Assembly (NCBI RefSeq): GCF_038050405.1
Contig: NZ_CP150900.1
Coordinates: 1,426,001 to 1,490,000, forward strand
DNA: 64,000 nt
Direction of reading: 5' to 3'
Source: Paraburkholderia sp. IMGN_8
GTDB lineage: Bacteria > Pseudomonadota > Gammaproteobacteria > Burkholderiales > Burkholderiaceae
Shown: piece by piece, positions 1 through 64,000 of the stretch
Layout: each line of letters begins with the position of its first letter
Position numbering within the stretch: position 1 is the stretch's first letter
The notes under the pieces: generated by a model
The model's database searches: none
What the model saw: only the letters and a program-made list of their open reading frames with translations
What the model was told of the DNA's origin: nothing
Translations under genes and position numbers: made by a program

Positions 1-1
1 C

Positions 2-427
2 GCGCTGCAATGGCATTTCGCTGCAATGTGGCTGCTGGTCTTCAACGGCCTGCTGTACCTCGCGCTGAACCTGATAAGCGGACGCCTCGTGCGCAAGTTC
101 CTACCGATTTCACCGCGCGCCATCCTGCACGACTTCGTCGCCGCGCTGACCGGCAAGCTCTCGCACGCGGATCTGCGCGTCTACAACGCGGTGCAGAAAT
201 TCGCCTACCTGTTTGTTGTCTGCGATCTGATCGTGCTGGTGCTGTCGGGCCTCGCGATCTGGAAGTCGGTGCAGTTCCCGCTACTGCGCGAATTGATGGG
301 CGGCTACGACAACGCGCGCATCGTGCACTTCTGCGCGATGTCGCTGATGGCAGCTTTCATCGTCGTGCATCTGGCGATGGTGGCGCTCGTGCCGCGCTCG
401 CTTCTCGCAATGTTGCGCGGACGCTAA
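2..427 (+). CDS. Cytochrome b561-type membrane subunit (5' partial)
   Basis: The reading frame is open from base 2, so the N-terminus lies outside the window. The visible 141 residues hold at least three hydrophobic segments, with histidines in the first (LQWHFAAMW) and last (HFCAMSLMAAFIVVHL) that fit heme ligation in the b561/hydrogenase cytochrome b family. The protein would pass quinol electrons to a periplasmic partner. Its stop is 23 bp before the molybdoenzyme gene, which has its own AAGGA ribosome site, so the two look like one transcript and an enzyme/electron-donor pair. A related gene pair in Azospira is called yedZ1-yedY1; whether this is a true orthologue cannot be judged from the fragment. 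Confidence 0.8.
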   Translation, partial: ALQWHFAAMWLLVFNGLLYLALNLISGRLVRKFLPISPRAILHDFVAALTGKLSHADLRVYNAVQKFAYLFVVCDLIVLVLSGLAIWKSVQFPLLRELMGGYDNARIVHFCAMSLMAAFIVVHLAMVALVPRSLLAMLRGR

Positions 428-450
428 GCAAAGCTTAAGGACATCCAATC

Positions 451-1215
451 ATGAAACCCGCTACCAAACTCGACCGCGACTCAATCCTGATCGACGCGCG
501 ACGCGAACTCGCGATGCCGTCGCGGCGACTGTTCGGCAAACGGCTGCTGACACTCGGCGGTCTGTCGCTACTGACCGGCTGCTCGCTGACCGACGACGAA
601 TCGGTCAACAAATTTCTGATGATGGTGTCGCGCCTGAACGACCGCGCGCAAGCCGCGCTGTTCGATCCGAAGCAACTCGCGCCGACCTACACCGAAGCGC
701 AGATCACGCGGCCGTTTCCGTTCAACGCGTTCTACAGCATCGACGAAGTACCCGACGTCGACGCTTCGGACTACAAGCTGAAGATCAGCGGCCTCGTGAC
801 CGGCCAGCGCGTCTGGACCTTGCCGGAGTTGTACGCGCTGCCGCACGCGGAGCAGATCACACGGCATATCTGCGTGGAAGGCTGGAGCGCGATCGGCCGC
901 TGGGGCGGCACGCCGTTCGCCGACTTTTTGCGGCGCATCGGTGCGGACACCAGCGCGAAGTATGTCGGCTTCAAATGCGCCGACGATTACTACGAAAGCA
1001 TCGACATGCCGACCGCGCTGCATCCGCAAACGCTGCTCACATTCTCGTACGACGGCGAGCGTCTGCCCGCGAAATACGGTTTTCCAATGAAGCTGCGCAT
1101 GCCGACCAAGCTCGGCTACAAGAATCCGAAGCACATCGTCGAGATGTTCGTCACTAACACGTATCCCGGCGGCTATTGGGTCGACCAGGGCTACAACTGG
1201 TTCGGAGGCTCCTGA
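451..1215 (+). CDS. YedY-like molybdopterin oxidoreductase (sulfite oxidase fold)
   Basis: A 254-residue protein with a sulfite-oxidase-type molybdopterin domain from about residue 80 to 250. The N-terminus carries a twin-arginine motif (SRRLFGK, residues 24-30) followed by a hydrophobic stretch and a lipobox-like LTGC ending at Cys44, so export by Tat and possibly lipidation are expected. Cys141 in RHICVEGWSAIGRWGG is the predicted molybdenum ligand. It is shorter than E. coli MsrP (YedY, over 300 residues). It follows a cytochrome b561 gene by 23 bp and precedes a Met-rich exported peptide, which suggests reduction of methionine sulfoxide in the periplasm. Family assignment is firm; the substrate is inferred. 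Confidence 0.88.
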   Translation: MKPATKLDRDSILIDARRELAMPSRRLFGKRLLTLGGLSLLTGCSLTDDESVNKFLMMVSRLNDRAQAALFDPKQLAPTYTEAQITRPFPFNAFYSIDEVPDVDASDYKLKISGLVTGQRVWTLPELYALPHAEQITRHICVEGWSAIGRWGGTPFADFLRRIGADTSAKYVGFKCADDYYESIDMPTALHPQTLLTFSYDGERLPAKYGFPMKLRMPTKLGYKNPKHIVEMFVTNTYPGGYWVDQGYNWFGGS

Positions 1216-1327
1216 CGCGCGCGGGTCGGGCATACGGAGTCAAATGCGCGACCCCGAGCGGCAGACGCTTCGGAAACATGCCGGCCCAGGCCGGTTCTGA
1301 TACATCCACAACAAACGGAGTTACCCC

Positions 1328-1555
1328 ATGAAAAAATTCGCAATCGCAGCAATGGCCGTCGCCCTCCTGACCAGCGGCGGCGCCGCGTTCGCGCAGGCAA
1401 GCGGCGCGATGTCCAACGATTCGATGTCGAAAGACACGATGTCCAAAGACAGCATGTCGAAGGACAACATGAAGAAGGGCACGATGAAGCACGACAAGAT
1501 GAAAAAAGGTAGCGACGCGATGAAACACGAAGCGTCGGGCGCCATGGGCAATTGA
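1328..1555 (+). CDS. Pentapeptide MXKDX repeat protein, Met-rich and periplasmic
   Basis: A 75-residue protein with a classical signal peptide (cleavage likely after AFA, residue 22). The mature part is a low-complexity tract in which Met occurs at residues 28, 33, 38, 43, 48, 53 and 58, exactly every fifth position, set in Ser/Lys/Asp; Met65 and Met73 follow. There is no Cys in the mature chain. An ACGGAG ribosome site lies just before the ATG. It sits 112 bp after the YedY-like gene and ends in a strong terminator. This matches the family named pentapeptide MXKDX repeat protein; a Met-rich peptide of this sort (MrpX) serves as an oxidant sink in Azospira. Metal binding is an alternative role. 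Confidence 0.85.
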   Translation: MKKFAIAAMAVALLTSGGAAFAQASGAMSNDSMSKDTMSKDSMSKDNMKKGTMKHDKMKKGSDAMKHEASGAMGN

Positions 1556-1612
1556 GGCATCGCGCGATGCTGATCGCATAGCGCGAACGCAGCAAGTGGC
1601 AGCACGTAAAAG

Positions 1613-1636
1613 CCGGGGAGACGTCCCCGGTTTTTT
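1613..1636 (+). terminator. Intrinsic terminator after the MXKDX gene
   Basis: A perfect 7-bp stem CCGGGGA/TCCCCGG with a GACG loop is followed directly by six T residues. It lies 57 bp after the Met-rich gene and closes that transcript. Confidence 0.9.
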
Positions 1637-1919
1637 GTTGCAAGTACGCCAAAAAGTTACGATTCTTTCAAGCAGCGCGGTGTGCGCTTACTGCATAATG
1701 CGACGTCGCGCCAGACGTTTGGCGCGGGTCAGCCGTGGATCGATTCCTGTCGAGCGCCGCGGCGTTGTGGCCCCATTGGCCATCTTTCGTCCTTCCGTTC
1801 CACCGACATGTCCGCCAGCCTCGCCCGTCAGACCGCATCGCCGATGCGGCGTCCGCCATCCCGCCACAGGGTCTTCAGCGGAGGCGCAGCGCCTCGAGCG
1901 GCATTGGCGGGCTGAACGC
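1637..1919. other. Gene-free stretch upstream of the EamA gene
   Basis: No coding region with a ribosome site, no repeat and no convincing promoter pair was found here. The EamA reading frame is open through part of it, but the residues encoded before the chosen ATG are basic and unlike the family. Confidence 0.5.
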
Positions 1920-2870
1920 ATGTCGCTGCAATTTCCCAGTCTCCTCTCGCGTATTTCCCTACGCCTCCCGCGTGGTTTTGGCATCCGTTTGCCGCAGTCC
2001 CGCAACGGACAGATCGCGCTCGCGCTCGCCGTCGTCTATCTCGTGTGGGGCTCGACTTATCTTGCCGTGCACGTGGCGCTCGGGTCGTTTCCTCCGTTGT
2101 TGCTCTCCGGCTTGCGCAACCTGTTTGCCGGGATAGGGCTGTTCATCTTTGCGGCGCGCCGCGACCCGGTCTGGCCGAGTTTCGCTGAAATCCGCAACGC
2201 GGGCATCGTCGGCACGATGCTGGTCGGCTTGTCGAGCGGCATGCTGGCCTACGGGATGCGTACCGTGGGCACCGGCACCGCCGCGGTGATGGTCGCCACC
2301 GTGCCGTTATTCGCGACGGTGATCGCGGCGGTGGCGGGGCGGCAGATCGCCAGGGGTGAGTGGTTCGCGATCGGTCTTGGGCTGGTTGGCATCGCGATCC
2401 TGAGTCATGGCGACAACGCGCCGGGCTCGGCGGGCGGCAGCCTCGCGATTCTGTGCGGCGCACTGTTCTGGGCCGGCGGCGCGCATCTGGCCGGGCGGTT
2501 GAAGATGCCGTCGGATCTGTTTCTATCGACGTCGTTGCAGATCGGCCTCGGCGGTGCGATGTCGACTATAGTCGCGTGGGTATCGGGCGAACGGATGCTC
2601 GAGGTGCATTTTCTGCCGGTGCTGGCGTTCATCTACCTCATGCTGATCGGGACGATGACCGCGTATGTCGCCTATGGCTTTCTGATCCGGCATACCAGTC
2701 CGATCATCGCCAGCAGCTGCATGTACGTGAATCCGGTGGTCGCGGTGGCGCTCGGCGCGCTGCTGCTCGGCGAGCCGGTCACGCATTCGACGGTGATCGC
2801 CACCGTGGTGATTCTGGCAAGCGTCGGCCTGTCTTTCTGGTTCGATTACCGGAAGAAGAGTCCCGCTTGA
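1920..2870 (+). CDS. EamA/DMT-family exporter
   Basis: A 316-residue protein with about ten membrane segments in two EamA repeats. The first repeat opens with ALALAVVYLVWGSTYLAV and the second with GGSLAILCGALFWAGGAH, both typical of drug/metabolite transporters of the YedA/RhtA kind. The frame extends upstream to 1596, but that extension is Arg-rich and not membrane-like, so I place the start at 1920 (MSLQFPSLL). The gene stands alone and converges on fadH, 20 bp away, with no terminator between them. The substrate cannot be predicted; amino acids or small metabolites are usual for the family. Confidence 0.85.
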   Translation: MSLQFPSLLSRISLRLPRGFGIRLPQSRNGQIALALAVVYLVWGSTYLAVHVALGSFPPLLLSGLRNLFAGIGLFIFAARRDPVWPSFAEIRNAGIVGTMLVGLSSGMLAYGMRTVGTGTAAVMVATVPLFATVIAAVAGRQIARGEWFAIGLGLVGIAILSHGDNAPGSAGGSLAILCGALFWAGGAHLAGRLKMPSDLFLSTSLQIGLGGAMSTIVAWVSGERMLEVHFLPVLAFIYLMLIGTMTAYVAYGFLIRHTSPIIASSCMYVNPVVAVALGALLLGEPVTHSTVIATVVILASVGLSFWFDYRKKSPA

Positions 2871-2889
2871 GTCTCGCTTGAGGCGGGCG

Positions 2890-5016
<2,127 letters not shown>

Positions 5017-5084
5017 CTAATTGGGCCCTCCTTCCGAGGGAAAATTCTAATCCTTATGGGTTGTTGCTCCGCAAGGTATGTTTT

Positions 5085-5167
5085 TTTGGTTTTTCCTTGC
5101 TCTGGGTGCCTACGGCGTTGGGTTTTCCTTCTGTATGTCTGCGGTGTTGGCCTTTCCTTGATTTGAT
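5085..5167. repeat. Degenerate tandem units at the left edge of the inverted repeat
   Basis: This stretch reads GGGTTTTCCTTCTGT and similar words about twice, and is the degraded mirror of the 29-bp units at 5918-6003 read on the other strand. It ends where the left arm (5168) begins. Confidence 0.6.
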
Positions 5168-5375
5168 ATTGGTTTATTAGCGTCGCCCCTGTGCGGGGCG
5201 GCACTTACTTTCTTTGCCGCCGCAAAGAAAGTAAGCAAAGAAAGCGGCTTCACACCGCTAATTCTGAAGCGGGTCCCCTGGCTTGGAGGAGGTAGTGGAG
5301 CATCTGGAATCGGTGTTCTCGCGCACTCCGCGCTGGTGACAAGGCAGTCATACTTCCGGCGGCGCTGCGCGCGCC
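5168..5375 (+). repeat. Left arm of a ~210-bp inverted repeat (copy 1 of dispersed element)
   Basis: The segment matches the reverse complement of 5700-5910 over almost its whole length, with scattered substitutions. It starts ATTGGTTTATTAGCG and ends at GGCGCTGCGCGCGCC. It contains two adjacent hairpins: CGCCCC-TGTGC-GGGGCG, then a long T/A-rich stem around TTACTTTCTTTGC and its complement. A shorter third copy of the hairpin core lies at 46941-47014. No transposase or coding frame is evident. Confidence 0.8.
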
Positions 5376-5699
5376 GACGCGGTGCTTCACAAAACCGTCG
5401 GGCGCTTCCGGCGCCCACGGTCGTTCAAGCGTAACGGCTTGCCGTTGCTGCGCTAGGGTAACTCGTGGCCGCGTTTCGTTTGGCGAAGTGGTTTGTAATT
5501 CGCGCCTGCGTTTTGTTCATCGAAGTGGCCCGCATTTCCACAATTCAGCGCTTCGCCGAGGCGAAGCCGACGGCCCCCGCCGCCCGCAAACGAAGCCTCT
5601 GGTTTCCCAGACAGACCCGTCCGCGACGCACGCAGTGCGGAGCGGGAGGAATGATGCCGGAAACGCATACGCCCCATCGGTGTCGTGAAGTACCGCTAC
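5376..5699. other. Spacer between the inverted-repeat arms
   Basis: A 324-bp segment with several open frames on both strands, none with a ribosome site or recognisable domain. It holds short local dyads such as CTTCGCCGAGGCGAAG near 5551. I see no gene here. Confidence 0.45.
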
Positions 5700-5910
5700 G
5701 GCGCGCGCAGCGCCGCCGGAAGTATGACTGCCTTGTCACTTACGCCGAATGTGCGAGGGCACAGATTCCAGATGCTCCACTACCTCCTCCAAGCCAGGGG
5801 ACCCGCTTAAGAGCTGGCGGTTTGAGCCGCTTTCTTTTGCCTACTTTTCTTTGCGGCCGGCAAAGAAAAGTAGGTGCCCCCCCGCACAGGGGGAACGCTA
5901 ATAAACCAAT
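5700..5910 (-). repeat. Right arm of the ~210-bp inverted repeat (copy 2)
   Basis: Reverse-complement partner of 5168-5375. The hairpin core here is CTACTTTTCTTTGC and its complement with a short GC-rich loop, followed by the G/C hairpin that has drifted to a longer C run. The stretch GGGTCCCCTGGCTTGGAGGA (reverse strand) is shared exactly with the left arm. Confidence 0.8.
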
Positions 5911-5917
5911 AGAAAAA

Positions 5918-6003
5918 GAAAAACCCACCGCCGCAGGCACACAGAAGGAAAACCCACCGCCGTGGGCACACAGAAGGAAAACCCACCGCCGCAGGCACAC
6001 AGA
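5918..6003. repeat. Three 29-30 bp tandem units
   Basis: Units start at 5918, 5948 and 5977, each reading GAAAACCCACCGCCG followed by a CAGG or TGGG variant and GCACACAG. A degraded fourth unit continues to about 6060. They are directly adjacent with no spacers, so this is not a CRISPR array. A period of 29 is not a multiple of three, which argues against a coding repeat. Confidence 0.85.
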
Positions 6004-6218
6004 CAATAAGCGCCGTGCAGGCAAAAACCCCCAATAAAATCCCCACACCGCAGGCCCACAACCCCCGCCCACCGGGCGTCAACCCGATTGTTCGCGCTGG
6101 CAAACAAGTGACTTCGCGTTCGCAGTATTTATCCATGGCCGCCGCCTCCCTAAAATCCCTCCATCGAAACGTATTTTTCAGCGCTGCGCCGAAGCGGCGT
6201 CGTGCAACAGGAGCGGCC

Positions 6219-6407
6219 ATGCCAGCCTTGATCAGGAACCAGCTTTATCGACCATCGGTGGTCCTGCCGATGGTCGCCCTCATGCAAGTGATGGTGTCGC
6301 AGGACTTCAATCTCGGCCAGGTCGGCTGGGTAGTCGCGACGCGCGGCGCGCAGGCCGCACTGCAACGCTCGCGCGAGCTGATCTGCGCAGCGCACTGCCA
6401 CGCCTGA
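6219..6407 (+). CDS. Small hypothetical protein, 62 residues
   Basis: I do not recognise this protein. A good AGGAG site sits five bases before the ATG, and the frame begins MPALIRNQLYRPSVVLPMVA and ends RELICAAHCHA. It is moderately hydrophobic in the first half, with no clear membrane segment or signal peptide. It lies between the inverted-repeat region and an oxidoreductase gene 190 bp downstream. The ribosome site and GC-rich codon use support it, but it is short and the reading frame could be fortuitous. Confidence 0.45.
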   Translation: MPALIRNQLYRPSVVLPMVALMQVMVSQDFNLGQVGWVVATRGAQAALQRSRELICAAHCHA

Positions 6408-6597
6408 GCGCAACCAAGGACAATCAGAAGCAACCAGACAGCACCGCTCCCGACGGGGCAAAAACAGATCACAAGCCGGCACACGGCGGAGGTACCGGCG
6501 CGCGACAAGAAGGGCACCGATCAAGGCGCCGATAAGGGCAACACGAGACGTAAGGGTAAGATGCTACGACCTGCCCCCACGCCTCGGGAGATTTGCC

Positions 6598-7998
6598 ATG
6601 CCACAGCACTTCGACGCAGTTGTGATCGGCACCGGACAAGGCGGCTCGCCGCTCGCGGTTCGTCTCGGTCAAAGCGGCCGTAAAACCGCCGTCATCGAAC
6701 GCGCTGCGTTTGGCGGCACCTGCGTGAACGTCGGCTGCACGCCGACCAAGTCATATGTGGCAAGTGCCCGCGCGGCGCACGTGGCGCGCCACGCTGCGGC
6801 GCTGGGCGTGCAGGTGAGCGGGGCAATCGGCGTCGATCTGGCCGCCGTAAAGGCGCGCAAGGACCGGATCATCGGCCAATCGCGCGACGGCGTCGAGAAA
6901 TGGCTGCGCGGCACGGATAACGTCACCGTGTTCAACGGCCACGCACACTTTACCGGCGCGCATACGCTGTCCATCGGCAGGCCGGGCGGTTCGGTGCTCG
7001 CCGAACTGAGCGCCGACGAAATCTTCCTCAATACCGGCACGCGCGCAGTCGTGCCGCCGCTCGAAGGCCTCGAGCGGATTCGCTATTACACGAATTCCTC
7101 CCTGCTCGAACTCACCGAATTGCCGGCGCATCTGGTGATTGTCGGCGGCAGTTATATCGCGCTCGAATTCGCGCAGATCTTTCGCCGCTTCGGCAGTCGC
7201 GTAACGGTGCTGGTACGCGGCGAACGCGTGCTGACCCGCGAAGATGCCGATTTCGCGCAGTCCGTCGAAAAAGTGCTGACGCGCGAGGGCGTCGAGTTCC
7301 GCTTCGGCGTCCAGCCGTCGCGAGTAGAACCGCATCCGCAACGCGAGGGCGAAGTGTGCATCGGCTTCGAGCAGAACATCCCAGTTCTCGAAGCATCGCA
7401 CCTGCTGTTCGCCACCGGCCGCGTGCCGAATACCGACTCTCTCGGCCTCGCGGCCGCCGGTATCGCTGCAGACAGGCACGGTTTGATCCACGTCGACGGC
7501 CAGTTGCGCACCAATGTGCCGGGCATCTGGGCAATCGGCGACATCAACGGCCGTGGCGCTTTTACCCACACTTCATACGATGACTTCCAGATCGTCGCGG
7601 CCAATCTGCTCGACGGCGGCACGCGCAGCGTCGATACGCGAATCATGGCGTATGCGGTGTTCGTCGATCCACCACTGGCACGCGTCGGGCTCTCGGAAGA
7701 CGACGTGCGCAAGTCCGGTCGTGACGCGTTGATCTCCACCATGCCGATGACGCGCGTGGGCCGCGCACGTGAACGCGGCGAGACCGACGGCTTCATGAAG
7801 GTGCTGGTCGACGCCAGGAGCAAGCAGATTCTCGGCGCGGCGATCCACGGAATCGAGGGCGACGAAGCGATACATACATTCATCGACATCATGACGGCCG
7901 GCGCGCCGTATCCGACGCTGCAGTACGCCATGCATATCCATCCGACCATCGGCGAACTGGTACCGACCCTGCTCGATGGACTGAAGCCGATGAAGTGA
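6598..7998 (+). CDS. FAD-dependent pyridine nucleotide-disulfide oxidoreductase (mercuric reductase-like)
   Basis: A 466-residue class I flavoprotein disulfide reductase. The N-terminal FAD motif is VIGTGQGGSPLA, the redox-active pair is Cys42 and Cys47 in GGTCVNVGCTPTK, the NAD(P) motif is VIVGGSYIALEFA, and the C-terminal dimer domain ends with HIHPTIGELVPTLL. It lacks an N-terminal metal-binding domain and the C-terminal Cys pair of true mercuric reductases, and no mer genes are nearby. It therefore belongs to the poorly characterised MerA-like/soluble oxidoreductase group. The start has a GGGAG site a few bases upstream. The physiological substrate is unknown. Confidence 0.85.
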   Translation: MPQHFDAVVIGTGQGGSPLAVRLGQSGRKTAVIERAAFGGTCVNVGCTPTKSYVASARAAHVARHAAALGVQVSGAIGVDLAAVKARKDRIIGQSRDGVEKWLRGTDNVTVFNGHAHFTGAHTLSIGRPGGSVLAELSADEIFLNTGTRAVVPPLEGLERIRYYTNSSLLELTELPAHLVIVGGSYIALEFAQIFRRFGSRVTVLVRGERVLTREDADFAQSVEKVLTREGVEFRFGVQPSRVEPHPQREGEVCIGFEQNIPVLEASHLLFATGRVPNTDSLGLAAAGIAADRHGLIHVDGQLRTNVPGIWAIGDINGRGAFTHTSYDDFQIVAANLLDGGTRSVDTRIMAYAVFVDPPLARVGLSEDDVRKSGRDALISTMPMTRVGRARERGETDGFMKVLVDARSKQILGAAIHGIEGDEAIHTFIDIMTAGAPYPTLQYAMHIHPTIGELVPTLLDGLKPMK

Positions 7999-8039
7999 AC
8001 GGCGAGCTCGAGTAACAACCATAAGTGACGAGCCCGGCG

Positions 8040-8387
8040 ATGAAGCGCGCAATCAGCAGCGGCAATCTGTTCGACATCGGCAAACCGACAGGTCCCGGCG
8101 AGCAGGTCGATACGCTAGTGCAACGGGCCGGCGTCACCATCGAGCGAATCGTCTCGACGGGCCAGGCGAGTGCGCCCGGCTTCTGGTACGACAGTCCGCG
8201 CGCGGAATGGGTCGTGCTGCTGAGCGGCGCCGCGGCGCTCGAATTCGAAGGCGACCCGCAGTTGCATCCGATGAAGCCCGGCGATCACGTGCTGATCGAA
8301 GCGCATTGCCGTCATCGCGTGGCATGGACGAGCGAGGCGGAGCCGAGCGTGTGGCTCGCGGTGCATTACCCGGGCGGCGCGAGTTGA
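8040..8387 (+). CDS. Cupin-domain protein
   Basis: A 115-residue single-domain cupin. The strand pattern EWVVLLSGAAALEFEG, the turn MKPGDHVLIEAHCRHRV and the final WLAVHY correspond to the two cupin motifs, with His residues available for a metal. An in-frame GTG at 8025 would add five residues; I prefer the ATG at 8040, although neither has a strong ribosome site. It follows the oxidoreductase by 41 bp and could be cotranscribed. The ligand or reaction is not predictable from sequence. Confidence 0.75.
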   Translation: MKRAISSGNLFDIGKPTGPGEQVDTLVQRAGVTIERIVSTGQASAPGFWYDSPRAEWVVLLSGAAALEFEGDPQLHPMKPGDHVLIEAHCRHRVAWTSEAEPSVWLAVHYPGGAS

Positions 8388-8527
8388 CCATCCCGGCATC
8401 GGCCAGCATCGACAAAGCGCCGCGCCATCGCCGATAATCGGCAGCGGCGCGGGCCGTCGGCGGGATAACAATAGCGGATAGCGGCGAGCCGCGCGCCTAA
8501 CCACATTCATCATCAGGAAACCGAGCG

Positions 8528-9103
8528 ATGGGCAAAGGACGCGTCGAAGCCTTCAGCGATGGCGTGATCGCCATCATCATCACGATCATGGTGCTCGAAT
8601 TGAAGGTGCCGGAAGGCTTCGATCTCGCCGCGCTGCGGCCGTTGATTCCGGTGTTTCTCGCCTACGTGCTGAGCTTTATCTACGTCGGCATCTACTGGAA
8701 CAATCATCACCACTTGTTCCACACCGTGCAGAAGGTCAGCGGCGCGGTGCTGTGGGCCAATCTCCATCTGCTGTTCTGGTTGTCGTTGCTGCCGGCGGTC
8801 ACGCATTGGGTCGGCAAAAACCATCTGGCCTCGTGGCCGACTGCGATGTACGGCGTCGTGCTGTTCATGGCGGCGATCGCGTATTTCATTCTGACCCAGG
8901 TGCTGATCCGTCACCACGGCAAGGATTCGACGCTCGCCAAAGCGGTCGGCAACGACTTCAAGGGCAAGGTCTCGGTCGTGATCTACCTCGCGGGCATCGT
9001 ATTGGCGTTCGTCGCGGCGTGGGTTTCGGTGGCGCTTTATACGTTGGCCGCCGCGTGGTGGCTCGTGCCGGACCGGCGCATCGAACACCTGATCGAGGCA
9101 TAA
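8528..9103 (+). CDS. TMEM175-family potassium channel (DUF1211)
   Basis: A 191-residue membrane protein. The signature RVEAFSDGVIAI is at residues 5-16, at the start of the first helix; this FSD motif forms the filter-proximal region of TMEM175 channels. Five to six hydrophobic segments follow, including HLLFWLSLLPAVTHWVG. Bacterial members are homotetrameric K+-leak channels. An AGGAAA site precedes the ATG. The next gene starts two bases after its stop, indicating a translationally linked pair. Confidence 0.85.
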   Translation: MGKGRVEAFSDGVIAIIITIMVLELKVPEGFDLAALRPLIPVFLAYVLSFIYVGIYWNNHHHLFHTVQKVSGAVLWANLHLLFWLSLLPAVTHWVGKNHLASWPTAMYGVVLFMAAIAYFILTQVLIRHHGKDSTLAKAVGNDFKGKVSVVIYLAGIVLAFVAAWVSVALYTLAAAWWLVPDRRIEHLIEA

Positions 9104-9105
9104 GC

Positions 9106-9915
9106 ATGCTGCTCGCGCTCAAGCTGGCGCTGGTGCCCGCGTTTCTCGCTGCATTGACGATGGCGGGGCGCATATGGGGGCCGTCGGTGGCGGGGTGGCT
9201 GGCGGGACTGCCAGTGGTCGCTGGGCCGATCGTGTTGCTGCTCGCGCTGGAGCGCGGCCCGGCGTTCGCGGCACAGGTGTCGGCGGCGTCGATCGCGGCA
9301 ATTGCCGCATCGGAAGCGTTTAATTTTGCTTACGCGTGGAGTTGCCGGCGCTTTGCGTGGCCGCTTGCTCTGGTCGCCGGGTTGGCGGGGTGGGTCGGCG
9401 TCGCAATGCGGCTCACGTATCTGCGCGGTGGACTCATGTGGGCGGTCGCGGTGGCCGGTGTGGCCGTCGCCATTTCGCAAAGCGGCTTGCCGCGTATCGC
9501 GGGGCACGTGCCGGCGACGCGGCTCGGCCTCGGCGATCTCGCATTGCGCATGCTTGCCGGTGCGCTGCTGACCGTCGCGGTGACGACGTTGTCCGCGTCG
9601 ATGGGCGCAACCTGGAGCGGGCTGCTGTCGGTGTTTCCTTTGCTCGGCATCGTGCTCGCAGTCTCGGCACAGCGTGCGCACGGCGCGGACTTCGTGGCGT
9701 TGCTGATGCGCGGCATGGTGATCGGCCGCGGTTCGTTCGCCGCATTCTTCGCCGTGACCGCAATGATGCTGCCGCATGACAGCATATTGCTGAGCTTCGC
9801 GTGTGCGTCGGCGGTGTCGATGGTCGTGCAAGGCGCGACCAAACGGATGCTCGGTGCGAAGCGGCCGGTGCGGGCACTGCGGCGCGAGCTGGCCGAGCAG
9901 CCGCAAGCGGATTGA
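9106..9915 (+). CDS. Unknown polytopic membrane protein
   Basis: A 269-residue protein with about eight hydrophobic segments and a short basic C-terminus (RPVRALRRELAEQPQ). It starts two bases after the TMEM175-channel stop, so the frame 8752-9105 upstream is only read-through. No catalytic motif is visible; Gly-rich helices such as GPSVAGWLAGLPVVAGPIV suggest a small transporter or permease-like fold. The tight coupling to a potassium channel is the only functional hint. Confidence 0.75.
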   Translation: MLLALKLALVPAFLAALTMAGRIWGPSVAGWLAGLPVVAGPIVLLLALERGPAFAAQVSAASIAAIAASEAFNFAYAWSCRRFAWPLALVAGLAGWVGVAMRLTYLRGGLMWAVAVAGVAVAISQSGLPRIAGHVPATRLGLGDLALRMLAGALLTVAVTTLSASMGATWSGLLSVFPLLGIVLAVSAQRAHGADFVALLMRGMVIGRGSFAAFFAVTAMMLPHDSILLSFACASAVSMVVQGATKRMLGAKRPVRALRRELAEQPQAD

Positions 9916-9948
9916 ACGCGCTCAGTTGATTCAGTGGATACTGCCACC

Positions 9949-10437
9949 ATGACTTCGCACGCGAGAACCACCCGCATCGGTTTGATCTCCGACACGCATA
10001 ACCTTGTGCGTCCGGAGGCGCTGCAATTTCTCGCGGGCTGCGATGCGATCATTCACGCCGGCGATATCTGCAATCAGCCGGTGCTCGATGCACTCGCGCA
10101 GATCGCACCGGTCACGGCCGTGCGCGGCAATAACGACACCGGCGAATGGGCCGCCGCCTTGCCGGCCCACGCCAGGCTGACCGTCCAACAGGTGACGATC
10201 CTCGTCGTGCACGATATCGCCGACGTCGGTGGCTTCACCAACGATCCGCGCAGCGAAGGCATCGGCGTCGTGGTCACAGGCCACTCGCACAAACCGTCGA
10301 TTGCCGAGCGCGACGGCGTACTGTTCGTCAATCCAGGCAGTGCCGGACCGCGGCGTTTCAAATTGCCGGTTTCGGCGGGCATGCTGGTCGTCGAAGGCGC
10401 GCACGCAACGGCTACGCTTGAACCGCTGCTGACATAA
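9949..10437 (+). CDS. YfcE/MJ0936-type metallophosphoesterase
   Basis: A 162-residue calcineurin-like phosphodiesterase. All dinuclear metal motifs are present in order: SDTH, HAGDI, GNND, the H of VVHD, GHSHKP, then the FVNPGSAG strand of the family. An in-frame GTG at 9934 would add five residues; I chose the ATG at 9949. It probably hydrolyses phosphodiesters in the cytoplasm. A bidirectional terminator follows its stop. Confidence 0.85.
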   Translation: MTSHARTTRIGLISDTHNLVRPEALQFLAGCDAIIHAGDICNQPVLDALAQIAPVTAVRGNNDTGEWAAALPAHARLTVQQVTILVVHDIADVGGFTNDPRSEGIGVVVTGHSHKPSIAERDGVLFVNPGSAGPRRFKLPVSAGMLVVEGAHATATLEPLLT

Positions 10438-10470
10438 AAAAACGGGCCGGCAAATAGGCCGGCCCGTTTT
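10435..10470. terminator. Bidirectional terminator between yfcE-like gene and proP
   Basis: A 10-bp stem ACGGGCCGGC/GCCGGCCCGT with loop AAATAG is flanked by an A run on the left and TTTT on the right, so it can stop both converging transcripts. Confidence 0.9.
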
Positions 10471-10513
10471 CTAGCTTGGCGACTCCGTTGCGCAGTACAG
10501 GATCAATACAGGA

Positions 10514-11983
10514 TCAAGCGCGCGCGGTTGCTGCCGCGGCGTAACGCTCATCCATCTCCGCCGCTTCACGTTCGCCGCGCAGCACAGCGTGCGCTTCTGC
10601 GCGCGTCGCCACACACGGACCGGAGCCGAGCAGGGGTTTCTTCGCCGTTTCGTGCAGCGCGAATACCGACACGATGCCGATCAGCGACGCACCCATCAGG
10701 TAGTACGCGGGCATCATCAGATTGCCTGTGCTGTCCACCAGCCATGCCGTGACGAGCGGCGTCGTGCCACCGAACAGCGACACGGAAATGTTGAAGCCGA
10801 TCGCGAGCGCGCCGTAGCGGATCCTGGTCGGGAACAATGCCGGCAGCGCCGACGGCATCACGCCGGTAAAGCACGACAGCAGCGTGCCGAGAATCATCAG
10901 ACCGCCGAACACCGGCAGCATTTCACCCGTGCGGATCAGCAGCAAGGCCGGAATCGACAGCACGAACAGACCCACACAACCGAACAGCATCACCGGCTTG
11001 CGGCCGATCGTGTCGGACAGGTGGCCCGCCGCCAGGGTCATCGGCATCATCAGCACCATCACGAGCAGCACGAGGAACAGGCCGTGCGTTTCGTTGAAGT
11101 GCAGCGTGGCCGACAGATAGCTCGGCAGATACGACAGCGCCATGTAATCGGTGACGTTGAAGATCAGCACGAGGCCGACGCATAGCAAGAGCGGCTTCCA
11201 CTGTTGCACGAGCAACTGGCGGAACGATTGCTTCGGCAGCGCTTTGTCTTCGGCTTCGCGTTGTTCGGCCTGCTTCCTGAACGCAGGCGTTTCTTCGAGC
11301 TTCATCCGGATGTACAGACCCACCAGACCCAGCGGACCCGCGATCAGGAACGGTACGCGCCAGCCCCACGACAGCAGCGCGTCGTGCGACAGCGTGGCGG
11401 TCAGCAGCGCGACCGTACCGGCGCCGAGCACGTAGCCGATCAGCGTGCCGAACTCGAGGAAGCTGCCCATGAAGCCGCGGCGCTTATCCGTCGAGAATTC
11501 AGCGATGAAGGTGGCGGCGCCGCCGTATTCACCCCCGGTCGAGAAGCCTTGAACCAGACGCGCGACCAGCAGCAGCACCGGCGCGAAAATGCCGATCGTT
11601 GCGTAGCTTGGAATCAGGCCGATCGCGAAGGTGCCGATTGCCATCATGATCATGGTCATCGCCAGCACCCGCTGACGGCCGATGCGATCGCCCAGCGGCC
11701 CGAACACCATGCCGCCGATCGGCCGCACGAGGAACGCCGCGGCAAACGTGCCGAAGGTGGCGATCAGCTGGGCGGACGGGCTCGACGAGGGGAAGAACAC
11801 TTTGCCGAGCGTGACAGCGATGTAGCTGTACACGCCGAAATCGAACCATTCCATTGCGTTGCCGAGCGCCATCGCGCCGACGGCCCGCTTGAGGAGAGAT
11901 TTGTCGACGATCGTGATGTCGTCGGGAGAGAGGCGTTGTTCTTCTTTGTGGTGTCGCCAGAAGCCGTTGCTGGAAGCGGTCAA
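10514..11983 (-). CDS. proP: Proline/glycine betaine:proton symporter, MHS family
   Basis: A 489-residue major facilitator protein with twelve membrane segments, closely matching E. coli ProP (ALGNAMEWFDFGVYSY, GLIPSYATIGI, QGFSTGGEYGGA, GFMGSFLEFG, MMPAYYLMG). It imports proline and betaines during osmotic stress. The C-terminal tail (residues about 455-489) lacks the long heptad coiled coil of E. coli ProP, so osmosensing may differ. The frame opens at 12040, but a GGAG box precedes a TTG at 11983, which I take as start; ATG 12016 has no ribosome site. It is preceded by a long structured leader. Confidence 0.85.
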   Translation of the reverse strand: MTASSNGFWRHHKEEQRLSPDDITIVDKSLLKRAVGAMALGNAMEWFDFGVYSYIAVTLGKVFFPSSSPSAQLIATFGTFAAAFLVRPIGGMVFGPLGDRIGRQRVLAMTMIMMAIGTFAIGLIPSYATIGIFAPVLLLVARLVQGFSTGGEYGGAATFIAEFSTDKRRGFMGSFLEFGTLIGYVLGAGTVALLTATLSHDALLSWGWRVPFLIAGPLGLVGLYIRMKLEETPAFRKQAEQREAEDKALPKQSFRQLLVQQWKPLLLCVGLVLIFNVTDYMALSYLPSYLSATLHFNETHGLFLVLLVMVLMMPMTLAAGHLSDTIGRKPVMLFGCVGLFVLSIPALLLIRTGEMLPVFGGLMILGTLLSCFTGVMPSALPALFPTRIRYGALAIGFNISVSLFGGTTPLVTAWLVDSTGNLMMPAYYLMGASLIGIVSVFALHETAKKPLLGSGPCVATRAEAHAVLRGEREAAEMDERYAAAATARA

Positions 11984-12082
11984 GGTGAAAACTCCAATGA
12001 CTGCGACGAAACTCATGAATGCGCATGAACGTTCCGCCACGGGTGCTGGGGAAGTGCAGTGTCGCGAGCAGGGCGATGGCGC

Positions 12083-12112
12083 ATTTTTTGCCCAATACCG
12101 ATGGCAAAAAAT
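12083..12112. repeat. Perfect inverted repeat in the proP leader
   Basis: ATTTTTTGCC and its exact complement GGCAAAAAAT are separated by 10 bases. The centre is about 115 bp upstream of the chosen proP start. It could be an operator or an RNA hairpin in the leader. Confidence 0.7.
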
Positions 12113-12146
12113 CAGGGCGCAAAAAAGAAAACAGAACGCCCGTGCC

Positions 12147-12163
12147 TCGCGAACGATTCGCGA
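12147..12163. promoter_or_regulatory. 17-bp palindrome TCGCGAA-CGA-TTCGCGA
   Basis: A perfect 7-bp dyad with a 3-bp centre, typical in shape of a dimeric repressor site, about 165 bp upstream of proP. No binding protein can be named. Confidence 0.55.
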
Positions 12164-12446
12164 AAAAACACTCGTCTAGATTGTGCTGACTGTTGCATCT
12201 GCGTGGCCGTGGAAGGGGGGCAGATGCATGAGGACGCTGGGGTGGCTGAAAGCTGGCCCACGCGCCGCTGGAAGGCTCGAAACGAAAAAGGCCGGTGCTG
12301 GATCGCGGCTTATGTAGCGAGATCAAGCGGTGAAACGACCGACAAGCCTTCTTGTATAAAAACTGTTCGATCCAGTGGGCCGTACGCACGGCGCGACACA
12401 ATGAACTGAACGCGAATGAAGGTGAATTACTGTTGGAACGGCGCAC

Positions 12447-12476
12447 ATAGTAGCACGATGACGGAGGATCGTGCAA
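12447..12476 (-). promoter_or_regulatory. Candidate sigma70 promoter for proP with embedded dyad
   Basis: On the minus strand TTGCAC (-35) and TACTAT (-10) are 18 bp apart. The spacer is occupied by a dyad GCACGAT-N8-ATCGTGC (12453-12474), so an activator or repressor could sit between the hexamers. This would give a leader of about 450 nt before the proP start. Confidence 0.45.
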
Positions 12477-12620
12477 ATATGGTATTTTGCAAGGGGCCGG
12501 CGGCGAGCGCTCAATCCCTTGCGGGGCGGGGGATTGCGCCGATTGCGGCGGTATGTGGAGGCGGCTCGAAACGTACCGTTCGGCGAGTCGGTGGCAGGAT
12601 CGGAACGGAAGGGAGGGACG

Positions 12621-12651
12621 AAAAAAATCCGCGCACGCGGCGCGGATTTTT
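12621..12651. terminator. Bidirectional terminator after yggX
   Basis: AAAATCCGCG and CGCGGATTTT form a 10-bp stem with a 7-base loop, with A and T runs on the two sides. It lies 28 bp past the yggX stop on the minus strand. Confidence 0.85.
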
Positions 12652-12678
12652 GTCTGGTCGGCTTGCGGCCTAAAGCGC

Positions 12679-12954
12679 TTATTCAGCCGTCGGCGGCACG
12701 TAACCCTGCGCCGTGTCCGCGCCTTCGCCGAAGAAGAACTTTTCGGTTTGCTTCATCAGGTATTGGCGTGCGCGCGGATCGGCCATGTTCAGGCGGTTTT
12801 CGTTGATCAGCATGGTTTGCTGCTTCAACCAGGCCTGCCAGGCTTCCTTCGAAATGCTTTCGTAGATCCGCTTGCCGAGTTCGCCCGGCAGCGGCGGAAA
12901 ATCGAGACCTTCGGCTTCCTTGCCGAGCTTCGCGCATTGAACCATCCGAGTCAT
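12679..12954 (-). CDS. yggX: Fe(2+)-trafficking/oxidative damage protection protein YggX
   Basis: A 91-residue protein of the full YggX length. It begins [20 protein letters not shown] with the family's conserved Cys7, followed by [17 protein letters not shown] and the [18 protein letters not shown] helix. YggX protects Fe-S clusters from oxidants and may handle labile iron. It lies 59 bp downstream of argA on the same strand, so the two are probably cotranscribed. A GAAGGAG ribosome site lies upstream of the ATG. A terminator follows. Confidence 0.93.
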
Positions 12955-13013
12955 GCTGTGCTTCTCCTTCCTGTAATCGATGTGGGGGCGGGCAGGCGCT
13001 TATATTGGAGCGC

Positions 13014-14402
13014 TTAGAGCTGTTTCATCAGCACGAGCGACTTACGCTGCCAGTTATAGAGCCGGCGGCGGTCTTCCGGCAGGTCGTCGACCGTGACCTT
13101 GACGAAGCCGCGCTTGAGGAACCAGTGTTCGGTGCGCGTGGTGAGCACGAAAATCCGCGTGAGGCCGCGTGCCCGCGCGCGTTGTTCGATGCGCTTGAGC
13201 AGGCGCTCACCGTCGCCTGTGCCTTGCGCTTCAGGGGCGACCGTCAGACACGCCATTTCGCCGATGCGCTCCTGCGTGTACGGATACAGCGCCGCGCAGC
13301 CGAACAGCACGCCGTCGTGCTCGATCACCGAGAAATGGTCGATGTCGCGTTCGATCTGGTGGCGGCCTCGCCGCACCAGCGTGCCGTCGGATTCGAGCGG
13401 CTCGATCAGCGCGAGAATGCCGCCGACGTCGTCCGGCGTGGCTTCGCGCAGGCTTTCGAGGTTCTCGTACGAGATCATCGTGCCGACGCCGTCGTGCAGG
13501 AACAGTTCGAGCAGCAGGCTGCCGTCGAGCGCATAAGGGATGATGTGCGCCCGCGCCACGCCGCCGCGGCAGGCGCGGATCGAATGTTTCAGGTAGAAAC
13601 CGGCGTCGCCGGTGACTTCGCCGCTTTCATGCAGTTTGTACGCATCGTCGAGCGACAGTTCGCGGATCAACTCCGGACCGTTTTCGCCGGCTTCCATCAG
13701 GCCCGGCGTTTCGGTCAGGAACACGATCTTGTCGGCGCGCAGCGCGATCGCGGCAGCCGAGGCGACGTCTTCCATCGACAGATTGAATGCTTCGCCGGTG
13801 GGCGAGAAGCCGAGCGGCGACAGCAGCACCAGCTTGCGGCTCGCGAGCGAATGACGGATCGAATCCGCGTCGATCTTGCGCACCACGCCGGTGTGGGCGA
13901 AATCGACGCCGTCCAGAATGCCGACCGGCCGTGCCGTCACGAAGTTGCCCGACACCACGCTGATGTGCGCGTGCGCCATCGGCGTGTTCGGCAGGCCCTG
14001 GCTGATCGCGGCCTCGATGTCCAGACGCACCTCGCCGGCCGCTTCTTTCGCGGACTCCAGCGCGCGCGCATCCGTAATACGCATGCCGTGCGAAAACTCG
14101 GATTCCACGCCGTGCAGGCTCATCTGCTCTTCGACCTGCGGTCGCGAGCCGTGCACCAGAACGATCTGGATGCCCATGGCCTGCAACAGCGCGATATCCG
14201 ACACGAGCGCATTCAGGAGCCCCTGATGCACCACCTCGCCGCCGAACCCGACGACGAACGTCTTGTTGCGGAACGCATGGATGTAAGGGGCGACTGAGCG
14301 CATCCAGTCGACAAATTGCGCGTGCTGTGCGAGGTCTTCCGTTGCTCCGGCGGGGGCCGGAGCGCTCGCGGGCGCGGGGACGAGGTCGGTTTGGGAATTC
14401 AT
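13014..14402 (-). CDS. argA: N-acetylglutamate synthase (amino-acid acetyltransferase)
   Basis: A 462-residue ArgA of the classical two-domain type. Residues about 25-300 form the amino-acid-kinase-like domain that binds arginine (KTFVVGFGGEVV, IVLVHGSRPQVEEQ). Residues about 310-460 form the GNAT domain with the acetyl-CoA loop LTVAPEAQGTGDGERLL. It makes N-acetylglutamate, the first arginine precursor, and is usually feedback inhibited by arginine. The ATG has no ribosome site: only 7 bp separate it from a minus-strand TATAAT, suggesting a leaderless message. A Pro/Ala-rich N-terminal tail of about 20 residues precedes the kinase fold. Confidence 0.93.
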   Translation of the reverse strand: MNSQTDLVPAPASAPAPAGATEDLAQHAQFVDWMRSVAPYIHAFRNKTFVVGFGGEVVHQGLLNALVSDIALLQAMGIQIVLVHGSRPQVEEQMSLHGVESEFSHGMRITDARALESAKEAAGEVRLDIEAAISQGLPNTPMAHAHISVVSGNFVTARPVGILDGVDFAHTGVVRKIDADSIRHSLASRKLVLLSPLGFSPTGEAFNLSMEDVASAAAIALRADKIVFLTETPGLMEAGENGPELIRELSLDDAYKLHESGEVTGDAGFYLKHSIRACRGGVARAHIIPYALDGSLLLELFLHDGVGTMISYENLESLREATPDDVGGILALIEPLESDGTLVRRGRHQIERDIDHFSVIEHDGVLFGCAALYPYTQERIGEMACLTVAPEAQGTGDGERLLKRIEQRARARGLTRIFVLTTRTEHWFLKRGFVKVTVDDLPEDRRRLYNWQRKSLVLMKQL

Positions 14403-14409
14403 GCCGGGG

Positions 14410-14417
14410 ATTATAAT
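14410..14417. promoter_or_regulatory. Palindromic -10 box shared by argA and hrpA
   Basis: The 8-mer ATTATAAT reads as TATAAT on both strands. On the plus strand (14412-14417) it ends 8 bp before the hrpA ATG; on the minus strand (14415-14410) it ends 7 bp before the argA ATG. Initiation at the usual distance would place +1 on or next to each start codon. A weak -35 (TTGGGA, 14391-14396) exists for hrpA; none is clear for argA. Confidence 0.6.
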
Positions 14418-14425
14418 GCGCCCCC

Positions 14426-17400
14426 ATGTCGAATGTACCCAAAAGTCCCGCTACGGCGAACGAGAATGTCGTGCCGGCCGCCGATCAGGTGAACGCCGGC
14501 GACGCCGCGCGCCGTATCGTGCAGGACGCTACCCACAACACGCCGCCGGCGGCGCGTGAAGAGCGGCGTGCCGCGCAGGGCACACAGGCGTCTGCGCAGA
14601 AAAAAAATCCGCCGCGCCCGCCGCGCGTTCCGCGCGCCGTCGAACCGAACCCGATCCCGCCGATCACGTTCCCCGAAGCGCTGCCGGTCTCCGGCCGCCG
14701 CGACGAGATCGCGCGCGCCATCGCGCAGAATCAGGTGGTGATCGTCTGCGGCGAGACCGGCTCCGGCAAGACGACGCAGTTGCCGAAAATCTGCCTCGCT
14801 TTGGGGCGCGGCCTCGGCGCCGGCGGCGCCGGTCTGATCGGCCATACGCAGCCGCGCCGGATCGCCGCGTCGGCGACGGGCCGCCGCATCGCCGAAGAAC
14901 TCGGCACGCCGTTCGGCGAAGTGGTCGGCTACAAGGTGCGCTTTACCGACAATCTGTCGCCGGGCGCGTCGGTCAAGCTGATGACCGACGGTATTCTGCT
15001 CGCCGAAACGCAGACCGATCCGCTGCTGAAAGCCTATGACACGCTGATCATCGACGAAGCGCACGAGCGCAGCCTGAACATCGATTTTCTGCTCGGCTAT
15101 CTGAAGGAAATTCTCGTCAAGCGTCCCGATCTGAAGCTGATCGTGACCTCGGCGACGATCGACGCGGACCGCTTCGCGCGCCATTTCGGCAGCGAGGAGA
15201 AACCCGCGCCGGTGATCGAAGTGAGCGGGCGTCTCTATCCGGTCGAAGTGCGTTACCGGCCGGTGGCGGAGGACAGCCCGGCGGTGAAGGCGGCGGAAGG
15301 TTCTTCCGCATCGTCGCGTGAAAGGCCGAAAACCCAGCGCGAGACTGACCGTGATCTGATGGAAGCAATCGTCGACGCTGTCGACGAACTGTGCCGCGAA
15401 GGTCCGGGCGATGTGCTCGTCTTCCTGCCCGGCGAGCGCGAGATTCGCGACGCCGCCGAGGCGCTGCGCAAGCACCATCCGCCGCATACGGAAATTCTGC
15501 CGCTGTTCGCGCGCCTTTCCGCTGCCGAACAGGAGCGCGTGTTCCGCACCTCGAACGCGCGCCGCATCGTGCTGGCGACCAACGTCGCCGAAACCTCGCT
15601 GACGGTGCCGGGGATTCGCTATGTGGTCGATACCGGGCTCGCGCGCGTGAAGCGTTACTCGTATCGCAACAAGGTCGAGCAACTGCAGGTCGAGTCGATT
15701 TCGCAGGCTGCCGCCAATCAGCGGGCGGGGCGTTGCGGCCGCGTCGCCGATGGCGTGTGCATTCGTCTGTATGAAGAAAGCGACTATCAGGGCCGCGTGC
15801 GTTTCACCGATCCGGAAATCTTGCGCTCGTCGCTGGCGTCGGTGATTCTGCGGATGAAGTCGCTGCACCTGACCGCGATCGAAACGTTCCCGTTCATCGA
15901 GCCGCCGCCGGGCCGTGCGATCGCCGACGGCTATCAACTGCTCAACGAACTCGGCGCGGTCGACGACGACAACCAGCTCACGCCGCTTGGCCGTGAACTC
16001 GCGCGCTTGCCGCTCGATCCGCGGGTCGGCCGGATGATTCTCGCCGCGCGCGATCAGCAGGCATTGAAGGAAGTGCTGATCATCGCCAGCGCGCTGTCGG
16101 TGCAAGACCCACGCGACCGGCCGATCGAAGCGCAGGAGCAGGCCGATCAGGCGCATCGCCGCTTCGCCGACGAGCGTTCCGAATTCCTCCAGTGGCTGAA
16201 AATCTGGAACTGGTTCGAAGAAGCGATCGCGCACAAGAAGTCGAACAGGCAGTTGCAGGACGAGTGCCGCAAGAATTTTCTGTCGCAACTGCGGCTGCGT
16301 GAATGGCGCGACGTGCATTCGCAGCTGCTGACGGTAGTGCGCGAGCACGGCTGGCGTCTGAACGAGACCGAAGCGACCTTCGAGCAGATTCACCTTGCGT
16401 TGTTGACCGGCTTGCTCGGCAACATCGGCCTGAAGGCCGACGACGAACCGTATTACCTCGGCGCACGGGGCATCAAGTTCTATCTGTGGCCGGGTTCCGC
16501 GCTGGTGAAGAAGGCGGGTAAGTGGGTGATCGCCGCCGAACTGGTCGAGACGAGCCGTCTGTACGCGCGTTGTATCGCGAAGATCGAGCCGGAATGGATC
16601 GAGCGGATCGGTGCGCACTTGCTGAAAAAGTCGCTCTCCGAACCCCATTGGGAGAAGCGCGCGGCGCAGGTGTCGGCGTTCGAGCGCGCGATGCTGTACG
16701 GCCTGCCGATCTATCACCGGCGGCGCGTGAGCTTCGGCAAACAGGATCCGGCGCGCGCGCGCGAGTTGTTCATTCGCGGCGCACTGGTCGAAGGCGAATT
16801 CGATACGAAGCTCGCGTTCTTCGCGCATAACCGCAAGCTGCTCGCCGATATCGAGCAACTGGAACATAAGTCGCGCCGCCAGGACGTGCTGGTCGACGAC
16901 GAACTGATCTTCGGCTTCTACGATCAGGCGTTGCCGCAGGGCATTTACACCGGCGCGTCGTTCGAGCGCTGGTATCGCGACGAGGTGAAAAAGAGCGGCC
17001 AGCCAGAGGACAAACTGCGCCTGTTGTATCTGTCGCGCGACGATCTGATGCGGCACGAAGCAGCCGGCGTGACGACCGATCTGTTTCCGAAGCGGATGAC
17101 CATGGCGGGTGTCGAGATGGCGCTCACCTATCACTTCGAACCCGGTTCGCCGCGCGACGGCGTGACGCTCGCGGTGCCGCTCTATGCCCTCAATCAGGTC
17201 GATGCGCGGCGCTGTGAGTGGCTTGTGCCCGGCATGCTGAAAGAGAAGACGCAACTGCTGCTGAAGTCGCTGCCGCAGAAGCTGCGGCGTCATTGCGTGC
17301 CGCTGCCCGAGTACGCGGCAGGCTTTGTCGACCGGCATAGCGGTCCGCGTTTCGGCGCGGGCGGCGTGCTCGAGTCGCTGATCGCCGACATTCGCGAGCA

Positions 17401-18565
17401 GACCCAGGTCGCGATGAAGCAATCGGACTTCAAGCTCGAGACGCTGACGCCGCATCTGTTCATGAATTTCAAGGTCGTCGACGAGCATGGGCGGCAGCTC
17501 GCGATGGGCCGCAACCTGTCGCAACTGCGCGCCGAACTCGGCGGGCAGGCGCAACAGCATTTTCAGAAGATCGCCTCCAGTGCGGCTGGGGCGGCGTTGG
17601 CGGATGCGGGTGGCGGCAGTGTCGCGGCCGCGGCAGCAGGCGCTGCGCCGAGAGGCAAGGGCGCGGCACCCGGTCCGCAAACCGCGCCGCAAGATGGTGC
17701 GCCGGCCACTGCGCTGTACGAGAAGCTCACCACCTGGAATTTCGGCAAGCTTCCCGACTTGCTCGAAATTCGCCGCGGCGGGCAGACGCTGTTCGGTTAT
17801 CCGGCGCTGGTGGATCGCGGCACGCACTGTGACGTCGAAGTGTTCGATTCGCCGGACGAAGCCGCGCGCATTCATCGCGCGGGACTGCGGCGCCTCTTCG
17901 CGTTGCAGTTGAAGGAGCCGATCAAGTACCTGGAAAAGAATCTGCCGGGCCTGCGCGAAATGGCGATGCAGTTCATGCCGCGCGGCACCCAGGAAGAACT
18001 GCGCGATCAACTCATCGACACCGCGCTCGACCGCGCGTGCCTGCAAGACCCGCTGCCTGCCGACGACGTCAGCTTCCACACGCGCCGCGACGAAGGCCGT
18101 AGCCGCCTGACTTTGTTGGCCCAGGAAATCGCCCGGCTGGTCGGTCAGATACTCACTGAGTACGCGACCGTGACGAAGAAGCTGGTGCAGGCAAAGTCGT
18201 TCACGGCGGCGCATGCGGACATGCAGAACCAGTTCGATGGACTGATCGGCAAGCGCTTCGTGGTCGACACACCGTATTCTCAGCTGGCGCATTTTCCGCG
18301 CTATCTGAAGGGTATCGCGCTGCGCATCGACAAGCTCAAGGCGGATTCCGCCCGCGACGCAAGGCAGTTCGCCGAATTCCAGCCGCTGTTGCAGAACTAC
18401 CAGCGCGCGCTGGCGCAACGCGGCGGCGTGCTGGATCCGCGCTTGTCTGAATTCCGCTGGCTGTTGGAGGAGTTGCGGATTTCGCTATTCGTGCAGGAGT
18501 TGCGTACGCCGATGCCGGTATCGGTGAAGCGTCTCTACAAGGTGTGGGAATCGATGCAGCGCTGA
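14426..18565 (+). CDS. hrpA: ATP-dependent RNA helicase, DEAH family
   Basis: A 1379-residue HrpA. After a Pro/Ala/Lys-rich N-terminal tail of about 85 residues come the helicase motifs: Walker A GETGSGKTT (109-117), DEAH (210-213) with DEAHERS, TSATIDA, and QRAGRCGR. The HA2 and OB domains and the long C-terminal DUF3418 region follow. Around residues 1050-1095 there is an Ala/Gly-rich low-complexity insert (DAGGGSVAAAAAGAA) not expected in E. coli HrpA. It processes structured mRNA and rescues stalled ribosomes in known members. No Shine-Dalgarno precedes the ATG; see the shared -10 box. The 4-kb minus-strand open frame is a shadow. Confidence 0.93.
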   Translation: MSNVPKSPATANENVVPAADQVNAGDAARRIVQDATHNTPPAAREERRAAQGTQASAQKKNPPRPPRVPRAVEPNPIPPITFPEALPVSGRRDEIARAIAQNQVVIVCGETGSGKTTQLPKICLALGRGLGAGGAGLIGHTQPRRIAASATGRRIAEELGTPFGEVVGYKVRFTDNLSPGASVKLMTDGILLAETQTDPLLKAYDTLIIDEAHERSLNIDFLLGYLKEILVKRPDLKLIVTSATIDADRFARHFGSEEKPAPVIEVSGRLYPVEVRYRPVAEDSPAVKAAEGSSASSRERPKTQRETDRDLMEAIVDAVDELCREGPGDVLVFLPGEREIRDAAEALRKHHPPHTEILPLFARLSAAEQERVFRTSNARRIVLATNVAETSLTVPGIRYVVDTGLARVKRYSYRNKVEQLQVESISQAAANQRAGRCGRVADGVCIRLYEESDYQGRVRFTDPEILRSSLASVILRMKSLHLTAIETFPFIEPPPGRAIADGYQLLNELGAVDDDNQLTPLGRELARLPLDPRVGRMILAARDQQALKEVLIIASALSVQDPRDRPIEAQEQADQAHRRFADERSEFLQWLKIWNWFEEAIAHKKSNRQLQDECRKNFLSQLRLREWRDVHSQLLTVVREHGWRLNETEATFEQIHLALLTGLLGNIGLKADDEPYYLGARGIKFYLWPGSALVKKAGKWVIAAELVETSRLYARCIAKIEPEWIERIGAHLLKKSLSEPHWEKRAAQVSAFERAMLYGLPIYHRRRVSFGKQDPARARELFIRGALVEGEFDTKLAFFAHNRKLLADIEQLEHKSRRQDVLVDDELIFGFYDQALPQGIYTGASFERWYRDEVKKSGQPEDKLRLLYLSRDDLMRHEAAGVTTDLFPKRMTMAGVEMALTYHFEPGSPRDGVTLAVPLYALNQVDARRCEWLVPGMLKEKTQLLLKSLPQKLRRHCVPLPEYAAGFVDRHSGPRFGAGGVLESLIADIREQTQVAMKQSDFKLETLTPHLFMNFKVVDEHGRQLAMGRNLSQLRAELGGQAQQHFQKIASSAAGAALADAGGGSVAAAAAGAAPRGKGAAPGPQTAPQDGAPATALYEKLTTWNFGKLPDLLEIRRGGQTLFGYPALVDRGTHCDVEVFDSPDEAARIHRAGLRRLFALQLKEPIKYLEKNLPGLREMAMQFMPRGTQEELRDQLIDTALDRACLQDPLPADDVSFHTRRDEGRSRLTLLAQEIARLVGQILTEYATVTKKLVQAKSFTAAHADMQNQFDGLIGKRFVVDTPYSQLAHFPRYLKGIALRIDKLKADSARDARQFAEFQPLLQNYQRALAQRGGVLDPRLSEFRWLLEELRISLFVQELRTPMPVSVKRLYKVWESMQR

Positions 18566-18686
18566 GCGGCGCGTGGGGCGGGGCGCCGCGCATCCCCGTT
18601 TTTCCGCGTACCACACCCGCATCCACGTCAACCGCTGCCCCCGGCAAACGTTCTACAATGACGGCCGTTCTCCGAAGTGAGTTTTC

Positions 18687-19703
18687 ATGCGTAAATTTCT
18701 TCTTCCCGGCGTGACTGCCACGTTCGCCGCAGGCGCTGCGCTGGTCGCCGCCGCAGGCTTTTTTTCTCCGGCCGCCCACGCCAACAGCGTGATCGTGCTC
18801 AATTCCGGCGAAGCCACGCTGAGCCTGATCGACGAGACGACTCGCCAGGTCGTCGGCACGGTGCCGACGGGCAAGGAACCGCATCACCTGATGGCCACGC
18901 CGGACAATTCGTCGCTGATCGTCGCGAATTCGGTGTCGAACAACCTGATGTTCGTCGATCCGAAGTCGGGCAAGGTGCAGCGCTGGGTCGAGAATATCGA
19001 GGATCCGTACCAGATCGGCTTTTCGCCTGACCGCAAGTGGGTCGTCACCACCGGTCTGCGTCTGGACCGCCTCGACATCTATCACTATGACGCCCAGAAC
19101 AACATGACGCTGGCCTCGCGCCTGCCGCTCGCGGTCATGCCGAGCCACATGGCGTTCACCAACGACAGCAAGACGGTGTTCGTCACACTGCAGGTTTCGG
19201 GTGAGCTGGCCGCGATCGATCTGGCCACGCAAACCGTCAAATGGAAGATGAAGGTCGGCAAGGTGCCGGCCGGCCTGTGGATGACGCCCGGCGAAAAGTA
19301 CCTGCTGATCGGCATGACCGGCGCGGATTACGTCGCTGTGGTCGACTGGCGCAATCAGAAGATCGTCAAGACGATCCAGACAGGCAAGGGGGCGCACAAC
19401 TTCCGCTCGCTGGCTGACGGCAAGCACGTCGCGGTGTCGAACCGCGTTGCGAGCACGATCAGCATCATCGACGAAGACACGCTCACCAACGTCGGCGACA
19501 TCACCGGTTTGATGCCGGGGCCGGACGACATGGAACTTTCCGCCGACAAACGCTATCTGTGGGTTACCTTCCGCTTCGCGAAGCACGTGGGCATCATCGA
19601 CCTGAATTCGCGCAAGCTGATCCAGACGATTGCCGTCGGCCGTTCGCCACACGGTATCTATTTCTTCAATCGCGCGCCGGTGACGGCGCCGAACGGCGCG
19701 TAA
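18687..19703 (+). CDS. Exported YVTN-type beta-propeller protein
   Basis: A 338-residue protein with a signal peptide (cleavage near AAHA-NS, residues 31-32). The mature chain carries repeated beta-propeller blades with the phrases VIVLNSGEATLSLID, GTVPTGKEPHHL, TIQTGKGAHNF and QTIAVGRSPHGI, as in YVTN/cytochrome d1-like propellers. No CXXCH heme motif is present, so it is not a cytochrome. It probably acts as a periplasmic binding or scaffold protein. It is followed 59 bp later by a sterol-desaturase-like gene on the same strand, a likely operon partner. Confidence 0.8.
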   Translation: MRKFLLPGVTATFAAGAALVAAAGFFSPAAHANSVIVLNSGEATLSLIDETTRQVVGTVPTGKEPHHLMATPDNSSLIVANSVSNNLMFVDPKSGKVQRWVENIEDPYQIGFSPDRKWVVTTGLRLDRLDIYHYDAQNNMTLASRLPLAVMPSHMAFTNDSKTVFVTLQVSGELAAIDLATQTVKWKMKVGKVPAGLWMTPGEKYLLIGMTGADYVAVVDWRNQKIVKTIQTGKGAHNFRSLADGKHVAVSNRVASTISIIDEDTLTNVGDITGLMPGPDDMELSADKRYLWVTFRFAKHVGIIDLNSRKLIQTIAVGRSPHGIYFFNRAPVTAPNGA

Positions 19704-19762
19704 TGCAGCAGCGAGGCAGTACATCAACGGGCCGTCACGAATGAAATAACCAGGCTAGCACC

Positions 19763-20761
19763 ATGTTCCATCTGATTTTTTCTTCCCTCGACAGCTTCGT
19801 CTCAGCCGTGCAGACGCTGCTGTACGTCGACGTGGTGCAGCCGCTGCTGTTCCGCTTCGACCTGATGGATTACGACGAAGACACTTTCGACAGCCTGTAT
19901 TGGGTGCTCGTCGGCGTCTTCGAGGTGCTGGCGATGTACGCGGTGCTGCGCCCGCTCGAGGCGCTGCGCCCGGTTGAGCAGTGGGAAAACCGCAAGGCGG
20001 TACGGGTCGACGTGATCTACACCTGGATCGCCAAGCTCGGCATCCTCAACCTGTTCTTCTTTTTCGCGCTGCAGCCGTTCTTCGACAACGTGCAGGCCTG
20101 GCTGCGGCTGCACGACATCGCGAATATCGACTTCGACAATCTGTGGCCGGGCGTCACCACGCAGCCACTCGTCACGTTCGTGATGTATCTGCTGGTGCTC
20201 GATTTCGCCGGTTACTGGTATCACCGCTGGGAACATCGGTTCGGCGTGTGGTGGGAGCTGCACGCGGTGCATCACAGCCAGCAACAGATGTCGCTATGGT
20301 CGGACGACCGCAACCATCTGCTCGACGATTTGTTGCAGGCGTCGTTTTTCGCGGCGATCGCGCTGGTGATCGGCGTGCCGCCGTCACAATTCGTCGTGCT
20401 GGTGGCGATCACGAATCTCGCGCAGAGCGTGCAGCACGCGAACATCCGCCTGTACTTCGGCTGGCTCGGCGAGCGTCTGCTGGTCAGCCCGACCTTCCAT
20501 CGCCGGCATCATGCGATCGGCTACGGCCACGAAGGGCTGAAGTACGGTTGCAACTTTGGAGTGCTGTTCCCGTGGTGGGACATGCTGTTTCGCAGTGTGT
20601 CGTGGAGCCGCGAAATGGAGCCCACCGGCATCCGCGATCAACTCGAAGGCCGCCGCTATGGCGACGGTTTCTGGGCGCAGCATTGGCTCGCTTTTGTGCG
20701 GATCGCCGGGCGGCTCTCGTCGAAGCGCCGCGTCGAAGGCAGCGGCTCCGCTGCAGTCTGA
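19763..20761 (+). CDS. Sterol desaturase/fatty acid hydroxylase family membrane protein
   Basis: A 332-residue membrane di-iron protein. Four or five membrane segments surround the histidine clusters HRWEH, HAVHHSQQ and HRRHHAIGYGHE, the HX3H/HX2HH set of the family. It uses O2 to hydroxylate or desaturate a lipid substrate, most likely at the cytoplasmic membrane. It is 59 bp after the beta-propeller gene. In bacteria such proteins act on ornithine lipids, hopanoids or carotenoids; the sequence alone does not tell which. Confidence 0.85.
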   Translation: MFHLIFSSLDSFVSAVQTLLYVDVVQPLLFRFDLMDYDEDTFDSLYWVLVGVFEVLAMYAVLRPLEALRPVEQWENRKAVRVDVIYTWIAKLGILNLFFFFALQPFFDNVQAWLRLHDIANIDFDNLWPGVTTQPLVTFVMYLLVLDFAGYWYHRWEHRFGVWWELHAVHHSQQQMSLWSDDRNHLLDDLLQASFFAAIALVIGVPPSQFVVLVAITNLAQSVQHANIRLYFGWLGERLLVSPTFHRRHHAIGYGHEGLKYGCNFGVLFPWWDMLFRSVSWSREMEPTGIRDQLEGRRYGDGFWAQHWLAFVRIAGRLSSKRRVEGSGSAAV

Positions 20762-20774
20762 GTATTCTTCCTCC

Positions 20775-20801
20775 CGCGCCGCCGGTTTCCCCGGCGGCGC
20801 G
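20775..20801. repeat. GC-rich hairpin after the desaturase gene
   Basis: A perfect 11-bp stem CGCGCCGCCGG/CCGGCGGCGCG with a 5-base loop, 14 bp after the stop. No T run follows, so it may be a Rho-dependent or weak terminator, or an mRNA stabiliser. Confidence 0.5.
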
Positions 20802-20937
20802 TCGCGTGGTTTATCCTGTCCACGTTTTCGCGTGCGTTCCTGGTGCGCTTGTTGGACCGTGTCCTGGTCCGCATTCCGGTTCGTTTCGCTGTTCGGTTCC
20901 CCTTGTCCCATTGTTTTGTTCACCGGCACTGGCTCGC

Positions 20938-21768
20938 ATGAATGATTTGTTGCGCTCGTTCGGACGCGCGCTCACAAGCGCGCTCCACCCGCGCATGCTC
21001 TGGCTGACCTTCATGCCGTTTCTCGCGGCAACGGTCGGGTGGGGCGTGATTCTCTGGTTTTCCTGGCAGACGCTGATCGGCGCGACCCGCACGTGGCTCG
21101 AAAGCTGGTCGTTTACCGTCACGCTTTATCATCTGTTCGACTGGCTCGGCTTTTCGGCGCTGCACACGGCAATCGCGCCTTTTATTGTGATTGCGATGGC
21201 GATTCCGCTGATCGTCGTCAGCGTGCTGCTGCTGATCGCCACAGTGTCGATGCCGGCGGTGATCCGCTTTCTGTCGGCACGGCAATTCGCGAGCCTTGAA
21301 ATGCGCCGTGGCGGAACGTGGTACGGTAGTCTCGGCCAGGCGCTGTGGACCACGCTGGTGTGTCTGGTGCTGCTGATCGTCACGTTGCCGCTCTGGCTGG
21401 TGCCGCCGTTTTTTGCGCTGATTCCGCCGCTGCTGTGGGGCTGGCTGACCTATCGCGTGATGAGCTACGACGCGCTCGCGTTGCACGCGACGCGCGACGA
21501 ACGGCGTGAGCTGGTGCGGCGTTTCCGGCTGCCGCTACTGCTGATCGGCATCGCCAGCGGTCTGCTGGGTTCGCTACCGACGCTGCTGTGGGCGTCGTCG
21601 GTATGGCTGATCGTGCTGTTCCCGGTGATCACCGCGGTGACGATCTGGATCTACGCGTTCATCCTCGTGTTTTCGGCCCTGTGGTTCGGCTACTACTGTC
21701 TGCGCGCGCTCCAGCGCATGCGCGCGGAAGAGCACGGCGCGCGGCACGCGGCGCCGGTTCCTTACTGA
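20938..21768 (+). CDS. EI24-domain membrane protein
   Basis: A 276-residue protein with six or more hydrophobic segments. The start MNDLLRSFGRALTSALHPRM and the pattern MLWLTFMPFLAATVGWGVI fit the EI24/CysZ superfamily annotated across betaproteobacteria. E. coli CysZ is a sulfate transporter, but this branch has no assigned substrate. The frame is open far upstream (from 19981) as read-through of the desaturase gene; the ATG at 20938 is the first sensible start. It ends 19 bp before the CinA-like gene, with which it is probably cotranscribed. Confidence 0.8.
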   Translation: MNDLLRSFGRALTSALHPRMLWLTFMPFLAATVGWGVILWFSWQTLIGATRTWLESWSFTVTLYHLFDWLGFSALHTAIAPFIVIAMAIPLIVVSVLLLIATVSMPAVIRFLSARQFASLEMRRGGTWYGSLGQALWTTLVCLVLLIVTLPLWLVPPFFALIPPLLWGWLTYRVMSYDALALHATRDERRELVRRFRLPLLLIGIASGLLGSLPTLLWASSVWLIVLFPVITAVTIWIYAFILVFSALWFGYYCLRALQRMRAEEHGARHAAPVPY

Positions 21769-21787
21769 TTAAACGGAAGAGGCGACA

Positions 21788-22633
21788 ATGGCATTTGGCG
21801 TCATCATCATCGGCGATGAAATCCTGTCGGGCAGACGTATCGACAAGCATCTGCCGAAGGTCATCGAATTGCTGGGCGCGCGTGGGCTCTCGCTCGGCTG
21901 GGCGGAGTACATCGGCGACGATCCGGAGCGCATCACGGCGACGCTGCGCCGCACGTTCGCGTCGGGTGACATCGTGTTTTCGACGGGCGGCATCGGCGCC
22001 ACGCCGGACGACCACACGCGCCAATGCGCGTCGGCCGCGTTAGGCGTGCCGCTCGAGCTGCATCCGGAAGCCGCCAGATTGATTCAGGAGCGCATCCGCG
22101 ACATGCATCCGGCTAACTCGGCCACGCCGCTCGATCTCGATTCGGCGGAAAACCGCCATCGTCTGAACATGGGCACGTATCCGCAGGGCGCGTCGATCAT
22201 TCCGAACGGCTACAACAAGATTCCGGGATTCTCGATCAAGGAGCACTACTTCGTGCCAGGCTTCCCGGTGATGGCGTGGCCGATGATCGAGTGGGTGCTG
22301 GACACTCAGTACGCGCACCTGCATCACGCAATGCCGCATGCGGAAAAGTCGCTGCTGGTGTTCGAGTTGCCGGAGTCACGCCTCACGCCGTTGATGGAAA
22401 AGATCGAGCACGACTTTCCGGGCGTGCGGGTATTCAGCTTGCCGAGCGTCGGCGATGCCGAGCGCGGTGGCGTGTATGCGCGGCATCACATCGATTTGGG
22501 CGTGAAGGGTGAACCCGAAGCGGTGGCGGCGGCGTTCGTCAAACTGCGCGAGGGCGTGCATCTGCTGGGCGGCGATATCGTCGAGCCGGAGGCTGCAGCT
22601 GCAGCTGCGGTTGCGGCTAAAGCGCGCGGTTGA
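21788..22633 (+). CDS. CinA N-terminal type (MoaB/Mog-fold) protein
   Basis: A 281-residue protein. The N-terminal ~170 residues are a molybdopterin-binding-like domain with GDEILSGRRIDKHLP and the loop FSTGGIGATPDDHT. The C-terminal region resembles the middle COG1058 part of CinA, and the nicotinamide-nucleotide amidase domain of full CinA is absent. A GAAGAGG ribosome site precedes the ATG. It ends in an Ala tract encoded by a short GCAGCT-like repeat. ADP-ribose or nucleotide hydrolysis is possible; competence involvement should not be assumed. Confidence 0.82.
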   Translation: MAFGVIIIGDEILSGRRIDKHLPKVIELLGARGLSLGWAEYIGDDPERITATLRRTFASGDIVFSTGGIGATPDDHTRQCASAALGVPLELHPEAARLIQERIRDMHPANSATPLDLDSAENRHRLNMGTYPQGASIIPNGYNKIPGFSIKEHYFVPGFPVMAWPMIEWVLDTQYAHLHHAMPHAEKSLLVFELPESRLTPLMEKIEHDFPGVRVFSLPSVGDAERGGVYARHHIDLGVKGEPEAVAAAFVKLREGVHLLGGDIVEPEAAAAAAVAAKARG

Positions 22634-22819
22634 TCCACGCCACGCAAGCCATCTGCGCCGCGCGCCAAACCTCGGGCGCGCTCGCGCCCACGCCTGACCA
22701 AAGGCTCAGACGCAAGACTCGACGCATCATCGGCCTGTCACATCCAGCGCCGACGATGCGTACTTACACCGCGCGAACCACGCGCCGTCAAAAGCGATTC
22801 TGACGGACGCGAATCTTCT

Positions 22820-23284
22820 TTAGGCGCCAATCCACGGCAAGCCGCGAAAACACCAGCCCGACACCGTCTTCCGATGCCCCTGGCCGTCCTTGTCGCCCTC
22901 GAAGCCTTCCAGCAGGTCGTACGCCTTCGTGAAGCCAACCTGGGTGGCGGCGATCGCGGCGAGCTTGGAGCGCGCGGCGCTGCGGCACAGAAACAGCACC
23001 GGCGTATCGGGCGAGGCAGCCTGGCTCAGTTGTTCGAGGAATTCCTGGTTCGGCACGGCACCCGGGTAGCGAGTCCATTCGATATGCACGTATTGACCGT
23101 CGCCAATTACCGGCCGGCCAACCCAATCGAGTTCGGCGCGGGTGCGCACGTCGACGAGACGCGTGCGCGGGTCGAGTTGCAGCAGTTCGAACGCCTCCGC
23201 TGGCGACACCGCGCCCGCATAGGGCAACTGGTTCTCGGTGCGGCGTTTTTCCGCCTGGGCGTACAACTGTTCGAGCGTGCTCAT
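22820..23284 (-). CDS. Single-domain rhodanese
   Basis: A 154-residue rhodanese-like protein. The active-site loop is CRSAARS at residues 100-106, with Cys100 as the sulfur acceptor. LVDVRTRAELDWVG marks the first conserved block. The ATG at 23284 is preceded by AAGGAG ten bases upstream, so I reject the eight-residue longer form at 23308. It is a cytoplasmic sulfur carrier or thiosulfate sulfurtransferase of unknown partner. It is divergent from glnA and stands alone. Confidence 0.88.
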   Translation of the reverse strand: MSTLEQLYAQAEKRRTENQLPYAGAVSPAEAFELLQLDPRTRLVDVRTRAELDWVGRPVIGDGQYVHIEWTRYPGAVPNQEFLEQLSQAASPDTPVLFLCRSAARSKLAAIAATQVGFTKAYDLLEGFEGDKDGQGHRKTVSGWCFRGLPWIGA

Positions 23285-23399
23285 GAGCGCAAATCTCCTT
23301 CCGTCCAAATGACCATTCTAGCGCGCGGCGTGCGGCGCGGATGCCGCCCACAGTCAGAGTCAGGGATGCGCACACGGCTGCCCATAAAATGCCCTGAAC

Positions 23400-23425
23400 T
23401 GGTGCAAATCATTGAAAATGCACCA
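23400..23425. promoter_or_regulatory. Inverted TGGTGCA/TGCACCA pair upstream of glnA
   Basis: TGGTGCA at 23400 and its exact complement TGCACCA at 23419 are separated by 12 bp. The half-sites match NtrC half-sites but are in the outward arrangement, so this may be an auxiliary or non-canonical NtrC site. Confidence 0.45.
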
Positions 23426-23460
23426 AAATAAAGATTAACTCGGCCTTCGCATTTGCGATG

Positions 23461-23475
23461 GCACTTATTTGGTGC
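23461..23475. promoter_or_regulatory. NtrC-like enhancer site for glnA
   Basis: GCACTTATTTGGTGC fits the NtrC pattern GCAC(C/T)-N5-GGTGC. It lies about 100 bp upstream of the -24/-12 promoter, a usual enhancer distance. Confidence 0.7.
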
Positions 23476-23574
23476 ATTGTTCCGTTCAAAGATATCGGGG
23501 CTGCATGCCATTCGGTGCGTGCATTCCCCGCAAACGCGCGCACAATATAGTTCTGCGCCTGCTTGGCGCATACG

Positions 23575-23591
23575 TGGCACAGAAGCTGCTT
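23575..23591 (+). promoter_or_regulatory. Sigma54 (-24/-12) promoter of glnA
   Basis: TGGCACAGAAGCTGCTT has GG and GC dinucleotides exactly 10 bp apart, with the TGGCAC -24 element intact. The start point would fall near 23601, leaving a leader of about 124 nt before the glnA ATG. Together with the upstream NtrC-like site and the downstream ntrBC genes this suggests nitrogen-regulated expression. Confidence 0.75.
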
Positions 23592-23724
23592 TATTGGTCC
23601 CGATCGACTTGTCCCAGCAAAATCTTTATGCCCCCTTCAACGATCCGGGGTGGACGCGCCGGGACGGGTCAGCTAGATTGGGCGGCGGCTGAACCCGCCG
23701 AATTCGTTAATCAGGAGATAGGTT

Positions 23725-25140
23725 ATGAGTAAATCCGTGGCCGACGTCGTTCAACTCGTCAAAGACGAAGACGTCAAGTTTGTCGACTTCCGTTTCACCG
23801 ACACGCGCGGCAAGGAGCAACACGTTTCGGTGCCGGTGTCGGCATTCGATGAAGACAAGTTCGAAAGCGGCCATGCGTTTGACGGTTCGTCGATTGCCGG
23901 CTGGAAGGGCATCGAAGCATCGGATATGTTGCTGGTCCCGGACGCGAACACGGCCTTCATCGACCCGTTCTACGAAGAGTCGACCCTCGTCCTGACCTGC
24001 GACGTCGTCGAACCGGCTGACGGCAAGGGCTATGAACGCGACCCGCGTTCGCTGGCAAAGCGCGCTGAAGCGTATCTGAAGAGCACCGGCCTCGGCGACA
24101 CGGCCTACTTCGGTCCGGAACCGGAATTCTTCATTTTCGACTCGGTCCAGTGGAACACGGATCAGTCGGGCTGCTTCATCAAGATCGGTTCGGAAGAAGC
24201 ACCGTGGTCGTCGGCGAAGGAATTCGAAGGCGGCAACACCGGCCACCGTCCGGGCACGAAGGGCGGCTACTTCCCGGTCGCTCCGGTCGACACGTTCCAG
24301 GACATCCGTTCGGAAATGTGCCTGTTGCTCGAACAGATCGGCATCCCGGTCGAAGTGCACCACCACGAAGTCGCGGGCCAGGGCCAGAACGAAATCGGCA
24401 CGAAGTTCTCGACGCTGGTGCAACGCGCCGACTGGCTGCAGCAACTGAAGTACATTGTCCACAACGTCGCGCACACGTACGGCAAGACGGCAACGTTCAT
24501 GCCGAAGCCGGTGGTCGGCGATAACGGTTCGGGCATGCACGTTCACCAGTCGATCTGGAAGGACGGCCAGAACCTGTTCGCAGGCAACGGTTACGCAGGT
24601 CTGTCGGAATTCGCGCTGTTCTACATCGGCGGCATCATCAAGCATGCTCGCGCGCTGAACGCGATCACGAACCCGTCGACGAACTCGTACAAGCGCCTTG
24701 TGCCGCACTTCGAAGCACCGGTGAAGCTGGCTTACTCGGCACGCAACCGTTCGGCATCGATCCGCATTCCGCACGTGTCGAACCCGAAGGGCCGCCGTAT
24801 CGAAACGCGTTTCCCGGATCCGATGGCGAATCCGTACCTGTGCTTCTCCGCGCTGATGATGGCGGGTCTGGACGGCGTGCAGAACAAGATTCACCCGGGC
24901 GAAGCTGCCGACAAGAACCTGTACGACCTGCCGCCGGAAGAGGATGCAAAGATCCCGACCGTGTGTGCCGGCCTCGACCAGGCGCTGGACGCGCTGGACG
25001 CGGATCGCGAATTCCTGACGCGCGGCGGCGTGTTCACGGATGCGATGCTCGACGCGTACATCGAACTGAAGACGGGCGAGCTGCAACGCTATCGTCAGTC
25101 GGTGCACCCGATCGAGTTCGAAATGTACTACTCGCTGTAA
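23725..25140 (+). CDS. glnA: Glutamine synthetase, type I
   Basis: A 471-residue GSI-beta enzyme of full length that makes glutamine from glutamate, ammonia and ATP. The beta-grasp N-terminus ends with [15 protein letters not shown]. Catalytic motifs [22 protein letters not shown] ([11 protein letters not shown]) and [12 protein letters not shown] follow. Tyr400 in NLYDLPPEE is the adenylylation site, so control by a GlnE-type adenylyltransferase is expected. A GGAG site precedes the ATG (CAGGAGATAGGTT). Codon use is strongly biased to preferred codons, as for highly expressed genes. Confidence 0.97.
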
Positions 25141-25203
25141 ACGGCAATGACGCTTCGCCCTTCAAACGGCGAAGCGCTTGCCCGACGCTCGCGATCGGTC
25201 ACG

Positions 25204-25230
25204 AAGGGACGGCGGCGCCGTCCCTTTTTT
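25204..25230 (+). terminator. Intrinsic terminator between glnA and ntrB
   Basis: Stem AAGGGACGGC/GCCGTCCCTT with a 3-base loop and six T residues. It should end most glnA transcripts, with ntrB reached by read-through or an own promoter. Confidence 0.88.
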
Positions 25231-25338
25231 GTTGAACCCGAATGAGTCGACTCGCAATGTTGGCGGCGTGCGGGCGTCGAGCAAGGCAACAAACGGTACA
25301 TCTGATTTATCACCATCTCCTATCGGCCAGACTGCAAG

Positions 25339-26481
25339 ATGGTTCTCAAGAATCTGATCAAGGCAAGGAAAGGGCACGAGCAGACGTTGTCGGATGACGC
25401 TCAGCTTGTCAGCTCCGGTTTGCTGCCCGGCTTAGAGGCGTTGCCGACGGTCGTGCTGGTGCTCGAAAAGCGCACGCTGCGCGTCGTGTTCGCGAACCCG
25501 TCGGCGGAGTCGATGCTGGAGCTCTCGCGCCGGCAACTGACGCAGATGGCGTGGCCGGACATCTTCACGAATGCGGACGAACTGCTCGCGACCATTTCCG
25601 CGATCGCCGCGCACCGTTTTCACGCGACGCATCTGGACGCCGTGCTCGAGCGTCCGGGCCACGAGCCGCTGCATGTGCATGCGATCGTCGGTTTTCTGGA
25701 AAGCGCGCAAGACTATGTGCTGCTCGAACTGTTCGAGAACGAGCGGCATTTACGCACCGACCGCGAGGAGCGCATCAACGACCTCACGGCGGTCAACAAA
25801 CAACTGATCCGCAATCTCGCGCACGAGATCAAGAATCCGCTTGGCGGGATTCGCGGCGCGGCGCAATTGCTCGAATTCGAACTCGGCGAGCGCCAGCGCG
25901 ACGAGTTGCGCGAGTACACGCAGGTCATCATCAAGGAATCGGACCGGCTGCAAACCTTGGTCGACCGCTTGCTCGAGCCGCACCGTCATCCGCATATCGT
26001 CGGCGACGTGAATATTCACGAGGTGTGCGAGCGCGTGCGCCAGGTGATTCTCGCGGAGTTTCCGCGCGGTCTGACGATCGAACGCGATTACGACGTGAGC
26101 GTGCCGGATTTGCGCGGCGACAAGGAGCAACTGATCCAGGCGCTCCTGAACATCGTGCGCAATGCGGCCGAAGCGTTGCGCGAACGTATTTCGCAAGGCG
26201 ACGCGCGCATCGAATTGCGCACCCGCGTTGCCCGCAAGATCACGGTGTCGAAACGCTTATGTAAGCTGGCACTGGACTTGCATATCATTGATAACGGCCC
26301 AGGCATTCCCGAGGAAATCCGTGACCGCATTTTCTATCCGCTCGTGTCGGGGCGCGAGGACGGCAGCGGTCTCGGTCTGACGCTTGCGCAGACCTTCGTG
26401 CAACAACACGACGGCCTGATCGAAGTGGATAGCCGGCCGGGCCATACCGAGTTTCAGATTCTGCTGCCGCTCGACTGCTAA
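25339..26481 (+). CDS. ntrB: Nitrogen regulation sensor kinase NtrB (GlnL)
   Basis: A 380-residue cytoplasmic histidine kinase without membrane segments. A PAS domain (about residues 30-135) is followed by the H-box AHEIKNPLGGIRGAAQLL with phosphoacceptor His162, then the N, G1 (DNGPGIPEEI) and G2 (GREDGSGLGLTL) ATP-binding boxes. It phosphorylates NtrC when nitrogen is short, under PII control. It lies between glnA and ntrC, in the classical order. The start has no strong ribosome site, which may keep its level low. Confidence 0.94.
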   Translation: MVLKNLIKARKGHEQTLSDDAQLVSSGLLPGLEALPTVVLVLEKRTLRVVFANPSAESMLELSRRQLTQMAWPDIFTNADELLATISAIAAHRFHATHLDAVLERPGHEPLHVHAIVGFLESAQDYVLLELFENERHLRTDREERINDLTAVNKQLIRNLAHEIKNPLGGIRGAAQLLEFELGERQRDELREYTQVIIKESDRLQTLVDRLLEPHRHPHIVGDVNIHEVCERVRQVILAEFPRGLTIERDYDVSVPDLRGDKEQLIQALLNIVRNAAEALRERISQGDARIELRTRVARKITVSKRLCKLALDLHIIDNGPGIPEEIRDRIFYPLVSGREDGSGLGLTLAQTFVQQHDGLIEVDSRPGHTEFQILLPLDC

Positions 26482-26516
26482 CACCAAACGCACCTCAAGA
26501 CTTCTGACCGAACTAT

Positions 26517-28031
26517 ATGAAGCCGATCTGGATAGTAGACGACGATCAATCGATTCGCTGGGTGCTCGAAAAAGCGCTCGCCCGCGAAAACTTCGCGACG
26601 CGCAGCTTCGCGAATGTGCGCGAGGCATCGGCCGCGCTCGATCACGACAGCCCACAAGTGCTGGTGTCCGACATCAGGATGCCTGGAGGCTCCGGCCTCG
26701 AATTGCTGCAAACCGTGCGTGACAAGGTTCCCGGCTTGCCGGTCATCATCATGACGGCGTTCTCGGACCTGGATAGCGCGGTCGCCGCGTTCCAGGGCGG
26801 TGCGTTCGAGTATCTCGCCAAACCGTTCGACGTCGACAAGGCGGTCGAATTGATCCGCCGCGCCGTCGACGAAAGCATGCGCGGCGAACAGACGTGGGAC
26901 GACCGCGTCGCCGATGCACCGGAAATGCTCGGCCAGGCGCCGGCGATGCAGGATATGTTTCGCGCGATCGGCCGCCTGTCGCATTCGGCTGCCACCGTGC
27001 TCATTACCGGCGAATCAGGCACCGGGAAGGAACTGGTCGCGCGTGCGTTGCACCGACATAGCCCACGCGCGAACGGTCCCTTCATCGCTTTGAACACGGC
27101 GGCGATTCCGAAGGATCTGTTGGAATCCGAACTGTTCGGTCATGAGCGCGGCGCATTTACGGGCGCGCAGGCCATGCGCCAGGGGCGCTTCGAACAGGCC
27201 GAGAACGGCACGCTGTTTCTCGACGAAATCGGCGATATGCCGTTCGATTTGCAGACACGCCTGTTGCGCGTGCTGTCGGATGGGCAGTTCTATCGCGTCG
27301 GCGGCCACAATCCGTTACGCGCCAATGTGCGCGTGATCGCGGCGACGCACCAGAATCTCGAATCGCGCGTGCGCCAGGGGCTGTTCCGCGAGGACTTGTA
27401 TCACCGGCTCAATGTGATCCGCTTGCGTTTGCCCGCCTTGCGCGAGCGCAGCGAAGACATTCCGCTGCTCACGCGCCACTTCCTGCAAAAGAGTGCGCGC
27501 GATCTGGGCGTCGAACCGAAACGTGTGTCGGAGGAAGCGCTCGCGTATCTGGCGTCGTTGCCGTTTCCGGGCAACGTGCGGCAACTGGAGAATCTCGCCA
27601 ACTGGCTGACGGTGATGGCGCCGGCGCAGACCATCGAGATCAAGGATTTGCCGCCGGACCTCGGGCCGGCGCAAGCGGGCGTGACCGACCTCGCGGGTGG
27701 CGGCGGCGTGCTCGGCACCGGCGAAGCCGGCCTTGCCGGCGGCGCTCCGGTCAACGGGACCAGCGCGTCGACACTGCCGGCCACGGCAGGCGGCATGCCG
27801 GTCACGACACCCGTCAGCGCCTGGGAAGGCGGCTTGCGTACCGAAGTCGCGCGGATGTTGCGTGAGAACGCTGCGGATGTGATGGACGAACTCGCGCGCC
27901 GTTTCGAAGCCGCGGTGATTCGCGAAGCGCTGGATTTCACGCGTGGGCGCAAGGTCGAAGCGGCGGAACGGCTCGGCATCGGCCGCAATACGATTACCCG
28001 CAAGATTCAGGAACTCAACCTCGAGCCTTGA
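26517..28031 (+). CDS. ntrC: Nitrogen regulation response regulator NtrC (GlnG)
   Basis: A 504-residue sigma54 activator. The receiver domain carries Asp52 as phosphorylation site. The AAA+ domain has Walker A GESGTGKE (165-172) and the sigma54-contacting GAFTGA loop (212-217). The C-terminal Fis-type HTH ends the protein ([19 protein letters not shown]). A Gly/Ala/Thr/Pro-rich linker of about 50 residues (around 385-435) between AAA+ and HTH is longer than in E. coli. It would activate the glnA promoter at 23575. It follows ntrB by 35 bp. Confidence 0.95.
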
Positions 28032-28140
28032 GGTTTGTATCGCCGGCCGGGGCGGCTCGAATGTCGCCCCGGCTGCTCGTCAAAAAGCCTTTGGGCTCCC
28101 GCAAGGCATAATCGACGCTGTTTTCATTCGACAGTTCGCG

Positions 28141-30243
28141 ATGCCTGCTTCTCCGGTTCCCTTTTCCTGGCCGCTTTCCCCCGATCCCTTTTTGTCGCTC
28201 GAGGCGCTCGACGACCCTGACGCGCTTGCGTGGGTCGAAGCGCAGAATGCCCGCACGCGCGCGGCATGGTGCGGCAGCGCGGCGTTCGACACGCTCAAGC
28301 AAAAGCTCGCGGATGCCTATCTGCCGCGCGAGCGCCCGGTCATCCCCGATCGCTGGATGGATTGGGCCTACGATCTATGGCAGGACGAGCGCAATCCGAA
28401 AGGTATCTGGCGGCGCACGCCGTGGGCCGCCTGGCGTAGCGGCGTACCCGTCTGGCAGAACCTGCTCGACTTCGACGCGCTCGGCGCCGCGGAAGGCATG
28501 CCATGGGTTTGCGTCGAACTCGATATTCTTTATCCGGACGGCGATCGTGCGCTGATCACGCTGTCGCCGGGCGGCTCGGATGCGCTGGTGGTGCGCGAGT
28601 TCGACATCGATGCCCAGCGGTTTGTCGACGATGGTTTCGTCATCGGGAAGGCCGGCAAGCATACGGCTTCATGGATCGATCGCAATACGCTTTACGTCGG
28701 TTGGGACAATGGCCGCAAGACGCTGACGCGCTCCGGCTATCCGCGCGACGTGCGGCGCTGGACGCGGGGCAGTGCGCTGGCTGCGGCGCCGGTCGTGTTC
28801 AAAGGCACGTTCGACGATATCGGCGTCGAAGCGCACTACGATCCGGTCGAGCAGCGCCACACGGTGGTGAGCAGCGTCGATTTCTTCGATTCGCATACGT
28901 ATTACCTCGCCGCCGCCGATGCTGTCGATGTCTGGCGGCAGTACGACGTGCCGTCGCACGTGGCGGTCGGCGGCTGGCAGGGCTGGTTGCTGCTGGAGCC
29001 CCGGTTCGATTGGGATTGCAATGGCGTGCGCTTTTCCGGCGGCGCGTTGCTGGCGATCCGCGAAGCCGCCTTTTTGCGCGGCGAGCGCGAGATGGTGCCG
29101 CTCTTCACGCCGACGCCGCAAACGTCCGCCTGCGAGTGGACCCATACGCGTCGCCATCTGATCGTTTCATACCTTGAGGACGTGCAGAGCAGGACCGTCT
29201 TGTGGGCCCCGTCACAATCCGCCGATGAAACGTGGCAATGGACTCAGCGCCTCTTTCCGTCGCGCGGCGACGAGCAAGCCGACGTCTCGCCGGTCGAACC
29301 GACGTTGAACGACGAAGTGTTCGTCGATACCGACGATTACCTGCAACCGCCCGCGTACTGGCTCGCCGATCTCGCCCGTGACGATCTGACCGACTGGGAA
29401 TTGCTCGACCGCTGGCCGACTCAGTTCGACGCGGCGCCGTTCGCCGTGACGCGCGGCCATGCGGTGTCCGCCGACGGCACGCGGGTGCCGTACACCGTGA
29501 TCGCGCCACGTGCGGCGCAACCCCATATGCAACAGCACACGCGGCCTTGCCTGCTCAACGGCTACGGTGGCTTCGCGATTCCGCTGACACCGAACTATCT
29601 GGCCGGGCCGGGCATCGGCTGGCTGGAGCGGGGCGGCGTGTATGTGGTCGCGCATATTCGCGGCGGTGGCGAGTTCGGCACGCAGTGGCACACGGCGGCG
29701 CAAGGCGAGCATCGTCAACGCGCGTTCGACGACTTCATCGCAGTCGCCGAGGCGCTGATCGACAGCGGCGTGACGAGCGCCGCGCAACTCGGCATTCAGG
29801 GCGGCAGCAACGGCGGCTTGCTGGTGGCGGCGTGTATGGTGCAGCGGCCCGAGTTGTTCGGCGCGGTGGTCTGCGAAGTGCCGCTGCTCGATATGAGCCG
29901 CTATCACCTGCTGCACGCGGGCGCGTCTTGGATCGACGAATACGGCGATCCGGACGAGCCCGACGAAGCGCGCGTGCTGGCCGCCTATTCGCCCTATCAT
30001 CGCGTCGCTTCCGATGTGGCGTATCCGCCGGTGCTGTTCACGACATCGACTGCCGACGACCGCGTGCATCCGGGCCATGCGCGCAAGATGGCCGCGCGGA
30101 TGCAGGCGCTCGGCGCCGACAAGGTTTGGTATCGGGAGAACACGGAAGGCGGGCACGGCGGCTCCGATGAACTGGAGCAGGCCGGGCATGATGCGATGGT
30201 GTTCGAATTCTTGTGGCGCTGTTTGAGCGGCCCGGCCGCCTGA
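28141..30243 (+). CDS. Prolyl oligopeptidase-family serine peptidase (S9A)
   Basis: A 700-residue protein with an N-terminal beta-propeller and a C-terminal alpha/beta hydrolase. The catalytic triad is visible: Ser556 in GGSNGGLL, Asp640 in STADDRVHPGH and His672 in EGGHGG. No signal peptide, so cytoplasmic cleavage of peptides after proline (or a related residue) is expected. The frame is open upstream inside ntrC; the ATG at 28141 (MPASPVPFSWPLSPDPF) is the natural start because WLEDP-like sequence (LSLEALDDPDALAWVEAQN) follows directly. It converges on xthA. Confidence 0.9.
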   Translation: MPASPVPFSWPLSPDPFLSLEALDDPDALAWVEAQNARTRAAWCGSAAFDTLKQKLADAYLPRERPVIPDRWMDWAYDLWQDERNPKGIWRRTPWAAWRSGVPVWQNLLDFDALGAAEGMPWVCVELDILYPDGDRALITLSPGGSDALVVREFDIDAQRFVDDGFVIGKAGKHTASWIDRNTLYVGWDNGRKTLTRSGYPRDVRRWTRGSALAAAPVVFKGTFDDIGVEAHYDPVEQRHTVVSSVDFFDSHTYYLAAADAVDVWRQYDVPSHVAVGGWQGWLLLEPRFDWDCNGVRFSGGALLAIREAAFLRGEREMVPLFTPTPQTSACEWTHTRRHLIVSYLEDVQSRTVLWAPSQSADETWQWTQRLFPSRGDEQADVSPVEPTLNDEVFVDTDDYLQPPAYWLADLARDDLTDWELLDRWPTQFDAAPFAVTRGHAVSADGTRVPYTVIAPRAAQPHMQQHTRPCLLNGYGGFAIPLTPNYLAGPGIGWLERGGVYVVAHIRGGGEFGTQWHTAAQGEHRQRAFDDFIAVAEALIDSGVTSAAQLGIQGGSNGGLLVAACMVQRPELFGAVVCEVPLLDMSRYHLLHAGASWIDEYGDPDEPDEARVLAAYSPYHRVASDVAYPPVLFTTSTADDRVHPGHARKMAARMQALGADKVWYRENTEGGHGGSDELEQAGHDAMVFEFLWRCLSGPAA

Positions 30244-30291
30244 TAAGGCTCAGCCCTTGTGTCCGGCCGGGTATGGGCAGACTCGGCTGGA

Positions 30292-31068
30292 TCAGTCGAT
30301 CTGCGCCACGACCGGCGCATGGTCCGACGGCTGCTCCCACTTGCGCGGCGTCTTGTCGACTTCGCAAAGCGAGCAGGCTTGCGCAAGCGCTTTCGACAGC
30401 AGAATGTGGTCGATCCGCAACCCGGCGTTGCGGCGAAACGCCATCATCCGGTAGTCCCACCACGAGTAGATCTTTTCCGGCTGGTCGAACAGACGGAACG
30501 CATCGGCAAGACCGAGATCGATCAGCCGCACGAACTCGGCACGCTCTTCAGGCGACACCAGATTCTGGCCTTCCCATGCTTTCGGATCGTGCACGTCGCG
30601 ATCTTCGGGCGCGATGTTGTAGTCGCCGAGTAATGCGAGTTTCGGAGACAACGCCATTTCGCTCGCGATCCAGTCGTGCAGCGCGGCCAGCCAGCGCAGC
30701 TTGTACGCGAATTTATCGGTGCCCGGCGCCTGGCCGTTCGGGAAGTACGCGGAGATGATGCGCACGCCTTCGACGGTCGCGGCGATCACACGTTGCTGCG
30801 GGTCTTCGAAGCCAGGAATATTGCGCACGACGCTGGTTTCGTCGACGTTCAGGCCTTCGCGCACCAGGATGCCGACGCCGTTATACGTCTTCTGGCCCGC
30901 GTACCAGCTCCGATAGCCTTTCGCCTTGAGCTCGGCGCGCGGGAATTTATCGTCGGTCAGCTTCAGTTCCTGTAGACACAGGACGTCGGTGTGACTGGTT
31001 TCGAGCCAGTCGATCACGTGCTGCTGGCGGACTTTGAGGGAATTGACGTTCCAGGTGGCGATTCGCAT
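30292..31068 (-). CDS. xthA: Exodeoxyribonuclease III
   Basis: A 258-residue EEP-fold nuclease. MRIATWNVNSLKVR and CLQELKL (Glu34, metal ligand) begin the protein; YNGVGILVR, LLGDYNIAPEDRDV, RIDHILLS and the terminal SDHAPVVAQID complete the active site. It removes 3' blocks and acts as AP endonuclease in base excision repair. It is monocistronic and convergent with the prolyl oligopeptidase gene 48 bp away. Confidence 0.94.
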   Translation of the reverse strand: MRIATWNVNSLKVRQQHVIDWLETSHTDVLCLQELKLTDDKFPRAELKAKGYRSWYAGQKTYNGVGILVREGLNVDETSVVRNIPGFEDPQQRVIAATVEGVRIISAYFPNGQAPGTDKFAYKLRWLAALHDWIASEMALSPKLALLGDYNIAPEDRDVHDPKAWEGQNLVSPEERAEFVRLIDLGLADAFRLFDQPEKIYSWWDYRMMAFRRNAGLRIDHILLSKALAQACSLCEVDKTPRKWEQPSDHAPVVAQID

Positions 31069-31287
31069 GTCGTTCGGTAAATTGTGTTCGCCAGGCGGCG
31101 AGAGGGTGCCGGTTAGCCGGCTTCAGCGCTGCAATCGCCGCTATCATGCACCGGTTTGCAAATTCAGGTCCAGCGCAGTGCAGCAAAACCGCTAATCCGG
31201 CGTCCCCGACAGCCCCAAAATATTTACGCGTCCGCCACTTGCCGCAGCGTATAGTGGGACCACACTCACGCGCATCGGGGAAGCATC

Positions 31288-31575
31288 ATGGCCGAATTTT
31301 ATCCAGCCCTTTATAAGGACTTCGAAGTGCATCCGTTGGTGTTTTCGCGGGAGTTCGACAAGTTCGACGGCCACAAGCGTTACGCCGAAGGTTACGACGT
31401 CGCGGTGCGTGTCTGCCGTCCGGGCGCAATCAGCGGTTCGAAGGCAAGCCGTGTGTTCCGGCTTGTGTTGCCGGCTACGTTCTCCGATTTCGGCGTCGCC
31501 AAACGCAGCGCAAGCCAGTACGGCGCGGATATCATCGACGGCAAAGTGGAAGGCGCAACAGTCTCCGATCTTTAA
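31288..31575 (+). CDS. Small conserved hypothetical protein, 95 residues
   Basis: I do not recognise a named family. The ATG has a good GGGGAAG site. The protein starts MAEFYPALYKDFEVHPLVFS and has a mixed alpha/beta character with two Cys/Arg-rich strands (YDVAVRVCRPGAISGSKASR). There is no signal peptide or membrane segment. It lies alone between divergent xthA and the initiator tRNA gene. Codon use is normal for the chromosome, so I treat it as real and vertically inherited. Confidence 0.65.
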   Translation: MAEFYPALYKDFEVHPLVFSREFDKFDGHKRYAEGYDVAVRVCRPGAISGSKASRVFRLVLPATFSDFGVAKRSASQYGADIIDGKVEGATVSDL

Positions 31576-31624
31576 GCGCGCAGGCGCACTGTCTGTGTCG
31601 TTCGAAATAATTTCGCACGATTGT

Positions 31625-31653
31625 TTGACGCTTCGCGAACATCTCTATACAAT
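31625..31653 (+). promoter_or_regulatory. Sigma70 promoter of the initiator tRNA gene
   Basis: TTGACG and TACAAT are separated by 17 bp, close to consensus. The start point would fall about 7 bp before the mature tRNA end at 31667. Confidence 0.75.
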
Positions 31654-31666
31654 CCGGTTTCTCTGA

Positions 31667-31743
<77 letters not shown>

Positions 31744-31753
31744 AGCATTGTTG

Positions 31754-31786
31754 AAAGCCCGCTGGCGTAAGCCACGCGGGCTTTTT
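31754..31786 (+). terminator. Terminator after initiator tRNA
   Basis: AAAGCCCGC pairs with GCGGGCTTT, extended by an inner TGGC/GCCA stem with a GTAA loop, and ends in a five-T run (31782-31786). It begins 10 bp after the tRNA. Confidence 0.92.
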
Positions 31787-31818
31787 AACTTCTGGCATCG
31801 CTCACGTTGTCGTGTCGC

Positions 31819-32517
31819 TCACTCGGAATCGATCGCCCATTGCACCGCCGCTTGCGCATGCAACGCGGTCGTATCGAACACTGGCAGCGCCGAATCCTCC
31901 GGCTTGATCAGCAACGTGATTTCGGTGCAGCCGAGAATCACCGCCTGCGCGCCACGCGCGGCAAGCCCTTCGATCACACGTTGATACACCGCACGCGAGC
32001 CGCCATTCACGTTGCCGTGACATAGCTCGTCGTAAATGATGCGGTGCACGTCCGCGCGCTCGGCTTCATCGGGAATCAGCGTGTCGAGGCCATAGCGCTC
32101 GCGCAGGCGCCCCGTGTAAAACGTCTGCTCCATCGTATAGCGCGTGCCGAGCAAGCCCACTCGCTCGATGCCGGCGGCCCGCAGCGCCGTGCCGGTCGGA
32201 TCGGCGATATGCAGAAACGGTACCTTGATCGCCTGTTCGATCGCTTCATACACGCGGTGCATCGTGTTGGTCGCCAGCATCACGAGATCGGCGCCGCCTC
32301 GTTCAAGGTGCCGCGCGGCATCGGCCATCTGTTCGCCGAGCGCGGCCCAGTTGCCGGCGCGCTGGTTCGCTTCGATCGACGCGAAGTCGACCGTCAGCAT
32401 CAGGCTGCGTGCGTTGTGGTGGCCGCCAAGCCGCGCCTTCGCGTGGCGATTCATGAGCCGGTAATACTCGGTGGACGATTCCCAACTCATCCCGCCGATC
32501 ACGCCGATCGTTTTCAT
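31819..32517 (-). CDS. ygeA: Aspartate/glutamate racemase family protein, YgeA-like
   Basis: A 232-residue racemase that closely follows E. coli YgeA: MKTIGVIGGMSWESSTEYYR, the first catalytic Cys-equivalent region MLATNTMHRV (Thr-Asn-Thr-Met, as in YgeA), LLGTRYTMEQTFY and the second active-site Cys in ILGCTEI. YgeA is a broad-specificity amino-acid racemase. It is cytoplasmic and monocistronic, and divergent from the CodA-like gene 205 bp away. Confidence 0.88.
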   Translation of the reverse strand: MKTIGVIGGMSWESSTEYYRLMNRHAKARLGGHHNARSLMLTVDFASIEANQRAGNWAALGEQMADAARHLERGGADLVMLATNTMHRVYEAIEQAIKVPFLHIADPTGTALRAAGIERVGLLGTRYTMEQTFYTGRLRERYGLDTLIPDEAERADVHRIIYDELCHGNVNGGSRAVYQRVIEGLAARGAQAVILGCTEITLLIKPEDSALPVFDTTALHAQAAVQWAIDSE

Positions 32518-32722
32518 CCGCTTGCTCCGCTGTTCGATGATGTGCGCCGTTGCGCGTCGAAGTCGAAGGCCGAGTATAGGCGGGCGGCAGGGTGCGCAGC
32601 CGGTACGGATTTGCAGCTGCGCGCCGGTACGGCGCCTTGATAAAACGCCGGCACGCGCATTCTGACGCCGATAGAATCGATATCAGTCAAAGAGGGTCGA
32701 AGAAGCTTAAAGGGAGCGATAC

Positions 32723-34015
32723 ATGGATCTGATCATCCGCCGCGCAATGCTGCCGCCTGGCGCCGCACTGCAGCAAAAGCAGCCGGTCGACATCGGCATC
32801 GAAGCGGACCGCATCGTCGCTGTCGAGTCGAATCTGGTAGCGGCCGCGCGCGAAGAAATCGACGCGGCCGGCTTGCTCGTCACGCCGCCGTTCGTCGATC
32901 CGCATTTCCACATGGACGCGACGCTGTCGTACGGACTGCCGCGCGTGAACGCGTCCGGTACGTTACTGGAAGGCATCGCGCTGTGGGGTGAGCTCAAACC
33001 GGACCTGACGCAGGAAGCACTGATCGAGCGCGCGTTGCAGTACTGCGACTGGGCAGTCGCGCGCGGTTTGCTGGCGATCCGCAGTCATGTGGATGTGTGC
33101 GATCCGCGTTTGCTCGCGGTCGAGGCGCTGGTCGAAGTGAAGCGCCGCGTCGCGCCGTATCTCGACTTGCAACTGGTCGCGTTTCCGCAAGATGGCCTCT
33201 TGCGCAGTGCCGGCGCATTCGAGAATCTCAAGCGTGCGATTGCGATGGGTGTCGACGTGGTCGGCGGGATTCCGCATTTCGAGCGCACGATGGCCGACGG
33301 CGCTCAGTCCGTGCGCCTGTTGTGTGAATACGCGGCGGAGCAAGGCTTGCGCGTCGACATGCATTGCGATGAGTCGGACGATCCGATGTCGCGCCATATC
33401 GAAACGCTCGCGGCCGAAACCCATCGGCTCGGTTTGCACGGGCGCGTGACCGGCTCGCATCTGACCTCGATGCATTCAATGGACAACTACTACGTCAGCA
33501 AGCTATTGCCGCTGATGCGCGAGTCGGGCGTCGCCGCGATCGCCAATCCGCTGATCAACATCACGTTGCAGGGCCGCAGCGACACGTATCCGAAACGGCG
33601 CGGCATGACGCGCGTGCCCGAGATGATGGCGGCCGGCATCAACGTCGCGTTCGGTCACGATTGCGTGATGGACCCGTGGTACAGCCTTGGCTCCGGCGAC
33701 ATGCTCGAAGTCGCGCACATGGGCTTGCACGTGGCGCAGATGACGGGTGTCGAGGGCATGCATGCGTGTTTCGATGCGGTCACGGTGAACGCCGCGCGCA
33801 TTCTCGGCCTTGAAGGCTACGGCGTCGCGCCGGGCTGCGCGGCGAATCTCGTGCTGCTCGATGCACGCGATCCGGTCGAAGCGATTCGCTTGCGCGCCGC
33901 ACGGCTCGCCGTGGTGAGTCGTGGCAAAGTGGTGAGCCGCGCGCCTGCTGCACGCGCGGCGCTGTCGCTCGAAGGGCGTCCGTCGCAGGTGGACTTCAAA
34001 CTGCACCGCGGTTAG
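32723..34015 (+). CDS. codA: Cytosine deaminase-like amidohydrolase
   Basis: A 430-residue TIM-barrel amidohydrolase that keeps E. coli CodA numbering exactly over the core. Metal and catalytic residues are present: His61 and His63 (HFHMD), Gln156 (FPQDG), His214 and Glu217 (HCDESDD), His246 and Asp313 (GHDCVMDPWY). Position 314, Asp in E. coli CodA and known to shape substrate choice, is Cys here. Cytosine or a related pyrimidine/isoguanine-type base is the likely substrate. No codB permease is adjacent. A ribosome site (GGGAGCG) precedes the ATG. Confidence 0.82.
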   Translation: MDLIIRRAMLPPGAALQQKQPVDIGIEADRIVAVESNLVAAAREEIDAAGLLVTPPFVDPHFHMDATLSYGLPRVNASGTLLEGIALWGELKPDLTQEALIERALQYCDWAVARGLLAIRSHVDVCDPRLLAVEALVEVKRRVAPYLDLQLVAFPQDGLLRSAGAFENLKRAIAMGVDVVGGIPHFERTMADGAQSVRLLCEYAAEQGLRVDMHCDESDDPMSRHIETLAAETHRLGLHGRVTGSHLTSMHSMDNYYVSKLLPLMRESGVAAIANPLINITLQGRSDTYPKRRGMTRVPEMMAAGINVAFGHDCVMDPWYSLGSGDMLEVAHMGLHVAQMTGVEGMHACFDAVTVNAARILGLEGYGVAPGCAANLVLLDARDPVEAIRLRAARLAVVSRGKVVSRAPAARAALSLEGRPSQVDFKLHRG

Positions 34016-34042
34016 CCGCAGCGCCGAGCGCTCGACTCGAAT

Positions 34043-34084
34043 AAAAAAAGCCGGTGCTTGCTCGCGCAAGTCACCGGCTTTTTT
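34043..34084. terminator. Bidirectional terminator between codA-like gene and prlC
   Basis: AAGCCGGTG and CACCGGCTT form the main stem, with an inner CTTG/CAAG stem, flanked by an A run and a six-T run. It serves both converging genes. Confidence 0.92.
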
Positions 34085-34152
34085 ATCGGCGCTAACTAAC
34101 AGACCAAACTCGAGACCAAACCCGAGACCCATCCCGCCGATATTTCAACTCA

Positions 34153-36258
34153 TCAATGCGCCGCCGGCGTCATGCCGTTGTGCCGCAACAGCGCGTCGAT
34201 GTTCGGCTCGCGGCCGCGGAACGCCTTGAACGATTCCATCGCCGGGCGGCTGCCGCCCACTTCCAGAATCTCCTTGCGATAACGCATGCCGGTTGCCGCA
34301 TCGAGCACGCTGCCGCTGGCCGCTTGCGCCGCTTCTTCGAACGCGGCATACGCATCGGCGGACAAGACTTCGGCCCACTTGTAGCTGTAGTAGCCGGCCG
34401 CATAACCGCCCGCGAAAATATGGCTGAACGTATTCGGCCAACGCGAAAACTCGGCTTGCGGCACCACATGGAAGCGCTCGTTGATCTCGCGCGCCAGATC
34501 GGTGGCGTTCTTTGTACCTGAAGTATCGAAATCGACGTGCAGTTGCATGTCGAACATCGAGAACACGATCTGCCGCAGCGTGCCGAGACCGCTCTGGAAG
34601 TTCTTCGCCGCCAGCATCTTGTCGAACAGATCGCGCGGCAGCGGCCTGGCGGTTTCGACGTGTGACGTCATGTCGCTCAACACGTCCCACTCCCAGCAGA
34701 AGTTTTCCATGAATTGCGACGGCAACTCGACCGCGTCCCACTCGACGCCGTTGATGCCCGACACGCCCAGTTCGTCGACACGCGTGAGCATGTGATGCAG
34801 ACCGTGGCCGAACTCGTGGAACAGTGTGATCACTTCGTCATGCGTGAAGCAGGCGGGCTTACCGCCAACCGGCGCCGAGAAGTTACAGGTCAGATACGCG
34901 ACCGGCGATTGTACGCCGCCATGCGTGTGCTTGTGACGGCCGCGCGCATCGTCCATCCAGGCGCCGCCGCGTTTGCCTTCGCGTGCATACAGGTCGAGAT
35001 AGAACTGCGCGACGAGGCCGCCGTCCTGATTCTCGACGCGGAAAAAGCGCACGTCCGGATGCCATACGGCCGCTTCGTCGCGACGGATGCGCACGCCGAA
35101 CAGCGTCTCGGTCACCTTGAAGAGGCCCTTGAACACCGCGTCTTCCGGGAAGTATTGTTTGACTTCGTTCTCGGAGAACGAATAGCGCTTCTGACGCAGA
35201 CGTTCGGCGGCGAACGTCATGTCCCACGGTTGCAGCTCGGTCATGCCCAGTTCGTTAGCCGCGAATTCGCGCAGTTCCTTCCAGTCCTGTTCGGCATGCG
35301 GACGCGCGCGCGTGGCGAGGTCTTCGAGGAAGGCCATCACTTGCGCGGGCGACTCGGCCATCTTCGGCGCGAGCGACACTTCGGCGAAGTTGTTGAAGCC
35401 GAGCATGTGCGCCTCTTCGGCGCGCAGCTTCAGCTGTTCGGCGAGGACCGCCGTGTTGTCCCATTCGGGTTTGCCGTTGCCGTATTGCGGGCCGAGTTCG
35501 GATGCGCGCGTCACATAGGCGCGGTACATCGCTTCGCGCATCGGACGATTTTCCGAGTACTGCATGACCGGAAAATACGAGGGGAAGTGCAGCGTGAATT
35601 TATAGCCGGTCTTGCCGTCGCGTCCGGCGGCTTCTTTCGCGGCTTCGATCACGTCTTCGGGCAGGCCGGCCAGTTCGGCCTCATTGCCGGCTCCGACGAG
35701 GTACGCGTAGGCGTTGGTCGCATCGAGCACGTGATCCGAAAACGCCTTCGACAAGGCTGCCTGGCGCTCCTGCAATTCGGCGAAATGCGGTTTCTGGTCT
35801 TCCGGCAATTCCGCGCCGGACAAACGGAAGTCGCGCAGCGCATTGCTAAGGATTTTCTTGCGCTCGCCGGTCAGCGATGCAAAATCGCCGCTCGCGTTGA
35901 GCGCCTTGTACTTCTCGTACAGCGCGAGATTTTGTCCGACGCTCGACCAGAATTCGGTCACGCGCGGCAGATTTTCGCCGTACACGGCACGCAGCTCCGG
36001 CGTATCGGCAACTGCGTTCAAATGGCCGACCACGCTCCAGGCGCGCGAGAGCGGCTCGGTGGCGCGCTCGACCGGCTCGACCACGTCGGCCCATGAGGCG
36101 GGCGTAATGGGCTGGGCGGCGCGTTCGACGGCGGCGCTCGCATCGGCAAGCAGCACGTCGAGGGCGGGCGTGACGTGTTCGGGGCGGATCTCGCCAAAGC
36201 GCGGCAGGTCGGAGAAATCGAGGAGCGGATTGTCGTGTGTCGAGGGGGTGGTGGACAT
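34153..36258 (-). CDS. prlC: Oligopeptidase A (M3 metallopeptidase)
   Basis: A 701-residue zinc peptidase of the M3 family. The zinc motif HEFGH lies in TLFHEFGHGLHHML, and the downstream Glu ligand lies in the SQFMENFCWEW segment. It has no signal peptide and degrades signal peptides and other oligopeptides in the cytosol. The frame extends to 36399, but the ATG at 36258 (MSTTPSTHDNPLLDF) is preceded by AGGAAG and matches the family start. Single gene with its own terminator. Confidence 0.93.
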   Translation of the reverse strand: MSTTPSTHDNPLLDFSDLPRFGEIRPEHVTPALDVLLADASAAVERAAQPITPASWADVVEPVERATEPLSRAWSVVGHLNAVADTPELRAVYGENLPRVTEFWSSVGQNLALYEKYKALNASGDFASLTGERKKILSNALRDFRLSGAELPEDQKPHFAELQERQAALSKAFSDHVLDATNAYAYLVGAGNEAELAGLPEDVIEAAKEAAGRDGKTGYKFTLHFPSYFPVMQYSENRPMREAMYRAYVTRASELGPQYGNGKPEWDNTAVLAEQLKLRAEEAHMLGFNNFAEVSLAPKMAESPAQVMAFLEDLATRARPHAEQDWKELREFAANELGMTELQPWDMTFAAERLRQKRYSFSENEVKQYFPEDAVFKGLFKVTETLFGVRIRRDEAAVWHPDVRFFRVENQDGGLVAQFYLDLYAREGKRGGAWMDDARGRHKHTHGGVQSPVAYLTCNFSAPVGGKPACFTHDEVITLFHEFGHGLHHMLTRVDELGVSGINGVEWDAVELPSQFMENFCWEWDVLSDMTSHVETARPLPRDLFDKMLAAKNFQSGLGTLRQIVFSMFDMQLHVDFDTSGTKNATDLAREINERFHVVPQAEFSRWPNTFSHIFAGGYAAGYYSYKWAEVLSADAYAAFEEAAQAASGSVLDAATGMRYRKEILEVGGSRPAMESFKAFRGREPNIDALLRHNGMTPAAH

Positions 36259-36599
36259 AAGGCTTCCTGTCTGACGCGGGTGAACGGGTAATCTCGGTGA
36301 ATCGACGCAGTGAATCGGCGGGCGCGCTGACAACCCAAGCACGCCCGATATAGCCATTATTGGGGCGGGGCGCGCCGATTCCAATCCGTCGACAGACAAA
36401 TTATCAGATGTCGCGGCGCTGTGCGCGGGCGCGAGGTGTCGCGCGGGTGCTTGCGCGTCGCTTGGGTGTCGCGTGTGTGTCGTTTAGGCGTGCGGACTTG
36501 GCCGCTTCACTTTGTGCGAAAACGAACGGTGAAAATTGCTGCCGCGCCGCATTGTGGAGAGTCGCCGTCCGCCAGCAGCACTCTCTGCAAGAGGTATCG

Positions 36600-37715
36600 A
36601 TGAATCCGCTTTCGCATGCTCTATCGCGCAACGGCAACAATTTCGACCTCGTGCGGCTGCTTGCCGCCGTCGCCGTGGTGTATGGCCATTCGTATCTGCT
36701 GCAAGCGCCCGACGGCACGACCGATTGGGTCCAGAACGCGCTCGGCTTCGACGGTTTCGGGGCGCTCGGCGTCTACGCGTTCTTTCTACTGAGCGGCATG
36801 CTGGTGACCGCCAGCTTCGACCGGCAACGCTCGGTGCCGCGCTTCGTCGCGTTGCGCATCGCGCGTCTGTGGCCGGCGGTGGCGGGCGGCTCACTGGTGA
36901 CGGTGCTCCTGATTGGGCCACTCTTTACAACGCTGCCGCTGCGCGACTATTTCGCCTCCAGCGTGACGTGGGCCAACCTGGACAACTTCTCGACCATCGT
37001 GCTGAAAACAGGCTGGGTGCTGCCCGGCGTATTCGAGCACAACCGGTTTGTTTTCGACGTCTGCGCGCCGCTGTGGACGCTGCCGCTCGAAGTGCGCTGC
37101 TATCTGATCGTGCTCGTGACCGGCATGCTGGGGTTGCTGTCGAGCCCGCGCGGCGTCGTGCTGGCAGTGGCGCTCGGTTGCGCCGCGTTCGTCCTGCGTG
37201 TGCATGCGCCGCATTTGCAGGTCGGGTTGCGTGATTTCAGTGAAACGCCCGGCGGCTATTCGTTCTGGCCGGAGCCGTTTTTCATGGTCGGGATGCTGCT
37301 GTATGGCTGGCGTGAGCGGATCGACATTAATGGGCTGATGGCCTTCGCGCTGCTGATGGTCTTTCTCGTCTTCCGCGATACGGCCGGCGCACAGCCGCTG
37401 TTCTATCTGGCCTTTGTGTACGGCGTGCTGTGGGTGGGCACGACGCCGCTCCTGCGCCGCTTCGTGCCGCGCCACGATTACTCGTATGGGATCTATCTGT
37501 ATGGCTTCATGATGCAGCAATGCGTCGCGAGTATCGCGCCGCACTTGAGCCATGTGACGGCCGTGCTGATTGCCGCGCCGTTTATCTTGCTGTGCGCGGC
37601 GCTGTCCTGGCACTTCGTGGAACGGCCGGTGCTGAAGTGGTGCCGGCGGCGTCTCGCGCGTTCAGACGCGCCGAGCGCCGCGGGCATCTCTCCACGTGAT
37701 CACGTCGCGCGTTGA
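36600..37715 (+). CDS. Acyltransferase 3 (OafA/YrhL-like) membrane protein
   Basis: A 371-residue integral membrane acyltransferase with about ten helices. The N-terminal motif NNFDLVRLLAAVAVVYGHS carries the catalytic-type His of the family, and FFLLSGMLVTASF follows. Such enzymes O-acetylate surface polysaccharides or lipids. The start is chosen at 36600 (AGAGG seven bases upstream); the in-frame extension to 36360 is Arg/Cys-rich and overlaps the prlC promoter region. No polysaccharide genes are adjacent, so the substrate is unknown. Confidence 0.85.
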   Translation: MNPLSHALSRNGNNFDLVRLLAAVAVVYGHSYLLQAPDGTTDWVQNALGFDGFGALGVYAFFLLSGMLVTASFDRQRSVPRFVALRIARLWPAVAGGSLVTVLLIGPLFTTLPLRDYFASSVTWANLDNFSTIVLKTGWVLPGVFEHNRFVFDVCAPLWTLPLEVRCYLIVLVTGMLGLLSSPRGVVLAVALGCAAFVLRVHAPHLQVGLRDFSETPGGYSFWPEPFFMVGMLLYGWRERIDINGLMAFALLMVFLVFRDTAGAQPLFYLAFVYGVLWVGTTPLLRRFVPRHDYSYGIYLYGFMMQQCVASIAPHLSHVTAVLIAAPFILLCAALSWHFVERPVLKWCRRRLARSDAPSAAGISPRDHVAR

Positions 37716-37770
37716 GCGTGTCGGAGGCGTTGTTGACCGGCATGATTCGATGTCGATGGATAAGGCCTAA

Positions 37771-37813
37771 AAAAACCGCCTTAAAAGCCGGCGAAAAGCG
37801 TTTCGCCGGCTTT
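37771..37813. terminator. Terminator between acyltransferase gene and folD
   Basis: AAAGCCGGCGAAA and TTTCGCCGGCTTT form a perfect 13-bp stem with loop AGCG. Read on the minus strand it is followed by TTTT and a further T run, so it mainly serves folD. Confidence 0.85.
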
Positions 37814-37831
37814 GCGCTATCTTTGCAGCGT

Positions 37832-38689
37832 TTAAGCTTTCGCGGCTTCGCGTTCGGCGGCTTCGATCGTGTTGACGAGCAGCATCGTGATGGTCATCGG
37901 ACCGACACCGCCCGGCACCGGCGTGATGTAGCCGGCTACTTCCTTGACGCCCGCGAAATCGACGTCGCCGCACAGCTTGCCGGCCTCGTCGCGATTCATG
38001 CCGACGTCGATCACGGCCGCGCCCGGTTTCACCATGTCCGCCGTGAGAATGTTGCGCAAGCCGGTGGCGGCGACCACCACGTCGGCGTGACGCGTATGGG
38101 CGGCCAGATCGCGCGTCTTGCTATGGCAGATCGTGACGGTCGCACCGGCTTCGAGCAGCAGCAGCGCCATCGGCTTGCCGACAATGTTCGAGCGGCCGAT
38201 CACCACCGCATTCGCGCCTTTCAGCGGAATTTCGTAGGCGGCCAGCATCTTCATCACGCCGTACGGCGTGCACGGACGGAACAGCGGCTGGCCGGTCATC
38301 AGCGCGCCGGCATTGGCGACGTGAAAACCGTCGACATCCTTTTCCGGGGCGATCGCCTCGATCACCTTGTGGCTGTCGATATGCGGCGGCAACGGCAGTT
38401 GCACCAGAATGCCGTGGATCCGCGGATCGCGGTTCAGTTCGTCGATGCGCGCGAGCAGATCGGCTTCCGGCAAATCGGCCGGATAGCGGTCGAACGACGA
38501 GCCGAGGCCGTTGTCGTTACACGCCTTGACCTTGTTGCGCACATACACTTCGCTGGCCGGATTATCGCCGACCAGCACCACGGCGAGGCCAGGCTGATGC
38601 CCGCGGGCGGTGAGGGCGGCGGCGCGCGTGGCGACTTCGGCGCGCAGGGTCTTGGAAAGGGCTAGGCCGTCGATCAGTTTGGCAGTCAT
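37832..38689 (-). CDS. folD: Methylenetetrahydrofolate dehydrogenase/cyclohydrolase
   Basis: A 285-residue bifunctional FolD. Tyr49 and Lys53 (EVYVRNK) are the catalytic pair; [20 protein letters not shown], the NADP loop [17 protein letters not shown] and the terminal [16 protein letters not shown] are intact. It interconverts methylene-, methenyl- and formyl-THF. The open frame reaches 38959, but family length and the [12 protein letters not shown] start fix the ATG at 38689. Confidence 0.95.
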
Positions 38690-39000
38690 GGTCGGTCGAG
38701 ATGGGCGGTTTGGAAAGCGGGACGACGCTGGCGCGCGGCACGCCCGGTGGCGCTTTTCCGCGAACCTGTCGGTTTGGGAAAAGCGCGCGGCGCGAATCGG
38801 AAAGACGCGCGCCGCTGCGAAGTCCAACATTATACCGGCGCGGCCCTCGCGCGCCGCGCGCGCCTTGCATTGCGGGAGAAAGAGCAGAAAGCGGAGGGAG
38901 ATGGCGGAAGGAATGCGGGAGGGCCGGACTTTCGATAGTCCGGCCGCGCTACGCCTCAAAGACGATCAGGTGCGTACAACGCCTGTTGCACGCATCGCCT
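38690..39000. other. Intergenic region with one GC-rich hairpin
   Basis: Upstream of folD and downstream of the response-regulator stop. The only structure is a 9-bp hairpin GGCCGGACT-N6-AGTCCGGCC at 38932-38955, 45 bp past the regulator stop and without a T run. No gene is seen. Confidence 0.5.
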
Positions 39001-39645
39001 TTATTGCGCTTGCTGTGGCTTGTTCGACAACGCGAGGCGCAGCAGATCGGCGACCGTGTTGACGTTGAGCTTTTCCATAATGTTCGCGCGGTGTGCTTCG
39101 ACCGTCTTGATGCTGATGCCGAGATCGTCGGCAATCTGCTTGTTCAGGCGGCCGGCGATGATGCGCTCGAGCACCTGATGCTCACGCGCGGTCAGCTTGC
39201 CCAGTCGCTCGGCGGCAGCGCGCTGTTGCTGCACGCTGCTGCTTTCGCTGCGCGCCTTGTCGAGCATGCGCTCGACCAGCTTGCGCAACTCGGCTTCGTC
39301 GAACGGCTTTTCGATGAAGTCCATCGCACCTTTTTTCATCGTCGACACGGCCATCGGCACGTCGCCGTGACCCGTCACGAAGATGATCGGCAGCGACGCG
39401 TTGTCGGCGATCAGGCGTTCCTGCAACTCGAGCCCGCTCATGCCGGACATCCGCACATCGAGAATCAGACACGCGATCTGGCCCGGATGCTGATGCGGCT
39501 GCCATGCGTCGATGAACTGCTCGGCGCTGGAGAAGCATTGCACGCGGTAGCCGTTCGCCTCCAGCAGCCAGCGCAGCGAATCTCGCACGGCCTCGTCGTC
39601 GTCGACGACAAAGACTGTTTCCTGTGTGGTGACTGGGCTGTTCAT
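39001..39645 (-). CDS. FixJ/NarL-type response regulator
   Basis: A 214-residue two-domain regulator. The receiver has FVVDDDEAVRDSLRWLL and phosphoacceptor Asp63 (LILDVRMSGMSG). The LuxR-type HTH at about 148-205 contains LTAREHQVLERIIAGRLNKQIA and GISIKTVEAHRANIMEKL. Its ATG overlaps the kinase stop by four bases (ATGA), so the pair is translationally coupled. Targets are not evident; the pair lies back-to-back with aceE. Confidence 0.92.
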   Translation of the reverse strand: MNSPVTTQETVFVVDDDEAVRDSLRWLLEANGYRVQCFSSAEQFIDAWQPHQHPGQIACLILDVRMSGMSGLELQERLIADNASLPIIFVTGHGDVPMAVSTMKKGAMDFIEKPFDEAELRKLVERMLDKARSESSSVQQQRAAAERLGKLTAREHQVLERIIAGRLNKQIADDLGISIKTVEAHRANIMEKLNVNTVADLLRLALSNKPQQAQ

Positions 39646-42167
39646 AGCTCTCCCGTAACGGTTTGTGGTGTCGGCGCCTCTGACCCGCCGTTGCTCGGGC
39701 CGTCAGGCTCTCCAATAGGCAGACTGCAATGGAACGTGGCGCCTATGACGTGGCCGTCAGATTCGACGTTGTTGACCACCCACAAGCGACCGCGGTGCGA
39801 TTCGATAATCGAACGGCAGATGTTCAACCCCATGCCCATACCATCGGACTTGGTGCTGTAAAACGGTTCGAACAGCCGCTCGGCTGTCGCTTCGTCGACG
39901 CCCGGTCCCTGGTCGACGACGCTGATGCAAACAAACCCGCCTTCCAGCCGTACGACCACGCGAATCACGGGATCGACCGCATTCGGGCGCGCCTCGTGCA
40001 TGGCCTCGGCGCCGTTCTTCAGCAGGTTGACCAGCACCTGCTCGATCAGCACCGGATCGACATAGATCACCGGCAGGCGCGAGCGCAGATCGGTGACGAT
40101 GCGAATGCGCCGCTTGCGCGCTTCGAGTTCGGCGAGACCCACCGCGTCCGCGACGATATCGGCCACGCGCGTCGCCTGCCGTTTCGGCTCGCTGCGTTTG
40201 ACGAACTCGCGAATGCGCTTGATGATCATGCCGGCCCGCACTGCCTGCTGAGCGGTTTTTTCGAGCACGGGCAGCAGGTTGTCCGGGGTCGTTCGACCGG
40301 ATTTAACCAGTGCTACGGTTCCGGAGCAATAGTTATTGATCGCGGCGAGCGGCTGGTTCAGTTCGTGCGCGAGCGATGAGGCCATTTCGCCCATCGTCAT
40401 CAGACGGCTGGTGAACTGCAGCTTTTCGTCCTGCTGACGCGAGAGTTCCTGAGCCCGCTTGCGCGTGGTGATGTCGGTCGCGATCTGCATCTGCGCGAGG
40501 TGGCCGTCCACCCACTGAATGTACTGGCGGCGCACTTCGAACCATTTCTGGATGCTTTGCACGTAGATTTCCTGCGCGTCGGCGGTGCTTTCGGTCAACG
40601 CGGCGGCGGGCAGGCCTGCGTATGTATCCACCATATCGATCGAATCGGACGACGCCTGTGCGCTATCGAACCCGCCGCCCGCCAACTCCAGGTGACCGTC
40701 CGGGCGGATGCCGAACAGGTGGCGGTAATAGCGGTTGGCGAACAGCAGTTCGGCCTCGTCGGCGGCCAGCACCGAGACGGCGGCGTCGAGACTTTCGAGC
40801 ACGGTGGTGAAGCGCTCGTGCGCGGCCGCGAGTTCCTCGCGCGCGCGTTTCGGCTCGGTGATGTCAGTCATCGACGACATCCAGCCGGTCTGGCGGCCCG
40901 AGCTGTCGATCAGCGGCGACACGTACAGACGCGCGTGGAACAGCGAACCGTCTTTGCGGCGCACTCGCAGTTCGAAGCCCGAGGAGGGCGCCTTGCCGCG
41001 CAGCGTCATGTCGAGCTGGCGTTGCATCTCAGGGTAAGCGTCGCGCGGCCAGTAGGCGAACGGCGCGTTCTTGCCCACCAGATCGCTTTCGTCCCAGCCG
41101 GTCATGCGGCAGAACGCCGGATTGACGTGGGTAATGCGGCCGTGCATGTCGAGCACGCGCATACCGATCAGCACCGAGTTTTCCATGGCGCGCCGGAAGA
41201 ACGCTTCGGCGTACAGCGCCTGCTGCGCTTCGAAACGTTGCCGGGTGTGTTTCCACAAGCTCCACAGACTCCACAACACGAAGCACGACAAGCCGGCCAC
41301 CAGCCAGACCAGCGTGTTGTTCGTGAAGTTGGTCATCTGCGGGAACGCGTAGACGCGCACCGAGACGCCCTGGCCCGGCGGGTCCAACGGCAGGTCGTAG
41401 AACATGTCGCGCGGCAGGCGCGGGCGGGTCGACGTGGTGGTCAACTCGCGGTTGTTCACGTCGATGATCGAGATTTTGTATTTGGCCGACAACTCGGGCG
41501 GAATGTCGTGCTTCAGGATTCCTTCTACCGAGAACACGGCGGCAATCGTGCCGAGGAAGTCGCGGTCGCGGTACACCGGCGTCTGCAGCGTGATATAGCC
41601 GTTGTGGAGGTCGTCGTAAATGAGCGGGGAGTACACCTGGCGGCGCGTGTTGCGCGCCTCGGCGAACGCGGCTTTGACGGCCTCGTCCATTTGCGAGTCG
41701 TTCGGTTTGGCGAGCCGCTGGCCGAACACCGGCAGCGCGGTATTGGGCCAGCGCGGCAGCTGCTGGCTCGTGTACCAGTTCATGTAGAGGATCTCGGGAT
41801 GCCCCTGCATGATGTCCGTGGTGGACACCTGAAACGAATGCGGATCGGCGTGGCCGGCGGCGAGGTCGCGGGCGAGCGCCTGGATCTGTTCCTGCGCGCC
41901 CGTCATGGACAGGCGGATCTGCTGCTGCGCCCACGCGACGTTGCGGTAGAGCGTGTCTTCCTGCTGCTGCTGTTCGCGCCGGTTCAAGCTCCACAGAATC
42001 AGGCTCATGACGACCAGAAAAACCAGGATCGACAGGAGCGGCGTCAGCAAATACGAGTTCGACCACCATGGTCCATGGTGCCAGCGGGAGGACGGCGTCG
42101 AATCCGCCGGCGAACCGGCGGTGCGCGCCGAGCGTGCGAAAAGCCGTTCGGTCAACATGCGTGGCAT
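39642..42167 (-). CDS. Membrane PAS sensor histidine kinase (FixL/DctB-like)
   Basis: An 841-residue kinase. A first membrane helix (LLSILVFLVVMSLILWSL) and a second (LVWLVAGLSCFVLWSLW) bracket a periplasmic sensor of about 200 residues that looks like a double-CACHE/CHASE domain. Two PAS domains follow in the cytoplasm, then the H-box LAHELNQPLAAINNYC (His near residue 601) and a HATPase (DQGPGVDEAT, KSDGMGMGLNIC). The frame allows a start at 42200; I chose 42167 (MPRMLTERL) but no start has a strong ribosome site. The ligand may be a small carboxylate, by analogy with DctB-type CACHE sensors. Confidence 0.88.
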   Translation of the reverse strand: MPRMLTERLFARSARTAGSPADSTPSSRWHHGPWWSNSYLLTPLLSILVFLVVMSLILWSLNRREQQQQEDTLYRNVAWAQQQIRLSMTGAQEQIQALARDLAAGHADPHSFQVSTTDIMQGHPEILYMNWYTSQQLPRWPNTALPVFGQRLAKPNDSQMDEAVKAAFAEARNTRRQVYSPLIYDDLHNGYITLQTPVYRDRDFLGTIAAVFSVEGILKHDIPPELSAKYKISIIDVNNRELTTTSTRPRLPRDMFYDLPLDPPGQGVSVRVYAFPQMTNFTNNTLVWLVAGLSCFVLWSLWSLWKHTRQRFEAQQALYAEAFFRRAMENSVLIGMRVLDMHGRITHVNPAFCRMTGWDESDLVGKNAPFAYWPRDAYPEMQRQLDMTLRGKAPSSGFELRVRRKDGSLFHARLYVSPLIDSSGRQTGWMSSMTDITEPKRAREELAAAHERFTTVLESLDAAVSVLAADEAELLFANRYYRHLFGIRPDGHLELAGGGFDSAQASSDSIDMVDTYAGLPAAALTESTADAQEIYVQSIQKWFEVRRQYIQWVDGHLAQMQIATDITTRKRAQELSRQQDEKLQFTSRLMTMGEMASSLAHELNQPLAAINNYCSGTVALVKSGRTTPDNLLPVLEKTAQQAVRAGMIIKRIREFVKRSEPKRQATRVADIVADAVGLAELEARKRRIRIVTDLRSRLPVIYVDPVLIEQVLVNLLKNGAEAMHEARPNAVDPVIRVVVRLEGGFVCISVVDQGPGVDEATAERLFEPFYSTKSDGMGMGLNICRSIIESHRGRLWVVNNVESDGHVIGATFHCSLPIGEPDGPSNGGSEAPTPQTVTGEL

Positions 42168-42327
42168 TGTAGCGCAGCGTGTCACTAGAAAATGGCGCAA
42201 AAAAGCGCTGAAAGTAGCGTTAATCGGCGCAAACTAGCCGACGTATCCGTCGCTAGGCAGTCAGATCAGGGTGCGCCGCAACAATTTTCCGCATTATGAG
42301 AAGTGATCTCGTAATTTGAAAATTATG

Positions 42328-42357
42328 TTGCACGGACGTCGGGACCCTTATTACAAT
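42328..42357 (+). promoter_or_regulatory. Candidate sigma70 promoter of aceE
   Basis: TTGCAC and TACAAT are 18 bp apart. The start point would be near 42364, about 70 nt before the ATG. An A/T-rich dyad AATTTTC...GAAAATT lies just upstream (about 42280-42322) and could bind a regulator. Confidence 0.5.
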
Positions 42358-42434
42358 CGGCCGAAAGCTGCCGCGGCCGTGCTTCGTCCGCGTCGTCTGT
42401 CCAAAGAGCGTTCCTCTACATCCAGGAGACGAGC

Positions 42435-45131
42435 ATGTCCGCTGTACCCGACGAAGTCATGAAATATGTCGCCGCTGAAAAAGACGACGATCCCCAGGAA
42501 ACCGGCGAATGGCTGGAAGCGCTGGATGGCGTGATTTCTGCTGTGGGCCCTGACCGCGCTCACTACCTCATCGAGAAACAGATCGAATTCGCCCGCGTGC
42601 ACGGCGAACACCTGCCGTTCTCTGCCAACACTCCGTACATCAATACGATTCCCGTGTCGCGTCAGGCGCCGATCCCCGGCGACCAGGACCTCGAACACCG
42701 CATCCGCTCGTACACGCGCTGGAACGCCATCGCCATGGTGCTGCGTGCGGGCAAGGACACCAACGTCGGCGGCCACATCGCCTCGTTCGCGTCGGGCGCC
42801 ACGCTGTATGACGTCGGCTACAACCACTTCTGGCACGCAGCCTCGGACAAGCATGGCGGCGACCTCGTGTTCGTGCAGGGCCACTCGTCGCCGGGTGTCT
42901 ACTCGCGCGCGTTCCTGCTCGGCCGTCTGACCGAGAACCAGCTCGACAACTTCCGTCAGGAAGTGGGCGGCGAGGGCATCTCGTCGTATCCGCACCCGTG
43001 GCTGATGCCGGACTTCTGGCAATTCCCGACGGTCTCGATGGGCCTCGGCCCGATCATGGCGATCTATCAAGCCCGCTTCATGAAGTACATACAGGCGCGC
43101 GGCATCACGAAGACCGAAGGCCGCAAGGTCTGGGCCTTCCTTGGCGACGGCGAAACGGATGAGCCGGAATCGCTCGGTGCAATCGGCATGGCCGGCCGGG
43201 AACGTCTCGACAACCTGGTGTTCGTGATCAACTGTAACCTGCAGCGCCTCGACGGTCCGGTGCGCGGTAACGGCAAGATCATCCAGGAACTCGAAAGCGA
43301 ATTCCGCGGCGCCGGCTGGAACGTCATCAAGGTGATCTGGGGCAGCCGCTGGGATGCGCTGTTCCAGCGCGACAAGTCGGGCGCGCTGATGCGCCGGATG
43401 ATGGAAGTCGTGGACGGCGAATATCAGACGTACAAGTCGGAATCCGGCGCGTACGTGCGCGAGCACTTCTTCAATACGCCGGAACTGAAGGCGCTGGTCG
43501 CCGACTGGTCCGACGACGACGTGTGGAACCTGAATCGCGGCGGCCACGACCCGCACAAGATCTACGCAGCGTTCACCGAAGCCACGCAAGCCAAGGGCCA
43601 GCCGACCGTCATTCTCGCGAAGACGATCAAGGGCTACGGCATGGGCGAAGCCGGCCAGGCGATGAACATCACCCACCAGCAGAAGAAGATGCAGGTGGAG
43701 CAGCTGAAGAAATTCCGCGACCAGTTCCGTCTGCCGATCGCCGACGAAGACCTCGTCAACGTGCCGTACCTCAAGTTCGAAGAAGGTTCGAAGGAACTCG
43801 AGTACATGCGCGCTCGCCGTCAGGACCTCGGCGGCTATCTGCCGGCGCGCCGTCAGAAGGCCGAGTCGCTGCCGGTGCCGGATCTGGCTGCATTCGAGCC
43901 GCTGCTCAAGGGCACGGGCGAAGGCCGCGAGATCTCCACGACGATGGCGTTCGTGCGGATCCTGAACATCCTGCTGAAAGACAAGGCGCTCGGTAAGCGC
44001 GTCGTGCCGATCGTGCCGGACGAATCGCGTACCTTCGGTATGGAAGGTCTGTTCCGTCAGATCGGTATCTGGAATCAGGAAGGCCAGAAGTACGTGCCGG
44101 AAGATTCCGATCAGCTGATGTTCTACCGCGAATCGGAAACCGGTCAGATCCTGCAGGAAGGCATCAACGAAGCCGGTGGTATGTCTGACTGGATCGCAGC
44201 CGCGACGTCGTACTCGACGCACGGCGAGATCATGATCCCGTTCTACATCTTCTACTCGATGTTCGGCTTCCAGCGTATCGGCGATCTGGCATGGGCGGCG
44301 GGCGACATGCGCTCACGCGGCTTCCTGCTGGGCGGCACCGCGGGCCGCACGACGCTGAACGGCGAAGGTCTGCAACACGAAGACGGCCACTCGCTGCTGT
44401 GGGCCGCTTCGGTGCCGAACTGCATCAGCTATGACCCGACCTTCGGTTACGAACTCGCGGTCATCATGCAAGACGGTCTGCGCCGCATGGTGCAGGATCA
44501 GGAAGACGTGTACTACTACATCACGGTGATGAACGAAAACTACGAGCACCCGGCGATTCCGCAGGGCGATGCTGTAGCGGCCGACATCATCAAGGGTATG
44601 TACGCCTTCAGGAAGGCCGAAGCCGACACGAAGGCGCCGCGCGTGCAACTGATGGGCGCGGGCACGATCTTCAACGAAGTGATCGCCGCTGCCGACCTGC
44701 TGAAGAACGACTGGGGCGTTGCGGCCGATCTGTGGAGCGTGCCGAGCTTCACCGAACTCGCGCGCGAAGGCCACGAAGTGCAGCGCTGGAACCTGCTGCA
44801 CCCGACCGAAGAGAAGAAGCTCTCGCACGTCGAGAAGCTCTTGAAGGACGCACAAGGTCCGGTCATCGCATCGACCGACTACGTCCGCGCGCTGACCGAG
44901 CAGATCCGCGCGTTCGTGCCGCAGAAGTTCGTCGTGCTGGGCACGGACGGCTACGGCCGTTCGGACACGCGTGAAAAGCTGCGCCACTTCTTCGAAGTCG
45001 ACCGCTACTGGGTCACGGTTGCCGCGTTGAATGCACTGGCAGATGAAGGCACGATCGAACGCAAGGTCGTCGCCGAGGCGCTCAAGAAGTACAACCTTGA
45101 TCCCGCCAAACCCAACCCGATGACCGTCTAA
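42435..45131 (+). CDS. aceE: Pyruvate dehydrogenase E1 component (homodimeric)
   Basis: An 898-residue E1p of the homodimeric type. The thiamine diphosphate motif runs from [10 protein letters not shown] to [17 protein letters not shown]. The transketolase-like central domain ([18 protein letters not shown]) and C-terminal domain ([16 protein letters not shown]) are complete. It decarboxylates pyruvate and loads acetyl on the E2 lipoyl arms. An AGGAGAC site precedes the ATG. Codon bias is strong. It opens the aceE-aceF-lpdA cluster; no pdhR-type repressor gene is adjacent. Confidence 0.97.
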
Positions 45132-45217
45132 GGCATCATTCCCCGTGTGCCACGGCGTGCGCGCCTGCCCCTGATCGACAGGGGCAGGTTGCGTGCGCGG
45201 CCCAGGAGACACTAACA

Positions 45218-46861
45218 ATGAGTCAAGCGATCGAAGTCAAGGTGCCGGACATCGGCGATTACAAGGACATCCCTGTGATCGAGGTGCTGGTGAAGGCGGG
45301 TGATACCGTCGAGAAAGAGCAGTCGCTCGTTACGCTGGAGTCCGACAAGGCGACCATGGATGTGCCGAGTTCGGCGGCCGGCGTCGTCAAGGAAGTGAAG
45401 GTCAAGGTTGGCGACAACGTGTCGGAAGGCTCGTTGATCGTCGTGCTGGATGGGGCGGCAGGCGGTGCCGCTGCTTCGCCCGCGCCGGCGCCTGCCGCCA
45501 CACCAGCTCCCGCGCCGGCCCCGGCTGCAGCTCCAGCACCGGCTGCAAGCGGTGGCGGTCTGCAAGAAGTCAAAGTGCCGGATATCGGCGATTACAAAGA
45601 CATTCCCGTGATCGAAGTCTCCGTGAAGGTCGGCGATCGCGTCGAGAAAGAGCAGTCGCTGGTGACGCTCGAATCCGACAAGGCGACCATGGACGTGCCG
45701 AGCTCGGCCGCCGGCGTCGTCAAGGAACTGAAGGTCAAGGTGGGCGATACCGTGTCGGAAGGCTCGGTGATCGTCGTGGTGGAAGCTGACGGTGGTGCCG
45801 CTGCACCGGCTGCCGCGCCGAAGCAGGAAGCACTTGAGAAGCCGTCGGATGCGCCGGCTGCACCGTCGCCCGCTCCGGCGTCGCCGTCAGCGCTTGCGCA
45901 AGCGCCGCTGATTCCGGCCGGCGAGGGGGGGACACGGCATGCAAGCCATGCGTCGCCGTCCGTGCGCAAGTTTGCGCGCGAACTCGGCGTCGATGTGACG
46001 CAAGTGCAGGGCACGGGTCCGAAGGGCCGTATTACGCAAGCAGACGTGACGGCCTTCATCAAGGGTGTGATGACGGGCCAACGTGCGGCACCCGCGGGCG
46101 TTGCGCCGGCTGCGGCAGGTGGCGGCGAGTTGAACCTGCTGCCGTGGCCGAAGGTCGACTTCACCAAGTTCGGTCCGGTCGATCCGAAGCCGTTGTCGCG
46201 CATCAAGAAGATTTCGGGCGCGAACCTGCATCGCAACTGGGTCATGATTCCGCACGTCACGAACAACGACGAAGCGGACATCACCGAACTCGAAGCGCTG
46301 CGCGTGCAGTTGAACAAGGAACACGAAAAAGCCGGCGTGAAGATCACGATGCTGGCGTTCGTGATCAAGGCTGTCGTCTCAGCCTTGAAACAGTTCCCGA
46401 CGTTCAATGCCAGCCTCGACGGCGATAACCTCGTGTTCAAGCAGTACTTCCACATTGGGTTTGCTGCCGATACGCCGAATGGTCTGGTCGTTCCGGTGAT
46501 TCGCGATGCGGACAAGAAGGGTTTGATCGATATCGCGAAGGAAATGACCGAGCTTTCCAAGGCTGCGCGGGATGGCAAGCTGAAGCCGGATCAGATGCAA
46601 GGTGGGTGCTTCTCGATTTCGTCGTTGGGTGGGATTGGCGGCACGAACTTTACGCCGATCATCAATGCGCCTGAAGTCGCCATTCTCGGGTTGTCGCGTG
46701 GCGCGATGAAGCCGGTTTGGGATGGCAAGCAGTTTGTTCCGCGTCTGATCCTGCCGTTGTCGTTGTCGTATGACCATCGGGTGATCGATGGCGCTGCGGC
46801 CGCGCGGTTCAATGCTTATCTGAGTTCGATTCTTGCCGATTTTCGGCGTGTGATTCTTTGA
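45218..46861 (+). CDS. aceF: Pyruvate dehydrogenase E2, dihydrolipoyl acetyltransferase
   Basis: A 547-residue E2 with two lipoyl domains (about 5-78 and 117-190; lipoyl lysines Lys44 and Lys155, both in ESDKATMDV). Ala/Pro-rich linkers, a peripheral subunit-binding domain ([15 protein letters not shown]) and the catalytic domain with [13 protein letters not shown] follow. The two lipoyl segments are nearly identical in protein and very similar in DNA. It forms the PDH core and follows aceE by 86 bp with an AGGAGA site. Confidence 0.96.
45236..45790 (+). repeat. Direct duplication encoding the two lipoyl domains
   Basis: The segments 45236-45465 and about 45569-45790 are offset by 333 bp (111 codons) and share long exact runs such as GAGAAAGAGCAGTCGCT. 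The duplication lies within aceF and keeps frame. Confidence 0.85.
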
Positions 46862-46940
46862 TCTTTTGATGATTGCCTGCGGCGCGGATTTTTTTGTCTG
46901 TTATCCGCGTCTCTTCGTTGAACCTGCTTTCTTATCGGTC

Positions 46941-47014
46941 TATTAGCGTCGCCCCTGTGCGGGGCGGCACCTACTTTTCTTTGCCTTGCCAAAGAAAAGT
47001 AGGCAAAAGAAAGG
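46941..47014 (+). repeat. Third copy of the double-hairpin repeat core
   Basis: It begins TATTAGCGTCGCCCCTGTGC as in 5176 onward, and carries the G/C hairpin followed by the long stem CCTACTTTTCTTTG/CAAAGAAAAGTAGG. It is inserted between aceF and lpdA, 80 bp after the aceF stop. Only the core is present, without the ~130-bp flank seen in the 5.2-5.9 kb copies. Confidence 0.85.
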
Positions 47015-47126
47015 CGCGTCCTTGGGCGGACAGCAAAGGCTGATTCTGTCCAGAGCGCTACCACCTTTTAGGCTGTATTTTTCCGGTTCTTCGCCTCATC
47101 AACGATCAATAAGAGAAGGGGACACT

Positions 47127-48899
47127 ATGAGTCTCGTCGAAGTAAAAGTGCCGGATATCGGTGACTTCAAAGACGTCGATGTCATCGAAGTCAATATCAA
47201 AGCGGGCGACGTCATCGAGAACGAACAGGCGCTGATGACGCTCGAGTCCGATAAGGCTTCCATCGAAGTGCCGAGCGATACCGCCGGCACCGTCAAGGAA
47301 GTCCGCGTCAAAGCCGGCGACAAAGTCTCGCAAGGCACGGTCATCGCGCTGGTCGAAACGTCAGCGAGCGCAGCTCCGGCTAAAGAGCCTGAGAAAGCGC
47401 CCGCTCAAGTGGAAGCAAAACCACAGGCTGCACCTGCACCCAAGGCGGCAGGTCCTGCTCCGCAAGCCGGTAGTTTCTCCGGCAGCGCGGACATCGAGTG
47501 CGACATGCTCGTGCTCGGTTCGGGTCCCGGCGGTTATTCGGCCGCGTTCCGCTCGGCCGACCTCGGCATGAAGACGGTGCTCGTCGAACGTTATGCAACG
47601 CTTGGCGGCGTCTGTCTGAACGTCGGTTGTATCCCGTCGAAGGCGCTGCTGCACACTGCTCTCGTCATCGACGAAGCCGAAGCGCTTGGCGCTCACGGCA
47701 TCACATTCGCCAAGCCGCAAATCGATCTCGACAAGCTGCGCGACTTCAAGTCGAGCGTCGTCAAGAAGCTCACCGGCGGTCTCGCCGGCATGGCGAAGAT
47801 GCGCAAGGTCGAAGTCGTGACGGGCACCGGCACGTTCGTCGATCCGCATCACATGGAGGTTCAGACCGACGGCGGCAAGAAAGTCGTCAAGTTCAAGCAG
47901 GCGATCATCGCCGCGGGCTCGGAATCGGTGAAGCTGCCGTTCATTCCGGAAGATCCGCGTGTGGTCGACTCGACCGGCGCGCTCGAATTGCGTCAGATCC
48001 CGCAGCGCATGCTGGTGATCGGCGGCGGCATCATCGGTCTCGAAATGGCGACGGTGTATGCGACGCTTGGCGCGCAGATCGACGTGGTCGAAATGCTCGA
48101 CGGTCTGATGAACGGTGCGGATCGCGATCTGGTCAAGGTCTGGGAGAAGTACAACAGCAAGCGTTTTGCCAACGTCATGCTGAAGACCAAAACCACCGCG
48201 GCGCAAGCGAAAGACGACGGCATCTACGTGTCGTTCGAAGGCGAAAAGGCTCCGCCCGAAGCGCAACGCTATGACCTCGTGCTGGTCTCCGTCGGCCGTA
48301 CGCCGAACGGCAAGAGGATCGGCGCGGACAAGGCCGGCGTCGCGGTAACGGATCGCGGCTTCATCGACGTCGACAAGCAGATGCGCACCAACGTGCCGCA
48401 CATCTTCGCAATCGGCGATATCGTCGGTCAGCCGATGCTCGCGCACAAAGCCGTGCATGAAGCGCACGTCGCCGCTGAAGTCGCACACGGCGAAAAGGCG
48501 TACTTCGACGCGCTGCAGATTCCGTCGGTCGCCTACACCGATCCGGAAGTGGCGTGGGCCGGCAAGACGGAAGACCAGTTGAAGGCGGAAGGCATCAAGT
48601 ACGGCAAGGCAGTGTTCCCGTGGGCCGCGTCAGGCCGCGCGATCGCCAACGGCCGCGACGAAGGCTTCACCAAGCTGATCTTCGACGAAGAAACGCATCG
48701 CGTGATCGGCGGCGGGATCGTCGGTCTGAATGCGGGCGACCTGATCAGCGAAATCTGTCTCGCGATCGAAATGGGTGCGGACGCAACGGATATCGGTAAG
48801 ACGATTCACCCGCATCCGACGCTCGGCGAATCGATCGGTATGGCCGCAGAGTTGTACGAAGGCGTCTGCACCGACTTGCCGCCGCAGAAAAAGAAGTAA
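47127..48899 (+). CDS. lpdA: Dihydrolipoyl dehydrogenase (E3) with N-terminal lipoyl domain
   Basis: A 590-residue E3. Residues 3-77 are a lipoyl domain with Lys43 (ESDKASIEV), joined by an Ala/Pro/Lys linker to the flavoprotein. The FAD motif VLGSGPGGYSAAF, redox pair Cys163/Cys168 (GGVCLNVGCIPSK), NAD motif VIGGGIIGLEMATVY and catalytic IHPHPTLGES are present. It reoxidises lipoamide in the PDH complex. The frame runs in from 46986 through the repeat; the ATG at 47127, after AGAAGGGG, is the true start. Lipoyl-bearing E3 is common in this lineage. Confidence 0.95.
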   Translation: MSLVEVKVPDIGDFKDVDVIEVNIKAGDVIENEQALMTLESDKASIEVPSDTAGTVKEVRVKAGDKVSQGTVIALVETSASAAPAKEPEKAPAQVEAKPQAAPAPKAAGPAPQAGSFSGSADIECDMLVLGSGPGGYSAAFRSADLGMKTVLVERYATLGGVCLNVGCIPSKALLHTALVIDEAEALGAHGITFAKPQIDLDKLRDFKSSVVKKLTGGLAGMAKMRKVEVVTGTGTFVDPHHMEVQTDGGKKVVKFKQAIIAAGSESVKLPFIPEDPRVVDSTGALELRQIPQRMLVIGGGIIGLEMATVYATLGAQIDVVEMLDGLMNGADRDLVKVWEKYNSKRFANVMLKTKTTAAQAKDDGIYVSFEGEKAPPEAQRYDLVLVSVGRTPNGKRIGADKAGVAVTDRGFIDVDKQMRTNVPHIFAIGDIVGQPMLAHKAVHEAHVAAEVAHGEKAYFDALQIPSVAYTDPEVAWAGKTEDQLKAEGIKYGKAVFPWAASGRAIANGRDEGFTKLIFDEETHRVIGGGIVGLNAGDLISEICLAIEMGADATDIGKTIHPHPTLGESIGMAAELYEGVCTDLPPQKKK

Positions 48900-48954
48900 C
48901 GCTAAAGAAAGAACCCGTTCGAATCTGGACGGGCAACGCTCAAGCGAACGCAAT

Positions 48955-48992
48955 AAAAAACGGCGCATCCTGTAAAGGGATGCGCCGTTTTT
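48955..48992 (+). terminator. Terminator of the aceE-aceF-lpdA cluster
   Basis: AACGGCGCATCC and GGATGCGCCGTT form the stem with loop TGTAAAG, flanked by A and T runs. It is about 55 bp after the lpdA stop. Confidence 0.92.
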
Positions 48993-49063
48993 CTTTCTAT
49001 CGCAGCAGCAGAGCAGAGCGTTCGCCGGCCAGGACGTAAAACACACATCAATCAAGCCGCGGG

Positions 49064-49089
49064 AAAAAAAATCCCGGCCTTGCGCCGGG
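49064..49089 (-). terminator. Terminator of the phasin gene
   Basis: On the minus strand the stem CCCGGC/GCCGGG is followed by A and a run of eight T residues. It lies about 135 bp past the phasin stop. Confidence 0.75.
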
Positions 49090-49223
49090 CAAACGATACG
49101 CTGTTCAACGTATCGGAGCGTTCGGCCGTGCAGCGCCGCGTAAGACCACGCGGCCACCGCCCGACGCTGCTGCTTTCGATACGGGCCGGCCTCGCTCGCG
49201 CCAGGCCGGCTCGTTGTTGAAAC

Positions 49224-49796
49224 TTAAACCGTCTTCTTGGCCGAGCGCGATGCTTGCGCAGCGGCTTGCGAAGCTGCCTTCGATGCGGCTGTAGCAGCTG
49301 CATTGAAGTTGCTTTCAGCAATTTCGACAGCTTGCTTGGTCGCCTTGTGAACCGTTTCGTACGTGGTGTTGGCGGCGGTAATAGCCGACTTCATCACGGC
49401 GACGGCGGTTTCCGAGCCGGCCGGTGCGTTCTTCGCAACGTTTTCGACGAGCGATTGGATCTTGCGGTTCTGCTCTTCGAATTGCGCTTCCGCGACGCGG
49501 GTGAATTCACCTTGCGTAGCCGAAACGATCTCATACACGTGACGGCCGTACGACAGCGCCTTTTCAGCCACCGGCTGTGCGAGGCTGGCTTGCAGCGCCA
49601 GCAGTTCCTGCGCGTCCTTTACCGACAGTGCACGTTGTGCATTTTCCTGGCTTTCCGCGAGCGTTGACTTCACGACTTGCAGGTTAAGCTCAACCAGCTT
49701 TTCGACGCCTTCAAATGCTTTGGTCGTCAGGCCGAACAACGTTTCAAAGTTGGCTTTCTGGGCTGCGGCGAATTGCTCAGGGGTCAGCAGAGTCAT
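49224..49796 (-). CDS. phaP: Phasin, PHA granule-associated protein
   Basis: A 190-residue phasin_2 family protein. It starts [20 protein letters not shown] and is almost wholly helical with amphipathic stretches; the C-terminus is Ala/Ser/Lys-rich ([19 protein letters not shown]). Phasins coat polyhydroxyalkanoate granules and control their size. Other pha genes are not in the window. The upstream region has a clear sigma70 promoter with two dyads placed like PhaR operators, so granule-dependent derepression is expected. Confidence 0.93.
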
Positions 49797-49886
49797 GGTT
49801 TACGCTCCTGGATTACGGTCTGTCTGTGCGGACCGCATTGGGTTGATGGCGAGACGCGTTAGATCGTCTCCTCCGGGCCGCGATGT

Positions 49887-49902
49887 TTGTGCATCGCAGC
49901 AA
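49887..49902 (-). promoter_or_regulatory. PhaR-like operator at the phasin start point
   Basis: TTGTGC-ATC-GCAGCAA (plus strand), an imperfect dyad overlapping the predicted +1 near 49904. It shares its half-site with the operator at 49946. Confidence 0.6.
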
Positions 49903-49910
49903 TGGTTCCC

Positions 49911-49938
49911 ATTTTAGAATGCTAGCGGGGAATGTCAA
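49911..49938 (-). promoter_or_regulatory. Sigma70 promoter of the phasin gene
   Basis: On the minus strand a consensus TTGACA (49938-49933) and TAAAAT (49916-49911) are 16 bp apart. It gives a leader of about 108 nt. Confidence 0.8.
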
Positions 49939-49945
49939 GCGCTTT

Positions 49946-49960
49946 TTGTGCGTTGCACAA
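49946..49960 (-). promoter_or_regulatory. PhaR-like operator upstream of the phasin -35
   Basis: TTGTGCGTTGCACAA is a 15-bp dyad (6-bp arms, 3-bp centre) abutting the -35 region. A second related dyad covers the start point. Confidence 0.65.
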
Positions 49961-50510
49961 TATTAAAAAATTGCTTATAAAACAGGACGTTATGCGGCGC
50001 GCATGACATCCATATGACGCAAGTCAATTTGACTGCCGCACCGCACTGGTGCGCAAGGAAACCGCATTTTTTTCCGAATAAGGGGCAGATTCTGGCCGGT
50101 GCTCACGGGAAGGAGAGCAGGGTGTAGCGTCTTGTGAGGCTGACAAAAATTCACGCTGTTGCACATTCGATGTAAACCGGAAAGTGTCACGGAACGTTAG
50201 TGCTCTATGCCGGTCGAATGCGCGTCGGTTGGTCCCCAGCAGGTATTTAACAGCCTGCGGCGAGTCCCCGGCGCCGTCCCGTTGCGCCGGTAACGCTTTG
50301 CATTTCAGCGCGCCGACCGTATTTCCCCTGATCAAGGTTGTCTCGAAATTGCCGTTATGCTGAAAGGATCATGTCGATTCCGGCGTATGGCGGCAGCGGC
50401 GAGACCAGATGCGCGGCGATCGTTTTTTTCGATCGATGCGCGGCACTTATTCGTGTTTTTGCGATCGGAGCTTACAAGCCGGTTTAAGGAGCGCGTATAA
50501 GTGCTTAATA
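49961..50510. other. Intergenic region between phasin and pbpG
   Basis: About 550 bp with no supportable gene. One hairpin is visible, GGCGATCG-T7-CGATCGATGCG around 50415-50440. Several short frames lack ribosome sites. Confidence 0.5.
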
Positions 50511-50539
50511 TTGCTAATTTTTCGTTGTTTTACTACACT
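50511..50539 (+). promoter_or_regulatory. Candidate sigma70 promoter of the PBP gene
   Basis: TTGCTA and TACACT separated by 17 bp, with an A/T-rich spacer. The start point would be about 30 nt before the ATG. Confidence 0.6.
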
Positions 50540-50574
50540 TGCGGAAACCTCTCGCCGCTCACTAACGAACACCA

Positions 50575-51744
50575 ATGAAAACCGACATGTTTTCGTCGCT
50601 TAAAGTGATCCACGGCGCGGCCCGCAGCACCGCTCTGTCGGTGGCCATCTCCATGGTCATCGCAGCGGCGTTCGCCACGCCTGTCACCGCTTTTGCCGCA
50701 ACGCCCGCCGCAACTGCAAAATCCCCTAAACACGCGAAAGCGGCCAAGAAGCCGGCAGCGGCCACCGCCAAGGTGTCGAGCCAGTCGGCGAAGGTCACCG
50801 CTGCCGCCGCCGCTGGTGACGACGCGCCGCGCGCAAGCGTCAAGCGCAAACGCGTGACTTACTCGTCGAACGGACGCCACCACTCGGTGATGCGCCGCGT
50901 CGCGTACGAACCGCGTCAACCGACCGTCGGCCAGGCTTTCGGTCTGCACGACACGCCCGACGCGCTGATGTTGCGCTCGAGCGTGGCTTACGTGATCGAT
51001 CAGAACACGGGCGAGTCGCTCTTCGACAAGAACTCGCGCGCCGTGGTGCCGATCGCGTCGATCACCAAGCTGATGACGGCGATGGTGGTGCTCGACTCGA
51101 AAGAGCCGATGACCGACCAGATCGAAGTCACGGACGAAGACCGCGACTATGAGAAGAACACCGGCTCGCGTCTGTCGGTGGGCTCGGTGCTCTCGCGCGA
51201 AGACATGCTCCACATCGCGCTGATGGCGTCGGAAAACCGCGCGGCGGCGTCTTTGTCGCGTTATTTCCCGGGCGGTCGCCCGGCGTTCCTCGCGGCGATG
51301 AACGCCAAGGCCAAACAACTTGGCATGACCGACACGCACTTCGAAAACCCGACGGGCCTGACGAGCCAGAACGTGTCGAGCGCTCGCGACCTCGTGAAGA
51401 TGGTCAACGCGGCGTATCAATATCCGATAATCCGCAAGTTCTCGACCGACCATAGCTACGAGGTGTACACCGGCAAGCGTTCGCTGGCGTATAACAGCAC
51501 CAATGCACTGGTGCGTAATCCGACGTGGGACATCGGCCTGCAAAAGACCGGTTTCATCAACGAAGCGGGCGAGTGCCTCGTCATGCAGACGACCATTCAT
51601 GGCCGTCCGATGATCATTGTCCTGCTCGACTCGTTCGGTAAGTACTCGCGCTTTGCGGACGCAACGCGTCTGCGGACGTGGCTCGATAACGGCGGCGACC
51701 AGCCGCGCATTACCAGCGCGGATGCCGGCGGCGCGGGCACCTGA
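50575..51744 (+). CDS. pbpG: D-Ala-D-Ala endopeptidase, PBP7/PbpG type
   Basis: A 389-residue S11 peptidase. A signal peptide (to about residue 41) and a Lys/Ala-rich linker (about 45-95) precede the catalytic domain. Active-site motifs are SITK (162-165), SEN (219-221) and KTG (324-326). The SEN variant and absence of the C-terminal PBP5 domain point to the PBP7 endopeptidase group that cuts peptidoglycan cross-links in the periplasm. A terminator follows 54 bp after the stop. Confidence 0.88.
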   Translation: MKTDMFSSLKVIHGAARSTALSVAISMVIAAAFATPVTAFAATPAATAKSPKHAKAAKKPAAATAKVSSQSAKVTAAAAAGDDAPRASVKRKRVTYSSNGRHHSVMRRVAYEPRQPTVGQAFGLHDTPDALMLRSSVAYVIDQNTGESLFDKNSRAVVPIASITKLMTAMVVLDSKEPMTDQIEVTDEDRDYEKNTGSRLSVGSVLSREDMLHIALMASENRAAASLSRYFPGGRPAFLAAMNAKAKQLGMTDTHFENPTGLTSQNVSSARDLVKMVNAAYQYPIIRKFSTDHSYEVYTGKRSLAYNSTNALVRNPTWDIGLQKTGFINEAGECLVMQTTIHGRPMIIVLLDSFGKYSRFADATRLRTWLDNGGDQPRITSADAGGAGT

Positions 51745-51798
51745 AGCACCTCGGCAGCCGATTTTCGGATCGGCGCTCAGCGCCACAATCAGGGAAAC

Positions 51799-51828
51799 AA
51801 AAAAGCCTCGCAGATGCGAGGCTTTTTT
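51799..51828. terminator. Bidirectional terminator between pbpG and iclR-type gene
   Basis: A perfect 13-bp stem AAAAAAGCCTCGC/GCGAGGCTTTTTT with loop AGAT, able to end both converging transcripts. Confidence 0.93.
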
Positions 51829-51847
51829 ATTGATCGGAACGTCCGGC

Positions 51848-52654
51848 TCATGCGTGCTGCGAGTGCGGCTGCTCTTGCGGTGTTTGCGGCCGATAACCGA
51901 GCGACTCGGAAATCATCAGCGCCGTCTGGCTGAGCTGCCCGAGCCACGAATCCTGCAAACGATCCGCCGGGGCGGACAGCGACAGACCCGCAACCAGCTT
52001 GCCGGTGTCGTCATAAATGCCGGCCGCGATGCAGCGCACGCCGAGTTCCAGTTCTTCGTTGTCGCGCGCGCAGGCTTGCTGGCGCACATGCGACAGTTCG
52101 CGCTCCAGTTTGGTCAGATCGGTGATGCTGTTTTGCGTGTGACCCGACAGCCCGGTGCGGGTGGCGTAGGCCCGCACGCGGGTCGATTCGTCGGCGGCGA
52201 GGAACAGCTTGCCCACTGAGGTCAGATGCAGCGGCGCCCGGCCACCGATGGCCCGCACCACCTGCATGCCGGAGCGTTCGGAATAGGCGCGTTCTATATA
52301 GACGATCTCGTCGCCCTGGCGTACCGACAGATTGACCGTCTGGCCAGTTTGACGATGCAGCTCGCGCATCGGCGTGAGCGCCGCGTCGCGCACAGAGAGC
52401 CGCGCCTTCACCAGGTTGCCCAGTTCGAGCAGGCGCATGCCGAGGCGGTAGGTGCCGGGGTCCGACCGGTCGACCAGCCGGCACATCACCATGTCGTTCA
52501 GGATGCGGTGCGCGGTGGACGGATGCAGCTCCGTGCGGATGGCGAGTTCTTTCAGGCTGACCGGGTCGCTATGCGCAGCAAGTGCGTCGAGCAAGCGCAT
52601 CATGCGTTCGATCACCTGGATCGAAGTTTTGGGATCCGGGTTCGTATCGCTCAT
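51848..52654 (-). CDS. IclR-family transcriptional regulator
   Basis: A 268-residue regulator. The N-terminal winged HTH (about 15-80) contains SLKELAIRTELHPSTAHRILNDM; the C-terminal effector domain holds LHLTSVGKLFLA and ELELGVRCIAAGIYD. An in-frame TTG at 52678 would add eight residues; I chose the ATG at 52654. It is divergent from lutA, and an 18-bp dyad of IclR type lies between them, so control of lutAB and itself is likely. A carboxylate such as lactate or glycolate is a plausible effector. Confidence 0.88.
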   Translation of the reverse strand: MSDTNPDPKTSIQVIERMMRLLDALAAHSDPVSLKELAIRTELHPSTAHRILNDMVMCRLVDRSDPGTYRLGMRLLELGNLVKARLSVRDAALTPMRELHRQTGQTVNLSVRQGDEIVYIERAYSERSGMQVVRAIGGRAPLHLTSVGKLFLAADESTRVRAYATRTGLSGHTQNSITDLTKLERELSHVRQQACARDNEELELGVRCIAAGIYDDTGKLVAGLSLSAPADRLQDSWLGQLSQTALMISESLGYRPQTPQEQPHSQHA

Positions 52655-52725
52655 GGGAGGAATCGGTTGACGCGTCAAACAGCGGAAATTGATTGTATCT
52701 CGTATCGTGAAAAAAGCGAACGCCG

Positions 52726-52743
52726 TTGGAAGGTCCGTTCCAA
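52726..52743. promoter_or_regulatory. IclR-type operator between iclR gene and lutA
   Basis: TTGGAAGGTCCGTTCCAA: 6-bp arms TTGGAA/TTCCAA around GGTCCG, in the size range of IclR-family operators. It lies 91 bp before the lutA ATG and 72 bp from the regulator start. Confidence 0.6.
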
Positions 52744-52833
52744 TTTAACGTAGCGTTCGTCTTATGCCCTCCGGCCGTTGGTATTGTGCGGCAAACAGCG
52801 GATAATCAGGGACGTTTTCCCGAAGGAGGGCCC

Positions 52834-53556
52834 ATGCGAGTCGGATTGTTCGTCACCTGCCTGATCGACCTGATGCGTCCGGAGATCGGCTTTTCGGTTA
52901 TCAAGCTGATCGAGGGCGCCGGATTCGAGGTGGTGGTGCCGCCCGCGCAAACCTGTTGCGGGCAGCCCGCGTACAACTCGGGCGAACGGCGCATTGCGCG
53001 CGATCTGGCCGAAAAGACCCTGCGCGAATTCGAACAGTTCGACTATGTGGTCGTGCCGTCCGGCTCGTGCGGCGGCATGATTCGCGAGCACTACGGCGAC
53101 CTGTTCGCCGACGATCCGGAGTTGATGGGCCGCTTCGGCCGGCTGCGGCCCAAGGTGTTCGAGTTGACCGATTTCCTCGTCAACGTCGCCAAGGTGCAAT
53201 TGCAGCCGGGCGAGTTCGCGGGGCAGGTGACGTACCACGATTCCTGCTCCGGGCTGCGCGAACTCGGCGTCAAAACTCAACCGCGCGCGCTGCTTGCGCA
53301 GGTTGGCGTGGCGGTGACCGAAATGAAGGATTGCGAGCACTGCTGCGGCTTTGGCGGCACGTTCGCGGTCAAGTACGGCGACATCTCGACGGCGATCGTC
53401 GACGAAAAATGCGCGAATATCAGTGCGAGCGGTGCTGGCACGGTCGTGCTCGGCGACCTCGGCTGCATGCTCAACATCGAAGGCCGCTTGCGGCGCACCG
53501 GCGATACTGCCACGCGCGTGCTGCACATCGCCCAGGTGCTGGCCGGCGACGCCTGA
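52834..53556 (+). CDS. lutA: LutA/YkgE-type (Fe-S) protein with CCG domains
   Basis: A 240-residue protein with two cysteine-rich CCG domains: TCCGQPAYNSGE near residue 35 and HCCGFGGTFAVKYG near residue 172. Such domains bind an Fe-S cofactor in heterodisulfide-reductase-like and lactate-oxidation proteins. A GAAGGAGGG site precedes the ATG. It is 53 bp upstream of lutB. LutABC oxidises L-lactate to pyruvate in known members; lutC is not adjacent here. Confidence 0.9.
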   Translation: MRVGLFVTCLIDLMRPEIGFSVIKLIEGAGFEVVVPPAQTCCGQPAYNSGERRIARDLAEKTLREFEQFDYVVVPSGSCGGMIREHYGDLFADDPELMGRFGRLRPKVFELTDFLVNVAKVQLQPGEFAGQVTYHDSCSGLRELGVKTQPRALLAQVGVAVTEMKDCEHCCGFGGTFAVKYGDISTAIVDEKCANISASGAGTVVLGDLGCMLNIEGRLRRTGDTATRVLHIAQVLAGDA

Positions 53557-53609
53557 AGGCGCTCGCCGCATTTCGTTTCGCGCACATCTCGAATAAGCAC
53601 AAGGCCGCC

Positions 53610-55025
53610 ATGCAAGTCCAATCGATGCAATTCAAGGCCCGCGCGGGTCAGAAACTCGCTGATCAGCGTCTGCAGCAGAACCTCACCAAGCTGTCGACCA
53701 AATTCGTATCGGCCCGCGCCGCGGCCATTACCGCGATCAATTTTCCCGCCACCCGCGCGGCTTTGAAGGAGCGCCGCGATCGCGCGCTGGACAATCTCGA
53801 TGTCTGGCTCGAAACCTTCGAACGCGAAGCTGCCCGGCGTGGCGTCACGGTGCTGTTTGCCGAAACGACCCAGGAAGCGGCGCGTCTGGTCGGCGACATT
53901 GCGCGCCGGCACGATGTAAAAAAGGTGATCAAGACCAAGTCGATGGTCACCGAGGAAATGCGCCTGAACGAAGTGCTCGGGCAGATGGGCGTGCAGTCGA
54001 TCGAAACTGACCTGGGCGAATATATTCTGCAGATCAACGGCAACGAGCCGCCAAGCCACATCATCGCGCCGGTCGTCCATAAAGATAAGGACGAGATCGC
54101 CGACCTGTTCGCGAAGACGCACGATCGGCCGCGTCTGACCGAGATCACCGACATGACTCGCGAAGCGCGCGAGATGCTGCGTCCGCACTTCATGACCGCA
54201 GATATGGGCGTGACGGGTGGCAACTTCGTGGTAGCGGAAACCGGTTCGGTGGTGCTGGTCACGAACGAGGGTAACGAGGGCATGTGTACGGTGATGCCGC
54301 GCGTGCATGTCGCGGTCACCGGTATTGAGAAAGTGCTGCCTACGCTGGAGGATCTGGCCACCGCAATGCGTCTGTTGCCGCGCTCGGCAACCGGTCAGGC
54401 GACATCGAACTATTTTTCCGTTCTGACCGGGCCGCGCGGTCCGGGCGATCAGGACGGCCCCGAGCACATGTACGTGGTGCTGGTCGACGGAGGGCGTACT
54501 GGACTGATCGGCGGTGACTTCCAGGAGATGCTGCGCTGTATCCGTTGCGGTGCGTGTATGAACCACTGTCCGGTGTATCAGAAGGTGGGCGGCCACACGT
54601 ACGGCTGGGTCTATCCGGGGCCAATGGGATCGGTGTTGACGCCGAGTTATGTCGGACTCGACAAGGCGCTGGATCTGCCACAGGCCGCGACCTTGTGCGG
54701 CGAGTGCAATAGCGTTTGCCCGGTGGGGATTCCGTTATCCGATCTGTTGCGCAAGTTGCGCGAGAAGCAGGTGGAGCGGCGGCTGCGGCCTTGGCGAGAG
54801 CGGGTGGGGTTGGCTGTCTGGGGCTTCCTCGCGTTGCATCCGGATGTGTATGCGCTCTTCACGAAGCTCGCCGTGCGCGTGCTGGAGCAGATGGGCGGGC
54901 GCAATCGTTCGATTTCGAAGTTGCCGCTGGGTGGCGCGGGCTGGACTAACACGCGCGATATGCCTGCACCGGTAGGGCGCACGTTCCGTGAGCTTTATGC
55001 GGCGCAGCGCAGCCATATTGGGTGA
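53610..55025 (+). CDS. lutB: LutB/YkgF-type iron-sulfur protein
   Basis: A 471-residue protein. The N-terminal half is a DUF162-type (LutB/LutC shared) domain with KTKSMVTEEMRLNEVL and GVTGGNFVVAETGS. Two 4Fe-4S motifs follow: CIRCGACMNHCPVY and the CGECNSVCPVGIP set. It passes electrons from L-lactate together with LutA. Start at 53610 (MQVQSMQFKARAGQKLAD); the long upstream frame is a shadow of lutA. No lactate permease or lutC follows within the window. Confidence 0.9.
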   Translation: MQVQSMQFKARAGQKLADQRLQQNLTKLSTKFVSARAAAITAINFPATRAALKERRDRALDNLDVWLETFEREAARRGVTVLFAETTQEAARLVGDIARRHDVKKVIKTKSMVTEEMRLNEVLGQMGVQSIETDLGEYILQINGNEPPSHIIAPVVHKDKDEIADLFAKTHDRPRLTEITDMTREAREMLRPHFMTADMGVTGGNFVVAETGSVVLVTNEGNEGMCTVMPRVHVAVTGIEKVLPTLEDLATAMRLLPRSATGQATSNYFSVLTGPRGPGDQDGPEHMYVVLVDGGRTGLIGGDFQEMLRCIRCGACMNHCPVYQKVGGHTYGWVYPGPMGSVLTPSYVGLDKALDLPQAATLCGECNSVCPVGIPLSDLLRKLREKQVERRLRPWRERVGLAVWGFLALHPDVYALFTKLAVRVLEQMGGRNRSISKLPLGGAGWTNTRDMPAPVGRTFRELYAAQRSHIG

Positions 55026-55177
55026 GTCAGCGGCTCTGTTGCCGTGCGCGAGCCGAGTGGCGCGCGGCGTCACTGGAGTGCGAGGCATTGCGCCGTACTG
55101 GTGATGCTTCTATCGCGATGCCCGTCCGGCAGTGGTGCCGCGGGCTTGCGCGCCACGGCACCATGCAATGTGACGGA

Positions 55178-55741
55178 TCAATGGTCCGTCATCCCCCCTG
55201 ACTGACGGCCGGGAACGCCTCGCCTTGCATCCGTGCTGCCGCCGTTACCGCGTCCACCGCCGTTGCCTGCTTGTTGCGGCGGCGGGCTGCTCGGGCCCGG
55301 GCGTCCCGCATTCGACCCGCCAGGCCCCCCGGGACCTCCGGCAGCACCTTGCGGCGGAGGACCGCCGCGCTGGCCGCCGCCATTCGGCTGACCATGCCAG
55401 CCGCCGTTATCGCCACGGTTCCCGTGGTTGCCGTTATCCGGCCGATCCCGATCCCGGTCCCAATATCCCGGATAACCTCGATAGCCCGGACCCGGCCCAT
55501 AGTAGCGGTCCGGGCCGTCGTAGTAGCCCGGACCCCAGTAGTTGCCATAGCCCATGTAGACATTGGTTTGCGGCACGACGGGCACCCCGTTGGCATAGCC
55601 GTCGTAACCGTCATAGCCGTCATAGCCGTTGTAACCGCCGCCATAACCGTTGCCATACATCGGCGTGCCGTCCGGATAGACGGCACAGCCGCCGAGCAAG
55701 GCAGCGACGGCGAGACCGACGAGGGGAGCAATGCGTTTCAT
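55178..55741 (-). CDS. Gly/Tyr-rich lipoprotein
   Basis: A 187-residue predicted lipoprotein. MKRIAPLVGLAVAALLGGC ends in a lipobox with Cys19. The mature part opens with a Gly/Tyr/Asp repeat (GYDGYDGYDGY), then YYGPGPGYRGYPGYWD, then a Gly/Pro/Asn/Gln tail without hydrophobic core. It probably sits at the outer membrane or periplasmic face as an unstructured protein. I do not recognise a function. The frame extends to 55780, but the signal peptide fixes the ATG at 55741. Confidence 0.7.
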   Translation of the reverse strand: MKRIAPLVGLAVAALLGGCAVYPDGTPMYGNGYGGGYNGYDGYDGYDGYANGVPVVPQTNVYMGYGNYWGPGYYDGPDRYYGPGPGYRGYPGYWDRDRDRPDNGNHGNRGDNGGWHGQPNGGGQRGGPPPQGAAGGPGGPGGSNAGRPGPSSPPPQQAGNGGGRGNGGSTDARRGVPGRQSGGMTDH

Positions 55742-56010
55742 TTTGTGGATCACTTGCGAAAGTGCGTGACTATAAGACAATTATTATCGCCAACCGTCGC
55801 ATCAGCTTTGTATGTGTTTGTAAGGATTTATTTTCTGTGCCACGACGCATGTCAACGAGATGCGCCGCGAAACAGTCAAAGGACTGTTCCTCCCAGCGCA
55901 ACGCTGTATCTCGCGCCAGTGGGTTTTTCACGATTGTTTCTTTCTATAGAATTTCGACTGGGCATAGTGGGTCACGAGCTCATGAGCCCCTAATCGGAAG
56001 AAACGACATC

Positions 56011-56250
56011 ATGAAAAAGACAATATCGGTGTACTGGCCATTCGCCATCGTTGTGCCGCTTGCTGCGGCAGCTTACCTGCACATTTGTGGCGATGCCGCC
56101 TCGCGCGCGCCGCAAGCTCCGCTCGCTGCGGATCAATTGACTGCTGAACTCGCGCGCGCCGTCTCGTACGGGATGGTTGGCGACGCCGCGACGCTGCCGG
56201 CCAAACCCGTGCGTGCAGTCACGTCGCTGCCCCTTGCGCAAGCGTCGTAA
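56011..56250 (+). CDS. Small exported or membrane-anchored hypothetical protein
   Basis: A 79-residue protein. A GGAAG site precedes ATG 56011. MKKTISVYWPFAIVVPLAAAAYLHI is a signal anchor or signal peptide; the remainder is Ala-rich and short. I do not recognise the family. It lies between the Gly-rich lipoprotein gene (divergent) and the tyrosine phosphatase gene. Confidence 0.55.
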   Translation: MKKTISVYWPFAIVVPLAAAAYLHICGDAASRAPQAPLAADQLTAELARAVSYGMVGDAATLPAKPVRAVTSLPLAQAS

Positions 56251-56407
56251 GCGCGCCGGCGTTGCATTATCGGGTGCCGCACACGCATCGCGGCGGGCTG
56301 AGCGGGATGCTGCGCAGCGCCCGGCGCGATCCGGCCCAGCTTTGTATAATCGCGGCACCGTTTCCTAACCTGTCGATCCGCGCGAGCGTCGCGCCAGAAA
56401 GCCCCTG

Positions 56408-56905
56408 ATGAAAACCGTGTCTATCTGCTTCGTCTGCCTCGGGAACATCTGCCGTTCGCCGACCGCGGAAGGCGTGATGCGGCATCTGGTGGCCGAGGCG
56501 AATCTCGCGGAGCGCATTTTGATCGATTCCGCCGGTACGGGCGACTGGCACATCGGCCAGCCACCGGACGACCGCGCGCAGCATGCCGCCGGCCAGCGCG
56601 GCTACCAACTGGCCGGCTTACGCGGGCGCCAGATCGCCGCGGCTGATTTCGAGCGCTTCGATCTGCTGATCGCGATGGACGACAAAAACGTCGCCGCGCT
56701 AAGCCAAATCTGCCCGCCGGCGCTGCGGGACAAAATCCGTCTGCTGATGGAATTTGTGCCGGAAACGGACAGCCGCTGGGGTGGTGCCCGCGAAGTCGTC
56801 GATCCGTATTTCGGCGGCGCGGAAGGCTTCGAGCAAGTGCTCGATCAATGCGAAGCAGCCTGCCGTGGTTTGATCGCAGCGCTCCGTCCCCAGTTGGTGC
56901 CCTGA
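56408..56905 (+). CDS. Low-molecular-weight protein-tyrosine phosphatase
   Basis: A 165-residue phosphatase. The P-loop CLGNICRS gives Cys10 and Arg16; the general acid is Asp in VDPYFGGAEGFEQV. It is cytoplasmic. In bacteria such enzymes often dephosphorylate exopolysaccharide kinases (Wzb/Wzc), but no such genes are near; here it sits just upstream of iscR. A TATAAT is found at 56345-56350, without a clear -35. Confidence 0.9.
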   Translation: MKTVSICFVCLGNICRSPTAEGVMRHLVAEANLAERILIDSAGTGDWHIGQPPDDRAQHAAGQRGYQLAGLRGRQIAAADFERFDLLIAMDDKNVAALSQICPPALRDKIRLLMEFVPETDSRWGGAREVVDPYFGGAEGFEQVLDQCEAACRGLIAALRPQLVP

Positions 56906-56969
56906 AAGCGCACCAAGGCTTCGTTGGGCGTATCTGGTAATTAAGCAAATGACCCAAATTGCAATAGGG

Positions 56970-57021
56970 ATACTTGACTAAATCGCTCATGTATTTATAC
57001 TTGACCAAACTTGTCGAGAAT
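56970..57021 (+). promoter_or_regulatory. iscR promoter with two tandem IscR type-1 sites
   Basis: Two 25-bp sites at 56970-56994 and 56997-57021 both start ATACTTGAC and fit the type-1 pattern ATA(C/G)YYGACT-(A/T-rich)-YAGTC...TAT, the first less well on its right half. They overlap a sigma70 promoter TTGACT (56974) and TATACT (56996) with 16-bp spacing. Holo-IscR would thus block its own promoter. Confidence 0.8.
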
Positions 57022-57038
57022 TGCGGTTCCCACACCAT

Positions 57039-57569
57039 ATGAGACTCACCACGAAAGGCCGTTTCGCCGTCACGGCGATGATTGACCTGGCACTGCGCCA
57101 GGAGCAGGGCCCGGTGACGCTTGCGGGTATCAGCCAGCGCCAACATATCTCCCTGTCGTATCTCGAGCAGCTGTTTGGCAAGCTGCGTCGTCACGAAATC
57201 GTCGAGTCCGTGCGCGGACCGGGCGGTGGCTACAATCTGGCCCGCCGCGCTGAAGACGTGACTGTGGCCGACATCATCATCGCTGTCGACGAGCCGCTCG
57301 ATGCCACCCAATGCGGCGGTAAGGGCTCGTGCGAGGGCACCAAACAGCATGACGGCCACTGCATGACGCACGAATTGTGGTCGACGCTGAACCAGAAAAT
57401 GGTCGAGTACCTGGATTCGGTCTCCCTGAAAGATCTGGTCGATCAGCAGCGTTCGCGCGAAGGCTCCCCGGCGGTGTTGCGCGACCGGCGCAACGAGGCG
57501 CCGGCGGTCGAACCCGCGCGCGTGGTGCCGAAAGGGCCCAATTCCGTTTTCAACATGGCCGGTTCCTAG
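57039..57569 (+). CDS. iscR: Fe-S cluster regulator IscR
   Basis: A 176-residue Rrf2-family regulator. The winged HTH starts MRLTTKGRFAVTAMIDLAL; cluster ligands are Cys92, Cys98 and Cys108 with His111, the third Cys being four residues further than in E. coli owing to an insertion (EGTKQHDGHC). Beyond residue 145 there is a C-terminal Arg/Pro/Glu-rich tail. In-frame ATG 57021 would add six residues upstream but overlaps the operator. First gene of the isc operon. Confidence 0.95.
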   Translation: MRLTTKGRFAVTAMIDLALRQEQGPVTLAGISQRQHISLSYLEQLFGKLRRHEIVESVRGPGGGYNLARRAEDVTVADIIIAVDEPLDATQCGGKGSCEGTKQHDGHCMTHELWSTLNQKMVEYLDSVSLKDLVDQQRSREGSPAVLRDRRNEAPAVEPARVVPKGPNSVFNMAGS

Positions 57570-57655
57570 GGCGCGGCGAGTCGATTACTTGCGACCTCGC
57601 CGCAGCCTGATCAAGAATCCAGAAGCCAGAGCACATGACGTCCCCGGAGCGATAG

Positions 57656-58879
57656 ATGAACAACGACATTCCCCACCTGCCCATTTACATGGACTACAGC
57701 GCCACGACCCCGGTCGATCCGCGCGTGGTGGACAAAATGATTCCGTACTTGCGCGAGCAGTTCGGCAACCCCGCATCGCGTAGCCACTCGTATGGCTGGG
57801 ACGCGGAGCGTGCGGTCGAAGAAGCGCGCGAGAATGTCGCTGCGCTGGTGAATGCCGATCCGCGCGAAATCATCTGGACCTCGGGTGCAACTGAATCGGA
57901 CAACCTCGCGATCAAGGGTGCCGCGCACTTCTACAAAAGCAAGGGCAAGCACATCGTCACGGTGAAGACCGAGCACAAGGCTGTGCTCGACACTTGCCGC
58001 GAACTCGAGCGCGAAGGTTTCGAAGTCACCTATCTGGATGTGAAGGACGACGGCCTGATCGACCTCGACGTGTTCAAGGCCGCGCTGCGTCCGGACACGA
58101 TCCTTGTCTCGGTGATGTCGGTGAACAACGAGATCGGCGTGATCCAGGACATCGAGGCGATTGGCGAAATCACCCGTGAAAAGGGCATCATTTTCCACGT
58201 CGACGCGGCGCAAGCCACCGGCAAGATCGAGATCGATCTGCAAAAGCTGAAGGTCGACCTGATGTCGTTCTCGGCGCACAAGACGTACGGTCCGAAGGGT
58301 ATCGGCGCGCTGTACGTGCGTCGCAAGCCGCGTATCCGTATCGAGGCGCAGATGCATGGCGGCGGTCACGAGCGCGGCATGCGTTCGGGCACGCTGGCCA
58401 CGCACCAGATCGTCGGCATGGGCGAAGCGTTCCGTATCGCACGCGAAGAAATGGCGACGGAAAATGAGCGCGTCCGCATGCTGCGCGACCGCCTGCTGCG
58501 CGGCCTGTCGGAAATGGAAGAAGTGTATGTGAACGGCGACATGGAAAAGCGCGTGCCGCACAACCTGAACATCAGCTTCAATTTCGTCGAAGGCGAATCG
58601 CTGATCATGGCGGTGAAGGACGTGGCGGTGTCGTCGGGGTCGGCTTGCACGTCGGCGTCGCTGGAGCCGTCGTATGTGCTGCGCGCATTGGGTCGTAACG
58701 ACGAACTGGCGCACAGTTCGATCCGCTTCACGGTGGGCCGCTTCACGGCCGAGCAGGATGTCGATTACGTGATCAACCTGCTGAAGACCAAGATTTCGAA
58801 GCTGCGCGACTTGTCGCCGCTGTGGGAAATGCACAAGGACGGGATCGATATTTCGACCATCCAGTGGGCAGCGCACTGA
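57656..58879 (+). CDS. iscS: Cysteine desulfurase IscS
   Basis: A 407-residue PLP enzyme. PLP Lys209 lies in [12 protein letters not shown], the persulfide Cys331 in [21 protein letters not shown]. Residue numbering follows E. coli IscS closely, with a few added N-terminal residues. It supplies sulfur for IscU and tRNA thiolation. Gap of 86 bp from iscR. Confidence 0.96.
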
Positions 58880-58942
58880 CGCGCCAGTTTGTGGACGTCG
58901 AATTCATCGAATGCAGATTGAAACGAATCAAGGAGTGTAATC

Positions 58943-59356
58943 ATGGCTTATAGCGACAAGGTTCTGGACCACTACGAAAACCCGCGCAACGTCGGTTCCT
59001 TCGCGAAGGACGACGATGCGGTCGGCACCGGCATGGTTGGCGCGCCGGCGTGCGGCGACGTGATGAAGCTGCAGATCCGCGTGGGCGCGGACGGCATCAT
59101 TGAAGACGCGAAGTTCAAGACGTACGGCTGCGGTTCGGCCATCGCGTCGAGCTCGCTCGTCACTGAATGGGTGAAGGGCAAGACCCTCGACCAGGCCATG
59201 TCGATCAAAAACACGCAGATCGCCGAAGAACTGGCGCTGCCGCCGGTGAAGATCCACTGCTCGATTCTCGCGGAAGACGCGATCAAGGCAGCGGTCGCCG
59301 ACTACAAGCAACGCCACGGCGAAGCTGTCGTCGAAGCTGACAAGCAGCACGCTTAA
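58943..59356 (+). CDS. iscU: Fe-S scaffold IscU
   Basis: A 137-residue scaffold. Cluster ligands Cys37, Asp39, Cys63 and Cys106 are present, and LPPVK (99-103) is the HscA-binding motif. An AAGGAGTG site precedes the ATG. Sixty-three bases follow iscS. Confidence 0.97.
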   Translation: MAYSDKVLDHYENPRNVGSFAKDDDAVGTGMVGAPACGDVMKLQIRVGADGIIEDAKFKTYGCGSAIASSSLVTEWVKGKTLDQAMSIKNTQIAEELALPPVKIHCSILAEDAIKAAVADYKQRHGEAVVEADKQHA

Positions 59357-59513
59357 GCGCGCCGTTGAGTGTGAATCGAAGCGGACGGCGCAGCGCAACA
59401 ACGCACCGTCCGGCATGAGCGATATTTGAAGCAGGCAGGGTAGCAGCGCGGAAGTCATCACACCGGTGATAAGCACACGAGTGACGAACACGCACTGCGC
59501 AATGAGAAACGCT

Positions 59514-59837
59514 ATGGCAATTACGTTGACCGAAAAGGCAGCACAGCACGTCCAGAAGTATCTGATTCGTCGCGGCAAGGGTGTCGGGCTGCGGCTTGGC
59601 GTGCGCACGACCGGTTGCTCGGGTTTGGCCTACAAACTCGAGTACGTGGATGAACTCGCGCCCGAAGACGAAGTGTTCGAATGCAACGGCGTGAAGATCA
59701 TTGTCGACCCGAAGAGCCTCGCCTATATCGACGGCACCGAACTCGACTTCGCACGTGAAGGGTTGAACGAAGGCTTCAAGTTCAACAACCCGAACGTGAA
59801 GGACGAGTGCGGTTGCGGCGAGTCGTTCCGCGTGTAA
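59514..59837 (+). CDS. iscA: A-type Fe-S carrier IscA
   Basis: A 107-residue carrier with the three conserved cysteines Cys35 (GCSGLAY), Cys99 and Cys101 (ECGCGESF). The open frame extends to 59466, but [13 protein letters not shown] at 59514 is the family start. It is followed 25 bp after the stop by an intrinsic-terminator-like hairpin, so the hsc genes may be less expressed. Confidence 0.95.
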
Positions 59838-59862
59838 ATAGGTTCACTTCCGCGTGCAGCGG

Positions 59863-59889
59863 AAAAAAGGCGGCGCGGGCCGCCTTTTT
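59863..59889 (+). terminator. Terminator-like hairpin inside the isc operon
   Basis: AAAAGGCGGC/GCCGCCTTTT with loop GCGG and a five-T run, between iscA and hscB. It should attenuate read-through into hscB-hscA-fdx-iscX. Confidence 0.82.
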
Positions 59890-59976
59890 AGTTTCATCCG
59901 CGCCTATTTGATCTGCATTGATCTGCGCTTTTTGACTGCACTCCGGTGCGCTTCCTGAACGGACTCCTTCTATCCG

Positions 59977-60504
59977 ATGGCCTCGCTGAACGACAGCCAC
60001 TTCGACTTGTTCGATCTGCCCGCGCAATTCGCGCTCGACGCGTCCGCGCTCGACCACGCGTACCGCACGGTGCAGGCGCAAGTGCACCCGGACCGCTTCG
60101 CGGCGGCCGGCGACGCGCAAAAACGCATTGCGATGCAATGGGCGACGCGCACCAACGAGGCGTATCAGACGCTGCGCGATCCGCTGAAACGCGCGACCTA
60201 TCTGCTGCATCTGCGCGGCATCGACGTCGGCGCGGAGAACAATACGGCGATGGAGCCGGCGTTCCTGATGCAGCAGATGGAGTGGCGCGAAGGTATTGAA
60301 GACGCGGCCGCGGCGAAGAACGTCGATGCGCTCGACGCCCTGCTCACGGAACTGTGCGACGAAGAGCGCATGCGTTTCGACAAACTCCGCGCCTTGCTCG
60401 ACAGCGGCGCGAATCAGGCGGCGGGCGAGGCGGTGCGGCAGTTGATGTTCATCGAGCGGGTGGCGTCGGAAATCGGCACGCAGATCGAGCGGCTCGAAAA
60501 CTAG
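59977..60504 (+). CDS. hscB: Co-chaperone HscB
   Basis: A 175-residue J-protein. The J domain carries HPD at residues 37-39 (AQVHPDRF); the C-terminal helical domain binds IscU. It presents IscU to HscA. Follows the internal hairpin by 87 bp and precedes hscA by 110 bp. Confidence 0.95.
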
Positions 60505-60614
60505 CACCGCGCGCAGTGCTACCGACGCACGACGATACACAAACGCAGCCGTAGCATTAACATCCAGCAACGCGAAATTTCAGGACGGGGCCATGCGGCC
60601 CCGAGAAGATCCAG

Positions 60615-62486
60615 ATGGCCTTACTGCAAATCTCCGAACCCGGCATGGCGCCGGCGCCTCATCAGCGGCGTCTCGCGGTCGGTATCGATCTCGGCACCAC
60701 CAACTCCCTCGTCGCCGCCGTGCGCAGCGGCGTGCCCGACGTGCTGCCCGATGAGGACGGCCATGCGCTGCTGCCGTCGGTGGTGCGTTACCTCGAAAAG
60801 GGCGGCCGCCGTATCGGCCGCGCCGCCAAGGCAGAAGCCGCGACTGATCCGCGGAACACGATCGTGTCGGTCAAGCGCTTCATGGGCCGCGGCAAGGCGG
60901 AAGTCGAAGGCGCCGAAAACGCGCCGTACGATTTCGTCGACGCGCCTGGCATGGTGCAGATCCGTACCGTCGACGGCGTGAAGAGCCCGGTCGAAGTGTC
61001 GGCGGAAATTCTCGCCACGCTGCGCCAGCGCGCGGAAGACTCGCTCGGCGACGAGCTGGTCGGCGCGGTTATCACCGTGCCCGCGTATTTCGACGAAGCG
61101 CAGCGCCAGGCGACCAAAGACGCCGCGCGTCTGGCCGGTCTGAATGTGCTGCGCCTGTTGAACGAGCCGACCGCGGCGGCGATCGCCTACGGTCTCGATA
61201 ACGGTTCCGAGGGTCTGTACGCGGTGTACGACCTCGGCGGCGGCACCTTCGATCTGTCGATTCTCAAGCTCACCAGGGGCGTTTTCGAAGTGCTCGCGGC
61301 GGGCGGCGATTCCGCGCTCGGCGGCGACGATTTCGACCACGCGCTATATCGCCATGTGCTCGAACAAGCCGGCATCGCGCCGCAGACGCTTGTTCCGGAA
61401 GATGTGCGCCTGCTGCTGGACAGCGTGCGCGCGACCAAGGAAGCTTTGTCGGACGTGCCACGTGCGAAGTTGCAGGCAACGCTCTCGAACGGCACTGCGA
61501 TCGATCTGACGATCGACGAAGCCACTTTCGAAACGATCACCCAGGCGCTCGTTCAGCGCACGCTCGGTCCGACGAAGAAAGCACTGCGCGACGCCAAGGT
61601 CGCCACGAAGGACATCAAAGGCGTGGTGCTGGTCGGCGGCGCGACGCGCATGCCGGTGATCCGCCGCGCGGTCGAGTCGTTCTTCGGCCAGCCGCCGCTC
61701 ACCAATCTGGATCCGGATCAGGTCGTCGCGCTCGGCGCGGCGATCCAGGCCGATCTGCTCGCGGGCAATCGCGGCGCCGACGGCGACGACTGGCTGCTGC
61801 TCGACGTGATTCCGCTGTCGCTCGGCGTCGAAACGATGGGCGGCCTGACCGAGAAAATCATCCCGCGCAATTCGACGATTCCGGTCGCGCGCGCGCAGGA
61901 TTTCACGACCTTCAAGGACGGCCAGACAGCGATGGCGATCCACGTCGTGCAAGGCGAGCGCGAGCTCGTCAGTGATTGCCGCTCGCTCGCGCGTTTCGAG
62001 CTGCGCGGCATTCCGCCGATGGCCGCCGGCGCCGCGCGGATTCGCGTTACGTATCAGGTCGACGCGGACGGTTTGCTGTCCGTGTTCGCGCGTGAGCAGG
62101 GTTCGGGCGTCGAGGCGTCGGTGGTGGTCAAGCCGTCGTACGGTCTCGCCGACGACGACATTGCCAGGATGCTCGAAGACAGCTTCTCGACCGCCGAAGT
62201 CGACATGCGCGCCCGTGCGCTGCGTGAAGCGCAAGTCGAAGCGCGGCGCCTCGTCGAAGCGACCGACGCCGCGCTTGCCGCTGACGCCGAATTGCTCGAC
62301 GACAGCGAACGCGCCGAACTCGACGCGCTGCTTGCCGCTTTGCGCAATATTGCGCAAAGCGACGACGTCGACGCGATCGAAGCCGCGACCAAAACGCTCG
62401 CCGAAGGCACCGACGAATTCGCTGCCCGCCGCATGAACAAGGGCATTCGCCGCGCGCTGGCCGGCCGCAAGCTCGACGAGATCTGA
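60615..62486 (+). CDS. hscA: Chaperone HscA
   Basis: A 623-residue Hsp70 specialised for Fe-S assembly. The ATPase domain begins [15 protein letters not shown], with [20 protein letters not shown] and [11 protein letters not shown]; the substrate domain follows from about residue 390. It acts on IscU through LPPVK. N-terminal 15 residues precede the first strand. Confidence 0.96.
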
Positions 62487-62655
62487 GCCTTGCGGTAGCG
62501 GCATGCGAGCCGGTACGCCCGCAGCCGGTCGCCCGCAGCCGGTCGCCCGCAACAAACGAATACGCGCCGCGCGTCTTAAAAACGGCACGCGGCGTTAGTA
62601 AAATGGTACGGAGCCGGACTGCGGCAGCCGTGCCTCAGACCGAAACGGAAAATGT

Positions 62656-62997
62656 ATGCCTCAAATCGTTGTGCTGCCTCACATTGAACTGTGCCCGGAA
62701 GGCGCGGTGATCGATGCCGTGCCCGGCAAGAGCATCTGCGACAGTCTGCTCGATCACGGCATCGAAATCGAGCACGCGTGCGAGAAGTCCTGCGCGTGCA
62801 CGACCTGCCACGTGATCGTGCGTGAGGGTTTCGCCGCCTTGACGCCGTCCGAGGAAGACGAGGACGATCTGCTGGACAAAGCGTGGGGGCTGGAACCGGC
62901 CTCGCGTTTGTCGTGCCAGGCGATGGTGCCGGCGGAGCAGGATCTGGTCGTCGAAATCCCGCGTTACTCGATCAATCACGCGAAGGAAAACCACTAA
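62656..62997 (+). CDS. fdx: ISC-type 2Fe-2S ferredoxin
   Basis: A 113-residue adrenodoxin-type ferredoxin. Cluster ligands Cys42, Cys48, Cys51 and Cys87 fit CX5CX2C...C. It donates electrons for cluster assembly. The ATG at 62656 is chosen; an earlier ATG at 62652 is in another frame. Upstream, a 14-bp unit (GCCCGCAGCCGGTC) is repeated near 62518-62550. Confidence 0.95.
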   Translation: MPQIVVLPHIELCPEGAVIDAVPGKSICDSLLDHGIEIEHACEKSCACTTCHVIVREGFAALTPSEEDEDDLLDKAWGLEPASRLSCQAMVPAEQDLVVEIPRYSINHAKENH

Positions 62998-63012
62998 CAG
63001 GAGGATGCAGCC

Positions 63013-63210
63013 ATGAAGTGGACCGATACGCAAGACATCGCGATGGCCCTGACCGACAAGCACCAGGACATCGATCCGCAGCAGGTGCGCTTCACTGATT
63101 TGCACCGCTGGGTTACCGAGCTGGAAGGTTTCGACGACGACCCTAACCGGTCGAACGAGAAGATCCTCGAGGCGATTCAGGCTGCCTGGATCGAAGACGC
63201 GGATTATTGA
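63013..63210 (+). CDS. iscX: IscX
   Basis: A 65-residue acidic protein of full IscX length, starting MKWTDTQDIAMALTDKHQD, with the DPQQVRFTDLHRWV and FDDDPNRSNEKILEAIQ blocks. It binds iron and modulates IscS. It is 15 bp after fdx with an AGGAGG site and ends the operon. Confidence 0.95.
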   Translation: MKWTDTQDIAMALTDKHQDIDPQQVRFTDLHRWVTELEGFDDDPNRSNEKILEAIQAAWIEDADY

Positions 63211-63253
63211 GTTTTGTGCCCGCGGCGCGCGATTCGTTTCTGTTGCGACAAAG

Positions 63254-63284
63254 AAAAAGGCGATTCCAATGGAATCGCCTTTTT
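63254..63284. terminator. Terminator of the isc operon
   Basis: AAAAAGGCGATTCC/GGAATCGCCTTTTT, a 14-bp stem with loop AAT, usable in both directions; it also faces the following minus-strand gene. Confidence 0.93.
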
Positions 63285-63317
63285 TAACGCCTGTGAGAAT
63301 CTTCAGGCTGGCATCGG

Positions 63318-64000
63318 TCAGCTTGCCACCAGCGTGCCGTTTTCGACCCGCACGCGCTGACCTTGCTGGAACGGCGGCGCTTCATGGTATGTGAAGTAGC
63401 GCATCTTGCCGTTTTCCATGCGCACGCGCACCGAATACGACGTGCTGCTGCGCAGATGTTTTTCGACCGAGTTGCCGGCGAGACCACCGCCGAGCGCGCC
63501 GAGAATCGTCATTGCGGTACGGCCGTTGCCGCTACCGAACTGGTTGCCGACCACGCCGCCGGCCACTGCACCGCCGACCGCGCCGATGCCAGTGCCATGA
63601 CCTTCCTGCTTCACCGCCGAGATGCTGACCACCGTGCCGCAAGTCGAGCAGTAAGCCGGTTGCGAAGGTTGCTGCTGCGCATATTGCGGGGCCGGCTGCG
63701 CTTGTTGCTGCTGGGCGTATTGCGGTTGTTGCACAGGCGCCGGGGCTGGCTGGCGTTGAACCGGTTGCTGAGCCTGCTGTTGGGCGGCCTGTTGCGCCTG
63801 TTGCTCCGCTGCTTGTTGGGCGGCCTGTTGCGCCGCCAGGTTCGCCGGAGCGGCGGAATCGACCACCGCCGGTTGCGTAGTCACTTGCGCGGCCTGGGTC
63901 TGGTCGGTTTGCACGCCGTTGCTCGAGGCCTTCGGGAACAGGCCTGTGATCGCCGCCGTCGCGGCAAGGCTGGCGATGATGAGGGCGCCCGCAGCGGTCG
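63318..64000 (-). CDS. Glycine-zipper 2TM-domain outer membrane protein (5' partial)
   Basis: The frame is open to the window end, so the start is missing. Visible order: a hydrophobic anchor (GALIIASLAATAAITGLF), a Gln/Ala/Pro-rich linker of about 90 residues, CSTCGTVVSI, then a Gly-zipper (GAVGGAVAGGVVGNQFG and GALGGGLAGNSVEK) and a C-terminal beta part ending VENGTLVAS. This matches the 17-kDa surface-antigen/SlyB-like family with an N-terminal membrane anchor. Internal GTG at 63914 is not the true start. Confidence 0.8.
   Translation of the reverse strand, partial: TAAGALIIASLAATAAITGLFPKASSNGVQTDQTQAAQVTTQPAVVDSAAPANLAAQQAAQQAAEQQAQQAAQQQAQQPVQRQPAPAPVQQPQYAQQQQAQPAPQYAQQQPSQPAYCSTCGTVVSISAVKQEGHGTGIGAVGGAVAGGVVGNQFGSGNGRTAMTILGALGGGLAGNSVEKHLRSSTSYSVRVRMENGKMRYFTYHEAPPFQQGQRVRVENGTLVAS

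Follow-up and report, generated by a model that had tools for sequence, protein, structure and literature searches.

The locus considered here raises the question of what an exported, methionine-rich peptide of the MXKDX family does beside a YedY-like molybdoenzyme and its cytochrome, and which regulator controls these genes. It lies at the left end of the window, the 64,000-nucleotide stretch of DNA that was analysed (C1:1426001-1490000), in a genome of 9.1 Mb that consists of two contigs (C1 and C2). The gene unit, its families, its conservation and the common promoter box were established by computation.

Gene content of the cassette and identity of its products

The preliminary description had recognized a cytochrome b561, a YedY-like enzyme and an MXKDX peptide at positions 2..1636; all three families are recovered above their cut-offs, together with a terminator:

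2..427, plus strand: cytochrome b561 (PF01292), C-terminal 141 aa; full protein 80.3 bits, cut-off 30.1
451..1215, plus strand: YedY-like molybdoenzyme, 254 aa; PF00174, 101.1 bits, cut-off 24
1216..1327, plus strand: enzyme-peptide intergenic gap, containing a GC stem (CCGG..CCGG); fold z-score only -1.5
1328..1555, plus strand: MXKDX repeat peptide, 75 aa; TIGR02953, 51.4 bits, cut-off 41
1613..1636, plus strand: intrinsic terminator ending the operon; stem-loop and T run, z-score -4.12

The ATG start codon of the cytochrome gene is located 212 bases to the left of window base 1 (L004 11789), and the 12 kb read to the left of the window contain a DUF1223 gene, a transposase-like gene and thiC. 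The order of the operon from left to right is DUF1223, cytochrome b561, YedY-like enzyme, MXKDX peptide and terminator, with the first gene encoding a DUF1223 protein (PF06764, 175 bits) that contains a CxxC motif. The terminator was matched in stability by none of 200 shuffles, and a consensus scan listed it on the minus strand only. A CCGGN..CCGG pattern is found in the enzyme-peptide gap of 70 of the 79 downstream-type loci, and the stem retained in this gap may raise the level of the peptide over that of the enzyme.

The enzyme is of the Tat-exported type, with a twin-arginine motif (R25 R26), a lipobox cysteine (Cys44) and Cys141 within the segment CVEGWS. Cys141 is presumably the molybdenum ligand, by analogy with YedY. 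R26, C44 and C141 are present in all 122 MXKDX-linked rows and R25 in 121 of them. The segment from C141 to S146 is identical to that of the genome's own MsrP and differs from those of its three sulfite-oxidase-like proteins. The best fold match of the enzyme is YedY (1xdy/1xdq), which Foldseek and sequence comparison both rank first; the fold was dropped as proof of the substrate, YedY and sulfite dehydrogenase being equal by Z. The enzyme is filed outside MsrP because its score is below the curated cut-off (81.8 bits against 207 for the NCBIfam MsrP model); a separate, true MsrPQ pair, with an MsrP of 499.8 bits, is encoded elsewhere in the genome. Identification of the cytochrome as MsrQ was likewise rejected, since it belongs to PF01292 whereas the MsrQ type is PF01794. 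Representatives across MXKDX loci show the same combination of PF01292 cytochromes and enzymes under the MsrP cut-off, and no MsrQ match was found in the 62 loci scanned. In a tree of 71 of the 143 enzyme rows (near-duplicates dropped), the MXKDX-linked set is not a single clade, with 7 label changes against a shuffled mean of 18.5. A DNA search for relatives in E. coli genomes gave no match.

The peptide has a Sec-type signal and a mature part of 53 aa, with its start placed by the AxA rule, that contains 9 Met and no Cys; the chance of at least 9 Met in 53 aa is 4.5e-6, assuming 2.4% Met. The absence of Cys from the mature part had been noted previously and stands. The accompanying statement that Met occurs at every fifth residue is true of the first seven Met and untrue of the last two, because the spacings are 5, 5, 5, 5, 5, 5, 7 and 8. 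Across 96 distinct peptides, the Met content is 17.8% and Cys occurs in none. We propose that the MXKDX peptide is a renewable Met sink.

Conservation of the enzyme-peptide pair

The 77 genomes of the genus contain 67 close orthologues of the enzyme (at least 78% identity) in 65 genomes, one split copy being counted once; the closest named relatives among the matches listed are from Paraburkholderia, with 95% identity. Each of the 67 is accompanied, no more than 3 kb away and in the same orientation, by an MXKDX (TIGR02953) gene (58 downstream, 9 upstream), whereas none of the 81 distant paralogues among the matches listed has one nearby (53 at 66-72% identity and 28 at 53-63%). The class limits, 75% and 64%, were chosen after the table had been seen; no entry of the table falls between 78% and 72%. 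Co-occurrence in relatives, on the lack of which the preliminary description would have abandoned its reading, is thus observed. The genus has 81 MXKDX matches, 67 of them enzyme-linked and 14 unlinked, and among the 12 genomes without a close enzyme MXKDX is present in one. Within the best 80 named loci, the peptide accompanies 70 of the 73 enzymes with at least 74% identity (49 downstream, 21 upstream) and none of the 7 below 74%. The b561 gene is upstream of the enzyme gene in all 70 peptide-bearing named loci, and the outer flanks of the 80 loci, 419 kb altogether, hold one MXKDX-like ORF. In L065 (Caballeronia telluris), b561 and enzyme genes are present and the peptide gene was not found; no peptide was seen in L082 and L102 either, where the sequence ends about 600 bases upstream and an upstream copy could lie beyond. 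The peptide gene shifts between the upstream and downstream positions but stays, with about 3 gene-order changes on the tree. The cassette is confirmed as a conserved unit beyond chance.

Neither the b561-enzyme pair nor the peptide is confined to such cassettes. The genus frequently has pairs without a peptide (81 among the matches listed), and MXKDX matches are found more widely, in 45 of 349 genomes of the phylum and 25 of 150 of the order. Among 44 MXKDX places fetched outside the genus, which represent the stronger of the matches listed, 25 have a related enzyme (24 of these with b561) and 19 have none. Eight loci, all from one family (L217, L219, L220, L222, L223, L224, L227 and L230), each have a lone MXKDX gene by a transporter-like gene, with no enzyme or box found. 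Also, a second MXKDX gene of the genome considered here (G000:C2:3290752-3290991; L019 6729-7019) adjoins two multicopper-oxidase genes; a relative has the same neighbours in L267.

Promoter boxes and candidate sigma circuits

It had been suggested that a sigma/anti-sigma pair, if present, would lie to the left of the window. Neither SigF/NrsF nor any ECF gene was found in the 12 kb on that side, and no GTAAC-type box was found at the cassette; sister lineages do have such genes, with an ECF gene within 5 kb in 32 of 70 orthologous cassettes and NrsF adjoining in 3 of the 3 examined. More generally, of 46 MXKDX genes, 11 have a GTAAC..CGAA box in the 300 bases upstream and one has the reversed pattern there. 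Two NrsF genes are encoded away from the cassette in this genome (L022, C1:4316 kb; L021, C2:3121 kb), each with a GTAAC-type box nearby; L022 presumably lies among small exported and heavy-metal-like genes. These pairs were considered as regulators of the cassette and rejected, given the boxes near both and none at the cassette, although a divergent box could escape the search.

A different box, TGTCATAA-N14-CGAC, is located upstream of the DUF1223 gene, 29 bases before its start codon; among the named loci L024-L042, 17 have it too. With a spacer of 13-15, the pattern occurs three times in this genome (reversed control, 0), namely at the cassette, at a spot that is not followed directly by a called gene, and ahead of msrB/msrA, whose products have export-type N-termini (TIGR00357, 175.7 bits; TIGR00401, 169.6 bits). 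It occurs 139 times in the 77 genomes of the genus, 91 times with spacer 14 and 48 times with a spacer of 13 or 15; many of these genomes contain matches to the reversed pattern as well. The 91 boxes with spacer 14 precede the cassette (30), an ECF gene (25), msrB/msrA (18), a separate DUF1223 gene (1) and other neighbours (17), and none of the 48 with the other spacers is at the cassette. All 11 Burkholderia loci in which the peptide gene comes first have an equally spaced box in front of it.

The box-bearing ECF has a small zinc anti-sigma partner; the scores are 269.9 bits for the genus ECF (TIGR02943, cut-off 162.2) and 74.8 for the anti-sigma (NF052368, antisigmaE, cut-off 50). This genome encodes the ECF (96% identity), adjoined by a 69-aa zinc-finger anti-sigma, and the box of this ECF has one mismatch. 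A relaxed form of the box is present in 31 of the 70 named cassettes (15 of 700 shuffles), of which two, in L046 and L094, look like chance; a GTAAC box is found in 34, both boxes in 1 and neither in 6. The strong association of promoter types (Fisher p about 1e-12) was not taken to show independence, since about 2 promoter-type switches and 3 gene-order changes suffice on the tree. An unlinked ECF of the TIGR02943 type probably switches the cassette on in this lineage, presumably through binding of the sigma factor to the box. The earlier suggestion that the locus may be self-contained is probably wrong, the box being common to the unlinked ECF/zinc-anti-sigma pair and msrB/msrA.

Two further arrangements were observed. 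In L065 (3298-4082), a zinc-anti-sigma ECF pair adjoins the b561-enzyme pair, and in L351 and L369 the gene that follows the TGTCATAA-N14-CGAC box, at a distance of about 70 bases, encodes an ECF of a different type (206 and 198 aa); cross-talk of two sigma circuits is possible there.

Predicted function and relation to known systems

The genes BCAL1105-1107 of Burkholderia cenocepacia, known to us from excerpts of the published studies, are assigned as orthologues of the cassette because the printed primers match the orthologous loci. In particular, the BCAL1107 primers match L069 and L089 perfectly, with a product of 377 bp as printed, and yield 377 bp in 11 of 12 Burkholderia loci, L090 failing the forward primer. 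BCAL1105 is taken to be the MXKDX gene from its place in the gene order and from its label, "exported protein". According to the excerpts of PMC2830190, which used a Peeters-type array, BCAL1105, BCAL1106 and BCAL1107 are up 6.8-, 4.1- and 2.7-fold with H2O2 and 12.7-, 8.3- and 3.4-fold after 5 min of NaOCl; those of PMC2559838 give 90-fold for BCAL1106 and 66-fold for BCAL1107 in sputum. This induction belongs to another genus, and another regulator could drive it there. PMC5835511, which had appeared to report on BCAL1106, proved to be a false match. The resemblance to a hypochlorite-scavenging system claimed in the preliminary description gains from the conserved unit and from the NaOCl-induced orthologues, and fails with respect to a sigma pair at the left.

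We consider it likely that the cassette works like MrpX/YedY1, as a renewable Met sink that b561 supplies with electrons and that belongs to a sigmaE/MseR-like regulon, with Met-sulfoxide turnover and sigma binding as predicted steps. The operon would protect the envelope from reactive chlorine and other oxidants: oxidant would be absorbed by the many Met of the exported peptide, and the membrane-anchored enzyme would presumably re-reduce the Met sulfoxide with quinol electrons received via b561, the probable quinol-side electron donor. The unlinked TIGR02943 ECF and its 69-aa zinc-finger anti-sigma, as a putative counterpart of meningococcal sigmaE/MseR, would also run the msrB/msrA genes with export signals. 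Counting against this reading are the MXKDX genes that lack the enzyme, the b561-enzyme pairs that lack the peptide, the case of L065, the 17 boxes with other neighbours and the reported unresponsiveness of meningococcal sigmaE to several oxidants.

Other functions can be envisaged for the same genes. The b561-enzyme pair might mainly repair other oxidised envelope proteins in the manner of MsrPQ, with the peptide as a co-induced one-way scavenger and not a substrate, as the 81 related b561-linked enzymes of the genus without a peptide (among the matches listed) would allow and as the UPEC authors propose, in the excerpts of PMC8550376, for periplasmic protein repair by a related system. This seems unlikely to us, given that strict pairing with one enzyme class under shifting gene order better suits a dedicated partner and that the genome retains a true MsrPQ too. 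Alternatively, the peptide could mainly bind a metal, for example copper via Met and His, and the enzyme could keep its Met reduced for binding. The multicopper-oxidase genes beside the second MXKDX gene point in this direction, but the box ties the cassette to msrB/msrA and the ECF gene, and the inducers reported for the orthologues in the excerpts of PMC2830190 are NaOCl and H2O2, which makes a metal-binding role very improbable. Least probable of all is that the enzyme, like a sulfite oxidase, has a different substrate, a small oxide of sulfur or nitrogen, while the peptide is a passive passenger of a stress operon; YedY ranks first by both sequence and Foldseek, CVEGWS fits MsrP and not the sulfite-oxidase-like proteins, and a passenger would not persist in 67 of 67 cassettes.

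Returning to the renewable Met sink, it is about an even question whether the MXKDX peptides of Burkholderiaceae generally form a reductase system of their own apart from MsrPQ, with a b561-fed lipoprotein enzyme and the peptide as its dedicated substrate, in which the cassette is wired by lineage to SigF/NrsF or to sigmaE/MseR-type circuits, the lineage of the window using the latter. The cassette provides a likely identity for B. cenocepacia genes that, in the excerpted sputum and bleach studies, are among the most strongly induced and have only generic names. It would also set a family of b561-fed lipoprotein enzymes apart from MsrPQ, predict a small regulon under one sigma factor that comprises the sink peptide, its reductase and MsrB/MsrA, and illustrate clearly how a defence cassette can switch its regulator with its parts retained.

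Hypochlorite scavenging by MrpX/YedY1 was reportedly described in Azospira suillum by Melnyk in 2015. As in that system, which is cited in the excerpts of PMC8315932 and PMC4623255, the locus combines an exported, Met-rich, Cys-free peptide with an adjacent YedY-like molybdoenzyme, as a conserved pair, and a cytochrome; unlike it, the cassette lacks an adjacent SigF/NrsF with its GTAAC..CGAA promoter, has a different promoter box and begins with DUF1223. One related protein in P. phenoliruptrix has a source name that mentions YedZ1. The Brucella bcrXQP genes, for which HOCl induction and resistance have been shown, also encode an MXKDX peptide and a two-protein reductase, but in the order X-Q-P and next to BcrS/AbcS, an ECF16 sigma and a DUF1109 anti-sigma; Q and P are called MsrQP homologues (PMC8315932, excerpts). 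UPEC C3566-C3568 similarly comprise a membrane subunit, a YedY-like subunit and a Met-rich peptide in one operon, in contrast under two-component control (C3564/C3565) and with reported peroxide protection, a likeness drawn from the description in the excerpts of PMC8550376. MsrPQ of the E. coli type, whose function those excerpts also mention, shares an exported CVEGWS molybdoenzyme fed from the membrane; it differs in the family of MsrQ (PF01794 in place of PF01292), in an MsrP without the lipobox Cys and in having no peptide partner.

On the regulatory side, the TIGR02943 ECF with its short zinc anti-sigma and the box common to the ECF, msrA/msrB and the cassette suggest, at the level of sequence, a circuit of the sigmaE/MseR type. 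The Neisseria pair resembles it in an ECF with a short zinc-type anti-sigma, autoregulation, msrA/msrB and the distance from -35 to -10; the regulon described in the excerpts of PMC2893595 and PMC3240639 includes no Met-rich peptide or YedY-like cassette, and its -35 element is GTMAGBWTT. Compared by eye with the neisserial consensus in those excerpts, GTCA and CG.C agree, the GT-to-CG distance is 21 versus 21-22, and the remainder differs. Meningococcal sigmaE/MseR controls msrA/msrB; H2O2, diamide and singlet oxygen left it without a response in the excerpts of PMC2893595. Met-sulfoxide reductases also belong to the Bradyrhizobium EcfF regulon (PMC3420878, excerpts). BCAL1105-1106-1107 are like the cassette in annotation, order and primer match and are up with NaOCl, H2O2 and in sputum, but have the peptide gene first, and the names they bear in the excerpts of PMC2830190 and PMC2559838 are just exported protein, cytochrome b561 and oxidoreductase. 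In a literature search of limited coverage, based on excerpts, neither BCAL1105-1107 nor a Paraburkholderia cassette was named a Met sink or placed under this ECF, which is weak evidence of novelty. A system of this kind is known already from Azospira and Brucella; what is new is the form with b561 and a lipoprotein enzyme, together with the alternative sigma circuit.
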